Below the pieces are notes generated by a model. The model saw only the letters and a list, made by a program, of their open reading frames with translations, made no database searches and was not told the origin of the DNA. 64,000 bases of DNA, taken from the NCBI GenBank assembly GCA_963580285.1, contig OY757017.1, positions 110,083,245 to 110,147,244 on the forward strand, read 5' to 3'. Shown one piece after another: positions 1 to 64,000 of this stretch (positions within the stretch are counted from its first letter, which is position 1; each line of letters starts with the position of its first letter). The translations under genes and the position numbers were made by a program. This DNA comes from Lucinisca nassula (lineage: Eukaryota; Mollusca; Bivalvia; Lucinida; Lucinidae).

Positions 1-134
1 CTTATGGCCTTCCTTTGTTTAGGTTTCCATTATGGTCTGGTCGCTTAATGTTTGTGTTTCTTTCCCTTTGGTGTCTTTGATGGGTGGAGTAAGTTAATTT
101 TATCGATTCCTGATCTTTGTTTTGCTTCTACTTT
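1..134 (+). mobile_element. PLE 3' tail fragment
   Basis: Last ~134 bases of the PLE 3' tail found about 28 times in this window. It ends in the shared terminal motif GATCTTTGTTTT.CTTCTACTT (type I tail). The 5' side is cut by the window edge. Confidence 0.8.
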
Positions 135-404
135 ATGTAGGAAAATATCTTTAAAAAATCTTCTCTTCTGAAACCGCTAGGCCCAGTACGTTCATATTTG
201 GTGTGTAGCTTCATCTAGTGGACCTTTGCCAAGATTGTTCAAATTATAGCTGTGTTGATATTTGGTATGAATGTTCACCTTTTTAGACCTCCCTCAACAT
301 TGTGCACATTATAGCCCAGGGGGCAATAATAGCCCACCACGGGGCCCACTTATTACTCTATGGATCAGGTGAGCGATCCAGGGCCATTTTGGCCCTCTTG
401 TTTC
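135..404 (-). mobile_element. Short satellite-cored element
   Basis: Read on the minus strand this begins with the CAAGAGGGCC...GGCCCTGGATCGCTCACC head (about 367-404) and carries about one and a half units of the satellite seen at 20232-22183 (phrases such as CAATCTTGG, GGTCCACTAGATGAAGC). It is a minimal copy of that family, abutting the PLE tail on the left and a SINE on the right. Confidence 0.65.
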
Positions 405-409
405 CTTGA

Positions 410-620
410 AACTTTGTTTTGATTAATTTTTTGTTTTAGTTGAAGTTTAACGTCCCCGTCAACACTGTATAGGTCATTTTGGAGACGCTGCTTCCAATTT
501 TGTGGGACCTTTACCCGACATTGGGATGAAGTAACATCTAAAGCCCTGTCGCTCAAGAAACCAATATGGTTTATAATCATGAACGGGCAGACTCGCACCG
601 CTTTGCCGGGGCAGGCTTAG
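410..620 (-). mobile_element. SINE-like repeat (GACGTTAAAC tail family)
   Basis: Minus-strand copy of a ~300 bp repeat that begins near GCCCCGATGGGCGGGGC and ends GGGACGTTAAACYTCAAA followed by CAAA repeats. Other copies lie at 16377-16666, 31704-31995, 32715-32880, 35965-36250, 39020-39088 and 56304-56600. The right end runs directly into a PLE tail. Confidence 0.7.
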
Positions 621-1191
621 GAGTCTAACTGTTGGTTTTCTTTTGCTCCAGCATTTCAGTGGTTTCTTGCTGTCGAGTCCTCACCGGCATCGGAGTCTAA
701 CTGTTGGTTTTCTTTTGCTCCAGCATTTCAGTGGTTTCTTGCTGTCGAGTCCTCACCGTTGTTTCACCTCTGTGGTTCTTTGATTTTTTGTGTTCACGGA
801 GATGTTGCACTGATGGGTTAGGAGGCCTTTATGCAGACTGAGCAAATTATTTGTCTAAATCGCGACGGAAGTAAGGGCGAGGATTGTGGCCACGTAAACT
901 CGATTTAAGCCCCCCAGTGGAAATCTTTCAACTGACCGTTCCAAGGCGGTTCTTCTGTGGCGGTTTATTTATGTTGTTGTTTGTTACTTACTGTGTGTAT
1001 CACTTGTGTCTTTTTATTTTGGATGGCCATATGGCCATTTTGTGGGAAAGTAACTGTCCTTATGGCCTTCCTTTGTTTAGGTTTCCATTATGGTCTGGTC
1101 GCTTAATGTTTGTGTTTCTTTCCCTTTGGTGTCTTTGATGGGTGGAGTTAGTAAATTGTATCGATTCCTGATCTTTGTTTTAGTTCTACTT
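621..1191 (+). mobile_element. PLE 3' tail with 72-bp duplication
   Basis: Plus-strand PLE 3' tail, type I. The first ~66 bases (from GAGTCTAACTG) occur twice with a period of 72 (621 and 693). It carries the CTGATG motif at 810 and ends at TTCTACTT 1191. The next bases belong to a SINE in a junction repeated at 22330. Confidence 0.8.
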
Positions 1192-1302
1192 AGATCCTCT
1201 AAGCAGTTTACCAGTACCCGTTTTCGGTCGGTTTCAGCTCTGCGTGGAAGCATCATGCAGCCCATCTATTTCTACAAACCCCGATGGACGGGAACCGTGT
1301 TT
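1192..1302 (-). mobile_element. SINE fragment fused to PLE tail
   Basis: Begins AGATCCTCTAAGC and runs to the CCCCGATGGACGGG end of the GACGTTAAAC SINE family, minus orientation. The same SINE breakpoint is joined to the same PLE 3' end at 22330/22331, so this is a chimeric unit and not an independent insertion. Confidence 0.65.
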
Positions 1303-1788
1303 TGATTCATACCAACTGGCACAGATGTATCATTGAGCCATGATTACAAGTTGGTTCCAGTCGGGTACCATTGATGTCATTTCTAAGGTCATCAAAGTTC
1401 AATAATCTTAAACATGTTTGCACAATATTGTGATAAATCTCAGTGGACGAAATTCAACTTAACTGACATAGATATGTCACAAAGACAGAACAGTTGTGAT
1501 GACTCTACTCTTACAGGATTATGGTGACCTTGTTCTGAAGACCACAACAAAGTGTACGATGTCAAAGTTCAGTCGCACCTTATAAATGAGCTCAAGGTCA
1601 CCTAAAACTAATAAACATTATAGTATATTCATGTAAATTCCAAAATAATTCAAAAAGGCCTGTTTCAGACATTGCTTATGTAAGTAACAATAATGTAAAA
1701 GTAATCTTTATAAGATAGCTACTGCAAATTTTACTTACAAAAGTGCTTCTATGCAATGAACAACCGACAGCACAAGAGTACGGGTAAA
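1303..1788. other. Unassigned intergenic or intronic DNA
   Basis: AT-rich. I see no open exon, repeat family shared with the rest of the window, or RNA gene here. Confidence 0.5.
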
Positions 1789-4258
1789 CAGAAGTGACCA
1801 GGAATCAATAAAATGAACCCACAGCTCCCATTAGAGACAAACAAGGGGACGAAACACAACATGAAACATTAGACCCTAATGGAAACATCAAAAGCGGAAA
1901 GCCGAAAGGACAGTTACTTTCCCACAAAATGGCCTATTGGCTATCCAAAACAAAATAATATAAGCGATACAAACATCAAAGACAAACCATAATAAAAATA
2001 AACCGCGACAGAAGAACTGCCTTGGAACCGTCAGTGAAACGAATTCCACTGGGGGCTTAAATCGGTTTTACGTGGCCACATTCCTCGCCCTTACTTCCGT
2101 CGCGATTTAGACAAATTATCAGTGCAACATCTCCGGGAACACGAAAAAAATCAAACAACCACAGAGATGAAACAACAGTGAGGACTCAACAGCAAAAAAA
2201 ACACTGAAATGCCGAAACAAACGAAAACCAACAGTTAGACTCCGATGAGCCCAACCAGAGAGAGAACATCAGGCACCAACCAAAATTACATTGAATTAGA
2301 TGTCTCTAAATCTTAGTAAGCCTTTACGCTGGAACCGTCATAGAGTCTGAGGCCTGACCCACCAGCGTGCAATTAAAGAGTGAAGCAAAGTTGTCAACCG
2401 TGATTGGATTATCTACCATGCATGCAGTCTATCGAATAAAATTTATGTTGTACCCAATATTTTTATATCCAAAATGATTTTACGAAATTATGTGCTGACG
2501 TCATTGCGGTTATATATTTTTCTGAGTTCAAATACTAAGTCACCATAAAATTCGGGTTCCGATAGACCTTGCGCAGAAGAGATTTAAGTCCAATATTGAA
2601 TTTTGAAATTAAATCAGAATGACGTCTTAAAAATTTTGAAGTGGCTTTGCGTAGTTTATGGTACCGATAACCCTGCTTAAGAAGCTTAGCAATTAACAAT
2701 TTATTACGAGTGTTGAAGTCAGTAACATGACTACAAACTCTGGCAAATCGAATAAATTGCGAAATATAAACGCCATAGGATGCCGCACATGAGAAATATT
2801 ACTATCCAAAAACGGAAAATTTACAATCTCAAAATCAAAATCATCGCGCTTATCATAAATTTTGCAAGAAACAAACCCAACTACAATAGATAGATGTACA
2901 TGTAAAACAGAACCTCGGTATCAGAAGAATTTCCTTTATTTAACTGAAGTTCTGTGGGGTAAATTTGACTGATCAAGCCATCTGAATAGGTATTTTATCT
3001 ATATATAGCTTCAATGACTTCATATTTGTTTTCAGCAGAAAGGGACAGCATGAAGCCTCGCTCACCACAAAACAAAAAAAAACAGATCAGCCACAAAGGT
3101 TACGCAATTAGTACCCATGGGAATACCCACAGCATGTCTAAATAACTTAGTACCAAATCTTATGTAAATATTATCAAGTAGAAAGGTGAGAGCTTCACAA
3201 ACTTTCTGACATGACTATAAACTATCATTTTTATGCCCTTCAGAAGTGAAAAAAGCAGTTCTTACATTGCATGCAAGAAAGAGTGAGTCTTCGCTATGAA
3301 ATGTCCATTCAATTAAATCATTAAGTTTTCAGTTTATAAGATTATGAGGAAGTGTAGTGTAAAGGGTGGAAAACATAGGTAGACAGACTTGGAGCGCGAA
3401 AACGTCTGGATTTCAATTTATTTAAAACTGCATTAGAGTTTTATAGACCAAAATAGATTTTTACCTGATCTTTCGAAGACTTTGTCGCAATATTTTATCA
3501 CTTTTTTTTAATGGCAGTTAAACGTGAAGTTAATTATTTAGAGAGTTCGGCGGTGGTACAAGAGCTTGAATTTGCAATAAACCGTTCTTTGTATGGTTTT
3601 TATGAAATTTAGGTAACCAATATAATGTAGGAAGCTTGTCTTGGCCTTCTGTAACACAGGCAGCAAACTTGGTGGCTGAATGTCAAATGGGATCCTCAAC
3701 TAAAGCCCTCTCTACAACTGAAGGCTGCAGTTCATAGGCCTTAGTACCACTAAGTTCTTGCTGATGAGTGTTAACATAGTGAAGCCGTCAAACAACGACC
3801 ACATTGTTAGCGGCCTTATCAGCTGGAGCCAAAACAAACTTCTTATGAAATTCTTGAATACCTAGTTTAAGGTGACGTAAAGATGTCTTAGGTTTAGGAG
3901 GTTATAAGTTGGTATTTTGAGAAAAAAAACGAAATGCGTTTATTCACAAATTTCAGAATGCTAAGTTCCCATTCTTTAAGAGCCTTATGCTCAACATACT
4001 CTCGTTAACACTATCGATTACCAAATTCATTCAAGGCAGTAGCGATTTCATCTCTACATTTATTTCAATCAATTTTAGATGGAAATCGATATTCGGTCCT
4101 TTAGAAATCATATTACGTATCCTAGAATCAGGAATAATTTTAAATTGCCAGTAATAATATGACCAGCGGCAGGATAGCAATACAATCACAGGTATCAGGA
4201 GTGTTAGTGTCAATACCAAGATCATAACAAGTTTATTGAAATTAAAAGTGATAGAGCA

Positions 4259-5137
4259 AAGCCTTTTCAAAATTTTATAGACGCCATTCTGATTTAATTT
4301 CAAAATTCAATATTGGACTTAAATCTCTTCTGCAACAAGGTCTATCGGAACCCGAATTTTATGGTGACTTAGCATATAAATTCAGAAAAATATATAACCG
4401 CAATGACTTCAGCACCCAATTTCGTAAAATCATTCTTCGATATAAAAAGATTGGGTACAACATGGATATTATACGACAGACTGCATGCATGGTAGTTAAC
4501 CCAATCACGGTTGGCAACTTTGCTTCCCTCTTTAATTGCACGCCGGTGGGTCAGGCCTCAGATTCTATGACGGCTCCAACGTAAAGGCTTATTGAAAATT
4601 AGAGAGATAATGTCGGTTGGTGCCTGATGCTCTGTCTCTGGTCGGGCTCATCGGAGTCTAACTGTTGGTTTTCTTTTGCTCCAGCATTTCAGTGGTTTCT
4701 TGCTGTCGAGTCCTCACCGTTGTCTCACCTCTGTGGTTCTTTGATTTTTGTGTTCACGGAGATGTTGCACTGATGAGTTAGGAGGCCTTCATGCGGACTG
4801 AACAAATTATTTGTCTAAATCGCGACGGAAGTAAGGGCGAGGATTGTGGCCACGTAAAATCGATTTAAGCCCCCCAGTGGAAATCTTCCACTGACCGTTC
4901 CAAGGCGGCTCTTCTGTGGCGATTTATTTATGTTGTTGTATGTTACTTACTGTGTCTTTTGGTTTTGGATGGCCATATGGCCATTTTGTGGGAAAGTAAC
5001 TGTCCTTATGGCCTTCCTTTGTTTAGGTTTCCATTATGGTCTGGTCGCTTAATGTTTGTATTTCTTTCCCTTTGGTGTCTTTTATGGGTGGAGTAAGTTA
5101 ATTGTATCAATTCCTGATCTTTGTTTTACTTCTACTT
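4259..5137 (+). mobile_element. 5'-truncated PLE (type I) inserted in the minus-strand PLE
   Basis: Starts inside the RT C-terminal coding region (KAFSKFYRRHSDL...), is open through the usual end ...GQASDSMTAPT and stop near 4580, then has the complete tail to TTCTACTT at 5137. The flanks are the two halves of the minus-strand PLE coding region, so it is a nested, antiparallel insertion. The tail has the CTGATGAG motif at 4770. Confidence 0.85.
4770..4815 (+). ncRNA. Hammerhead-like motif in PLE tail (degenerate, tentative)
   Basis: CTGATGAG is followed about 25 bases later by GA and a perfect ACAAAT-T-ATTTGT hairpin ending in GTC. This resembles a hammerhead core, stem III and cleavage site. 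GUUGC before the core can pair with GCGAC after the site. However one core A is missing, stem II is poor and stem I is not contiguous. The position is conserved in most full PLE tails. It may be a decayed ribozyme or chance. Confidence 0.25.
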
Positions 5138-5663
5138 ATTGTATTTATAGCAAATTATGGGTGTTTCAGTATTCTGAAAATAAGCAGGAATGGATGACAT
5201 CACCGAACTGTCACGGAAGATACTAGGTGAATCTATAAAATCTAAACCCTTATTAATGAAGGATATTTCGATGTAATGACGTTTGTGATTAATTTCAGAA
5301 GCGATGAAAGGACGAAGAGATTGCTGAGTATAACCTCTAGTTAAAATAGCAGCATCGTATAACTGAATAGAACTATCGTAGAATTTATTCGCCTCGGTGT
5401 CCAGAATCCGTAATACAGAAATGGGTGGAACAGCCTGGGTATCTGTAAAATTAATCAGTGCATTGGCTGTTCGCCTGATAGCTACGCAAATTCCAAAAAG
5501 GAGTGATTCTTGCCAGACTTGACAGACGCAGAGGCTGTTCTGAGTTTTTGCTGGCCACTTAGGTCTTCTTGTAGGTTTGATCATTGCTTTTACTTCTATT
5601 TTATAATGGCATAGTTAGATTTTAAACACACATTGGCGCTCTTGCCTGCTTTTGTCTTTAAAA

Positions 5664-6445
5664 TCTATCTATCTATCTATCTATCTCCCGTATAGTCAAA
5701 CCCCTCGCGGGGACATAGACTTTGACGCGCGTCAACCGCTAAGAAGGTTAAAAGTGTAGTAAAAGGATAAACGACAGAAAAGAAATGTTAAAAATAGATA
5801 AAAACAGGGCAAGAGTACTATGGTGAGACATGTTCAATCTGGCTTACAGCCAGACTGAACTCGAGGCCGGACAGGGTGACAACGTCAGGAGGCAAGGCAT
5901 TCCAATGGACAATAGTTCTGGGGAATTGAGTACATTGTGATAGTCTGTTTTTGTATGTATTTGGTGGAATGCCTGAGAATGAGAAGTTCTGGAGGGTCTA
6001 GAGAGAAGGGTCACGGAGTTAGGTATGGGGATGGCAACCTTGCTATGCAGAATGTTCTGGAATATAACAAGGCGTTGGTCAATGCGTCTGAGGTCAAGTC
6101 GTCGCATCTGTAGAGAATTTAGCATGTCAGTAACAGGGGAGGTCTGCCCGTAGTCCCGTTTGGTACAGCGAGCAGCTCTCCTCTGCACTGCTTCAAGTTT
6201 GTCCATGAGATTGCTTGTGTAGGGTGCCCAGACTGCAGAGCAGTATTCGAGTTGTGGTCTTACAAGAGTCTTATATGCTACTGATTCTAGCTGTTCAGAA
6301 ATGACTTTGATGTTTTGCCTTAGAAAGCCTAGTGTCTGGTTTGCCTTTTTTGTGATGTTTTCTATGTGTGCGTGCCAGGTGAGGTCTTTTATGAGTGTCA
6401 CACCTAAGTATTTGGCTGCATCTACAGTGTCCAGAGGAGTACTTT
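5664..6445 (-). mobile_element. 5'-truncated LINE, RT C-terminal end
   Basis: Minus-strand open stretch (about 6449 down to 5850) with motifs typical of the C-terminal part of non-LTR (Jockey/CR1/RTE-like) reverse transcriptases: KYLGVTL.....W..HI, LGFLRQN, AYKTLVRPQLEYCSAVW and LE.VQRRAARC. The 3' end is followed by a (TCTA)n tract on the minus strand (5664-5690), a usual microsatellite tail. The 5' end is truncated just after the catalytic region, so no active RT remains. The exact clade was not determined. Confidence 0.8.
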
Positions 6446-6449
6446 TCAT

Positions 6450-6999
6450 GCTCAAATAGTTTTTTTTTATTTTTGAAATTACATTTAACAACTTTACAAA
6501 ACATATAAATATGATAATAAAATACAAGCATATATGCACACCTACTGCTAAAATGTTCTAACAGATAGTTATACTATTTTGTAAAGTTCGTACATGTTAA
6601 TGTGAACAGCTTGATTGTGCATAACATACAATATGAAACATACTTTTGAAACAACAAAGATATGTTTTGACAATGTAATTCCGAAAATCGTTATTTAAAC
6701 AAAATAAAAAATAAAAAAATGAAAGAAAAAGTAATCGTATACATAATTTAAAGAAAGAAAAGGAGAAAAAGAAAAAGTTTTTCTCTTCTGCCTCAAGAGT
6801 TTAGAATGAATTGTTTAAAACATTTATCTATTATTTAAGGTCTACTAGATATTTTTATCTGTCTCATCTTACAATATCTAATTGACGTTAAGCAGTGAAA
6901 TATGAATTACACAAATTGATTTTATAAGCTTACTCATGTCCATTAAACACGAATGAAACAATTCTTGCAGTTGAAAATCTGTATTGGGTTAACACTCAC
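6450..6999. other. AT-rich intron stretch
   Basis: Runs of A/T and purine-rich AAAGAAAGAAAAG; no gene seen. It lies downstream of the last host exon detected and may be intron or 3' flank. Confidence 0.4.
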
Positions 7000-7179
7000 C
7001 AATTTTCTTACAGGGGATTTGGTTGTCCCAGGACCCTCTGTCACATATCAAAGTCGCAGTTACAGTTGTAACAGTTGGAGAATAACCACGAACACAACTA
7101 TATTCACATGTGGCTCCGTTTGCATAACTACAGTTTGCATTAAATAGCACAGTGTCAGCTGCTGTTGGACACCTCTCGT
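7000..7179 (-). CDS. Host gene exon 7: second CCP/sushi domain
   Basis: A 180-bp exon in the minus sense. The acceptor is TTTATTTTTAG before ACGAGAGG; the donor is CAAAATTG then GTGAGTG. Phase is 1-1, the rule for CCP exons. It encodes one CCP (complement control/sushi) module starting DERCPTAADT and ending DNQIPCKKI. It has the C...W..PC signature (ICDRGSWDNQIPC) and six cysteines instead of the usual four, the extra pair sitting as C-SYANGAT-C. CCP modules act in extracellular binding, adhesion or complement-like recognition. Exon 6 is 5.4 kb upstream and joins in frame. The open phase at the donor means further exons exist, possibly beyond the left edge. Confidence 0.88.
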
Positions 7180-8172
7180 CTAAAAATAAAGACACATAAT
7201 ACTGTAACAGTGAAACGGCTCAAACACCTTTTGGACAATGGGGCTTTTATACGAGCGGTCATTTCATACGAAATTTATGGAACGAGCCTGGCAAGTGTTT
7301 CATAGAGAGTGTGCGTGTGTTAAAAGGTTTACGTACTACCAATAGCTACGATCGCAAATAGACGGGACCCAGGTTTAAAGACAGATACGAAAGTCTGGAT
7401 AAGCTTTCGGATGATCCTTTAAACCGAGGTCCCGTCTAAATAAATTCCGCATGAATGACACTAGTGTAAGAGTCTGTTTTATCATACATCCATTTTAAAT
7501 CGGATTTTATAGCTGAAGAAGTTCAAAAGAAAACAGAGCTGTCACGGACGGTTGCATGTCGTTACGCGCCAGTAACCATGTGATTCAACATTTTTGTTTT
7601 ATAAAATGCAGTTATTCGCTAAATGACAGCACGGTATTGTGGTAAAATGGAATTTCTTCGAGATAGGGTCAATTTGAGCAATGAGGGTTAATCAAAGTGT
7701 AAGTTCAATAGGCAAAATAGGAGTGATTTAGATGTATCTTTTCAATTCTATAAAAAAATAATGGTATGCGGCGTTCACTCATTAGAATTGCCACATTTTG
7801 ATTAGTACACAAAGCATACATTGTTCATGACACGTTATCCTAAATATATACGGGAACACATCGGGGACTAGGGAAAGAGTTTAAATAAGAAATGGTAAAG
7901 GTGTCATTAGCGTTCGTTTCACAGAAGCTGTCCAACAACTGTCCCGGTCGTACGAATTTGGCTTGACATCGTAAAAGCCACATACTGGGAAACACTTAAA
8001 TTTAGCAAAAATTGGCGGTTTTTAAGAGTGGACCTTTTCGCGGATTATTATTTTTGGCGGATTTTCAAATTCCGCAATAAAACAAAATCTGCATTTCTGA
8101 CGTAGCCCTGTGTATCTTGACATTGTGATTTTTAAGTCATACAATGTGAGTTTTTTTTTTAGTCTTCAAAAA
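7180..8172. other. Intron DNA with one hairpin
   Basis: No coding signal. The only structure seen is the inverted repeat at 7360-7437. Confidence 0.5.
7360..7437. repeat. Inverted repeat, ~21-bp arms
   Basis: GACGGGACC.AGGTTTAAAG at 7361-7380 faces CTTTAAACC.AGGTCCCGTC at 7417-7436, one mismatch, around a loop of about 36 bases. The right arm matches the conserved 3' domain of molluscan tRNA-derived SINEs (compare 46213-46372), so this is probably a pair of inverted SINE ends. Confidence 0.7.
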
Positions 8173-8358
8173 TTTTTCACTCATATCGAGCCAATCAGAG
8201 ATGGGCGAAAACCGGAGTGCCCGGAGAAAAACTACCTGACTTTCCCTTGCAGAACTTGGCATTTCACATGTGACCCGAGCCAGGCTCGAACCCACAGCGG
8301 TGAGAGACCTAATGATTAAGAGTCAGCGCTCTTATCCACCAGGCCACGGAGGCTCATT
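8173..8358 (-). mobile_element. tRNA-derived SINE
   Basis: Minus strand: GAGCCTCCGTGGCCTGGTGGATAAGAGC with A- and B-box-like segments (GGTTCGAGCC near 8290), followed by a conserved body (GGTCACATGTGA, CCGGGCACTCCGGTTTTCGCC). Same family at 10431-10622, 26326-26464, 30325-30478, 36287-36488 and a fragment at 11107-11160. Confidence 0.75.
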
Positions 8359-8571
8359 ACAATGTAATTTCAATTGGTTTTCACTACGCATCGCTCTTGT
8401 TGTGTGAGTGAATACAAATCAGATCTTGTGTTATTCAATTTCTTAATGAAATAGGTTTGAGTTATAATTAGATAACTTCTTTTTGCATTTACGCCTTTCC
8501 CTACTCTCCAAAATCGGGCTATTGGCTAGGTTTACACACAGGCAAAGCTGGCAGTCAGTTTATTAAATATA

Positions 8572-9897
8572 CGAGGACTGTTCAAATATGAATGCAAGAT
8601 GCACTGATGCGAAAATCACCTGGAAATAAATATCAAATCGTAGAAAAACATTTTACCTATACATTGATACCAAAGCTGTTAAAATCCGTGCATTTTAGCC
8701 ATGTATATCGTTCGATTAACACTGTCTACTCTTGTATACTAAAACAAAACATGGTTGGAAGAAGGGCAGAGTACGCCGTTGAAATACGGTCCTATATTAA
8801 GAATCGTTGTATTCTTGGTATACGGTGCAAAGACATTTTTGATGAAATATGTTCGGTTTATGGGCATAATGAAATGTCTTTTCCGACAGTTTTTTGTTGG
8901 TGTAAGAAATTCAGCTGTGGGCTAGGCTCAACAGAAAATACACCACATGATCATCGGCTGAAAAAAGCAACATCTGCTAAGATGGTTGCTAGAGTGAAAG
9001 ATATAGTTGCTACCGATGCACGATACACCACTAGGCAAATAGCTAGTATGGTTGGCATCTCATAAGGAGCAGCTCATACAATTCTGAAACGGGATTTGAA
9101 AATGAGAAAGATCTGTGCTAGATGGATTCCCCATCTGTTGACAGATGAGCAGAAAAAGACACGCGTTCAGTGCGCCAAGAAATTGCTTAAAAAGTTTCCA
9201 AATTACAATGCACGGTCTTTCGCTAATGTCGTCACAGGTGACGAACCTTGGGTTCACTTTTTGAGCCAAAACGAAAGATTCAGAACAAAATATGGGCAAC
9301 AAAGTATTGCAAAAGACCATGCATTGCAAAGCGGACATGAGCTTCAAGAAGGTAATACATGCCATATTCTTTTCAAATCAGGACCCTGCTTTTCAGGTTG
9401 CTGTGCCTAAAGGCAAATCTGTAAATGCGAAGTTTTACAAGAATAAAGTTCTTCTAAAATTGAAGAAATATTTAAAAGAACGAAGACCCGCAACTGGTTT
9501 GGCCAATGTCAGATTGCTACATGACAATGCGTCATCGCACAAGGCGTTCATTGTGCAAGACTATGTGAAGCAGGAAAAGGTTGTTGAACTCCCTCACCTC
9601 CTGTATTCCCCATACCCTGTCCCGTGTAACTTTTTTTTTGTTCCCGCGGCTGAAAAAAATACCTTTCTGGTCGAAAATTTGTACAGCGCAAACACCTCGG
9701 TTCTGCAAATTTCCAGTGCCTTCATAGTATACCTCGAAAAGACTACCAAAATGCATTCAATGATTGGATCAGAAGACTGAAAGTTTGTATATCTGTTAAA
9801 GGGGAATACTTGTAGGGGACAAAATAAATTTTTCATCGAAATCTATCACGGAATCATCTTTATGTGCTTAGTTGCATTCATATTTGAACAGTCCTCG
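8572..9897 (+). mobile_element. Mariner element with intact terminal inverted repeats
   Basis: A 1326-bp element flanked by TA (8570-8571 and 9898-9899). Its 26-bp ends are perfect inverted repeats (CGAGGACTGTTCAAATATG... at 8572-8597, its complement at 9872-9897). It contains one transposase gene in the plus sense. It sits in the intron between host exons 7 and 6, opposite to the host gene. Confidence 0.93.
8592..9780 (+). pseudogene. Mariner transposase, inactive
   Basis: Mariner (D,D34D) transposase that would cut and paste the element at TA sites. The N-terminal helix-turn-helix half is open at 8592-9062 (RCKDIFDEICSVYG, RYTTRQIASMVGIS). A TAA at 9063 interrupts it, reading resumes to about 9360 (ICARWIPHLLTDEQKK, VVTGDEPWVHF), then a frameshift leads to a second frame to 9780 (VRLLHDNASSHKA, LLYSPYPVPCNFFFVP). 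The first two catalytic aspartates are present (codons near 9240 and 9523). The third, 34 residues on at 9628, reads Asn where Asp is expected. The copy is therefore dead three ways, yet its ends could still be mobilised in trans. Confidence 0.92.
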
Positions 9898-10025
9898 TAC
9901 ATGCAATATTTGACAATATAACAGGATGTATTTGCTTTTATTTAGCCCTGTTGGGTACGTTAAATTGCAAGTTAAGCAAAGAGAAAGACTTGATAAAGCA
10001 TTTTTTACTCTTGATGATTGAAAAA

Positions 10026-10302
10026 ACTCTGAAATCTTCCACTGACCGTTCCAAGGCGGCTCTTCTGTGGCGATTTATTTATGTTGTTGTTTGTTACTTA
10101 CTGTGTGTATCACTTGTGTCTTTTAATTTTGGATGGCCATATGGCCATTTTGTGGGAAAGTAACTGTCCATATGGCCTTCCTTTGTTTAGGTTTCCATTA
10201 TGGTCTGGTCGCTTAATGTTTGTATTTCTTTCCCTTTGGTGTCTTTTATGGATGGAGTAAGTTAATTGTATCAATTCCTGAACTTTGTTTTACTTCTACT
10301 TT
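10026..10302 (+). mobile_element. PLE 3' tail, truncated
   Basis: Plus-strand type I tail starting at GAAATCTTCCACTGACCG and ending CTTCTACTT at 10302. It continues without a gap into a hammerhead-retrozyme monomer (TTATCCTTTGGAAGC). The same junction recurs, minus strand, at 28582. Confidence 0.85.
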
Positions 10303-10430
10303 TATCCTTTGGAAGCATGGAATACACCACAAAACTGAAAAATATGGAGTGTACATGTTTTCTGGGCCGGACTAGACATTCACACGCATCATCCTTTTTT
10401 TTTTTCTTTTTTTTTTTTTTGGTTTTGGTT

Positions 10431-10622
10431 TTACGGCCGTTTCAAGATTATTTCACTCATATCGAGCCGATCGTTAATCACAGGTAGGCGAAAACCGGAG
10501 TACCCGGAGAAAAACCACCTGACCTTCCGTTGCAGAACTTGGCGTCTCACAGATGGCCCGAGCGAGGCTCAAACCACAGCGGTGAGATTCAGCGCTCTTA
10601 ACCACTAGGCCACTGAGGCCCG
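10431..10622 (-). mobile_element. tRNA-derived SINE in array A
   Basis: Same family as 8173-8358 (CCGGAGTACCCGGAGAAAAA body, tRNA-like head near 10560-10620 in the minus sense), preceded by a T-rich tract at 10396-10421. It interrupts the first retrozyme monomer. Confidence 0.75.
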
Positions 10623-10729
10623 TCATCACATCAGCGGTAGTGACGTTAACTATGTTCTATAAAAGGGTTATCCTTTGGAAGCAAGGAATACACCACAAAA
10701 CTGGAAAATATGGCACGTACATGTTTTCT

Positions 10730-10775
10730 GGGCCAGACTTGCTAGTTTCGGCCAATTAGGCCTCATCAGTGACCC
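10730..10775 (-). ncRNA. Hammerhead ribozyme A1
   Basis: Type I hammerhead on the minus strand. Stem I GGGUCA (10770-10775) pairs with UGGCCC (10730-10735). The core is CUGAUGA. Stem II is GGCC-UAAUU-GGCC. GAA is followed by stem III ACU-AGCA-AGU and C17 at 10736, so cleavage is predicted between 10736 and 10735. All invariant core bases are present. The 3-bp stem III is typical of retrozyme and PLE hammerheads, which often cleave as dimers. Confidence 0.88.
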
Positions 10776-10990
10776 TCAAATTATTTTCAAAATTCTACCA
10801 TTGAATCATTGATACCAAAGGACAAGAAAATATAAACTGCACTATGATGTAGGGCAGGGAGACTTTTTACCGCCGCCACACATTCCCACACATCAACTGT
10901 AGTGATGTTAAATATATTCTATAAAAGGGTTATCCTTTGGAAGCAAGGAATACACCACAAAACTGGAAAATATTGAGTATATATGATTCT

Positions 10991-11036
10991 GGGCCAGACT
11001 AGCTAGTTTCGGCCAACTAGGGCTCACCAGTGACCC
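10991..11036 (-). ncRNA. Hammerhead ribozyme A2, mutated core
   Basis: Same fold as A1 with stem III ACUA-GC-UAGU, but the core reads CUGGUGA and stem II has lost a pair (GCCC/GGCC). Predicted inactive. Site-to-site distance to A1 is 261 nt. Confidence 0.8.
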
Positions 11037-11106
11037 TAAAAATTATTCAACATTCCCAAAGGACAAGAAAATATAAACTACACTATGATGTAGGACAGGG
11101 AGACTT

Positions 11107-11160
11107 AAAAGCCGGTGTATCCGGAGCGAAACCACCTGGCCTCCTATTGCAGAACACTGT
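11107..11160 (-). mobile_element. SINE body fragment
   Basis: Short remnant of the 8173-8358 SINE (CCGGTGTATCCGGAGCGAAACC), abutting array A. Confidence 0.5.
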
Positions 11161-12277
11161 TTTGAATGCGTAGTCAACTCTCTACCTCAGTTTGGCTACT
11201 CTGTGTCTGGTTCCCATGATAATAAACCTTCCTATCAAAATCTGCCTATATATTTTGAACGGTTTGAATTTACATGTAACGCATACCTAAATGAAAAAGG
11301 ACTTTGTTATTACACACACATATAAACGGCTTCATTAAAATTTTTATGACTCGAACACCGAGAGCTCGTCTAATCAGTTATCCCTTATATCAATTGCATT
11401 GTAACACACTGACCTGATAATTTTAATAACTCGAACGCCGAGCGCCCGTCTTATTAGTTATCCCTTTTTTAATTGCATTGTAACACACTGACTTGATAAA
11501 GATGTGCTATCTCGTGACAAGTGAGCTGTATCAGGTGGACGTGACATTGGACTTCTATGAACTCTATGAACAGAACTTATGAAAAATATGCAAAACTGTA
11601 AGAGTGTACAGGGAGATAAACTGACAAATAGAATGCCAGATTCGTGTCATTTGATACCAAATTTATTAGGCTCGGCTTTTCGGACGCGTTTAGCATCGCT
11701 CGGCAACCTTCGCGATTCGACAAGCGTTCTCGAAGCCTTGTTTGATAAATTAGATATCAAAAGACACTTACATGGTATTATCTATAACCATGGCTGATTA
11801 AAATTCATTCTTGAGTCCCATTACAATTACTCCAATAGCTACACTTAGGGAAAGTTAATTTGGATTTGTTTTCTTATTTTATTCAGAATGTGAATACTGT
11901 AAATAACAATATGAATCGATGAGTATACACAATTTACAATAGTTTATAAAAAAAAAAACGGAAATATAACCATTCACAATCCATCATTTCAACAGGCAAT
12001 GTCCCCTGACCTAACATTATGATTAACCCGCTCTTACTAGCACTGCCCTTTTTCCGAAACATATTTCACAGTTTCAAATGGGTTAGGGCCATTGAAATTC
12101 AAATGTATCTATTTATAGATTTCAATAGCTGCCAAACATTCTTCTTTTATGATAATATCACATTTGTTGCACCTTGTTATTGTACTCCTAGCCATGAACA
12201 GACGAAGCTTAGCTTGTCTGTTGTGACCGTCTTACATTAGGCTCAAAATACTGGCACCGTCATGCGTAACAACACTA
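11161..12277. other. Intron DNA with an 80-bp tandem duplication
   Basis: A unit starting ACTCGAACRCCGAG occurs at 11350 and 11430 (period 80; shared CAATTGCATTGTAACACACT). Nothing else recognisable. Confidence 0.55.
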
Positions 12278-12346
12278 AATAGAAGTGAAGGCAATGATCA
12301 GTAATCAATACAATCAACCCACATTACCCAGCAGAGACTCCAAAGT
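12278..12346 (-). mobile_element. PLE 3'-end microcopy (type II)
   Basis: About 69 bases beginning ATAGAAGTGAAGGCAATGATCAG, the complement of the type II PLE 3' terminus; truncated after CAGCAGAGAC..CAAAG. Confidence 0.65.
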
Positions 12347-12530
12347 TTCTCAGATCCTGTATTTGCTCGTCTGATCAGATTTTTCACCGTGCGCTACATG
12401 GATGACATGTGATCCTTAGTTCACTAATGAAAACCAGTAAGGCTGCTTTCGGAGTGTGTTTGAAGCCTGGTTCTGACATTCTACAAGACCGATTTCATTT
12501 TGCGGGGCCCAGATTATATCTGATACTCAC

Positions 12531-12704
12531 CGGAGAAAATACACGGGTTCGGAATATCCCACTGACCATTACGACATGCAATCTTACTCGATCCAGTTAT
12601 TGGTCTGTAGAATCTGTTACATGTGTAGGTACATACTGACATATGAAGATATGAGCAGCTTTCTGTTATTCCTCCATTATTAATGCTGCTTGGACACTTT
12701 GGGA
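12531..12704 (-). CDS. Host gene exon 6: first CCP/sushi domain
   Basis: A 174-bp exon, minus sense. The acceptor is TATACTTACAG before TCCCAAAG; the donor is TTCTCCG then GTGAGTA. Phase is 1-1. It encodes a CCP module running from PKCPSSINNGG to IPNPCIF, with the C-RNGQWDIPNP-C ending and the YTCNRFY motif of sushi domains. As in exon 7 there are six cysteines, with an added C-SYLHMSV-C pair. It joins the EGF exon 13.4 kb upstream and exon 7 downstream, both in frame. Likely a secreted or membrane-anchored binding module. The shared extra disulfide suggests the two modules arose by exon duplication. Confidence 0.9.
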
Positions 12705-13130
12705 CTGTAAGTATAAAAGGTGAAAACGATAATAATAAACGCTCATTAACTTTTACCAATCTCTAGGCTAATTCAACATATGACAAATTGTTGACATTTT
12801 TCTTATATTTCCCAGAAAACGGAAACTGGCAACTTATGCAAAGTGTTTCCATTAAAGACAATTTGCAAGAAATGTCAAATCGTGCAAAACAGGACTTGGC
12901 ATCTCATGCAAACTGTCTTAATAAGAGATGCTTTGCATGGAATGTCAAATCATGTTTCCTTGGAAAACTAAGAAAAATATTTAAAAATGTGATCAGCTGC
13001 AGGAATACCCTGCATGCAGAGTGTTAACGATTTGAACAAAAGAGTAGTTTAACATGTGATGTGGACAGGCCCAAATACAGAACAAGGATTATCAGCTTTG
13101 TCTTAGTCGTGCAGTCGCAGTGAGTATTAA
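12705..13130. other. Intron DNA, nothing recognised
   Basis: Contains a local repetition of a GAAATGTCAAATC..GC motif (about 12870 and 12940), no gene. Confidence 0.4.
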
Positions 13131-13830
13131 ACCAAGGACCTTCCCTATAAGGCCCATTTTATGGCCACTTTTGATTTTCTTTAAACTATGCAGACTCAAC
13201 ATAGGATGTATTTGCTGTAATATGGTGAAATTTCAGATCCGCAGATGTTATGTTATTGGCTCTATGAGCTACCAAAGTGGGTGGGGTACTTCTACCCCAT
13301 TAAGGGACTTGTGGTACTTACGCTATTATCTCTAGCGCAAAGCATCCTGGCAAGTGGGTCTTTTTAGTATTGTTTAGACCTTTATATATGTTAAACTTAA
13401 AGTATTTGTTTTTGTGGAAAAATTCTTCACTTTACTATTATACTCACTTATAAGTCGTACCTAAATTTCAGCTAAATGTACAGACCATCTTTACGCAAAA
13501 CCACAGCATAAGTTTATTTCCTATGCTATTGCAAAAGTACTTGGCAATGATATTTAAGATATAATAGGCATTGCCAAATTATGAGCATTTCTTTCTTATA
13601 TAATTACTTATAGAGTTATCTGCCCCTGAATCCATTTTTTGGTCATATTTTCTGTCATATTTAAAATCTATTGATATATGCCAAAAGGATTCTTCAAAAC
13701 AGTCAAAAACTCAGCAAACAATGGTTTTCGGTTGATCTAATGAAGCTATTAGGTGATTTGTAAATATCTTCTTTAATAATAACTTAAACAATATGGGTGG
13801 GTTAAATACACCCCTTTGCTATTTCTACTG
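13130..13830 (+). repeat. Dispersed ~700-bp repeat, copy 1
   Basis: Plus-strand copy of a unit found inverted at 19235-20010. Matching landmarks include CCCATTTTATGGCCACTTTTG, GTGGGGTA.TTCTACCCCA and AAATACACCCCTTTGC. Probably a degenerate transposon; no domain identified. Confidence 0.7.
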
Positions 13831-14013
13831 CAAAACTTCCTTGTTTTTTTTTTGTTTGCTTTTTCTGTCAACTCATCTTCACAAATCATCCAAGTGAAGA
13901 GTAAGCATTAGCGCATACTATAATTGATGGTAGAAACAATAATTGTTCACATTCGTTACACCTTAAATGTCTAGCAATAAATAAATTGATCTTTTATTGG
14001 ATGACAACACTTA

Positions 14014-15050
14014 TTATGCCCCCCCCCCCCCCCCCCGGAATCGAGATTCGGGGGCAAATAGTTTTTGGCCTGTCTCTTTGTTTCCCTGTCTACAAAAACC
14101 TTAACATTGGGCATTACTTTCGAATGGTAAAAGATAGAGCTTTCATATTTCACATGTGTATACCTTATAACAAGACCTTTCGAGTGGTTTTATAATTTTT
14201 AATCTTATGACCTTGACCTTGACCTTTGACCTACTTTTTTTTTAAAAAAACTTTATCATTGGCCATAACTTTCGATTGGTAAGTGATAGGGCTTTCATAT
14301 TTCACATGTGCATTCCTTGTCACAAGACCTTTCTATTGGTACCATTATTTTTGACCTCGTGGTCTTGACCTTGACATTTGATCTACTTCTTAAAAACTTT
14401 ATCATAGTCCATAACTTTCGATTGGTAAGTGATATGGCTTTCATATTTCACATGTGCATTCTTTTTTACAAGACCTTTCCAGTGGTACCATAATTTTTCG
14501 ACCTCGTGACCTTTAACTTGACGTTTAACCTACTTTTTAAAAACTTTAACATTGGCCATAACTTTTAATTTGTAAGAGATAGGGCTTTCATATTTCACAT
14601 GTGCATTCCTTGTCACTAGACCTTTCTAGTGATACCATAATTTTTACCTCGTTACCATGACCTTGACCTACTGTGTAAAAACTTTAACATAGTCCATAAC
14701 TTTCGATTGGTAAATGATAGGGCTTTCATAATTCACATGTGCATTCTTTTCCACAATACCTTTCCAGTGGTACCATATTTTTACCTCGCGACCTTTACCT
14801 TCACGTTTGGCCTCCTTTTTTAAATCTTTAACATTGGCCATAACTTTCGATTGGTAAGTGATAGGATTTTCATATTTCAAATGTGCATTCTATGTCACAA
14901 GACCTTTCCAATGATCTCATAATTCTTGTCCTTGAGACCTTGACCTACTTTTTTAAGAATTGGACATTGGCCATACCTTTCGATTGCTTAGTGATACTGC
15001 TTTCATATTTAACATGCGCTGTCCGTGGGCATCAGTGTTTCACAAACACA
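14014..15050 (+). mobile_element. Satellite-cored element with hairpin start
   Basis: Starts ATGCCCCC (expanded to 18 C, 14019-14036) with a GAATC..GATTCGGGGGC hairpin. It contains about six tandem units of ~155 bp (GGCCATAACTTTCGATTGG, CATATTTCACATGTGCATTC, GACCTTGACCTTGACC) and ends near GTGGGCATCAGTGTTTCAC. This is a well-known style of bivalve interspersed repeat with a minisatellite core; non-autonomous, mobilising enzyme unknown. Confidence 0.75.
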
Positions 15051-15118
15051 TTTTGTTTTTACATGAGTTTTTATATTTATTCTATTGCTCTACAGCATAT
15101 TCTTTTAAAAGTAAATAG

Positions 15119-15187
15119 CCTCGATAGCTCAGTGGCTAGTGCGTTCGACTTACAATCGAAAGGTTGTTGGTTTAAATCCGGCCACCA
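15119..15187 (+). repeat. tRNA-like sequence (SINE head)
   Basis: CCTCGATAGCTCAGTGGCTAG followed by a 5-bp anticodon stem TTCGA/TCGAA around CTTACAA (would-be anticodon UAC) and GGTTTAAATCC. The acceptor stem does not pair, so this is a tRNA-derived repeat, not a tRNA gene. A related copy lies inverted at 32905-33000. Confidence 0.65.
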
Positions 15188-15214
15188 AATGATGGCATTG
15201 GCAAGAAGTTCTTA

Positions 15215-15681
15215 CAAGCTTCAGGACAAAGTATTAAATATGGTTGGGATTTTTAAAAAAACGTGTTATATGGGAAAATGTCAAGGATGCAGATTTAGAA
15301 AAGTTTCCTCAACTAGCTGAAAATGAGCTTAGGGGATTTGACTATGAGCATATATCAGCTTAAACAAGCTCAGTCTTACACAGATGAGCATTTCGATGAG
15401 AATGGGCAGTATGAAATCCTGATGCATAAAGAGGAGGAAGGTATATTATATCGAGTACAGCCAAGGACTAAATCCCATCAGTGGGTGGTACTGTCGGTGC
15501 TGAAGTGGGGCACGCACAGTTGGTTGCTGTGCACATATAGCATCTGTCCTCTGGTACTTAGGTTTCTTTAGACACAATACAGAAAATAATGACACTAAAC
15601 TTAACAGATCTCACATAGACCACATCGTAGATGCAGCCATAGACACTTGGAGTGCATCAAGTGTGTCTGATGAAGATGAAT
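15215..15681 (+). pseudogene. SWIM zinc-finger protein pseudogene (molluscan repeat family)
   Basis: Piecewise readable in three frames. First KRVIWENVKDADLEKFPQLA (15255-15320), then DLTMSIYQLKQAQSYTDEHF and EILMHKEEEGIL (15335-15450), then NPISGWYCRC, a TGA stop, SGARTVGCCAHIASVLWYLG (15468-15570), ending SSVSDEDE and TAG at 15679-15681. YCRC...CCAH is the CxC-x(n)-CxH signature of a SWIM zinc finger, as in a family very abundant in mollusc genomes. At least two frameshifts and one stop break it. It is embedded in the intron between exons 6 and 5, antisense to the host gene. Confidence 0.8.
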
Positions 15682-15689
15682 AGAAAAGA

Positions 15690-16314
15690 TAGATGGTTAC
15701 CGGGTATATACATAGCACTAAATTCATTTGTAACAGAAACATCCTTCTCGGTCTGACAGAGAACATGATAGAAGACAAACGCACCAAAGTCAACATAAGG
15801 TTTGTGAACCCATTAACAAAAGTAAAAACAAGATTTGGCCAAAACAAGGACAGACAAAACACATATAACATGCAAAAAATCAACAATTTCTTCCTCACAA
15901 GGGGCGATTAAAATGTGAAACATAAGACACGCAACAAATGTAACACACAAAGGGGACATCAACAGGCCAAAGTATTACATGAACCACATCAGAACCACTG
16001 CCTTAGAATGGTCGGTAGCACAGACTACCAATGGGATGGTGGACCCTCTACGTCCAGCCAACAGTCACCATGGGTTCAGATGTAAAATATTTAATGCTTG
16101 TTTCGTTTACTGGATTTCTACCATAAATGTCAGTGTCTAAATCAGGATCTGTGTAGTGACTCTGCTTCCTGTCAAATCTCTTAGCATTTGTTGGTCAGCC
16201 AAAACTGATAATGTATTGAAGATTGGTTGTCAAAATCACTTGATAGGTAAATTCATAAAAAAAACACCTAACAGTTGGTCAACCCTGTATGTGGTGTCAA
16301 GAGTTAAATGAAAG
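15690..16314. other. Low-information DNA beside the SWIM pseudogene
   Basis: Short plus-strand open stretches (for example 15693-15911) without recognisable domains; may be the 3' part of the same decayed gene. Confidence 0.35.
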
Positions 16315-18118
16315 GCTCATGTCAGAAAGTGTGTGATGCCCTCACCTTTCTACTTGACAATATTTATATCAGATTCGGGGCTTGAAGAAATATATGGGCT
16401 GCATGATGCTTCCACGCAGAGCTGAATCAGGCCCGCACACTAGTACTGGTAAACCGCTTAGAGGATCTAAGCCTGTCCAGGAACCGCGGTGTGAGGCGGA
16501 CTGTCCATGCTAATAAACCCTATTGGTTTCATTTGGCGACAGGGCTTGATATGTCATTTCATCTCAATGTCGGGTAAAAGTCCCACAAAATTGGAAGCAA
16601 CGTCTCCAAAATGACCTTTATAGTGTTGACGGGGACGTTAAACCTCAAATCAAACAAACAAACAAAACTAAGTTATTTAGTCAAATTGTGGGTATTCCGA
16701 TGGGTACGAATTGCGCACCTCTTGTGGCTGATCTGTTCTTGTATTGTTATGAAAGAGACTTCATGTTGTCGCTTTCCATTGATAACCAATCTGAAATTAT
16801 TGAAGCTTTTAGCTCCACTTCTAGATATTTAGATGATTTATTAAATATTGATAATACCTATTTCAATGGTTTGATTAGTCAGATTTACCCGCCCCCCCCC
16901 CCCCCCCCAGAACTTCAGTTAAATAAAGCAAATTCTTCTGATACCGAGGCCCCATTTTTGGATTTACATCTATCTATTGTAGATTGATTTGTTTCGTGCA
17001 AAATTTATTATCAACGCGATGACTTTGATTTTGAGGTTGTAAATTTTCCTTTTTTGGATGGTGATGTTCCTCGTGCGCTACCTATGGCGTTTATATTTCG
17101 CAATTAATTCGATTTGCTAGAGTGTGTAGTCATGTAACTGACTTCAACACGCGTAATAAATTATTAACGGCTAAACTCCTTAATCAGGGTTATCGGTACC
17201 AAAGCCTACGCAAAGCCTTTTCAAAATTTTATAGACGCCATTCTGATTTAATTTCAAAATTCAATATTGGACTTAAATCTCTTCTGCAACAAGGTCTATC
17301 GGAACCCGAATTTTATGGTGACTTAGTATATAAAATTCAGAAAAATATATAACCGCAATGACTTCAGCACCCAATTTCGTAAAATCATTCTTCGATATAA
17401 AAAGATTGGGTACAACATGGATATTATACGACAGACTGCATGCATGGTAGTTAACCCAATCACGGTTGGCAACTTTGCTTCCCTCTTAAATTGCACGCCG
17501 GTGGGTCAGGCCTCAGATTCTATGACGGCTCCAACGTAAAGGCTTATTGAGAATTAGAGAGATCTAATTCAAGTTAATGTTGGTTGGTGCCTGATGCTCT
17601 GTCTCTGGTCGGGCCCATCGGAGTCTAACTGTTGGTTTTCATTTGCTCCAGCATTTCAGTGGTTTCTTGCTGTCGAGTCCTCACCGTTGTCTCACCTCTG
17701 TGGTTCTTTGATTTTTGTGTTCACGGAGATTTTACACTGATGAGTTAGGAGGCCTTCATGCGGACTGAACAAATTATTTGTCTAAATCGCGACGGAAGTA
17801 AGGGGCGAGGATTGTGACCACGTAAAATCGATTTAAGCCCCCCAGTGGAAATCTTCATCTGACCGTTCCAAGGTGGCTCTTCTGTGGCGATTTATTTATG
17901 TTGTTGTTTGTTACTTACTGTGTGTATCACTTTTGTCTTTTTATTTTGGATGGCCATATGGCCATTTTGTGGGAAAGTAACTGTCCTTATGACCTTCCTT
18001 TGTTTAGGTTTCTATTATGGTCTGGTCGCTTAATGTTTGTATTTCTTTCCCTTTGGTGTCTTTTATGGGTGGAGTAAGTTAATTGTATCAATTCCTGATC
18101 TTTGTTTTACTTCAACTT
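16315..18118 (+). mobile_element. PLE copy (RT C-terminal half plus tail), SINE inside
   Basis: Starts at CATGTCAGAAAGTGTGTGATGC in the RT and is interrupted by a SINE (16377-16666). It then reads VGIPMGTNCAPLVADLFL and the catalytic SRYLDDLLNI (16688-16850). A C-tract of 17 (16892-16908) replaces the usual CCCCCC. After stops and shifts it continues through the thumb region (GYRYQSLRKAFSKFYRRHSD, 17122-17352) to SDSMTAPT near 17535, then the complete type I tail to 18118. The next PLE copy starts with no spacer, giving a head-to-tail pair. Confidence 0.88.
16377..16666 (+). mobile_element. SINE (GACGTTAAAC tail family) inside PLE
   Basis: A ~290-bp copy from GGGGCTTGAAGAAATA to GGGACGTTAAACCTCAAAT and (CAAA)n. 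PLE sequence resumes at ACTAAGTTATTTAG. This copy fixes the boundaries and orientation of the family. Confidence 0.8.
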
Positions 18119-19038
18119 TACCCCCCAGAACGTCAGTTAAATAAAGCGAATTCTTCTGATACTGAGGCCCCGTTTTTGGATTTACATCTCTCTATTGTTG
18201 ATGGGTTTGTTTCGTGCAAAATTTATGAGCAACGCGATGACTTTGAGTTTGAGATTGTAAATTTTCCTTGTTTGGATGGTGATGTTCCTCGTTCGCCATC
18301 CTATGGCGTTTATATTTCGCAAATAATTCGATTTGAGAGTGTCTAGTAATGTAACTGACTTAACGGCTAAACTTCTTAATCAGGGTTATCGGTACCATAA
18401 ACTACGCAAAGCATTTTCAAAATTTTATAGACGCCATTCTGATTTAATTACAAAATTCAATATTGGACTTAAATCTCTTCTGCAACAAGGTCTATCGGAA
18501 CCCGAATTTTATGGTGACTTAGTATATAAATTCAGAAAAATATATAACCGCAATGACTTCAGCACCCAATTTCGTAAAATCATTCTTCGATATAACAAGA
18601 TTGGGTACAACATGGATGTTATACGACAGACTGCATGCATGGTAGTTAACCCAATCACGGTTGGCAACTTTGCTTCCCTCTTTAATTGCACGCCGGTGGG
18701 TCAGGCCTCAGATTCTATGACGGCTCCAACGTAAAGGCTTATTGAGAATTAGAGAGATCTATTTCAAGGTAATGTTGGTTGGTGCCTGATGATCTGTCTC
18801 TGGTCGGGCCCATCGGAGTCTAACTGTTGGTTTTCTTTTGCTCTAGCATTTCAGTGGTTTCTTGCTGTCGAGTCCTCACCGTTGTCTCACCTCTGTGGTT
18901 CTTTGATTATTTGTGTCCACGAACATGTTGCACTGATGAGTTAGGAGGCCTTCATGCGGACTGAAAAACCTATTTGTCTAAATCGCGACGGAAGTAAGGG
19001 GCGAGGATTGTGGCCACGTAAAATCTATTTAAGCCCCC
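18119..19038 (+). mobile_element. PLE copy in tandem with the preceding one
   Basis: Begins at TACCCCCCAGAACGTCAG in the RT (LNKANSSDTEAPFLDLHLSI), is open to 18346, has a small deletion, then is open at 18333-18734 to ...GQASDSMTAPT. The tail is cut at AAGCCCCC (19038). Missing catalytic YLDD, so inert. Confidence 0.85.
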
Positions 19039-19234
19039 GCCAGCACCCAATACATGTAAAATCAACTGAAAAGCTTCAAAATTAATGCTGTAATTAAAAG
19101 CAAGATTTATTAAGTCCAGTAATATTTCAATGTTATAGGTAGGAATGACTTAAAAGGAGACTTATTCTAAAGATTATGAAAAATATCGGTTTTTCAAACT
19201 TCATCTAAATTGTCAGTAAGATAGATTTATGAAG

Positions 19235-20010
19235 ATGAGTTGAAATGAAGCCAAGCGATTTTTGCAGAAGAAATAGCAAAGGGGTGTATTTAACCCACTC
19301 AAATTGTTTAAGTCATTATCAAAGAAGATATTTACAAATCACCTAATAGATTCATTAGATCGACAGAAAATCATTGTGTGCCGAGTTTTTGACTGTTTTA
19401 AAAAATCCTTTTGCTATATATCAATAGATTTTAAATATGACAGAAAAGTTGACAAAAAATTGGATTCAGGGGCAGATAAGTCTATAAATAATTATAGAAG
19501 AAAGAAATGCTCATAATTTGACAATGCCTATTATATCTTAATTACCCCTGTCAGGTACTTTTGCAATAGCATTGGAAATAAACTTATGATGTGGTTTTGC
19601 GTAAAGACGGTCAGTAAATTTAGCTGATATTTAGGTACGACTTATAAGTGAGTATAGTGGTAAAGTGAAGAATTTTTCCACAAAACCGTATACATTATTT
19701 TTAAATGTTTAACATCTATAAAGGTCTAAACAATAATAAAAAGACACACTTGCCAGGATGCTTTGTGTTAGAGATAATAGCGTAAGAACCACAGGTCTCT
19801 CAATGGGGTAGAATTACCCCACCCACTTTGGTTGCACATAGAGCCAATAACATTACATCTGCGGATCTGAAATTTCACCACATTACAGCACATACATCGT
19901 ATGTTGAGTCTGCAAAGTTTAAAGAAAATCAAAAGTGGCCATAAAATTGGCCTTATAGGGACTGGTCCTTTCCGTACTTTATGCAACCAGTTATTACTCT
20001 GATCAGACGA
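19235..20010 (-). repeat. Dispersed ~700-bp repeat, copy 2 (inverted)
   Basis: Inverted relative to 13130-13830, with high visible identity across most of the length. Short open stretches on both strands give no recognised domain. Confidence 0.7.
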
Positions 20011-20083
20011 ATGCACTGTTTGCCAGTATCCTGTTCTAGTCACGTTAGGCATAAAAGGGTTAAATAAAGCTATGCAGGTTTCC

Positions 20084-20086
<3 letters not shown>

Positions 20087-20147
<61 letters not shown>
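20087..20147. repeat. (GA)n microsatellite
   Basis: About 28 uninterrupted GA repeats. Confidence 0.95.
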
Positions 20148-20150
<3 letters not shown>

Positions 20151-20231
20151 TCTAGATCAAACGGAGACTCTTGTATAAATCGTAAGTCTCTCTTTTTAAA
20201 TAATAAATTTGGCTGAATGACCACATAAAGG

Positions 20232-22183
20232 CAACAAGAGGGCCATGGTGGCCCTGGGTCGCTTACCTGGTCCAAAGGGTAACAAGTGGGCCCCGGGGAG
20301 ATCCATTGTTGTCCCAAGGGGTATAATTTGCATAACCTTGGTAGTGGTCTAAAAGGTGACGCTTCATATCAATATCAATGACCGGAGACTTAAAGTTTCA
20401 GACAAAGAGATTTTTAAAGGTTTTCCATATATAAGTCTATGTAAAACCTGCGAGCCCCGGGGCACGGCCTGTTTTTACCCCAGAGCTATAATTTGAACAA
20501 TCTTGGTAAAATACACAAGACAAAGCTTCATACCAAATATCAAAAACCTTGGCCTTCTGGTTTCAGACGAAGCGATTTTCAAACGGTTTCCAAATATAAA
20601 AAGTAGAAGTAAAACAAAGATCAGGAATCGATACAATTAACTTACTCCACCCATCAAAGACACCAAAGGGAAAGAAACACAAACATTAAGCGATCAGACC
20701 ATAATGGAAACCTAAACAAAGGAAGGCCATAAGGACAGTCACTTTCCCACAAAATGGCCTTATGGTCATTCAAAATAAAAAAACACAAGTGATACACACA
20801 GTAAGTCTATTTAAAACATGTGGGCTCCGGGCTGGGTCCATTTTTGGCCCCAGGGCACTAATTTGAACAATTTGTTGGCGGTCCACTTCATGAAGCTTCA
20901 TACCAAATATCAAAGATCTTGGCCTTCTGGTTTCAGACAATAAGATTTTCACAGGTTTTCCCTTTACAAGTCTATGTAAAACCAGTGGGAACCGGGGTAG
21001 GCCCATTTTGTGCCCTAGGGCAAGACAAGAAGTTTTTTTAAAGGTTTTCCCTTTACAAGTCTCTGTAAAACCAGTATCCCCGGGACGGAGCCATTTTTGT
21101 CCTCAGGGCTATAATTTGATCAATCTTGGTCGAGGTCCACTAGACAAAACTTCATATCAAATATCAAAGAACTGAGCCTTCTGGTTTTAGACAATAATAT
21201 TTATAAAGATTTCCCTATATAAGTAAATGTAAAACCAGTGGGTCCCGGGGAAGGGGGCATTTTTGGCCCCAGGGCTATAATCTGAATTATCATGTTAGAG
21301 GTCAACTAGACGAAGCTACATACCAAATTTCAAAGACCTGAACCTTCTGGTTTCAGACAAGAAGATTTTTAAAGATTTTCCCTATATAAGTCTAGGTAAA
21401 ACCATAGGACACCATGGCGGGGGCATTTTTGACCCTAGGGCTATAATTTGAACAATCTTGATAGAGGTCCACTAGATGAAGCTTCACACCAAATATCAAC
21501 GACCTGGGCTTTACGGTTTCAGAGAAGAAGATTTTAAAGATTTTCCCTATAAAAATCTATGTAAAACCAAAGGGCCCCGGGGTGGGAGCATTTTTGGTCC
21601 GAGTGCTATAATTTGAACCATCTTGATAGAGGTCTACTAGATGAAACCTCCACACCAAATAACAAAGACCTGGACCTTGCGGTTTCAGAAAACAAGATTT
21701 TGAAAACGTTCCCTATACAAGTCAATGTAAAACCAAAGGGCCCCGGGACGGGGGCATTTTTCGCCCAAGGGCGATAATTTGAACAAGCATGGTAGATGTC
21801 CACTAGATGAAGCTACACACCAAATATCAAAGACCTGGGCCTTGTGGTTTTAGAGAAGAAGCTTTTAAAATATTTCCCTATATAAGCCTACGTAAAAGCA
21901 AAGGGCCCTTGGGCGGGTGCATTTTTGCGATAATTTGAACAATCTTGGTAGCGGTCCACTAGACGAAGCTACACATCAAATATCAAAGACCTGGGCCTTG
22001 CGATTTCAGAGAAGAAGTTTGTTTTAAGTGTTCCCTATATATGTTTATGTAAAACCAAAGGACCCCGGGGCGGGGGGCATTTTTGGTCCTAGGGATATAA
22101 TTTGATCAATCGTGGTAGAGGTCCAATAGATGAAGTTATACATCATATATCAAAGACCTATGCCTTGCGGTTCCAGAGAAGAA
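20232..22183 (+). mobile_element. Satellite-cored element, family 2
   Basis: Head ACAAGAGGGCCATGGTGGCCC...CGCTTACC at 20232, then about eleven tandem units of ~165 bp (TTTTCCCTATATAAGTCTATG, GGGCCCCGGGGCGGG, GGCTATAATTTGAACAATC, GGTCCACTAGATGAAGCT, CAAAGACCTGGGCCTTCTGG). Interrupted by a PLE tail at 20601-20806. The right end is lost at the PLE tail at 22184. Related to 41944-44590 and 135-404. Confidence 0.75.
20601..20806 (-). mobile_element. PLE 3' tail inside satellite element
   Basis: Minus-strand type I tail beginning AAGTAGAAGTAAAACAAAGATC, 5'-truncated after GATACACACAGTAAGT. The array continues on both sides. Confidence 0.85.
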
Positions 22184-22330
22184 GGAAAGTAACTGTCCTT
22201 ATGGCCTTCCTTTGTTTGGGTTTCCATTATGGTCTGGTCGCTTCATGTTTGTGTTTCTTTCCCTTTGGTGTCTTTGATGGGTGGAGTAAGTTAATTGTAT
22301 CGATTCCTGATCTTTGTTTTACTTCTACTT
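22184..22330 (+). mobile_element. PLE 3' tail, short
   Basis: Type I tail from GGAAAGTAACTGTCC to CTTCTACTT (22330), joined to a SINE fragment as at 1191. Confidence 0.85.
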
Positions 22331-22436
22331 AGATCCTCTAAGCGGTTAACCAGTACTCGTGTGCGGGTCGGTTTCAGCTCTGCGTGGAAGCATCATGCAG
22401 CCCATCTATTTCTTCAAGCCCCGATGGGCGGGGACC
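22331..22436 (-). mobile_element. SINE fragment fused to PLE tail (second case)
   Basis: AGATCCTCTAAGCGG... to GCCCCGATGGGCGGGG. Same breakpoint as at 1192. Confidence 0.65.
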
Positions 22437-23587
22437 AGTGTTTATTATTTGTAACGAATCAATTAGGTAAAGAAGATTGCTTATACATGCATTGCCGTAA
22501 ATGATTATTTTTTTATTGCATGCATCGCATTAAGGACAATTTAATATGTAGATTGAATAGTTCTGGTATTTGGTCATCACGCGTTGGAAGGTCGAAAAGG
22601 CGTAAATGACGTCATCGATGTCGCAAAGTCGTTTCTAACATTCCGGCTACCAAATACGAAAGCAGTATGATTAGAGCATCGAGAATTATTATGCAAAACG
22701 TGTTAGCCAGCTCATTGATAGAATTGCGGTGTGTAGTTTGCGGTAAAGATCTTTTTGTTTTCGGTTTCTATGTATGGCCGAACCGAATGCATTTTTAACA
22801 GTGAAAATTGTGTATGAGCTTGTGCTTTAGTTTATTAACAGTGAGAGGTGTGTATGAGAGTGAGCTTGAATTTATGAACAGTTATTTTTCAGCTTTATCA
22901 AAGAGAAGGGTCTGAAACTGAGCTGTGTTCTGTAATTGGCGAATGTTTCGAAAGCGCAAAGGTGCAGTCTTATCAACTGCCTCTTCCTTGTGCTGATGCG
23001 ATGAGCACAAATTTGATTGTATTAAGGTCAGTTATATTGAGCATTGAATTGATTTCAGTAAAGCTCAGTGAGGGAGCATAAATTTTGAGTATTCTTGTTT
23101 GAAGCACAGTTTGAAAAAATCTTTTGCGCAGCCAAGGGGAGTTCTGCTGCGCGGTATTGTCACATGCACGGAACAGCCTGTTTATCTTGACAGCGGATGC
23201 GCATGCGGTGTGTGGTATTAAGAAAGCCGTATTGTAAATGTACATTATTGTTTTTAGGGATTTGAGGTGTAATTACAACGTATGGAGGTGGAGAATTTTT
23301 TGTCTACTTCTCCTGCTCTTTATGAGTAAGCATATTGACTCCATGATTGACCATTAGAGCCGAGGTGCCTAGCAGAGGCGGGCAGTGCTATCATTAGGGC
23401 GTCGGAAGTGCATGGGGTATAGCAAGATGGCGCTAAAATATAACGATCGCCATACGATTCTAAGAAGACGACTGTCCCTTCGTCAGCTGATGCTGAAAAT
23501 AAAAAAAAAACATGAATTGGGTCTCCTCCAGTGTTTTATACTGACTGTTTAGGTCCACCTAAAGTGGAGACTTACGGAGGTCGTAAA
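22437..23587. other. Intron DNA, nothing recognised
   Basis: Low-complexity stretches (GTGTATGAG repeats near 22810-22860). No exon, RNA or shared repeat recognised. Confidence 0.4.
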
Positions 23588-24943
23588 ATAGAAGTGAAGG
23601 CAATGATCAGGAATCTAAACAATTAACCCACAGCTCCGATCAGAGACACCAAAAGGAATGAAACACAAACATGAAACAACAGACCCCAATGGAAACATCA
23701 AAAGTGGAAAACCAAAAGGACATTTACTTTCCCACTAAATGGCCAATTGGGTATCCAAAACAAAATTATAAAGGCAATACAAACACTCAAAGACAAACCA
23801 TAACAAAAATAAACCGCGACAGAAGAACCGCTTTGGAACGGTGAGAGAAACGAATTCCACTGGGGGGGGGGGGGGGGGGGCTTTAATCGATTTTTCGTGG
23901 CAACAATCCTCGCCCTTACTTCTGTCGCGATTTGGACAAATAATTTGTTCAGTCCGCATGAAGGCCTCCTTACTCATTTGTGCAACATCTCCGTGAACAC
24001 AAACATCAAACAACCACAAAGATGAAACAACGCTGAGGACTCGACAACAAAAAGACACTGAAATGCTGGAGCGAAAGAAAACCAGCAGTTAGACTCCGAT
24101 GGTCCAGACCAGAGACAGAGCACCAGGCACCAAGCACCATTACATAGAATAAGATTCTCTCTAATGCTCAGCAAGCCTTTACGCACGAACCTTCATAGTA
24201 TCGGAGGCCTGATCACCGGCGTGCAATTAAAGACGGAAGCAACGTCGCATGCAGTCTGTCATATAACATTTATGTTGTACCCAATCTTTTTACATCGAAA
24301 TATAATTTTATGAAATTGGGTGTTTTGGTGCCTGATGCTCTGTCTCTGGTCGGCCCCATCGGAGTCCAACTGTTGGTTTTCTTTTGCTCCAGCATTTCAG
24401 TGGTTTCTTGCTGTCGAGTCCTCACCGTTGTCTCACCTCTGTGGTTCTTTGATTATTAGTGTTCACGGAGATGTTGCACTGATGAGTTAGAGGCCTTCAT
24501 GCGGACTGAACAAATTATTTGTCTAAATCTCGACGGCAGTAAGGGCGAGGATTGTGGCCACGTAAAATCGATTTAAGCCCCTCAGTGGGAATCTTTCCAG
24601 TGACCGTTCCAAGGCGGTTCTTCTGTGGCGATTTATTTATGTTGTTGTTTGTTACTTACTGTGTGTATCACTTGTGTCTTTTAATTTTGGATGACCATAT
24701 GGCCATTTTGTGGTAACTGTCCTTATGGCCTTCCTTTGTTTAGGTTTCCATTATGGTCTGGTCGCTTAATGTTTGTATTTCTTTCCCTTTGGTGTCTTTG
24801 ATGGGTGGAGTAAGTTAATTGTATCGATTCCTGATCTTTGTTTTACTTCTACTTTAAAGTCATTGCGGCTATATATTTATTCTCAATTTACATACTAAGC
24901 AACTATAAAATTCGGGTTCCGATAGACCTTGTTGCAGAAAAGG
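23588..24943 (-). mobile_element. PLE (type II tail), interrupted
   Basis: Minus-strand tail at 23588-24170 with the CCCCC site expanded to 19 G (23862-23880 as written), RT end fragment to 24322, a plus-strand PLE inserted (24323-24854), then the RT fragment resumes at 24856-24943 (GTCATTGCGGCTATATATTT). Confidence 0.85.
24323..24854 (+). mobile_element. PLE 3' tail (type I) inserted antiparallel in a type II PLE
   Basis: Complete ~530-bp tail from TTTTGGTGCCTGATGCTCTG to CTTCTACTT. The flanking RT sequence reads across the insertion point (AATTGGGTG / AAGTCATTGCGG). Confidence 0.85.
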
Positions 24944-26073
24944 CCGGATAATTTAGTTTTGTCTTCGAGTCGGCGCCGTGAAATAATATAGAGGCATTTT
25001 GTTAGCGTTTATGTCTATCGTTCGTATTGTAGTGAATAGTAGTACATAGACATTGCTAATAATTAATATGCTACAAATGACATCTTCCTTGTGACTTGTC
25101 CTACACTTGACCGTTCACCTATCGGAGATTGCCCTCTGTCGTCCTGTCAGCATGTGGGTTTTACGCCGTAACTCTACATGTAACAGATAAAGTTATCGCA
25201 AACCTCCCACCCAAGAAATCCGAGGGAAAGAAACACCAACATAAAACAACTACAACATGATTAAAAAGGCATTAGCGTAAAGGAAAGTGAATTTCCTGCA
25301 AAATGGCCAAACCGCTATTCAGTATAAAAAGATATTTTCATTAACATACAAGCATAGTCTCACTACCATATTTGAACGGTCAGTACTGTTTTTACGGGTA
25401 CTCAAATCGATTTTACGTGACTACAAAACTTTTAGACCATTATTAAACGTGTTTTAGTTTCAAGGCCAATAACGCTATATCAAAGACAAGCCAGTGGTGC
25501 CCATATTATTACCGTTGTTTAGACACATCTGGACTGTCTTTAATTAAAGGATAAATGGGATTAGACTGTTGTGTTCGACTCCTGAATTCCTGTCCTTTAA
25601 CCTATTGCATGCGGAAAACAACGGTTACCTTGGCAACCTGTGCAGGCGGCATCTGATCAGGGCCTGGACCATTTGCTAACAGAAATTTTCGTCAAAAATA
25701 GAATAAAAACGAAAAATAAACAGGTCTACCACCCCTTATATGACAATCGGACTTGTTCAACATATAGCAATGGAAGAGGCCACTAGTATACCATGAGTTA
25801 AGCTAACAATGTGTACCACAATTAGAAGCAGCTTTATGTGGCGTTTATCCAGCGGTTTCTGAACTGGCCATATAGTTCTTGCCTAACCCGGTATAAGATT
25901 TCAGGTTTTACCTATAACGATTTTTGCATGAATGAGCAGGTTTCCCATCATTATCTTTTGTGTTGTGCTGTATGCTCATGACAAGAAAAAACTAGAGTGT
26001 TTTCTGTTTTCTTTTTCGGAACAATGTACAGCGGAACACCAGTTAATTCTGAAGTTAGAAGCAAGTAACTTAC
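24944..26073. other. Intron DNA, nothing recognised
   Basis: No open exon with splice sites or shared repeat seen. Confidence 0.4.
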
Positions 26074-26205
26074 AGTCTTGGCATATGTTACTATTTGGCC
26101 ACAAGGAAACGCCATCCTGACAACTGCATTTTCTACCATACGTTGTCGGTAAACATAATGTGCTGCAATCACCAAGTCCATTGTTTGGTGAACAAGCGCT
26201 GTTTA
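26074..26205 (-). CDS. Host gene exon 5: LRP-type EGF domain
   Basis: A 132-bp exon, minus sense. The acceptor is TTTTTCTGTTTCAG before TAAACAGC; the donor is CAAGACT then GTAAGT. Phase is 1-1. It encodes one EGF module with six cysteines in LDL-receptor/LRP spacing (ACSPNNGLGDC, STLCLPT, RKCSCQDG, SNIC). In LDLR-family proteins this EGF closes the YWTD propeller, and here it directly follows the propeller exons. The fusion onward to CCP modules is not the LDLR layout. Phase 1 from exon 4 supplies the G that completes a Val codon. Confidence 0.9.
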
Positions 26206-26325
26206 CTGAAACAGAAAAAGTAAAAATACAGTTGGACTTCAATGGCTCGAAAACCTTTTAGGCTTGAGAACATTGACAATTTGATTGTGATAGGGGTTGT
26301 TTGAGTCAGTGACGGTTATTCGTAG

Positions 26326-26464
26326 TGTCATGTCAGAGAATCCGGAGAAAAACACCCCACTTTTCGTTGCACAACTTGCGTCTCACATGTGGCCCGAGCA
26401 AAATGCGAAGCACAGCAGTGAAACACCTTATGCACTCTTACTTAATAGGCCATGGAGGCCCGTT
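26326..26464 (-). mobile_element. tRNA-derived SINE, degraded
   Basis: Same family as 8173-8358 (CTCACATGTGGCCCGAGC; minus-sense head GGGCCTCCATGGCCTATTAAG). Confidence 0.65.
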
Positions 26465-26793
26465 CCTTAGCCAGTTTACGTCAAAAAAACGGAGACCAGA
26501 AGACCAAATCTCCAGAAAAGACAGACTTACACAGATATTTCTGAACATTCAATTAAAATATATATGGGTACAAGTTACTCGTAGAATCACCTCTATGACA
26601 CGCTTCTAACAACACACAACATGTGTTTCTGAAAAATGAAATAAGAAGAAATGTCCCTTAAACCCCTCATTATCTGGGGCGGTATGTGTCCATTGTTTTA
26701 AATCTATGGATGTTGCTTTGGAAAGCAAGAACATAACAACGATAAAACTTAGGAGTTTCGATTTTTCATGCGAGTCTTTAAAACAGCAACGGA

Positions 26794-27038
26794 AAGTAGA
26801 ATTAAAACAAAGATCAGGAATCGATACAATTAACTTACTACACCCATCAAAGACACCAAAGGGAAAGAAACACAAACATTAAGCGACCAGACCATAATGG
26901 AAACCTAAACAAAGGAAGGCCATAAGGGCAGTTACTTTCCCACAAAATGGCTATATGGCCATCCAAAATAAAAAGACACAAGTGATACACACAGTAAGTA
27001 ACAAACAACACCATAAATAAACCGCCACAGAAGAACTG
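26794..27038 (-). mobile_element. PLE 3' tail
   Basis: Minus-strand type I tail from AAGTAGAATTAAAACAAAG to the CGCCACAGAAGAACTG position; 5'-truncated. Confidence 0.85.
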
Positions 27039-27609
27039 AAACACTGCTTATCCCCTCAAACGCAACAGAACAAAATAGTCAAAGATACATATAAAGTCTA
27101 AACTAGAAATTATGTTTGTGAAACACTATGCCCTAACCATATGCTTGCACTTAAATGCCAAAATTTTCAAAGGGCCAAAGTTGTGAAAATTTTCAAAATG
27201 CCCAAGTCCTGAAAAGTTTTCTTCAGAAGTTAATGAAGTCCACTACTCATCATTCCGTACCAACCTGGCAATAGCTTGATTTCTAACTTACAGGATTAAA
27301 ATTCAGAATTGTTCAAAGGGCCATTATACAAGAAACAAGAACAAATATGGGTCAGTTTGTTTTTCGTTTTCATAAGAAACCTATATATGTAGTTTCAAAA
27401 TCCTAAACTGTATGTTTTTAAGATACGGCAGGCATTGCAAAGCGCGACGAACGGACAGACGAACCAACGGACATACACAGACAAACCAATATGCCCCACC
27501 AACTTTGTCAAAGGTTGGGGCAAATATGTCAAGGCTCTAGCTCTAAAAGGTTTGTTTTTACGATATTTTGTTGAAGGTAAAAATGCCCAAATTTACAAAT
27601 ATATTCAAA
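27039..27609. other. Intron DNA, nothing recognised
   Basis: Contains CAAACCAATATGCCCCACC-type phrases near 27480 often seen at ends of molluscan satellite repeats, but no clear element. Confidence 0.35.
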
Positions 27610-27642
27610 GAACCCTAGTTTTATGGTGATTTAGTATATAAA
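27610..27642 (+). mobile_element. PLE RT scrap joined to array B
   Basis: GAACCCTAGTTTTATGGTGA...TAGTATATAAAT matches the RT segment encoding SEPEFYGDLVYK; the next base starts the ribozyme array. Confidence 0.65.
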
Positions 27643-27721
27643 TATGTTCTATAAAAGGGTTATCCTTTGGAAGCAAGGAATACACCACAGAAATGGAAAA
27701 TATGAAGTGTACGTGTTGTCT

Positions 27722-27767
27722 GGGCCAGACTAGCTAGTTTCGGCCAATTAGGCCTCATCAGTGACCC
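27722..27767 (-). ncRNA. Hammerhead ribozyme B1
   Basis: Complete type I hammerhead: stem I GGGUCA/UGGCCC (6 bp, one G-U), core CUGAUGA, stem II GGCC-UAAUU-GGCC, GAA, stem III ACUA-GC-UAGU, C17 at 27728. All invariant residues present. Predicted cleavage lies between 27728 and 27727. Confidence 0.9.
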
Positions 27768-27982
27768 TCAGATATTTTCAAAATTCCACAATGGAATCAA
27801 TGATCCCAAAGGACAAGAAAATATAATCTACACTATGATGTAGGGCAGGGAGACGTTTTACCGCCGCCACAGATTCCCACACACCAGCTGTAGTGAAGTT
27901 AAGTATGTTCTATAAAAGGGTTATCCTCTGGAAGCAAGGAATACACCACAGAAATGGAAAATATGAAGTGTACGTGTTGTCT

Positions 27983-28028
27983 GGGCCAGACTAGCTAGTT
28001 TCAGCCAATTAGGCCTCATCAGTGACCC
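27983..28028 (-). ncRNA. Hammerhead ribozyme B2
   Basis: Identical to B1 except the stem II closing pair is G-U (GGCC/GGCU). The core is intact, so probably still active but weaker. B1 to B2 would release a 261-nt RNA. Confidence 0.85.
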
Positions 28029-28179
28029 TCAGATATTTTCAAAATTCCACAATGAAATCAATGATCCCAAAGGACAATAAAATATAATCTACACTATGAT
28101 GTAGGGCAGGGAGACGTTTTACCGCCGCCACACACTCAGAAACAATATATGCTTCAAATATTTCAGTATCCAATTTACA

Positions 28180-28302
28180 TATTTAACACCACTACAGCTG
28201 GTGTTAAGGGAATGTGTTGCGGCCGTAAACAGTATCCCTGTCCTTCGTCATAGTATAATTTATATTTTTTGACCTATAGGATCATTGATTCCATTGTCGA
28301 AA
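28180..28302 (+). mobile_element. Inverted partial monomer of array B
   Basis: ACTACAGCTGGTGTTA..., GCGGCCGTAAA, CATAGTATAATTTATATTTT and ATCATTGATTCCATTGT read as the monomer in the opposite orientation to 27643-28135. Truncated before its ribozyme by a PLE tail. Confidence 0.7.
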
Positions 28303-28501
28303 CTACAAGTGAGTGCAATGATCAGGAATCGATACAATCAACCCACAGCTCCCATCAGAGACACAAGAGGGGAAAAACACAAATATGAAATAAACATAAC
28401 CTAATGGAAACACCAACAGCAGGCACCCAAAAGGACAGTTACTTTCCAGTTGGCTATCCAAAACAAAACGATTTAAGCGATACACACACTCAAAGGCAAA
28501 A
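28303..28501 (-). mobile_element. PLE 3' tail (type II)
   Basis: Minus-strand tail from AAGTGAGTGCAATGATCAGG to CAAAGGCAAAAC. Confidence 0.8.
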
Positions 28502-28582
28502 CTAGCTAATATCACCCAGAAAAATGTACACTTCATACCATACTGGTACGTAATGTGGTGTATTCGTTGCTTCCAATGGATA
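28502..28582 (+). mobile_element. Retrozyme monomer fragment between two PLE tails
   Basis: Read on the minus strand: TTATCCATTGGAAGC, GAATACACCACA, GAAGTGTACAT and TTTTCTGGG, then a decayed ribozyme end. It starts exactly where the PLE tail at 28583 ends, repeating the junction at 10302. The ribozyme would lie on the plus strand. Confidence 0.7.
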
Positions 28583-29118
28583 AAAGAAGTGACGGCAATG
28601 ATCAGGAATCGATGCAAATACCATGCACCTCCTATTTGAGACACCAAAGGGAAAGAAACACGAACAGGAAATAACCATACCCTGATGAAAACATCACAAG
28701 CCGAAAGCGTAAAGGACACTCACTTTCCCACCAAATAGCCAAACCGCTATCCAAAAATAAAAATATATAAGCAATACATACATGCAAAGACCAAATATAT
28801 CAAATAATAAACTACGACAGAAGAACCGTCTTGGAACGGTCAGCAAAAAATAATTTCATCGGGGTCTTTAATTGATTTTACATGGGCACAATCCTCGCTG
28901 TTAGTTCGGTCGTGGTTTAGACAAATAAATTGTTCAGCCCGCGTGTAGGCGCTCTAGCTCATCAGTGCTACATCTATGAGAACATAAAAATCAAACGACT
29001 ACAGAGATGAAACAACGATGATGACTCGACAGCCTGAATTGAAATGCTGGAGGCAACAGAAAATCAACAGGTAGACTCCGATGAACCCAACCAGAGGAGC
29101 CCAACCAGAGAAAGGGAA
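28583..29118 (-). mobile_element. PLE 3' tail (type II), nearly complete
   Basis: From AGAAGTGACGGCAATGATCAGG to the GTAGACTCCGATGAACCCAACC region; diverged. Confidence 0.8.
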
Positions 29119-29329
29119 TCAAGTTTGTTTATTTGTATTGGCGTTTTAACGGCCCAGTCAACACTATTTTAGGTCGTTTTTGAGCCGGTCAGTTTACCCA
29201 TCCATTCTTTTCCTGGGCAGAATTAAACGTAGACGCTTATCCAGTACAGTGCACGTTCTTTCAACAGAAATTGACAACTGCCCTTCTTGAATCAGCGGAA
29301 GGGAAAAATGACCGTAGAAAATATTTCAT

Positions 29330-29440
29330 GACGAATCTCAAGGAGAGAATGTTACCGACAGGTATCGAGCCCGCGTCCTCCTGATCATCAGTCAGACTTG
29401 CATCCGACTGAGCTACCGAGGCCAGCCAGATAATCAGGTA
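29330..29440 (-). repeat. tRNA-like SINE head
   Basis: Minus sense: GGCCTCGGTAGCTCAGTCGGATG (A-box-like) and GGGCTCGATACCTGTC (B-box-like). Acceptor pairing absent. Confidence 0.55.
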
Positions 29441-29944
29441 CCAACCAATATTATCTAAAAGAAATTTTAAGTAAGCCTTTACAATTTTTGGCACAAAAAT
29501 CTGTAATGTAAATAACGCAAAGTATCAAGAAACACCCGAGGAAAGTTCCAACTATCACTACAGAAGAGGCAAATTTTGTTTTCGCCTTTGAATCCACGAA
29601 AACTAAGAAACTTATTAAAGGCATGCTCTCAAGAGGAAAAGAATTAAACACGTTTTGCCCCTAGTAACAAATCAACAAAAAGACCTCATGTTTTTGAAAG
29701 AGTTGCGATGCCTCTCTTAAATCTCCTCTAGACGTGAATCAGTGTTCTCTACATGTGTCATGACAACCACCCTAAAAGCCACGTAACAAACAATAAAGGG
29801 ATCCATTGCATGTAGCCTTTCAGCCACCTCAAGAGAAAATAATTCTTATCCCATACAACTTGGGCGGTTGTCCATGAGACATAGTGCATTTTTCGCATCT
29901 AAAAACGGACATATTTCTGATAAAAAATGTTATTTTTCTTACTT

Positions 29945-30025
29945 AAAATCCAAACATAGGTTGAGGGCCTCGTTGAGGCGGTTCTTACCTGTGCCCACAA
30001 CTTATGTCTTAAAGCAGAAATAATT
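29945..30025. repeat. MITE-like fragment (GAGGCGGTTCT family)
   Basis: Shares GAGGCGGTTCT, CCACAACYTATGTCTT and AAGCAGAAATAA with 31183-31260, 35262-35330, 37355-37540 and 61945-61990. The 37.4-kb copy is palindromic, suggesting a foldback element. Confidence 0.5.
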
Positions 30026-30324
30026 AATGTATAATCCCCGTAAACTCCACTCGTATCTATATAAATTGGGGTTTAGAGGGGCACTCATTGACAGGGACTT
30101 GTAAACGAGATATAGACGATCAGCTTAAACTGTAGTCCCGTCTCCAAATAGCCTTAGTTTCTGGTGGGACGTAAAACTCAAACACACTAATAGACTGAGA
30201 CGAGCGTATACTGTTTACATGCACTACTCTCCTGAGCCAGTTTGCATAATCGCAGTCAATGTAGCTAGCTAGAAATAACGCGTCTACGGTTCGAACAACA
30301 GCGGTGAGAGACCTATCATTGGGT

Positions 30325-30478
30325 ATTTCACAGCTGTGGGTCGGGTCACATGTGAGACGCAAAGCTCTGCAACGGAAGGTAAGGTGTTTTTTCTCCGGGC
30401 ACTCCGGTTTTCATCCGCCTATGCTATATGTTCGTCTCAATATGAGTGAAATAATCTTGAAAGGGCCAAAATTGAACA
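30325..30478 (+). mobile_element. tRNA-derived SINE body
   Basis: Plus-sense copy of the 8173-8358 family: GGGTCACATGTGAGACGC, CTCCGGGCACTCCGGTTTTC, CTTGAAAGGGCC. The head is disrupted. Confidence 0.7.
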
Positions 30479-30655
30479 CCTCTTAGATGCTTACGCACAC
30501 ATGTTTGAAGAACATTTTGTTTGGTTTGGTTTAGTTGAACAAGCCTTTTTAAATACAATGAATGTTTTCATCAAATTTAATGAAAGATTTCTGGTAAAAA
30601 TTCTGATATTTGTTTCATAATTCTTCCCAGAAGCAAAGATTGTGGGCTTGCCGCG

Positions 30656-31182
30656 ATGTCTTTGGTCGGGCCCCTCGGAGTCTAACTGTTGGTTTTCTTT
30701 TGCTCCAGCAATTCTGTTGTTGTATGCTGTCGAGTCCTCAACCTTGTTTCATCTCTGTAGTTTTTTGATTTGTATGTTCTCGGAGATGTTACACTGATGA
30801 GTTAGGAAGCCTTCATGCGAACTAAACAAAATTAGTGTATACCGCGACAGAGGAAAGGGCGAGGATTATGGCCATGTTAAATCGATTTAAGCCCCCCCCC
30901 CCCCCAGTGGAATTCTTTCCATTGACCGTTACAAGGCGGTTCTTCTGAGGCGGTTTATTTATGTTGTTGTTTGTTACTTACTGTGTGTATCACTTGTGTC
31001 TTTATATTTTGGATGGCCATATGGCCATTTTGTGGGAAATTCACTGTCCTTATGGCCTTCCTTTGCTTAGGTTTCCATTATGGTCTGGTCGCTTCATGTT
31101 TGTGTTTCTTTCTCTTTGGTGTCTTTGATGGGTGGAGTAAGTTAATTGTATCGATTCCTGATCTTTGTTTTACTTCTACTTT
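30656..31182 (+). mobile_element. PLE 3' tail (complete tail)
   Basis: Type I tail from CTTTGGTCGGGCCCCTCGG to CTTCTACTTT, with 14 C at the polyC site (30892-30905). Confidence 0.85.
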
Positions 31183-31457
31183 GCGATAGAACCGCCGCAG
31201 TGAGTCGGTTCTAAGGAGTAACCACAATCTATGTTTCTAAGCAGAAATGAGAAAAATAACACTTACCCTTGTAAACCCCAGTTTTACTGTATAAAAGTGG
31301 AACTAAAGGAGGTTTTAATTTTATAAGCGTGATTAGGTCATGTTGATGACCCAATCAACACTATTAAGCCACACTTCATCTGCACAAGTACAGAATTTAA
31401 CGGGTATTTCTTGCATAGATGGTGCATTCAAACCAGTTCATTCCCTAAACGATTTAC

Positions 31458-31576
31458 CTTGCTGTGCTGTAACGGAGGAACTGTAGATAGATAAGGTGTG
31501 GAGTCGTCCAAATTCAGCATTGGTGGCGATGTGAGTTATATCGTTAGTATTGTCTTTATTCATCTTTGTGATATAC
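31458..31576 (-). CDS. Host gene exon 4: last YWTD propeller segment
   Basis: A 119-bp exon, minus sense. The acceptor is ATATTTGGTCAG before GTATATC; the donor is CACAGCAAG then GTAAATC. It begins in phase 2 and ends in phase 1. It encodes a segment opening YITKMNKDNTNDI and closing LHTLSIYSSSVTAQQ, typical of the final blade of an LDLR-class-B propeller (strand, turn with a K-N/D-x-x loop, then the I-YSS linker before the EGF). The 2-nt overhang of exon 3 completes a Pro codon, giving NRPYITK. Recognised by phase match and by LRP-like composition; less certain alone than its neighbours. Confidence 0.8.
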
Positions 31577-31703
31577 CTGACCAAATATAATAAGAACAGA
31601 GCATGCCCAACTCTACACAAGATCTTTGCGACCAGCGAAGCCCATAAAACAGTGCACGACCAACCCGGCTCATGAAATGATACTTGGATATTTTGGCCTC
31701 GCA

Positions 31704-31995
31704 CATCGGGGCTTTAAGAAATTGATGGACTGCATGATGCTTCTACGCAGAGCTGAACCGACCGCACAGGAGTACTGGTAAACCGAGGATCTCAGCCTGC
31801 CCACTCAAAGTGGTTCGAGTCGGACCGTCCATGCTTATAAACTCTATTGATTTCATTTGGTGACAGGGGACAGGGCTTGAGATGTCATTTCATCTCAATG
31901 TCGGGTAAAATCCAACAAAATTGGAAGCAACGTCTCCAGAATGACCTATACAGTGTTGCGGGGACCTTACACCTCAAAACAAACAAACAAATTGG
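31704..31995 (+). mobile_element. SINE (GACGTTAAAC tail family)
   Basis: Near full-length plus copy ending CCTCAAAACAAACAAACAAA. Confidence 0.8.
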
Positions 31996-32189
31996 TTATT
32001 CTGAAATTTCTGTCATCATACATATATACACATTATAACGTTCATATACACATGACAGGTCTTAAAATAAATGAGGAAAGCACTGGACATATTCGAGGCC
32101 TACTATTGCTCTCTGCGCGACCAGCGGAGACACAGATCAAGCAATAAGTCTGTCTTATGATATTTGGCTAAACCACATACGGTTTTCAC

Positions 32190-32520
32190 TGACGTGGTTC
32201 AACTGTTGGTTTTCATTTGCTCCAGTGTTCCTGTGGCTTTGCATCGGATGGCTCAGCGCTTTTTACTGTCGAATCCTCATCATGTGTCAACTTGGTTTTA
32301 ATTTGTGATTTCTTTGTTTACCGTGTTGATTCACTGATGAGTTAGAAAACCTTCATTCGGATGAAACAAATACTTGGTTGAGCCACGGTGAAAATGAGGG
32401 TGAGGATTAGGATCCCGTAAAGTTTACATAGACCCAACAGTAATTTTTACTGACCGTTCCACGTCGGTGCTTTTACTGAGGTTCCTTCATGTTTTGTGTT
32501 GAGGGTTCTGAATCTTTCCC
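32190..32520 (+). mobile_element. Very diverged PLE tail
   Basis: CAACTGTTGGTTTTCATTTGC, CACTGATGAGTTAG and ACTGACCGTTCCA.G.CGG keep order and spacing of the PLE tail; the end is lost. In this copy the core-like motif is followed by GAAACAAAT. Confidence 0.6.
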
Positions 32521-32714
32521 TAATCATATATTGATATGTTGATGATTCTGATTCTTCCCCATTTCTGGTTGTTCATTTTAGTTATGTTTGCCTCCCCGTT
32601 TAATGTTTGTCATGTTGGTGATTCTGATTTTTCCCCCATTATGTATATTGCTACTTTTTAGTTAGTTTGTACTTACTTATTTTAGTTCGATTGCGATGAA
32701 ATCACCTAACTTAT

Positions 32715-33000
32715 TACGGATGGTCCGACACTCGCACCGCTTTGCCTGGGCAGGCTTAGAACCTCTAAGCGGTTTACCAGTACTCGTGTACGGGTCGGTT
32801 TCAGCTTTGCGTGGAAGCATCATGAAGCCCATCTATTTCTTCAAGCCCCGATTGGCAGGGGCCAACACCTGGTTCGAGTGGGGCATTGTCATAAAACGTC
32901 TTGCCCAAGGACATCCCTCGGCTTCGGTGGCCGGATTCAAACCCACAACCTCTCGATCATAAGTCGAACTCGCTAACCACTTAGCTATTTGGCTGACTTT
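32715..33000 (-). mobile_element. SINE copy plus tRNA-like module
   Basis: GACTCGCACCGC-type SINE segment (32715-32880, minus) followed by a tRNA-like module (32925-33000, minus: CAGCCAAATAGCTAAGTGGTT, GGTTTGAATCC), similar to 15119-15187. Possibly one composite SINE. Confidence 0.6.
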
Positions 33001-34800
33001 AGTTAGTGTCACCACCTGTTTTGGGAAGAGCTGCTGATTCTTGCTTTCAATACTCGTTTTAGCCGATACATCCAGCAAGTCGCATCTCTCTGCGAGAGTC
33101 AGGAATGGCAATGATTATTTGGAGAATATTTCAAAACAAAGACTAAGTCCATTTGACGATGATTGTCAGGTGAAGTGATAAATATTTAATACTATAGGGA
33201 ACAAAGTGCTAGAACCCCCTTCTCAGAAGGATCCTATTTTGATCAAAGAATTCCATTTATTAGCCTCTTAACAGTGATAGAATATGTTAAATAAACACCA
33301 GGTGATGGCTGAAGCACATATCTCTAATATCACTTACTTGATTTTTATACATGCAAAAGAGGTGTTTTTTGAATGGAAAGGACAATTTATGAAGCGTTGT
33401 TATAGTGGTTTGTTCAACTGTTTGAATAAATGATATGGTATAACCTATAGGCAGATATAATACCCACAGACTGAGTTAAAACTGGAGCTTGTGTCTAGCA
33501 GTGAATCTCCCATCAGCGGTCATCAAAAATGACTTGTGTAAATGATCAGATTTCATGACAATGCTGCCTGAATTTTCATAACTTCTACCTTGTTCATATA
33601 AGCATTAAATCCATGTGACACAATATTTAAAGAGATGAGCAATTACGACACATCTTTCATTCACATAACTATATAGAGGCTCACCATAGACATCTTCCTT
33701 TCATATGTTTTCTTAGTCTTTTCGTACGCCCGTCAATAAATCAGCCATTTTTACCCTTTTTGTACCAAATGGAATCTTCCTCCTTATATAAAACAGGAGT
33801 CCATTACAAAATTTAGGGGTGTCAGGCTGTATTTTCATTAAAATGTATTTGGAAAATGACTGAACTTTTAGCAAACAGTGGAGGCCCTGATCAGACGCCG
33901 CGTTCTGCGGCGTCTGCTCTTGGCCTGCACAGTTTGACAGCTACCCGTTTTGGGTTTTTCCGGTACAAAATGGGTTAAATCATCACTGAAAGCATTGGAA
34001 GCCAATGTTCATTCGGAACCTCCAGAGACTGGGGAAACAAAAGTTTGTTCCGGTAGTTAAGGTCACATTACCAAGGTGGCAGCCACGCAATTATATGGTA
34101 AAAAACTCTGAAGTCATTTTCTCTTGAACATAGCTGCAAGCGACATAGGTAGTTGGTATGCAAATATTTACATTTCCAGTGTAAAGTCTAATGTAAACCT
34201 ATAGAAAACAATTGCGTTCATACTTCATGAACGCATCGAATTACATGATTTTCAATGACGTTAAGTGACGTCATTCTTAACCATTGTTCTCTACGGGCGT
34301 TGATGATGTCAACGCTGCTCCGCTCTTTGTAGAAATACAACGTGTAAATGTTTTTTTCAGCTTTAAGAGGTTGCCCTACAAGCATTTTTTTCGCCCAGTG
34401 CTGAGGGCAAATAATGTAAATATGAAAAATAAACTTGATTTTTCTGCTTTTCATGAAAGTATGAACGGCAGTTGGTCGTTAGCAAAGTTTACATGGGGTT
34501 CATTTACTTTGCACGCGACCCACTGCGTTCATACTGCCATGAACTGCAGAAAAATAAATGTCACTTTTAACTAAAGATTGTGTTCCTGCAAAGAATCGTC
34601 TTTAAATGAAGATCATAGACTGATCTTGACCTTGTTTTTACAGAGGTTCCTTGGAAGGTTAGGTCGGTGTGAAAGTGCTGTGTAGCTTTCAGTGTCAGTG
34701 CATTCTACTGCTTTGGTTTCAGCAGGGCAATGGATTATTGCGCTTACAGCAGCTGGGGATGTGGAGCTGTATTTCTTTGGGGTCGAGTGGGGGCGGGGTG
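33001..34800. other. Intron DNA with a GC-rich hairpin
   Basis: No exon found. A perfect 10-bp hairpin CAGACGCCGC/GCGGCGTCTG lies at 33892-33916. Repeats of GCGTTCATACT..ATGAAC at about 34213 and 34523 suggest a small transposon of unknown type. Confidence 0.45.
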
Positions 34801-35960
34801 ATCTCAGTCCGTACTGGTTAACCGCTTAGAGGTTCTTAGTCTAAAGTGAATGCAGATGGACGGCACGACATTAGCTGATGACTAGGCCGTAAAACCACAA
34901 CACGTGACATATGCAGGGCCTTAACCAATAAACTATTATCATAGCTTTCACTTATTTTCGCAGGTACATGTATAGTAATTTATAAATTAATAAATATTCT
35001 CTTTTGGTGAATAACTGTTGAACTGAACATCCTTTTCACGTTGACGTACAACGGGATGATGGCTCGTAAAATGAAACAAATAACGTGCAAAAATGTTGTT
35101 GACAGAATTAGAGAGAAGGAAAGAGAAAGACAGACACACAGAGAGAGTGAGATAGAGAGGGGGGACGTTGAACGACAGAGGTAGAGAGAGTAAGAGAAAA
35201 AAAGAGAAGAGACATTGAGAGGTACAGTAAACGGAGGTGGATATTATGTAGAGAGGGGGTCCTCACCGAGGCGGTTCCATCGAGTACACACAATCTCTTT
35301 TTTGAGCAGAAATAAGAAAACTATCCCATTTTTCTCATCTTAAAATTTTCATTTTTTCCGCGATAAAGATTACAATGTATTTGTATAGGTGTGTTTTCGT
35401 AATGGTTAGCTTAAACGAACTGCACACAACATATTATTCGTATGGAGATATATAAGAGATTGTTAACAATTTCAATTATACCGTCTGATATGGCACTATG
35501 TTAACCATCAAGGGCTCGAACTGCCCCTGTCTCGAGTACATTTCCATGATCACAAAGATGTTCGAGTCTTGATAGAGAGGGAGAGAGAGGGAGAGAGGGG
35601 GGGGTGAATGGGTGTAGTAGATAGGCAGGAACGGTTTGACAAACAAACAAAGGAATATAATATTTAGGGACGGCTTGTGGGCAATGAAAATAATCATTAC
35701 AGTTGAGTCAAAGCTTGGTTTGTTCCTGTCGATCAACCGATGAATTATTCATTTGCGTTCGTATACTTATTTTGTGCCGTGCCTATATGTCTATATATCA
35801 CTCATTTTTAACCTTAAACCTTTTACTTGATCACAACTGTGTAGGACGGAAGATGAACATGGCCAAGTCCAGTTCGTGCAATTTATCTAAAGGCTGGAAA
35901 GAAGGCACTGTTAATGTATACGCTTCTTTGAATACGAGAGAAAATCAGAGAAGTTGCGCT
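34801..35960. other. Intron DNA with GA-rich tracts
   Basis: GAGAGA-rich tracts at 35108-35210 and 35573-35607, and a MITE-like fragment at 35262-35330. No gene. Confidence 0.45.
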
Positions 35961-35964
35961 TGAG

Positions 35965-36250
35965 TGTTTTTTTAATGTTTAACGTCCCCGTCAACACTAT
36001 TTAGGTCATTTTGGAGACGTTGCTTCCAATTTTGTGGGACTTTTATCCGACATTGAGATGAAATGACATCTCAATCCCTGCCGCCCAATGAAACCAAAAG
36101 GGTTTATAAGCATGGACTCGCAGCAATATTCCTGGGCAGGCTAAGACGTTCTAAGCGGATTTCCAGTACTCATGTGCGGTCGGTATCAGGTCTGCGCGGA
36201 AGCATCGTGTAGCCCAATCTATTTTTCCAAGCCCCGATGGGCGGGGGCGG
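35965..36250 (-). mobile_element. SINE (GACGTTAAAC tail family)
   Basis: Minus copy, 3' end GTTTAACGTCCCCGTC at 35978, 5' end GCCCCGATGGGCGGGGGC at 36233. Confidence 0.8.
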
Positions 36251-36286
36251 ATGCGCTTGAGTGTATATAGTTCTGTTGATAGAACT

Positions 36287-36488
36287 CCGTGGGCTTATGG
36301 ATAAGAGCACTGACACTTAATCATTCGGTCTCTAACCGATGTGGGTTCGCGTCACATGTGAAACGATAAGTTTTGCAACGGAAGGTCAGGTGGTTTTACT
36401 CCGGGTACTCAGGTTTTCGCCTCTCTTTCTCTGTTTAATGATCGCCTCAAAATAAGTAAAAAGTCTTGAAAGGGTCGTAAAACCAACC
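36287..36488 (+). mobile_element. tRNA-derived SINE, full
   Basis: CCGTGGGCTTATGGATAAGAG head, GTGGGTTCGCGTCACATGTG, body to CTTGAAAGGGTCGTAAAACC. Same family as 8173-8358. Confidence 0.75.
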
Positions 36489-37840
36489 CCTCCCCCACAC
36501 ACAAAAAAGAAAGAAAACTGCTGCAGCTCATACGCCAGTGTAGTTCAAACTGAAAAAGGAGATATGCTATCAAAACAAATTATACCGATATCAGACGTGG
36601 TGTCGCAGTTAATTTATCGTGCGTTTTAAACATGGGCGCCCTAGTCTTTTACGCGAGCATTGACCGCTTCTATATATGGAATGAAAGCGTGTGCCTAACT
36701 TGTCAAAATGTCTTAGTCTGTAAAGGAAAATTTAGAATTTGCAATTTTTTTCCAAGTAATCACAGCCTTTTCCTGACCGTCGCAGAGGCATTGGACTTGC
36801 TGGAGAAGTTGGCGGAGGGTTGGTCCAAAACGTTCCCATTGTAATGTACGGGCTAAAATGAGTATTAAAAGCAAGAACCAAACAAATCCATGATTCAGAT
36901 TTTCTGACCGGGGTTTTGTTAGAACTGTTAATCTAAGTTTGGAGGGAAATGTATCTTTTAGATAATCAAAGCACTGACACACCACTCTGACACCATAATG
37001 ACAAGAATTGCGTGGCCGATTTCTATAAATAACCTTTACATGGATTTCCTACAAAAGCAGTGACAGTTACGTGGACATGAGCACTGAAGAGCAACTATGC
37101 TTAGTAAATTTTGGTCGAATACCAATCGATTAAAATTTCTGCAAAATCGCCATTAAAGACGCCTCTATAGCACATAGGTGACATCTTAAGGCTCTGGAAG
37201 GATAACGCGACCATCAAAGACAGACTCTGATAAGACCCTATTGCAGGATTTGTCGTACGTCAGCTCTAATCATCATGTCAACAAATCTGTGTAATGAACA
37301 ACATCGTAAATCCAATTGTTACAAGTAATAGCTTGAATCGCCCCTAATAAGGTGGTTCTAATAGCCACCCGCAATCTATGATTTGATTATAATTAAGGAA
37401 AATATCACAAATTTTCGTAAGACAATTTGTGATAATTTTCTTATTTCTACTCCAAGACATAGCTTGTTGGTGGCTATTTCAGGCGATTCTAACGAGTAAT
37501 CACAACCTATGTCTTGGAGTAGAAATAAGAAAACAATAATCAATACCCCCACCATACCCCGCGATTTCCAATTTTCTCTATATTACATGGATTGGTTAAC
37601 ATGATGACTTAACAGTAATGCAATTTCCCGGTATTTATGATTGAAAGTGTGGTAGTGCTAGCATAGTATGTCAAGCGTTGCGTTATTGTGTATTTTAAAA
37701 TGTTGTTCAATATTCTATAGTCCGACAAGGAATTCCTAGCAGTTACGTCATAATTAGTTTACTCGAATATTCATACGATATGGCATTTACTTGAAACCTA
37801 GGACTAAGATTATTTACATACCGCCAAAGTCTTGTAGAGT
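36489..37840. other. Intron DNA with a foldback repeat
   Basis: Perfect inverted arms CTTATTTCTACTCCAAGACA (about 37440) and its complement (about 37510), part of the GAGGCGGTTCT MITE-like family. Otherwise nothing seen. Confidence 0.5.
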
Positions 37841-37842
37841 TC

Positions 37843-37915
37843 GTGGCCGAGAGAGTAGAGGGGTTGTTCACCAGACCAAGAAGTGACTGGTTCGAAACCC
37901 ACGTATGGCGAATGA
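37843..37915 (+). repeat. tRNA-like sequence
   Basis: CGTGGCCGAGAGAGTAGAGG followed by GGTTCGAAACCCACG (B-box-like), next to a (CA)n tract at 37938-37962. A SINE head. Confidence 0.5.
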
Positions 37916-37935
37916 TTTTTTTTTGGCCTCGTATT

Positions 37936-37967
<32 letters not shown>

Positions 37968-38247
37968 GACAGGTGAAATCTGCTTTGCCCGTGTGGCATT
38001 GTTGATAAAAAGCATCAATTTAAAGCATACGACGTGTACAGAACATATTTCTTGTTCATTTTCAAGCACATAACACTTGACTGCATAAAACTTGTTTATG
38101 AGAAATAAAGATGTAAAAAGTGAAATAGAAAAAATATATATGCAAAACAATTTAATATAGATTTTAAACCAGTAAAATATAAAAAAGTGAAAAAATGAAC
38201 ATCTTATTTACTATAACAAAATAAAACAAATATATAATAAAACAAAT

Positions 38248-38330
38248 TCAGTGTGAGATTCGAACTCGGACCGTCAGCATGACAACCAGCGTTGACATCC
38301 CCTGGGCCGCTGTGCCTCCTGTATAATTAG
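38248..38330 (-). repeat. tRNA-like sequence
   Basis: Minus sense GGAGGCACAGCGGCCCAGG and GTCCGAGTTCGAATCTCAC. SINE head or decayed tRNA. Confidence 0.45.
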
Positions 38331-39802
38331 TGGGCGTGTTCTGTTTATACGATAAACCCAAGCGCAATTTTTTTACTGGAAAATCTTTTCTATTTATAGC
38401 TTTGCTATTGATTTGCCGTCACTGCCAGACCTAGTTTGTTTACCAGTATCAATGCTATTGTATATTTCACAAATAATAATAATAATAGTACAACTGTGTA
38501 TTGTAAACTGCAGTTAGTATATACGGCTCCACATCATGGCCTCATCACATATGTACAAAACAAGTTTCAGTTTGATCGGATTTAATTTATAGCCGTGAAG
38601 TTTACAGAAAAATATTCACAGAGGTATAGCTCTGAAAATATTTGGTAGACAGTAACCTCAAATGAATTTGTGCTGCTGCACATAATGGTGTAAGTATCAT
38701 CTAAGCTTCACTTGGATTAGACGGAAACTATGGGAGAAGGCAGCTGGATTTGAAAATTTACTGACATTTTCGAAGCGGCATAACTGTCCTGAAGCTTGAT
38801 GTGGAATGTCACATCGAGAACATATGCCTTTCTCCACATCATGGTGTGACGTTTTATTGAGTTTCAGCTTGAGTGAATGTAAACTATAACAGGTAGTTAG
38901 CCGGAAAAAAACCTTTACATAACTTTTTAAGGGGGATGTTAATATTTCATGGACTGTTAGCTCGGAATAATAGGCGCTGTTTTTATTTTCTAAAGTTCTG
39001 CTTGATTGTTTTTGTATGTTTGTTTGATTAAATTGAGGTCTAACGTCCCCGTCAGTACTATTTAGGTCATTTTGGAGACGTTGCTTCAAATTCTGATTTC
39101 TGTGGAAAAAGAAATTGTGAAGACATATTTTAAGGGATTAAATCCTGGTTATATTTCGTGGGTATTAGTCTTCAAATGTTATGCCCTGCTCATGGTTTAA
39201 ATGTCGTACATCAATTTAAAGCTTTGTCTCACGTAAACTGCAATAATAGTTAGCCGGAAACGAAACTATAGTTTATGTTTGTAAAACGCTATGCCCCCAA
39301 CTATATGCTTAATAGGCCATAACTGAAGAACAATTTCTTTCTTTGTTTTTCAAAGTTTATCAGTTTATGTACAAGTCATTTCCTGTCAGACTGTCAAGTT
39401 GCAAGGCGACACTTTAAACAGTTTTCGAAATACTTTGCTACAAGAAAGAAGCACAATTAAATGGCCAGAAATTGCAAAGTGGCATAACTTCAACACTAGG
39501 ATAAAACATACGGGTCAATTATTGTTTCATGATGAATTCCTTTGTGACATTTCAAAACACTAGCATACATACAGTAGATCGAGAACAAGAAGAAAGTGAC
39601 TTCAGCGAATGTTTTTGTTATTACGCATTGTCCACGGTTGTCAAAAAAGTAACGACGCTTCGGTAATAATACTTATAATGGCACAACCTGTCTTGCCCAC
39701 CTATGACCGTTATAAAAATAATAATAACGATATAACCCGTCTCACTTACTTATGTTTGAATACTCTTTGATGTCACTTTCTACTTATCCTCGGACAACAG
39801 TA
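38331..39802. other. Intron DNA, SINE scrap and an interrupted repeat
   Basis: A SINE 3' scrap at 39020-39088 (minus). Phrases like AATTAAATGRCCRGAA and GCATAACTTCAAC at 39290-39500 recur at 39920-39960, on the far side of a PLE microcopy. Confidence 0.45.
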
Positions 39803-39893
39803 GGTTTCCCTTTTGTGTTTCTTTCCCGTTGGTGTCTTTGATGGGTGGAGTAAGTTAATTGTATTGATTCCTGATCTTTGTTTTACTTCTACT
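39803..39893 (+). mobile_element. PLE 3'-end microcopy (91 bp)
   Basis: TAGGTTTCCCTTTTGTGTTTC to CTTCTACTTT; only the last ~90 bases of the type I tail. Confidence 0.8.
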
Positions 39894-40013
39894 TTGAAGT
39901 TATTCTATGCACATGAAAGCAACATAATTAAATGACCGGAATTTGAAAAGGGTCATAACGACAATAAACGTTTTATTTAACTTGTTGAAAATTTAATCAG
40001 GTGGTCACCTCCT

Positions 40014-41067
40014 CAGCCCCAATCCGTATACCAAACTTCATAAAAGACCTTACAAAGCACGGTTTATTGCAAATTCTAGCTCTTGCACTATCACTGAACT
40101 TTCTAAATTATTAACTTCCTGTCTTACTGCTATTAAAACGCGTGTGATTAAATATTGTGATAAAGTCTTTGAAAGATCAGGAAGAATTCTGTTTTGGTCT
40201 ATAAAAAATTCTATTGTGGTTTTAAATAAATTGAAATCCAGACATTTTCGTGCTTCAAGTCTGTCTACTTACGATTTTTCCACTCTTTACACTACACTTC
40301 CTCATAATCTTATAAAAGAAAAGCTTAATGATTTAATTGAATGGGCTTTTCCCAGAGAAGATTCTCTCTATCTTGCATGTAATGTCAGAAATGCATTTTT
40401 CACTTCTAAAGAGCATAAGAATTATACACTTTGGTCATGTCAGAAAGTGTGTGATGCCCTCACCTTTCTACTTGACAATATTTATATTAGATTCTGTACT
40501 AAGTTATTTAGACAAATTGTGGGTATCCCGATGGGTACGAATTGCGCACCTCTTGTGGCTGATCTGTTCTTGTATTGTTATGATAGAAACTTCATGTTGT
40601 CGCTTTCCATTGATAACCAATCTGAAATTATTGAAGCTTTTAGCTCTACTTCTAGATATTTAGATGATTAATTAAATATTGATAATACCTATTTCGATGG
40701 TTTGATCAGTCAGCTTTACCCCCCAGAGCTTCAGTTAAATAAAGCAAATTCTTCTGATACCGAGGCCCCGTTTTTGGATTTACATCCATCTATTGTATAT
40801 GGATTTGTTTCGTGCAAAATTTATGATAAACGCGATGACTTTGATTTTGAGATTGTAAATTTTCCTTTTTTGGATGGTGATGTTCCTCGTGCGCCATCCT
40901 ATGGCGTTTATATTTCGCAATTAATTCGATTTGCTAGAGTGTGTTGTCATGTAACTGACTTCAACACTCGTAATAAATTATTAACGGCTACACTCCTTAA
41001 TCAGGGTTATCGGTACCATAAACTACGCAAAGCCTTTTCAAAATTGTATAGAATGCATGCATGGTAG
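40014..41067 (+). pseudogene. Penelope-like reverse transcriptase, broken
   Basis: Reverse transcriptase of the PLE; would copy element RNA into DNA at a target. Open from about 40014 through LHKRPYKARFIANSSS (fingers), STYDFSTLYTTLPHNLIKEK (first catalytic Asp), VGIPMGTNCAPLVADLFLYC and SRYLDD (catalytic pair near 40660), where TAA at 40669 stops it one codon later. It then stays open through LNKANSSDTEAPFLDL, DGDVPRAPSYGVYISQLIRF and GYRYHKLRKAFSKLY. At 41050 a deletion joins directly to the ACMVVNPIT coding region out of frame, so the RHSDL...RQT segment is missing. The catalytic residues remain but the protein is split. No endonuclease domain is visible. Confidence 0.85.
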
Positions 41068-41736
41068 TTAACCCAATCACGGTTGGCAACTTTGCTTCCC
41101 TCTTTAATTGCACGCCGGTGGGTCAGGCCTCAGATTCTATGACGGGTCCAACGTAAAGGCTTATTGAGAATTAGAGAGATCTAATTCAAGGTAATGTTGG
41201 CTGGTGCCTGATACTCTGTCTCTGGTCGGGCCAATCGGAGTCTAACTGTTGGTTTTCTTTTGCTCCAGCATTTCAGTGGTTTCTTGCTGTCAAGTCCTCA
41301 CCGTTGTCTCACCTCTGTGGTTCTTTGATTTTTTGTGTTCACGGAGATGTTGCATTGATGAGTTAGGAGGCCTTCATGCGGACTGAACAAATTATTTGTC
41401 TAAATCGCGACGGAAGTAAGGGCGAGGATTGTGGCCACGTAAAATCGATTTAAGCCCCCCAGTGGAAATCATTCCACTGACCGTTCCAAGGCGGTTCTTC
41501 TGTGGCGATTTATTTATGGTGTTGTTTGTTACTGACTGTGTGTATCACTTGTGTCTTTTTATTTTGGATGGCCATATGGCCATTTTGTGGGAAAGCAACT
41601 GTCCTTATGGCCTTCCTTTGTTTGGGTTTCCATTATGGTCTGGTCGCTTAATGTTTGTGTTTCTTTCCCTTTGGTGTCTTTGATGTGTGGAATAAGTTAA
41701 TTGTATCGATTCCTGATCTTTGTTTTACTTCTACTT
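40014..41736 (+). mobile_element. PLE, best-preserved reverse transcriptase
   Basis: Starts within the RT fingers and ends with a complete type I tail at 41736. It includes the best open RT of the window (40014-41067, with one stop). Located in the host intron between exons 4 and 3, antisense to the host gene. Confidence 0.88.
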
Positions 41737-43273
41737 TTCAAGGCCCTAGATCAGATATTATTTCAGATAGCTTGCTAGCGAGTTTCAATGAAATATTTCA
41801 CATCGGATGAAACATTGCTTATTGTCCATTACTTAATACAAAAAAGGTGAAATACAAAATTAAAGTGGTGTAGGGATAGAAATATTATATAGACATGATC
41901 AAATATCGAAAGTAAATAAAAAAACACAAAAAAACAACAACACAAAACAAGAGGACCATGATGGTTCTATTTCGCTCACCTGCGCTTATAGATTCACCAG
42001 AGCTTGCAAATACTAAATGTCAAACAACTATGGTGGTACATACACTGACGGTCACCTATGATGAATGGTCACCTCCAATTAATGGCCATTTTGTATCTCC
42101 CCGCCTCTTAGCTATGTTCCTATATATTTTACCTCTGATGTCTGGCCATCTCCCTTCTTGGGTCAGAAGCCATAATTATTTATGATTTTATGGCCAAATT
42201 CCATCTGCTAAACAGTCACAATGACAGAGAATTGGGAAGAATCAAAAGTAGAAAAGCAAAAGTTCATGGAAATAGCAACTAACATAAAAACAACGAACTG
42301 ATAAAATACAAACTGCCCCTAACAGAATATAAGTCATCATCAATGAGTTTTTTACAAAGTTTTAGGCTCCTAGCTTTTTCAGTTCGTGGGACAAGTTTCA
42401 CTAATAATTTGACATTGGTGCTGCCAATATGGAGAACAAAGCATGACATAATAAACGGACAAATCAACCAACAAATATTTAAAGCCTAGGTCGTCTGGTT
42501 TCAGACAAGAAGGTTTTTTAATTTTTTTCCCAAATACTCTCAAGGGCCGGGCAATTTTTAGCCCCGATGTTATAATTTGAATAATCTTTGTAGCATCTAC
42601 TAGATGACGCTACATACCAAACAATAAAGGCCCGGGCATTCTGGTGTCAACCAAGAAGAGTTTTAAAGGTATTCCCTATCAGAGTCTATGTAAAATATGC
42701 GACCCATAGGACGATGCCAAGTTTAACCCCAGGGCTACATTTTGATTAACGTTGGTAGAGGTCCATTAGATAAAGCTACTTACCAACTATCAAAGACCTG
42801 GGCTTTCTGGTTTCAGTCAAGTAATTTTAAAACGTTTTCTCTACATTAGACTACGTAAAAAATGTGAGTCCCTTGGCGGGATCATTTTTGGCCCCATCGA
42901 TGTTATTTGAACTATCTTGGCAGACGTCCACCAGACTAAGCTGCGTTCCGAATATCAAAGGCTTGGGCCTTCTGTTTTTAAAGGTTTTCCCCATATACGT
43001 CCATTTAAAACAAGTGCGCCATGTGTGGGCCCATTGTTTGGCTCCTGGGCTATAATTTGAACAATCTTTATCGAGGTCCCCTAGACGAAGCCACATACCA
43101 CATATCAAAGACCTAGACTTCTGGTTTCAGACATGGCGGGGCCATTTTGATCCCAGGACTAAAATTTGAATACCTTTGTTAGAGGTCCCTTAGGTGAAGC
43201 TACACACCAAATATCAAAGACCCGGGCCTTCTGGTCTCAGTCAAGGAGATTTGAAAGGTTTTTCCTATATAAA

Positions 43274-43660
43274 AATAGAAGTGGAGGCAATGAGCAGGAA
43301 TCGATACAATAAACCCACAGCTCCAATCAGACACCAAAGGGAAAGAAACACAAACATGAAACAACAGACCTAATGGAAACATCAATAGCGGAAAGCCAAA
43401 AGGACAGTTACTTTCCCACAAAATGACCAATAGGCTATCCAAAATAAAATAATATAAGCGACACAAACACCCAAAACAAACAATAACAAAAATAAACCGC
43501 GACAGAAGAACCGCCTTGGAACGGTCAGTGGAAACAAATTCAACTGGGGGACTTTACGGTTTTACGTGGCCACAATCCTCGCCCTTACTTCCGTCGCGAT
43601 TTAGACAAATAATTTGTTCAGTCCGCATGAAAGCCTCCTAACTCATCAGTGCAACATCTC
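43274..43660 (-). mobile_element. PLE 3' tail (type II) in satellite element
   Basis: From ATAGAAGTGGAGGCAATGAGC to CTCATCAGTGCAACATCT; 5' truncation falls in the hammerhead-like motif. Confidence 0.85.
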
Positions 43661-43993
43661 CTATATATATAAGTCTATGGATAAAATGGGTCCCAGGAAG
43701 GGACCTTCTTTGGCCCCAATGCTACAATGCGAACAATCTTGACAGAGGTCCACTAGACGAAGCTGCGAACCAAATATCAAATACCTAGGCCTTCTGATTT
43801 AAGACAAGAAGATTTTAATGTTTTTTTCGTTACTAGTCTATGTAAAACAAGTGGACCCGGGGCTGTGCCAGTTTTGGTACCAGAGATATGATTTGAACAA
43901 TAATGGTAGATGCATACTAGATGAAGCTACATATGAAATATCAAAGACCTGGGCCTTCTGGTTTTGGACAAGAAGATTTATTTAAAAAGACTT

Positions 43994-44060
43994 TTCCCTT
44001 TGGTGTCTCTGATGGTTGGTGTGGGTTAATATTATCGATTCCTGGTCATTGCCTTCGAAT
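43994..44060 (+). mobile_element. PLE 3'-end microcopy
   Basis: TTTCCCTTTGGTGTCTCTGATG to GGTCATTGCCTTC. Confidence 0.7.
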
Positions 44061-44590
44061 CTTTTTCCCCTTATAAGTCTATGTGAAACAAGTTTGATCT
44101 CGGGGCCATCTTAGTAGAGGTCCACTAGATGAAGCTACATATGTCAAATGTCAATGACCTGAGTTTCGGTTTCAGACAAGAAGATTCCTAAAGGGTTTTC
44201 TCTTAAAAGTCTATGTTAAAAGTGGGCCCAGGGCGGGGTCATTTTGGCCCCAGGGCTATAATTTGAACATTCTTGGAGAATGTTCACATACCAAATGTCA
44301 AAGACCTGGGCCATGCAGTTTCAAAGAAGAAGATTTCGAAGTTTTCAGTTGAACATGTATGTATAGCTCCTGTGGTCTAACTGCGCAACAGACCGGGCAC
44401 TTTTGAACAATTTTGAAAGAAGACCGCCTAAGGATCATTCCTGTGAAGTTTGGTCAAAAACCAATCAGTGGTTTAGGAGATGTCGTTTAAAGAAATTGTT
44501 TACGGGCGCTCCCACGGCGCTCGCACGGACGACGGACGCAGAATAAAATGTGACTACAAAGGCCAACCTTACGTGACCGATGAGCTAAAA

Positions 44591-45315
44591 CACAAATTTG
44601 GATTTACAAGTAGGAAACCACTATAATATATAACAAATAAAATGAGTTACTGTATGAGAATATAAATGAAATGTTACAAAATGTAAAACTAAATAATGGA
44701 TTATAGCAAGAATCATCACTCTTCAAAATTATATTACACGTCATCACAACTGGTATTCAGTGTCTTGAGTGGCCGACAGAGAGTATTTCTCCACTTCATT
44801 ATGGTGTCGTTTATTTTCTATAATCAATTAGGCTATTTCAATATATTCGAAAAGAGACATCTCAGTAGAATTGTTACCCCCATTTTTTCTGCATTAAGTA
44901 TCTGTACCCACATTTGTTGAATACCTATTAAAAATCAATAAACTGAAATAACTGAGAATTCAGTAGGTGCATACTGAACCTTCGTTTGACCTTTATACAT
45001 GAAATTCTAAAGCATGACAGAGGCTATCAAATGTTTTAAAATGTTTAAATGTAATGTAATTGCTGAAACAGACGCCCTGTATATATCGCATACTGCTTTT
45101 GAACAGACGGAACATTAATATAAATGCATGTATCTGCTTGTCACGGGGACTGTTTGCTAGTCTGGAGTTAATAGAAACAACTAGTAGTTTGTCATGGACA
45201 TGAGCCCGTATAAAACATTTATCAACCGTAAATGCTGGAGTAACGTTGGTCCGCAACAAGCCAAACTAATGACGCATAGTAGTGGTTCATAAATATATTT
45301 TTGGAATACTACTCA
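44591..45315. other. Intron DNA, nothing recognised
   Basis: AT-rich; no shared repeat or splice-bounded open stretch seen. Confidence 0.4.
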
Positions 45316-45317
45316 TT

Positions 45318-45530
45318 ACGAGGGTTGTTAAAAAATTCGTAGATTGTCTCTTGTATTCCCATATAATAAACGTCACGTAAATTGAAGTTATATGGTTCGA
45401 TTGCATGGACATTCCGCAAAAAATGATAAAATTCGAAGCAAATAATTTAACAGTTGTAAGTTACACAGACATTCTTGTAACCTTAGTAACACTCTGTCGG
45501 TGCAGTCGACGTTTTCACAAGCAAACTTCA
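45318..45530 (+). mobile_element. Possible mariner left end
   Basis: ACGAGGGTTGTTAAAAAATTC resembles mariner-type terminal repeats. The coding remnant of a mariner lies at 48890-49680, on the far side of the satellite element that seems to have split it. No matching right end found. Confidence 0.4.
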
Positions 45531-45845
45531 TACAAGAGGGCCCAGACGGCCCTGATTCGCTCACCTTAGTGTCCTTGTATCTAGTACATTCTATTTTTAG
45601 CTCTGATGGTCATCTTAATCATCAGAGCGGGAAGATTATACTATTTTGCTTTGGTAAATCTACATTCCTGTGAAGTTTGAATCAAATTGGCCCAATAGTT
45701 TAGGAGGAGTTTGTGTTAAATTTACAATGAATCAAATTTACAATGGTTTTTTTTTTCTATTTTTAGCTCTGGTGGCCATTTTGTTCATCTGAGCGGGATC
45801 TTTTTAACTTTTTGGTAGATACTCATCTAAGCAAAATTCCTCCAA

Positions 45846-45913
45846 AGTAGAAGTAAAACAAAGATCAAGAATTGATACAATTAACTTACTCCATCCATAA
45901 AAGACACCAAAGG
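45846..45913 (-). mobile_element. PLE 3'-end microcopy (68 bp)
   Basis: AAGTAGAAGTAAAACAAAGATC to AAGACACCAAAGG, type I terminus. Confidence 0.8.
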
Positions 45914-46212
45914 TTTGAATGAAATTGGCCTAAGGGTACAGGAGGAGTTGTTTGAAGTTTTTTTCTATTTAAGCTCTGGCCGCCAGCCGTTTGGTCGTCA
46001 GAGCGGAATGATTTTAGCTATTTTGGTAGGGAGTCACCTAGGCAACATTCGAGTAAAGTTTGAATCCAACTGGCCCAAGGGTTTAGGAGGAGTTCACGTT
46101 TGAAGCAAATTTACATTATTTTGCTATTTTTAGCCCTGGCGGCCATTTTGTTCATCTGAGTGGAATCGTTTATGCTATTTTCTTAGAAGGTCATCTTCAC
46201 AACATTCGTATG

Positions 46213-46372
46213 AAGTTAAGGAGCTTTCGTGGTGTAGTGGTTATGCTGCTCGCCTTGTTAACCAGGGGTCGCAGGATTGATACCGGGCTTCTCCAGACTT
46301 TCGAGTGAGTCTTTAAACCGAAGTCCAGTCGCCGTATGACCTTTGTTGAGACGTAAAGCTCAAACATTCACT
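46213..46372 (+). mobile_element. tRNA-derived SINE
   Basis: TCGTGGTGTAGTGGTTATGC (A box) and GGTCGCAGGATTGATACC (B box) followed by CTTTAAACCGAAGTCCAGTCG and GACGTAAAGCTCAAACATTCA, a 3' domain widespread in mollusc SINEs (compare 7417-7437). Confidence 0.75.
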
Positions 46373-47153
46373 ACTATGAAGTTTGAATGAAATTGGCCGA
46401 AGGGTATAGGAGTAGTTGTCGTATGAAGAGTTTTCAATTTTAGCTCTGGTGGCCATCTCGTTCGTCAGAGCAGAAAGACTTTAGCTATTCTGGTCGGGAG
46501 CCACCCACGTAACATTCTTGTGAAGTTTGAATCAAATGGGTCCAAGGGCCTAGGAGGAGTTCGCATTTTAAGCAAATTTAAAATGTTTTCAATTTTTAGC
46601 TATCATAATATATGATGGCCAATTTGTTCATAAGAGTGGAATCGTTTTAATTATGTTGGTAGAGGGTCATCTAAGCAACATTCCTATGAAGTTTGGATGT
46701 AATTGACTCAAGAGTACTGGAAAAGTTTTCGTTTGAACATGTTTTCTATTTTTAGCTCTGGCGGCCATCTTGTTTGTCGGAGCAGAACGTTTTAGCTATT
46801 TTGGTAGGGAGTTGCCAATGTAACATTCCTGTGAAGTTTGAATCAAATTGGCCTACGGGCTAAGGAGAAGTTCGCGTTTGAAGCAAATTTACGATGATTT
46901 CCTATTTTTAGCTCTGGTGGCTATTTTGCTCATAAGAGCAGAACGGTTTAGCTATTTTGGAAGAGGGTCACCTAAGCAACAGTTCTTTGAAGTTTGATTG
47001 AAATTGGCCCAATGGTACAGGAGCAGTTGAAGATTAAAGTTTTTTTTTTTCATTTTTACTTCTGGTTGTTATCTTGTTCGTCAGAGCGGAACGATTCTAG
47101 CGTGTTTGGTACGGAGTCACCTAGGAGTTTGAAGCAACTTTGCGATGTTTTTT

Positions 47154-47995
47154 ATGCCCCCGCCATTCGAAGAATGGTGGAAAGGGCATATAGCGTTGCC
47201 CCTGTCCGTCCGTCCGTTCGTCCGTCCGTGCGTCCGTCCGTGCGTCCGAAACCTAAACGCAGTCAATAACTTCCTTATTTCTCGATGAATTTTAAAATTA
47301 CTCGGCAGAAATGTAAACCATCAAGAGTCGACGTACCACATGCAAAACCCAGGTCCATACCTCCAAGGTCAAGGTCATACTTAGAGGTCAAAGGTCAAAA
47401 AAAGGGTCCGAAACTTAAACGCAGGCAATAACTTTCTTATTCCTTGATGGATTTTGAAATTACTTTGTAGAAATGTTAACCATCATGAGACGATGTGTCA
47501 CGTACAAAACCCAGGTCCGTACCTCCATGGTCAAGGTCAAACTTAGAGGTCAAAGGTCAAAAAAAGGGTCCGAAACTTAAACGCAGTCCATAACTTACTT
47601 ATTTCTGGATGGAATTTTGAAATTACTTTGTAGAAATGTTAACCATCATGAGACGATGTGTCACATGCAAAACCCAGGTCTGTACCTCCAAGGTCAAGGT
47701 CATACTTAGAGGTCAAAGATTAAAAAAAATGGTCTGAAACTTAAACGCAGTCAATTACTTTCTTATCTCTGGATGGATTTTGAAATTACTTGGCAGAAAT
47801 GTTGGCCATCATGAGACAATCTGCCTCACACAAAGCCAAGGTCCTTACCTCCAAGGTCAAGGTCATACTTAGAGGTCAAATGTGAAAAAAGGTCCAAAAC
47901 TTAAACACGGTAAATAACTTTCTATGGATGAATACGAACATAGACATATTTTCAGGCGGGGGCATCCGTGTCCTATGGACGCATTTCTAGTTTTT
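47154..47995 (+). mobile_element. Nested satellite element with 11-bp inverted ends
   Basis: ATGCCCCCGCC at 47154-47164 and GGCGGGGGCAT at 47955-47965. Internal (GTCC/CCGT)n tract (47205-47250) and four ~165-bp units (CCGAAACTTAAACGCAGTC, GGTCAAGGTCATACTTAGAGG). Clean insertion into the family 1 array. Similar in style to 14014-15050. Confidence 0.75.
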
Positions 47996-48889
47996 TTCTA
48001 TTTTAGCTCTGACAGCCACTTTGTTCATCAGACAGAGATCGTTTAAGCTATTTTGGTAGAGTGTCATCTAAGCAACATTCCTGTGAAGTTTGAACGAAAT
48101 TTGCCAAAGGCGGCAGGAGGAGTTGTCGTTTGAAGATTTTTTCTATGTTTAGCTTTTGCGGCCATTTTGTTCGTCAGGGCGGAATGAATTTAGCTATTTT
48201 GGTAGGGAGTCACCTAGGCAACATTCTTGTGACGTTTGAATCCAATTGGCCCCAGGGTTTAGGAGGAGTTTGCATTCGACGCAAATGTACGATGTTTTTT
48301 TTTCCTATTTTTTGCACTGGTAGCCATTTTGCTCATTGGAACGGATACATTTTAGCTATTTTGGTAGGGAGTGACCTAAGCAACATTTCTGTGAAGTTTG
48401 TATGAAATTGATCCAAGGGTACAGGAGGAAGTGGCGTTTAAAGATTTTCTTAATTAAGCTCTGGCGGCCATCTTGTTCAGCAGATCGAATCGATTTTATC
48501 TATTTTGGTAGGGAGCTACCCAGGCAACATTCCTGTGAAGTTTGAACTAAATTGGCCCAATGGTTTAGGAGGAGTTCACATTAAAATCAAATTGTAGACG
48601 ACGCACGACGGACATCTACTGATCAATACCTCACCTCACTCATCACTCCGCGAAAACATTATACAACGTTACATCCACTTCGAGTGAAATTTTGGCTTTA
48701 TTTGGCGTGGCAACATATTTGAAAATGCGGCATTCATAGAAATGGCGACAAACCTGTCACCGTTACGAAAGCTAGAAACAAGGGCAGTCATTAAATCTTA
48801 TAAATATCTAGGCAAAACACAAACGGGTACCTACAAGATGCTACAGAAGAGCCGCGGGGAGAAATGTGTCAGTCGCCCTCTTGTGTTCA

Positions 48890-49680
48890 GTTGACACATT
48901 CAATTTTCTGAAGGACGAGAAATCCTACAGCACGATTCCAGACCAGGCCGAAAGTCAAACGTCGTCGACGCTGCGCAGCTGTCAGTTAAGGAGGTGCTGG
49001 ACGCTGATCGCCGTATCAATGTTCAGGAGTTGTCGGAGTTAGCGGGGACGAGTGTTGGTACAGTGTACAACGTATCTATCTATCTAGCTTCTTATAGTGA
49101 ATTGGTCATGTGTGGCCATTACCTCAGTTGTACTTACAAAGACATTGAAGATGACGAAGGTGAAATTGATTAATTGGTATAGAATTAGATTATTTAACAT
49201 ACAAAATTGACAGAAATTTATTTGATAAAGGCGGTGTTCATCAAACGTATTAGTCTATTAATAATTTAAGAAGAATTATATAAAACCCATTGTTCAATAT
49301 TAATTAGAATATTATTAAGAAAATGAAAACTGCAAAGATCTTATTATTTTAGCCGTCGTGTATCATTTCATGTAAGAGCAACTTACTGGTTGAGGGATCG
49401 GTTTAGTGTATCGATCTGTATATTTCAGGACCATGCTCGGTGGGTACCACGATTTTCGACACATACCGAGAAGAAGAGGCGAGTCAGGGAGTCCCAGCTA
49501 TTTATTCAGCGATTCCGCCATTAAGTGGATGCCTTTATCGACAACATTGTTCCCACAGACGAGACATGGTTATATCTACATGATCCAAGAACAAATCCCG
49601 TGTCCGCTGTTAGGAGACGGTCAGGTTCGCCACCACCGCAAAAGCGCATGCCTCTAAATCGGTGGGAAAGCAGATGTACA
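48890..49680 (+). pseudogene. Mariner-like transposase remnant, interrupted
   Basis: An N-terminal helix-turn-helix piece (DAAQLSVKEVLDADRRINVQ, ELSELAGTSVGTVYN) reads at 48950-49075. After a 350-bp insertion that begins with (ATCT)n the catalytic part resumes at 49428-49650: ARWVPRFSTHTEKKRRV, VPTDETWLYLHDPRTN (first catalytic Asp in the TDETW motif), SPPPQKRMP. The rest, including the other two acidic residues, was not found. Different lineage from the 8572 mariner. Confidence 0.7.
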
Positions 49681-50015
49681 TAATAGTTCTATAACAGGAG
49701 AGGGACGCTACTGTGCAGTGCTCTGCCAACAAAATATACCGTCAATGCTGACTGTTATTTGAAGATATTCTTGTTGTGTTGAAATTATTTCATTGATACT
49801 GACTTCAAACTAAATGATTAATTTGTGTAATGATTTTGCACACACACACGGTTTCGTTACTTTTTTTTTTCCTTTTTACGCATTTTTTATAAATTCTCAA
49901 TTTAAGGGAATTTATTAGATTTAGTTTCTGTGTAACTATCACCAGCATTAAATTATTTGCATACCTCTACAATAAAACGATACAATAGACAGCAAATAGA
50001 CCGATGATTGGATCT
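49681..50015. other. Intron DNA, nothing recognised
   Basis: No gene or shared repeat seen. Confidence 0.4.
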
Positions 50016-50061
50016 GTGGGTTAATTGTATCGATTTCTGATCATTGCCTTCACTTCTATGT
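50016..50061 (+). mobile_element. PLE 3'-end microcopy (~45 bp)
   Basis: TGTGGGTTAATTGTATCGATTT to CCTTCACTTCTAT; the shortest copy recognised. Confidence 0.7.
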
Positions 50062-50759
50062 TGACTGTCTTTCGAAATTTAAATAACGATATATTGATTC
50101 AAGTTTTTATTACATGTACATTGCTTTTCAAAGTTTGGCTTTAATAATTATCCTTCTGGGGTTTCTTGACACTAGCTATATTGATTAACAGCCTAATGCA
50201 CTGAGTTTTATGCCGATTGCCATAACTTAAACAAACAGTGAAGACGTTGTGTTCAACATATTTGGTTAATAATGCTCTTTGTTTAATTTTTCAATGAGTT
50301 ATGTGTAGCTGTTGAAGCTAACCAGTCAATGCTTTGTATTTTCAACAATTAGTTTAGTTTATGGGAATCTTTACATTTCTGACAGGGTTAGGCTGTTTCA
50401 GCAGACGTAAACCATATTTTATATCTAGTATTATTCACACATCACGTTTTTCCTCATAAAGTGTATTCTAATTGAATTTAAATGAATATTTTTTTCTAAT
50501 AAAGTCTTCTGTGTAAATACTCGTATACTATTCATGCTATCTGGTATAATCAAATGTCTAAAATTATGTCCGTGCACATCCGAGGTTTGTTGGAAGATTT
50601 TTCCGGTCAGAAGCAACACCAGTAAATATTGGGAAATTTACACACTGATACATTTCTAGAATTCCTAAAAATATGAGATTTTCAGCAAATAATTACAGAC
50701 ATTGATCTTAATCAATTTCTGATAAATACAGATCCAGTTCCTGTCCCTTTAAAGGCTTC
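50062..50759. other. Intron DNA, nothing recognised
   Basis: AT-rich, no gene. Confidence 0.4.
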
Positions 50760-51087
50760 CCGACGGAAATAAGGGCGAGGATTGTGGCCTTTAAAATCGA
50801 TTTAATCCCCCACACCCCCACTCCAGTGGAATTTGTTTCACTGACCAAGGCGGTTATTCTGTCGCTTTTTTTATGGTTTGTCTTTGAGTGTTTGTATCGC
50901 TTATATTATTTTGTTTTTGATAGCCAAATGGCCATTTTGTGTGGAAATAAATGTCATTTTGGCTTCCCACTATTTTTGTTTCCATTAGGGTCTGTTTTTT
51001 CGTGTTTGTGTTTCTTTCCCTTTGGTGTCTCTGATGGGAGCTGTGGGTTAATTGTATCTATTTCTGATCATTGCCTTCACTTCTATT
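50760..51087 (+). mobile_element. PLE 3' tail (type II)
   Basis: CGACGGAAATAAGGGCGAGG to CCTTCACTTCTATTT. Confidence 0.85.
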
Positions 51088-51311
51088 TATTAGTACATTC
51101 TATACGAAGATTAATCTTTTAATGTTTACGTCGTCGAATAGGTAAAATAAAAACGTCATTACCAACCATCGTTCAGCGATTTGCTAGCAAACACATATAA
51201 CTGCCAGTTAAGCAATTTATATATATTTGCATAGTGACGATGCTTAGAAACAACGCATAGTTTGATTCCATTATTGTCCTGGAGATCTAAAACAGGTTGT
51301 CAATAATACAA

Positions 51312-51470
51312 CTGGAGCGTTGTGGTGCAGTGGTAAAGCATCGGATTTGAGATCCAAATGTAGCCGGTTCGATCCTAAACGTGTTGTTTCCTTGAGTAAG
51401 AAACTTTATCCACATTGCTTAGTACTGGTTCCTGCCCAGGAAAAGAGGGCCACATGGAATCTTAGTACCC
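51312..51470 (+). mobile_element. tRNA-derived SINE
   Basis: GTTGTGGTGCAGTGGTAAAGC, stem ATCGGATTTGAGATCCAAAT, GCCGGTTCGATCC; a tRNA-like head with B box. Confidence 0.6.
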
Positions 51471-51669
51471 CGCTATAAATAAGGTCGATTATTATTTATT
51501 TTTATTATTACTATTTAACAGTCCATGAGCTAATATTGTTTACTTCTGCATTATTATTATATATATATGAACTAGCGAAAGGGCTCTAGAACTTCGATAT
51601 CAATACCTTTTTTCTGCCAACGATAACTGATAAGTACATCGTTTTAGAATTAAGGTGTAACTATACCAC

Positions 51670-51723
51670 ATTTAGTGACACAGAGGCCTTTCTGATATTT
51701 AATCTTCATCAGTGTGTATAAAT
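51670..51723 (-). ncRNA. Hammerhead ribozyme D1
   Basis: Minus strand. Stem I ACACA/UGUGU, an internal loop (U opposite CAC), then AUUUA/UAAAU. The core CUGAUGA is at 51706-51712. Stem II is GAU-UAAAU-AUC below an A-A mismatch. GAA is followed by palindromic stem III AGG/CCU and C17 at 51683. Because stem III has no loop it should work only as a dimer, a known mode for retrozyme hammerheads. The closing A-A of stem II is unusual. Confidence 0.75.
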
Positions 51724-52225
51724 CCCAAAGTTTTGAAACCTAAACGGATAATGGACAAGATCCGGCAAACACAGCATATCCCCCTCCGAGCACACATCGT
51801 ACGACGTAGCTAATGAGACATGTCAGCTGGAGGCATCAGGCAAGAGACGCCCGATCCAGATAGGCGTCCCCCACCGAGCCAACATCAGCAAACATGGCCC
51901 AATCTCCACGGAAGTCCCAGGCATCAGGAAGGAGATGTCCAAAGTAGCGAGACTTGCAATATTTAAAATATAACAAAACGTTTTAACCAAATGCGCTAAG
52001 ATACTTGTCTCACCTGACAAGTCAGTCTTAGTTTTAGAAAAGGTAGAATTTTATACTGCAAACGTTAAAGATATCATATAGGTATTTAAATCAGTACAAT
52101 ACCGCAGTATCAACCTCATCACTAAGGAATTGATACTGAGCTGATGATACCCTCGGGGACGAACGAATCATCCACCAGTAGAGATACCGACCCAGTGGTT
52201 GCAATTAAGGTGTAACTATACCATA

Positions 52226-52277
52226 TTAAGTGACATAGAGGCCTTTCTGTTATTTAATCTTCACCAGTGTGTCTAAA
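52226..52277 (-). ncRNA. Hammerhead ribozyme D2, mutated
   Basis: As D1 but the core reads CUGGUGA and stems I and II have changes; predicted inactive. Confidence 0.65.
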
Positions 52278-52793
52278 CCCAACAGTTTTGAAATCGAAAC
52301 GGATAATTGACAAGACCCGGCAAACAAAGCACACCCCTTCCGAGCACACATCGACCGACGTAGCTCATGAGATATGTCAGCTGGAGGCATCAGGCAAGAG
52401 ACGCCCGATCCAGATAGGCGTCCCCCACCGAGCTAACATCAGCAAACATGGCCCACGCTCCACGGAAGACCCGGTTATCAGGAAGGAGGTGCCCAAAGTA
52501 GCGAGACTTGCAATATTAAAAATATAACAAAACGTTGTAACCAAATCCGCTAAGATACATGTCTCACCTGACAAGTCAGTCTTAGTTTTAGAAAAGTTAG
52601 AATTATATACTGCTAAAGTTAAAGATATAATATAGTTATTTAAAACAGTACTTGAGTTTTGACGTCAATACCGCAGTATCAACCTCAGCACTAAGGAACT
52701 AATACTGAGCTGATGATACCCTCCGGGAATAACGAATCATCCACCAGCAGAGATACCGACCCAGTGGTTGCAATTAAGGTGTAACTATACCAA

Positions 52794-52846
52794 ATTTAGT
52801 GACACCGAGGCCTTTCTGATATTCAATCTTCATCAGTGTGTTTAAA
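52794..52846 (-). ncRNA. Hammerhead ribozyme D3
   Basis: Core CUGAUGA and GAA-AGGCCU-C kept. The first stem I pair is A-G, then CACA.../GUGU pairs; stem II GAU-UGAAU-AUC. Confidence 0.68.
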
Positions 52847-53106
52847 CCCCAAAGTTTTGAAACCTAAACGGATGATGGACAAGACCCGGCAAACATAGCA
52901 CATCCCCCTCCGAGCACTCATCGACCGACGTAGCTCATGAGGCATGTCAGCTGGAGGCATCAGGCAAGAGACGCCCGATCCAGATAGGCGTCCCCCTATA
53001 TAAAGGAGAATACTCTTACGACATGAAAGCCGTAACAAAGAAATGAAGCATAGATTGAAAAAGCTCTAACTACTGAGCCAAAGAGTCGACGCCCTGACGC
53101 AGTTGT

Positions 53107-54400
53107 CAGAAAATGGTGATGAACCTATTAACTATGTTTGTAATCTAACAAGGTAGATGATTGAATGGGATCAATCGCGGTCCGTAACAAGCCCTCTTAA
53201 AGGACGTCATCATTTACGATAGCGCGAAGCCAATTTCGGCACAAACAATGAAACATTGCTGGAAAAAATACCAGCCTATGTTTGGATTTGAACTTGGACC
53301 CTCGGGGCAAAATCAAATGTAATCACCATTAAGCCAAATAGTCGATGTCAAAGAGTGGCGCTAAATCTATAAGCTGTGCATACAAACCAAGGTAGACAAT
53401 TGAAGGGAGGAATTGCGGTCCGTAACAAATATTGGAACGCAAGACATATTTTATCAAGACATATCGGGCAAAGCTAGGGTGCGATGAATGTGACATATTT
53501 TTCGAAAAGAAAAATAACCCATACTTCAGCTAGCAGGTAGTATGCCTTTTGAATACAAAAATATAATATTTTAAATACAATGTACTTTAAGCCATTTAAT
53601 ATTTTGCTTGCCTCCAGCTGGTAAGTACTGCGTGGTGATAGCAGATCACCACCGTACTTTATCACAGTGCAATTAATACTTTTATTCTGAAATAATCAGT
53701 GTCGCTGATAAAAGTTCATTGACAAGAGTGCCAAGATGGCATTGAATCGCTCACCAGAAAATGGTGATGAACCTATAAGCTATGTTTGTTATCTAACAAG
53801 GTAGATGATTGAATGGGATCAATCGCGGTCCGTAACAAGCCCTCTTAAAGGACGTCATCATTTACGATAGCGCGAAGCCAATTTCGGCACAAACAATGAA
53901 ACATTGCTAGAAAAAATACCAGCCTATGTTTGTATTTGAACTTGGACCCTCGGGGCAAAATCAAATGTACTGACCATTAAGCCAAATAGTCGATGTCAAA
54001 GAGTGGCGCTAAATCTATAAGCTGTGCATACAAACCAAGGTAGACAATTGAAGGGAGGAATTGCGGTAACAAATATTGGAACGCAAGACATATTTTATCA
54101 AGAGATATCGGGCAAAGCTAGATCGCGATGAATGTGACATATTTTTCGAAAAGAAAAATAATCCATACTTCAGCTAGCAGGTAGTATGCCTTTTGAATAC
54201 AAAAATATAATGTTTTAAATACAATGTACTTTAAGCCATTTAATATTTTGCTTGCCTCCAGCTGGTAAGTACTGCGTGGTGATAGCAGATCACCACCGTA
54301 CTTTATCACAGTGCAATTAATACTTTTATTCTGAAATAATCAGTGTCGCTGATAAAAGTTCATTGACAAGAGTGCCAAGATGGCATTGAATCGCTCACCT
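53107..54400. repeat. ~648-bp direct tandem duplication
   Basis: CAGAAAATGGTGATGAACC starts at 53107 and 53755. The two copies are almost identical (a 4-base deletion near 54066, few substitutions), so the duplication is recent. Each copy contains a tRNA-like segment in the minus sense (53280-53345, 53928-53993) and ends with the head GACAAGAGTGCCAAGATGGC...CGCTCACC of a satellite element; the second head continues into the element at 54360. Confidence 0.85.
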
Positions 54401-55360
54401 GATTTCAAAGATGTCAAATAGCTTCTGAAGGCGCTGGCGACCATCTTGTTCATCTGTGCAGAACATTTTCAAGCTAATTCGGTAAAGGGTGATCTAAGCA
54501 ACATTCCTGTGATGTGTAAATTAAATTGGCCGAAGGGTTTATGAGGAGTTTGTATTTAAATCAAATGTTTGACCGTTTTCTTTTTTTTTTTGCTATGGCG
54601 GCCAATTTATTTATCCGAGCCAAAGGAGTTCACCTATGTATCTAAGCAACATTCCTGTGAAGTGTAAATTAAATTGGCCGAAGTGTTTATGAGAAGTCTG
54701 TATTTAAATCAAATGTTTGACCTGTTTCTATTTTTTTTTTTTTTTGCTATGGTGGCCATTTTATTCATCCGAGCCAAAGGAGTTTACCTATGTGGGTTGA
54801 GGTCACCTAAGTAACATTCCTAGGAAGTCTGATTGTAATTGGCCTAATGGTTAAGGAGGAGTTGTCACCCAAAGGGCCGTAACTAATGTAGTGACAACTT
54901 GTGGCCCGAACCCTTTGCAATAAAATATGAGTAAACAAAAAAACTAAAGCAAAGTGTTGATTATTTTCTACTTTTAGCTCCCGCGGCCATTTTATTCACA
55001 CAAGCCAGACAATTTCACCTAAAGAGGAGACGGTTACCTAAGAACCATTCCTATGAAGATTGATTGGTATTGGTCCAAGGGTATAGGAGGATTCGCGATT
55101 TAAAGAGTTTTCTATTTTTAGCCCTGGTGGCAATCTTGCTCATTAGAACTGAACGGTTTTAGCTACTTTGGTAGTGGGTCACCTAAGCAACATTCCTGTG
55201 AAGTTTGATTGCAATTGGCCGAAGGGTTTAGGAGGAGTTGTGGCAAAAAGCAAAGTGTTGACATTTTCTTTCTTTACCTCTGGCGGCCATTTTAGTCATC
55301 AGAACTTAAGTGTTTCAGCTATTTTGGTAGAGGGTTACCTATGTAACATTCCTATGAAAA

Positions 55361-55564
55361 ATAGAAGTAGAAGCAATGGTAAGGAATCGATACAATCAAC
55401 GCATAGCTCCCAACAGAGACACCAAAGGGAAAGATACACAAACATGCAGCAACAGACCTAATGGAAACATCAACAGCGGAATACCAAAAGGACAGTTACT
55501 TTCCCACAAAATGGCCAACAGGCTATCAAAAATAAAAAAACACAAGCGACACAAACACCTAAAG
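55361..55564 (-). mobile_element. PLE 3' tail (type II)
   Basis: ATAGAAGTAGAAGCAATGG to GCGACACAAACACCTAAAG. Confidence 0.8.
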
Positions 55565-56303
55565 TTTGAAATTGGTCCAATGGTTAAAGAGATGTTGTCA
55601 TTTAAAGATGTGTTTATTTTTAGCTCTAGAGGACATTTTTCTCATCGGAGTGGAACGGTTTCTAGCTATTTTGGTAGGCGATTATCTAAGCAACATTCCT
55701 ATGAAGTTTGACTTCTGAAACTGGCCCATGCGTATATGAGGAGATATCGTTTAAATATTTATCTATTTAAGCTCTGGTGGTCATCTTGTTAACCGGAGCA
55801 GAAAGATTTTAGCTATTTTGGGAAAGGTCACCTGAGCACAATCTTATAAAGTTTGACTGAAATTTGCCAAATGGTTTAGGCGGAGTTTGCAATTAAAGCA
55901 AATTGTTGACGAGTTTATAATTTTAAATCTGAATGTCATTTTGCTCATCGGAGCGGAACGGTTTGAGCTATTTTGGTAAAGAGTCATCTATTCCTATGAG
56001 GTTTGAATGAAATTGGTCCAATGGTTTAGGAGGAATTGTGGTTTAAAGATGTTCTATTCTTAGCTCTGGCGGCCATCGTGTTCATCAGAGCAAAGCCGTT
56101 GGAGCTATTTTGGCAGATGGTCACCTAAGCAACCTTTCCATGAAGTTTGATTTAAATTGGCCCAAGGATTTAAGAGGAGTTGGCATTTAAGCAAAGTATT
56201 GACGTTTTTCAATCTTTAGCTCTGGCGGCCATTTTGTGCATCGGAGCGAAATCGTTTTAGCTAATTTGGTAGAGGGTCTCCAAAGCAACATTTCTGTGAT
56301 TTG

Positions 56304-56600
56304 TTTGATTTGAGGTTTAACGTCCCCGTCAACACTGTAAAGGTCATTTTGGAGACGTTGCCACCAATTTTGTGGGACTTTTACCCGACATTGAGATGAA
56401 ATGGCATCTCAATCCTTGCCGCCCAATGAAACCAATAGGGTTTATAATCATGGATGGGCCGACTCGCACCGCATTGCCTGGGCAGGCTTCGATCGTCTAA
56501 GCGGTTTACCAGTACTCGTGGGCGGGACGGTTTCAGTTCTGCGCAGAAGCATCATGGAGCCCATCTATTTCTTCGAGCCCCGATGGGCGGGGGCCGACAT
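56304..56600 (-). mobile_element. SINE (GACGTTAAAC tail family), near full length
   Basis: GAGGTTTAACGTCCCCGTC to GCCCCGATGGGCGGGGGCC, inserted in the satellite array. Confidence 0.8.
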
Positions 56601-57120
56601 TTCTGTGAAGTTTGAATGTAATGGCACAAAACTAAGGAAGAGTTTTCGTTTAAAGATTTTTTTATTTTTAGCTCTGGCGACCATCTTGCTCGTTAGAGCG
56701 GAGCGATTTTAGCTATTTTGGAAACGGGTCACTTAAGTAACATGTTATGAAGTTTTATTGAAATTGGCCTAAGGGTTCAGGAGTAGTTTGCATTTAAATC
56801 ACATTGTTGACGCCGCACGACGCAAGATGCACGACGGACGACGCACGACGGTTGACGGACATTGTCTGATCACAATAGCTCACCATTAGCACCTCGTGCT
56901 CAGGTGAGCTAACAAAAAAGGCTATTGTGGCCCAGAATATTTCATTCTTTATTTTCATTCATATGTGTGCGTTGTTTAGATCCTTGTCTGTTTCATTCTT
57001 TATTTTCACTCATATGTGTGCGTTGATTAGATCCTCTAAGCGGTTTACGCGTACTCGTTTGCGGTCTGTATAGTTTTATCTAATGAAACAAAGTATACTT
57101 AAAAATAAAACGAAACTTAC

Positions 57121-57274
57121 GGTCTGTTCCAAGCAGTATAATACAGATATTGTCCGGAAAGTTCTATATCCATCAGTTTGGCTCCATTATCAGTATGTAT
57201 AACTGAGCAGTGGCCGCTGTAGGTACAGCGTTGGATAGTATTTAAATACCCGTCCGCAAGATAAAGCTTCTTAG
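57121..57274 (-). CDS. Host gene exon 3: YWTD propeller blades
   Basis: A 154-bp exon, minus sense. The acceptor is ATATTGCAG before CTAAGAAG; the donor is AACAGACC then GTAAGT. It starts in phase 1 and ends in phase 2. It encodes KKLYLADGYLNTIQRC, a middle part, then LSGQYLYYTAWNR. These are two YWTD-type strands (LYLAD, LYYTA) of an LDLR class B propeller, preceded in the spliced frame by NGIAIDCQA from exon 2, the classic blade junction. Both splice phases match the neighbours. The intron downstream is 25.5 kb and filled with repeats, including ribozyme array D. Confidence 0.92.
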
Positions 57275-57965
57275 CTGCAATATGATATAGTCATTGATAA
57301 AAAACGTCCTGACGCATTTGCTAATGTAACGCGTCGTCTGACTGGATAAGACCAAACAGTTGCGAAATATATTCATAGACATTCGTTAGGTCGATTTTAA
57401 TTGGCTGGCAATCTACCTGAATGCGTTGGCTATTTTATGCAAATAGAACATTTTAACAAAACAGATGAAGCAGTTCACGACAATTGGGTTATCGCTGATG
57501 CCCCCAAGTGGCATATGCTGCATGGTAGGTTTGGTGTTGGCCTTTTGCTGATACTTTTGTTGTATATGTATGTCTGCGAATTTGTTGTGAGTTGTTGTAA
57601 GTATTTTCTAATGGTCTGATCACCCCGTGTGGGGAAGAGAGTGCTGATTATTCCATTTCATAAATACTCGTAATTTGTGTGTATAAGCCTCTTGGTGTCG
57701 AGAGTGGGCTGCGTCTTGTGATTGTGGCGCTCCCCGGGTCTTTCTTTTAAACTTTTGAAAAATGTCAATTTAGGAAGTAAATCGTCTGTTTTATGGTCAC
57801 ATATTCCGTTTGATTGGTTCTTAACGCGTCGCCGTGAGATGACATGTAGGAGTGTAAAACCGCTTATTCACACCTGTAACGACAAACATTATTAAGTTGA
57901 ATATAGTTATTCCCTTATAAAGTTAAACTTTATGCATGGTATTAAGGTAAACTTTATGCATCATA
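57275..57965. other. Intron DNA, nothing recognised
   Basis: A plus-strand open stretch at 57401-57619 ends in a hydrophobic segment but has no family resemblance I recognise, and no splice or promoter support. Confidence 0.4.
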
Positions 57966-58646
57966 AATGGTAGTTAACCCAATCACGGTTGACAACTTTG
58001 CCTTCCTATTTAATTGCACGCCGGTGGGTCAGGCCTCATATTCTATGACGGTTCCAGCGTAAAGGCTTACTGAGACTTAGAGAGAATTTAATTTTATGTA
58101 ATGTTGGTGGGTGCCTGATGCTCTGTCTATGGTTGGGCCCATCAGAGTCTAACTGTTGGTTTTCTTTTGCTCCAACATTTCGGTGGTTTCTTGCTGTCCA
58201 GTCCTCACCGTTGTTTCATCTGTGTAGTTCAATGATTTTTGTGTTCACGGAGACGTTGCACTGATGAGTGAGGAGGCCTGAACAAATTATTTGTCTAAAT
58301 CCCGACGGAAGTATAAGCAGGATTGTGGTCACGTAAAATCGGAATATAAGCCCCCCCCCCCCCCCACCACAGTCGAATTCGTTTCACTGGCCTTCCAATG
58401 TGGTACTTCTGTCGTGGTTTTTGTTTTGTTATGGCTTGTCTTTGAGTGTGTGTATCACTTATATTATTTTGCTTTGGCTAGCCAATTGGCCATTTTGTTG
58501 GAAAGTAACTGTCCCTTTGGCTTTCCGCTAGTGATGTTTCCATTAGGGTCTTGTTGTTATATAATTATGTTTCTTTCCCGTGGTGTCTCCGATTGGAGCT
58601 GTGGGTGAATTGTATCGATTCCTGATCATTGTCTCCACTTTTATAT
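57966..58646 (+). mobile_element. PLE 3' end (type II), RT scrap plus full tail
   Basis: ATGGTAGTTAACCCAATCACGG (RT end) through the tail with 15 C at the polyC site (58351-58365) to CATTGTCTCCACTTTTAT. Confidence 0.85.
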
Positions 58647-59129
58647 TTTTAAATGGTTTCATAGAAAATAGATATTCCCTACAAATGATCCAAGATCTAT
58701 TATGATAAGGGACATGGTTACGTTTTCAATGCTGCTTATTACATATCTTCAACAAAATCTATCCGAAATGCTGAGATATTCAAGTTACGCTATTTTTTGC
58801 TCAAACTTTCAAAATGTATTCCAAAGCTGTGACCTTGACAGTACGTCAAAACCTCAGTTATTCCTGTTAGCAATTCCTCTGTCCCAGCGAAGTATTTGCA
58901 CAAACACTTGTCCTTCTGTCATTGTGGGTATTTGGATATATGTCCTGGTAATATTCTTATTTTGGACAGACCTTTTGCCATTTTAGAGGGTACTATTACC
59001 ATTATGCATTTGCTTTATGTACATCCTTCTTTACTGTTGGAGTCTTTGGCAGAAGCTTTAAGACAATTGCCTTGATTCCTGATCATTGCCTTTCCTTCTA
59101 TCTAATTGCTCTAAGACTTATAGACTTGA
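58647..59129. other. Intron DNA with a PLE microcopy
   Basis: GATTCCTGATCATTGCCTTT at 59074-59101 is a ~28-bp PLE 3' end. The rest is unassigned. Confidence 0.4.
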
Positions 59130-59360
59130 AACGTAGTTAATGGATTAATGTTGCACTGTTGAGCTAGGAAAACTTCGTGTGAACTGAACAAATTATTTTT
59201 CTAAATCGCGACAAAAGTAAGGGCGTGGAATGCGGCCGCGTATAATCGATTTAAGCCACACAGTGAAATACTTTTCACTTACCGTTCAAAGCCGGATTTT
59301 CAGTCGCGGTTTATATTTGTTATTGTTCGTCTTTGAATGTGTGTGTCGCTTATTGTCTAG
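59130..59360 (+). mobile_element. Diverged PLE tail segment
   Basis: GTTGCACTGTTGAGCTAGG, CTAAATCGCGACAAAAGTAAGG and the CGTTCAAAGCCGG position align with the tail; the 3' end is lost. Confidence 0.65.
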
Positions 59361-59957
59361 CCTAAGTAGCCTATAAAATGATTACTTTTGCTATGGAATC
59401 ATTAAAGAAAAGTTCACGAGTGGTTGAATGATTTCCTGTTGACTGTTCATCATAGTTATTCGTCACAATTATTAATTACCGGAACGGTGCCTTAAGTATA
59501 ACACGTGTGCATACATGTGTGCTCTCACGCTTGCAAAATCAAAATATACTTGTGGATATCATGCTGTTGAATTTTGCCCTAATAAAACAGCACATCCAGA
59601 TTGTTTTTGTTTGTTTGTTTGACAGCAAGCTGGAAGGTTTTTGCTATAAGGTTAACCTAGCATTTGAAAAGAAAGGTTAACCTAAAATGCGAAAAGAAAA
59701 TTTTAACGTAGAATGCGAAATGAAAGAAACCATACATGTAGGCATGTATTACAAGTAGTTGCAATCGGCAATTTTGTGTTTATGTCGCATTGGAGAGAAC
59801 ATTTGGAAATCCTTATTTGTAACCTGTGACTGTTATACGCGTAGATATCAACTGACAAATTACTACAACATACACGTAATAAGTTGTGTCACCAGGTACT
59901 ACTCCAATTAGTGTGTGCTGAGCGTAGACGCAAGCTTTTTGTAAAACCTTATGCTTG

Positions 59958-60117
59958 TATCATTTTGTTTTGGTTAGCCAATTAGCCATTTTGTGGGAAC
60001 GCAACTGTCAGTTTGGCTTTCCAGTATTGATATTTCCATTAGGGTCTAGTTATGTCATGTTTGTGTTTCTTTTCCTTTGGTGTCCCTTTGAGAGATGTGG
60101 GTTAATTGTGTCGATTC
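59958..60117 (+). mobile_element. PLE 3' tail (type II), truncated
   Basis: CATTTTGTTTTGGTTAGCC to GGGTTAATTGTGTCGATTC; the last bases diverge. Confidence 0.75.
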
Positions 60118-60439
60118 ACTTCTTCTGTGTATCAAAACGACAACAACACCTAATCAGAACATAAAATATGCATAAAACCCACTTTATGTACATAAACGTT
60201 GGGATTCAAGTGGAAATAGTAATCGCGTTTTCTAATCTTAAGGGATCGTTACAACAAAGACATTCTGCACGATTAAAGATATCTGGACTATATCGCATAT
60301 CCGACTGAAATTCCCTCGTTGTACTCGTTGAGACAAAGATAATTTATGTAGACAGGGAAGGTTATTTTTGGATTCTGAATACACAATTGGGGTTGTCGCG
60401 GACCAGTTAATATTCCATAACCTCTTGGATATAGTATAC

Positions 60440-60579
60440 CTTGGCAATCTATCGCGATTCCATTTGGCCATTCCATTGCATTTGAAGAAGTGTTAGAAAT
60501 GATTACAGAAATAGACGTTCCATCCATATTAGCCCTCTGTACTGAGGGTATTTCGCCGCAGATTGTCCAAAACATCAAC
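60440..60579 (-). CDS. Host gene exon 2: YWTD propeller blade
   Basis: A 140-bp exon, minus sense. The acceptor is TTTTTTCAAACACAG before GTTGATG; the donor is TTGCCAAG then GTATAC (a weak donor). It starts in phase 2 and ends in phase 1. It encodes LMFWTICGEIPSVQRANMDG, a middle part, then WPNGIAIDCQ: the F/YWT strand, the xIxRAxMDG loop and the NGLAID loop that define LDLR class B repeats. The calcium or ligand roles of the propeller are inferred from the family. Neighbour phases match on both sides. Confidence 0.92.
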
Positions 60580-61339
60580 CTGTGTTTGAAAAAATACAAT
60601 CACTGCAAAAACTTTTGACTGGACTGGTTTTGGTTTCAAAGAGTGTAAAACCATATACATATCTTCCGCAAAACAGTCTTCAAAATAGTTATGTTTCCGC
60701 TAACATGCTGCAAAAGGTGGTCGGTAGGTAGGAGAAACTTCTTTTTATTATTTTATTTTTCTTATCCCGCAAAAAAGGTCGGGCCTATATTTTTAATATG
60801 TTTATGTTTTTTGTACATGTTTTATTAATAAAATTGTCATGCTGAGATTTGCACTGTATTTTGGAGGGTACTAAATGCCATAAACTTAAATCGCGAAATT
60901 ACTATGGGGAAATGCAAAGACGGCACTGACTAGGGTCGGATATTTAAAAGGTAGGGTCTGTGTTTTAATTTTTATTTTGTTCTTGTATTGAAAAAATAGA
61001 AGAATCGGGGGACCTGAAGCAGAGTCGGGCGGGTTTGCGAAACATTGGCTATTTGGTTAGGCCTTATCACCCTTTTTTTTTTTTTTTTGCAATTTTAGTG
61101 GGTGGAAAACTAATTATATCGAAAGCGGTGTGCCAATTAATCATCTTACTCGATAATTACTCATTTCAGGCACATCAGGAATAATTGACCTCGTATTTCT
61201 AAAAATGATCAATCAATATTCTGTCCTTGATCACTGGTGGTCAGTTTCCTATATGTACTTTATATTTTGTAAGCAGTATCCAATCACGTTAACAAGTTCG
61301 TGAAATGAGAATCCCTCTACACCCCGCTTTATATAGAGA
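60580..61339. other. Intron DNA, nothing recognised
   Basis: AT-rich with a T-run (61073-61089); no exon or shared repeat seen. Confidence 0.4.
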
Positions 61340-61400
61340 ATTATAAAAATCAAAAATTAGTTCCTTTAAGAGCAATGAAAACATTCATAAGAAAGAAGAT

Positions 61401-61446
61401 GGGTCATACTGCGTAGTTTCGGCTAATAAAGCCTCATCAGTGACCA
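61401..61446 (-). ncRNA. Hammerhead ribozyme C1a
   Basis: Stem I GGUCA/UGACC (5 bp), core CUGAUGA, stem II GGCU-UUAUU-AGCC, GAA, stem III ACU-ACGC-AGU, A17 at 61407. Core complete; stem III only 3 bp. Confidence 0.85.
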
Positions 61447-61767
61447 TGTAATGATCCGGCAAAGAAAGCCGGAGGAAACATACTGCAATTTTGCGAATTT
61501 CGAATAGGCAGTCGATTCAAAGACTGATATAAATCAAAAATTGGTCCAAATAATTAAACACCTGTTTAGAATATGAGTTTAAACCAATAATTTATTTCTG
61601 ATTTCTCAGAATATTCACGCTGAGTAAAATATAAACTGCACTATGGTTGATGTACGGGGAGACGTTTTACGGCCGCCACACGGCACAACACCAGCTGCAG
61701 TGAAGGCAAATAAAAATCAAAAATGAGTTCCTTTAAGAGCACTGAAAACATTCATAAGAAAGAAGAT

Positions 61768-61813
61768 GGGTCATACTGCGTAGTTCCGGCTAATAAAGCC
61801 TCATCAGTGACCC
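61768..61813 (-). ncRNA. Hammerhead ribozyme C1b, mutated core
   Basis: As C1a with a 6-bp stem I, but the conserved GAA reads GGA (A13 to G). Predicted inactive, so C1 may not release a unit-length RNA. Confidence 0.82.
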
Positions 61814-61999
61814 TGTAATGATCCGGCAAAGAAAGCCGGAGGAAACATACTGCAATTTTGCGAATTTCGAATAGGCAGTCGACGTTGGTGGTTTGCATGG
61901 GGTATACATTATTTTGTGTTTTATTAATGTTCAAAGATATAGGTTGAGGGTACTAGTTTGAACCACCTAAATGAGGCGGTTCTAACGCACAATTTTTTT

Positions 62000-62221
62000 A
62001 TCAGTGCAATAAAAGAAGGAAGCAAATTTGTCAACCGTGATTGGGTCAACTACCATGCATTCTGTGTGTCGTATAACATTTGTGCTGTACCCAATCTTTT
62101 TATAACGAGGAATGATTTTACGAAATTGGGTGATAATGTAATTGCCGTTATATATTATTCTGAATTTATATACTTAGTCACCATAAAATTCGGGTTCCGA
62201 TAGAACTTGTTGCAGAAGAGA
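62000..62221 (-). mobile_element. PLE RT C-terminal fragment between ribozyme arrays
   Basis: Minus-strand RT end (CAACCGTGATTGGGTCAAC to CTTGTTGCAGAAGAGA). Its 5' cut touches the first base of array C2. Confidence 0.82.
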
Positions 62222-62556
62222 CTTCTTTCTTATGAATGTTTTCATTGCTCTTAAAGGAACTCATTTTTGATTTTTATTTGCCTTCACTGCAGCTGGTGTT
62301 GTGCCGTGTGGCGGCCGTAAAACGTCTCCCCGTACATCAACCATAGTGCAGTTTATATTTTACTTTTGGTCCTTTGAGATCAGCGTGAATACTCTGAGAA
62401 ATCAGAAATAAATTATTGGTTTAGATTCATATTCTAGACCGGTTTTTAATTATTTGGACCCCATTTTCATTTATATCAGTCTTTGAATCGACTGCCTGTT
62501 CGAAATTCACAAATTTGCAGTATGTTTCCTCTGGCTTTCGTTGCCTGATCATTACA

Positions 62557-62602
62557 GGGTCACTGATGAGGCTTTATTAGCCGAAACTACGTAGTATGAC
62601 CC
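62557..62602 (+). ncRNA. Hammerhead ribozyme C2a
   Basis: Perfect type I hammerhead: stem I GGGUCA (62557-62562) with UGACCC (62597-62602), 6 Watson-Crick pairs; core CUGAUGA; stem II GGCU-UUAUU-AGCC; GAA 62583-62585; stem III ACUA-CG-UAGU; A17 62596. Cleavage predicted between 62596 and 62597. Confidence 0.93.
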
Positions 62603-62939
62603 ATCTTCTTTCTTATGAATGTTTTCATTGCTCTTAAAGGAACTCATTTTTGATTTTTATTAGCCTTCACTGCAGCTGGTGTTGTGTCGTGTTGCGGCCG
62701 TAAAACGTCTCCCCGTACATCAACCATAGTGCAGTTTATATTTTACTTTTGGTCCTTTGAGATCAGCGTGAATACTCTGAGAAATCAGAAATAAATTATT
62801 GGTTTAGATTCATATTCTAGACCGGTTTTTAATTATTTGGACCCCATTTTCATTTATATCAGTCTTTGAATCGACTGCCTGTTCGAAATTCACAAATTTG
62901 CAGTATGTTTCCTCTGGCTTTCGTTGCCGGATCATTACA

Positions 62940-62985
62940 GGGTCACTGATGAGGCTTTATTAGCCGAAACTACGTAGTATGACCC
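62940..62985 (+). ncRNA. Hammerhead ribozyme C2b
   Basis: Same 46 bases as C2a, cleavage predicted between 62979 and 62980. C2a plus C2b would release a 383-nt RNA able to circularise. Confidence 0.93.
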
Positions 62986-63043
62986 ATCTTCTTTCTTATG
63001 AATGTTTTCATTGCTCTTAAAGGAACTCATTTTTGATTTTTAT

Positions 63044-63731
63044 TTATTTTGAAATTGTATAGACGTTATTCCGATTTAATTTCAAAATTCATTGTTGGAC
63101 TTAAATCTCTTCTGCAACAAGGTCTATCAGAACTCGAATTGTTTTGTGACTTAGTGCATGCATGGTAGTTAACCCAATCACGGTTGACAACTTTGCTTCC
63201 CTTTATAATTGCACGCCGGTGGGTCAGGCTTAGTTAATTTTATGTAATGTTTGTTGGTGTCTGATGCATTGTCTATGGTTGGTTCTATCGGAGTCTATCT
63301 GTTGGTTTTCTTTTCCTCAAGCATTTCAGTGGTTTCTTTCTGTCGAGTCCTCACCGTGGTTGTTTGGTTTTTGTGTTCTCGGATATGTTGCACTGATGAG
63401 TTTGGAAGCCTTCATGCGGACTAAACAATCTCGATGGAAGTCAGGGCGAGGATTGTGGCCGCGTAAAATCGATTAAGCCCTCCCGCGGTCAAATCTTTTC
63501 ACTAACCGATCCAAGGCAGTTCTTCTGTCGCGGATTATTTTTGTTATGGATTATCAGTTATATATTTTTTGTTTTGGATAGCCAATTGGCCATTTTGTGG
63601 GAAAGTAAGTGTCCGTTTGGCTTTCCGCTATAAAGTTTTCCATTTGGGTCTAGTTATTTAATGTTTATGTCGCTGATGGGAGCTGTGAGTCAGTTGTATC
63701 GATTCCTGACCATTCCATTCACTTCCATTTT
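63044..63731 (+). mobile_element. PLE 3' end (type II) after array C2
   Basis: RT fragment (AAATTGTATAGACG...TTCTGCAACAAGGTC), an internal deletion, ATGGTAGTTAACCCAATCACGG, and the tail to CATTCACTTCCATTTT. Confidence 0.82.
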
Positions 63732-63802
63732 GAAAAAAGGTAAATAATCTTTAAAAAACGGCTCCTGTGGACAAAAAATGTAAAGGTTTCAAAATCAGTT
63801 AC

Positions 63803-64000
63803 CCTTCTGCTGGGTCTACCACAATGTCTCTGACACTATATTCACCAGTAACCAAGTCTAAAGGGTCTCCTTTTGGTGAAATAGTGGCCACGCCAACAAA
63901 GCCACTGCTACCCTCGACAGAAGCAGATGTGTAATAGAGATTTCCCGACGTTGAGTCGATCGCAAGTCTGTCAGCAAAGGCATTCTTAGCACCTAATACA
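63803..64000 (-). CDS. Host gene exon 1 of window (5' partial): YWTD propeller
   Basis: At least 198 bp, minus sense, open to the window edge. The donor is CAGCAGAAGG then GTAACT, phase 2. It encodes ADRLAIDSTSGNLYYTSA, a middle part, and YSVRDIVVDPAEG. RLAID...LYYT and R.IVVDP..G are the strand and loop signatures of LDLR class B (YWTD) repeats. The 2-nt overhang plus G from exon 2 gives Gly, making ...AEGLMFWT, the standard link between blades. The gene continues upstream beyond the window, so start codon, signal peptide and promoter are not visible. No gene symbol is assigned, because the YWTD-EGF-CCP order fits no named vertebrate LRP. Confidence 0.9.

Follow-up and report, generated by a model that had tools for sequence, protein, structure and literature searches.

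A 383-nt hammerhead retrozyme of the bivalve Lucinisca nassula has a fixed insertion end and shares a sequence block with a Penelope-like element

The tandem array at positions 62222-63045 of a 64,000-nt stretch of Lucinisca nassula DNA (contig OY757017.1; the whole stretch is called the window here) is a metazoan non-LTR retrozyme, an element of an already known kind. Most of its relatives end at one fixed position of the 383-nt unit and carry a block of sequence in common with an abundant Penelope-like element (PLE), designated element B. What is new is the manner of copying and the assignment of a helper, both proposed from sequence anatomy: circles made by the hammerhead ribozymes would be copied by the enzyme of element B from unit position 65/66, a reading to which we give a probability of about 0.78.

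The following features of the 383 family are located in the window:
62222..63045, forward strand: 383-family retrozyme array (TRF, repeats, boundaries against unit and consensus)
62597..62979, forward strand: full 383-nt unit between the predicted cleavages (sites from the motif scan)
63044..63045, forward strand: fixed 3' end of the insertion, unit position 65/66 (end positions of arrays)
62557..62602, forward strand: first type I hammerhead, expected to cleave after 62596 (motif scan; sub-threshold Rfam Hammerhead_3 match 62538-62592)
62940..62985, forward strand: second type I hammerhead, expected to cleave after 62979 (motif scan; sub-threshold Rfam Hammerhead_3 match 62921-62975)
61343..61882, reverse strand: second 383-family array (repeats, motif scan, boundaries)
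61401..61446, reverse strand: hammerhead with intact core and a stem I of 5 bp (motif scan)
61768..61813, reverse strand: hammerhead with one core mismatch, GGAA for GAAA (motif scan)

A preliminary description had reported a young, non-coding head-to-tail array with two perfect hammerheads. The head-to-tail arrangement was recovered by TRF (62222..63044, period 383, 2.1 copies, 99% matches), and the array comprises 2.15 units, namely a partial unit (positions 9-383), one full unit and a tail of 65/66 nt. The array is non-coding as had been stated, with 0 of 7 open reading frames of at least 150 aa overlapping it, and no LTRs were found at the boundaries of this array or of the fetched arrays described below. 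Metazoan non-LTR retrozymes have non-coding tandem units of ~150-450 bp with less than 50% GC, and they lack LTRs, a PBS and a PPT. The unit size, the type I hammerhead with its short stem III, the tandem layout, the GC content of 38% (37.9% for the 383-nt unit) and the dispersed young copies match published animal retrozymes (PMC7229834, in part), so that the label retrozyme-like was well chosen. The element probably cuts its own RNA into circles, as judged from its sequence; by analogy with parts of the same report (PMC7229834), the unit 62597..62979 could be released by two cleavages and then circularised. The reversed array is 5'-truncated at unit position 275 and has its 3' end at position 64.

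Both hammerheads of the forward array are 46 nt long and of type I, with perfect CUGAUGA and GAAA cores and a stem I of 6 bp that is, as had been noted, perfectly paired; the cleavage positions predicted earlier agree with those of the motif scan. Stem II has 4 bp, and stem III consists of A15.1-U16.1 and two further pairs closing an ACGU loop, a stem which the motif scan counts otherwise, as three pairs without A15.1-U16.1 and with a 2-nt loop allowed. The exact hammerhead pattern gave 5 matches in the 64-kb window against 0.01 expected. With a relaxed scan 7 hammerheads were found in the window, 6 of them with a perfect core, while 20 Markov windows yielded 20 matches in total and none with a perfect core.

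The Infernal search proposed in the preliminary description bore out the hammerheads in part. In E-value mode, Hammerhead_3 alone matched within 60500-64000, at 26.2, 22.5 and 21.4 bits and thus below the curated cut-off of 48.5, and Hammerhead_1 was not found there; in gathering mode no hammerhead was reported for the whole window. However, the genome (2.93 Gb) contains 22,677 + 22,478 = 45,155 exact copies of the hammerhead-core pattern CACTGATGAGGCNNNATTRGCCGAAAC, which takes in several retrozyme families, and 0 copies of the reversed control pattern. Since the genome is full of exact copies and holds none of the reversed pattern, the Rfam misses are read as a limit of the models. Rfam as sole judge was dropped, because its curated cut-off misses these hammerheads, and the hammerheads are judged instead by the motif scan, by their copy number and by the controls.

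According to folding, the 46-mer reaches its energy minimum (-12.5 kcal/mol) in a fold other than the single hammerhead (-9.4 kcal/mol), and two copies pair as a double hammerhead through the palindrome ACUACGUAGU (-39.3 kcal/mol). For this reason dimeric hammerhead action is likely, as in axolotl retrozymes (PMC7229834, in part), and the seemingly perfect single hammerheads may be weak when alone. The satellite retrozymes of newt and axolotl likewise have a very short stem III with a palindromic loop, which favours dimeric cleavage (PMC7229834, in part). Their units measure 330-350 bp, and they are likened to the present elements, with a stem III of 3 bp if A15.1-U16.1 is counted, by description. 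The whole 383-nt RNA is just mildly more folded than shuffled sequences (z -1.64).

Matches to the 383-nt unit number at least 142 in the genome, from 40 scored of 3022 candidates, with full-unit identities of 94-99% among the scored candidates. The 35 regions around the best-scored candidates (L009-L043) were fetched, a sample in which arrays shorter than one unit are under-represented. It provides, with the window's own, 59 full units, which show a mean identity of 98.4% to their consensus and an intact core in 56 cases, in a set biased by selection towards copies close to the window unit. The earlier statement that the element was recently active thus holds for the 383 family.

The 3' ends of the insertions are fixed. 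Measured against the window unit, 41 of 46 arrays of 383 type end at positions 63-69; measured against the consensus, 42 end at positions 61-69, L039 now included, and 31 of these 42 at 65 or 66. In this count the adjoining arrays of L012 form one row, likewise those of L030, and L042 and L043, segmental copies of L041, are kept. The five that end elsewhere against the window unit are L012 (position 109), the first array of L026 (17), L028 (124), L039 (55) and L043 (360), of which L012, a divergent fragment, and L028, element B itself, are short matches and not arrays. Exact genome-wide counts give the same picture: of 18,977 matches to positions 43-65, 7,171 (38%) continue to position 76, whereas at one control position, counted with patterns of the same length, 12,612 of 15,696 (80%) continue. 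The 5' ends, in turn, are spread over the unit in a manner not different from uniform (KS p 0.33, 40 non-redundant arrays), and array lengths range from 80 to 1964 nt in the same 40 arrays. Position 65/66, at 63044..63045 in the window, would be the start of reverse transcription.

Near-clean empty sites inside other repeats, matching within a few nucleotides, were obtained for L009, L026 and L034 among the sites listed, where the remaining empty sites depart from a clean junction by as much as about 5 nt; for the window array none was found. Copy number together with near-clean insertions identifies the 383-nt unit as a dispersed multi-copy mobile element. In a search for target-site duplications the longest shared words averaged 4.6 nt against 4.3 nt in shuffled sequences, and words of 7-9 nt occurred in 6 of 40 arrays with a shuffled 95th percentile of 6. 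There is consequently no general target-site duplication, and a minority of arrays with a duplication is possible. The Penelopes of rotifers are described as creating short target-site duplications (PMC3846280, in part).

Units of one array derive from one template. At seven sites that separate subfamilies, neighbouring units in 13 multi-unit arrays (L042 and L043 left out) were discordant in 1 of 140 comparisons, where random draw would give 59.8. Moreover, 22 private variants are common to all units of their array and 53 are confined to some of them. Such units fit rolling reverse transcription of one circle with later mutation, and could be obtained from a homogeneous linear multimer as well. 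Ordinary satellite DNA, grown by unequal crossing-over and carrying the hammerhead incidentally, is a highly improbable source of these arrays: it has an example in its favour in one satellite-like locus (L052), where units of the 261-nt type introduced below run head-to-tail through the whole 3.2 kb fetched, but it is contradicted by short dispersed arrays with one fixed 3' end, by the near-clean empty sites in L009, L026 and L034 and by the single-template units.

One locus holds a chimeric array (L012:2433-3950, reverse strand), in which positions 1-320 of the 383 family are joined to positions 141-261 of the 261 family. The resulting 320 nt and 121 nt, the latter with the hammerhead, occur twice in tandem, end at position 65 and are directly followed by a normal 383 array. 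In L012 and in L030 a second array starts at once where the first ends at position 65.

The sister family has a unit of 261 nt with a GC content of 42.5%; what it has in common with the 383 family is the hammerhead together with about 100 nt of downstream sequence. Its members in the window are:
27639..28132, reverse strand: retrozyme array of the 261 family carrying two hammerheads, with its 3' end at unit position 89 (TRF, motif scan, comparison)
10627..11106, reverse strand: older copy of the 261 family in which one hammerhead core is intact (motif scan, comparison)
10302-10375: further 261-type fragment (sequence comparison)

All 10 distinct bounded arrays of this family end at unit positions 85-89, in a sample of 12 fetched loci, among them the array of the window itself, an array that came up twice and a long satellite lacking ends. 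The older copy at 10627-11106 has its 3' end at unit position 109 and is off this rule. A further hammerhead loop variant, CTTATTGG, was seen as one pair with 346-nt spacing at positions 167000 and 167346 of contig C1 of genome assembly G000 and, judged by sequence, probably represents a third retrozyme family.

Downstream of the fixed end, the 383-nt unit contains a stretch that recurs in element B. The copies of this block in the window array and the element B sequences of the window are:
62299..62337, forward strand: recognition-like block, unit positions 86-124, copy 1 (match to element B)
62682..62720, forward strand: recognition-like block, unit positions 86-124, copy 2 (match to element B)
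62004..62224, reverse strand: element B piece adjoining the 5' end of the array (sequence comparison)
63052..63731, forward strand: element B piece directly past the 3' end of the array (sequence comparison)
39997..40671, forward strand: element B reverse transcriptase fragment of 224 aa, Penelope-type (open reading frame, profile comparison)

Comparison of the block covered five PLE loci (L056-L060), and the window and L009-L043 were searched for it. It matches L059:2065-2103 over 39 nt (89.7% identity, E 4.9e-10), with the same result for L060, and its local score is 68, whereas other 80-mers from element B do not exceed 18. In L059 it is situated just past the fixed 3' end of element B, in the tandem unit, and it occupies the same place in two further copies (L028 and L037), downstream of the ends of element B. 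Counted from the fixed 3' end, the common TGTGGCGGC is reached after 28-29 nt in the 383 family, 29-33 nt in the 261 family and 29 nt in element B. Upstream of the start no significant match was found between the 383 unit and element B. The consensus stem into which the block folds is weak (-6.96 kcal/mol, with a covariation term of -0.28), too faint to claim a structure, and the block may also be common by descent, without a present role.

The 3' end of element B, ..CTTCTACTTT, is itself fixed: with a query of 222 nt, 46 of 71 matches in the window and L009-L043 end at positions 218-222, and 34 of these 46 at position 220. If up to 2 mismatches are allowed, read-through past this end is seen at 1,708 sites. 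That element B is a mere frequent landing site was the first idea and was given up once its tandem unit showed the shared block. The left flank of the window array, 62004-62224, is a reversed element B, head-to-head with the right flank. Co-mobilisation was considered for the element B 3' ends that touch retrozymes at 10302, at 28301 and in L043, and was rejected since insertion of element B into retrozymes explains these contacts better. Only the contact in L043 has uninterrupted paralogs: in L043:2943-4670 element B is cleanly inserted in a retrozyme at unit position 360, and the paralogs L041 and L042 are uninterrupted.

From a start at position 65/66, a linear monomer cut at the hammerhead would yield a copy of 65 nt only; therefore either a circle or a multimer is needed as template. 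A linear multimeric transcript that ends at position 65/66, for example by termination at T runs, and is copied from its end would dispense with the circle. This is unlikely. The T-rich stretch CATTTTTGATTTTTATTT does end at position 66, and in 2 of 40 arrays (L010, L019) the 5' end lies no more than 1 nt from the cleavage site, the outcome to be expected of run-off on a cleaved linear RNA. However, termination in the T5 runs would place the end at or before position 62, up to five internal copies of the T runs would need to be read through, and the 261 family ends in ..AACATATT, where no T5 run is present, at nearly the same distance from the block. That distance is also kept by the end of element B. 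Fixed 3' ends, scattered 5' ends and one template per array fit rolling reverse transcription of a circle.

Element B is abundant, with 61,110 first-look candidates in the genome, of which 150 were scored; many of those have open frames of 499 aa. It occurs in tandem with a spacing of 4161 bp, and the repeat ends are 100% identical. By its reverse transcriptase profile, built from 52 database homologues, it is Penelope-type: the profile matches the RT + GIY-YIG frame of L056 with a probability of 96.4 (E 1.1e-9). The Pfam model RVT_1 reaches 13.1 bits against a cut-off of 29.6. A GIY-YIG-like stretch situated before the reverse transcriptase resembles the GIY-YIG end of L056 (BLASTP E 2e-5), and no Pfam GIY-YIG match was found in element B. 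In L059 the frame (2252-4401 and 1-1465) is continuous through four in-frame TGA codons, and at its end lies a sub-threshold SECIS_1 match (24.1 bits, cut-off 35), an arrangement like that of a selenoprotein retrotransposon. The GIY-YIG-like stretch before the reverse transcriptase, the TGA codons and the weak SECIS would fit the Naiad group of PLEs, which was reportedly described by Craig et al. in 2021. Naiad elements are marked by a permuted order, with the endonuclease before the RT, and by selenocysteine codons with a SECIS; in element B the order and the TGA codons were seen in one unit, and the SECIS score is below the cut-off. No hammerhead was found in a motif scan of L059 and L060; some PLEs carry one, and it is not required in all of them. 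An AlphaFold2 model of the 224-aa fragment had a mean pLDDT of 40 and was set aside, and PDB sequence searches gave no meaningful match.

In principle another enzyme, a LINE or a Penelope with a C-terminal GIY-YIG, could move the retrozymes, the block being a relic in them and in element B; we consider this quite unlikely. There are open frames of 763-820 aa that combine RT and GIY-YIG, some of them arranged in tandem, and a 2024 review, as far as available, leaves the enzyme that returns animal retrozymes to DNA between LINEs and PLEs, naming both as candidates (PMC11722881). However, the three such elements that were read (L056-L058) have no significant match to the unit, no block and no hammerhead; a typical LINE is disfavoured because target-site duplications are not evident; and the near-equal spacing of the block in element B and in two retrozyme families would be left unexplained. 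The link between retrozymes and helper concerns one element, because the three other RT + GIY-YIG elements lack the block.

In the proposed copying of circles by the enzyme of element B, read-through transcripts would be cut at each hammerhead, probably by two hammerheads paired with each other at the palindromic stem III, and a host ligase would close the resulting 383-nt pieces into circles. The reverse transcriptase/endonuclease of element B would bind the block at unit positions 86-124 and start the cDNA at position 65/66, about 20 nt upstream of the block, on an AT-rich nicked target. A circle made by the ribozyme would allow the whole unit to be copied, over several turns, and the reverse transcriptase would run round it for 0.2 to 5 turns. 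Arrays formed in this way would have nearly identical units, a 3' end that is fixed and a 5' end that is random, and in most cases no target-site duplication would be recognisable. Element B would thereby mobilise the retrozymes. It is fairly probable that, more generally, animal retrozymes specifically parasitise one Penelope-like element, whose RNA they mimic by means of the recognition block downstream of a fixed start site, that circularisation provides an endless template, and that ribozyme and enzyme are split between a non-autonomous circle and an autonomous helper lacking a ribozyme.

The retrozymes of the mussel Mytilus galloprovincialis (about 350-390 bp; PMC7229834, in part) resemble the present elements, by description, in having a hammerhead of type I, units that measure a few hundred base pairs and stand in tandem, a low GC content, many dispersed copies and no coding capacity. 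The accessible portions of that report propose PLEs as movers on the basis of co-existence and shared features but give, unlike here, neither a fixed insertion end nor a shared helper sequence for the mussel (PMC7229834). With the common block, its near-equal spacing and the fixed start, the argument from co-existence becomes a direct prediction, of one protein and one RNA. No such link was found in the titles or abstract openings of literature on retrozyme/Penelope, retrozyme reverse transcription and Naiad/hammerhead, a coverage that mostly leaves out subscription journals.

A related layout is known from PAc, a Penelope of the green anole. In the available part of its description, the hammerhead cuts at +26, the internal start of reverse transcription lies at +111-118 of the ORF, and RNA up to +172, downstream of the start, is needed (PMC11167929). 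The start thus lies about 85-92 nt downstream of the cut, compared with 65/66 and 85-89 nt in the retrozymes described here. Both share the succession of cut, spacer and start, and in the retrozymes the conserved block comes after the start (PMC11167929, in part). PAc is autonomous, with hammerhead and ORF on one RNA, whereas here ribozyme and enzyme are located on different elements (PMC11167929, in part).

On contig C17 of assembly G000 (1395705-1532758), near-identical retrozyme loci recur every 15-30 kb, apparently as a large segmental tandem duplication. One exact pattern had 0 matches in viral contigs, and phage records likewise gave 0 matches. The window contains further tandem arrays at 14094-15016, 21036-22184 and 47244-47923, with units of about 147, 166 and 163 bp, and none of the retrozyme-unit matches listed falls in them. 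Fragments of a mariner-type transposase are situated at 8592-9780, where HTH_48 scores above and Transposase_1 below its cut-off.
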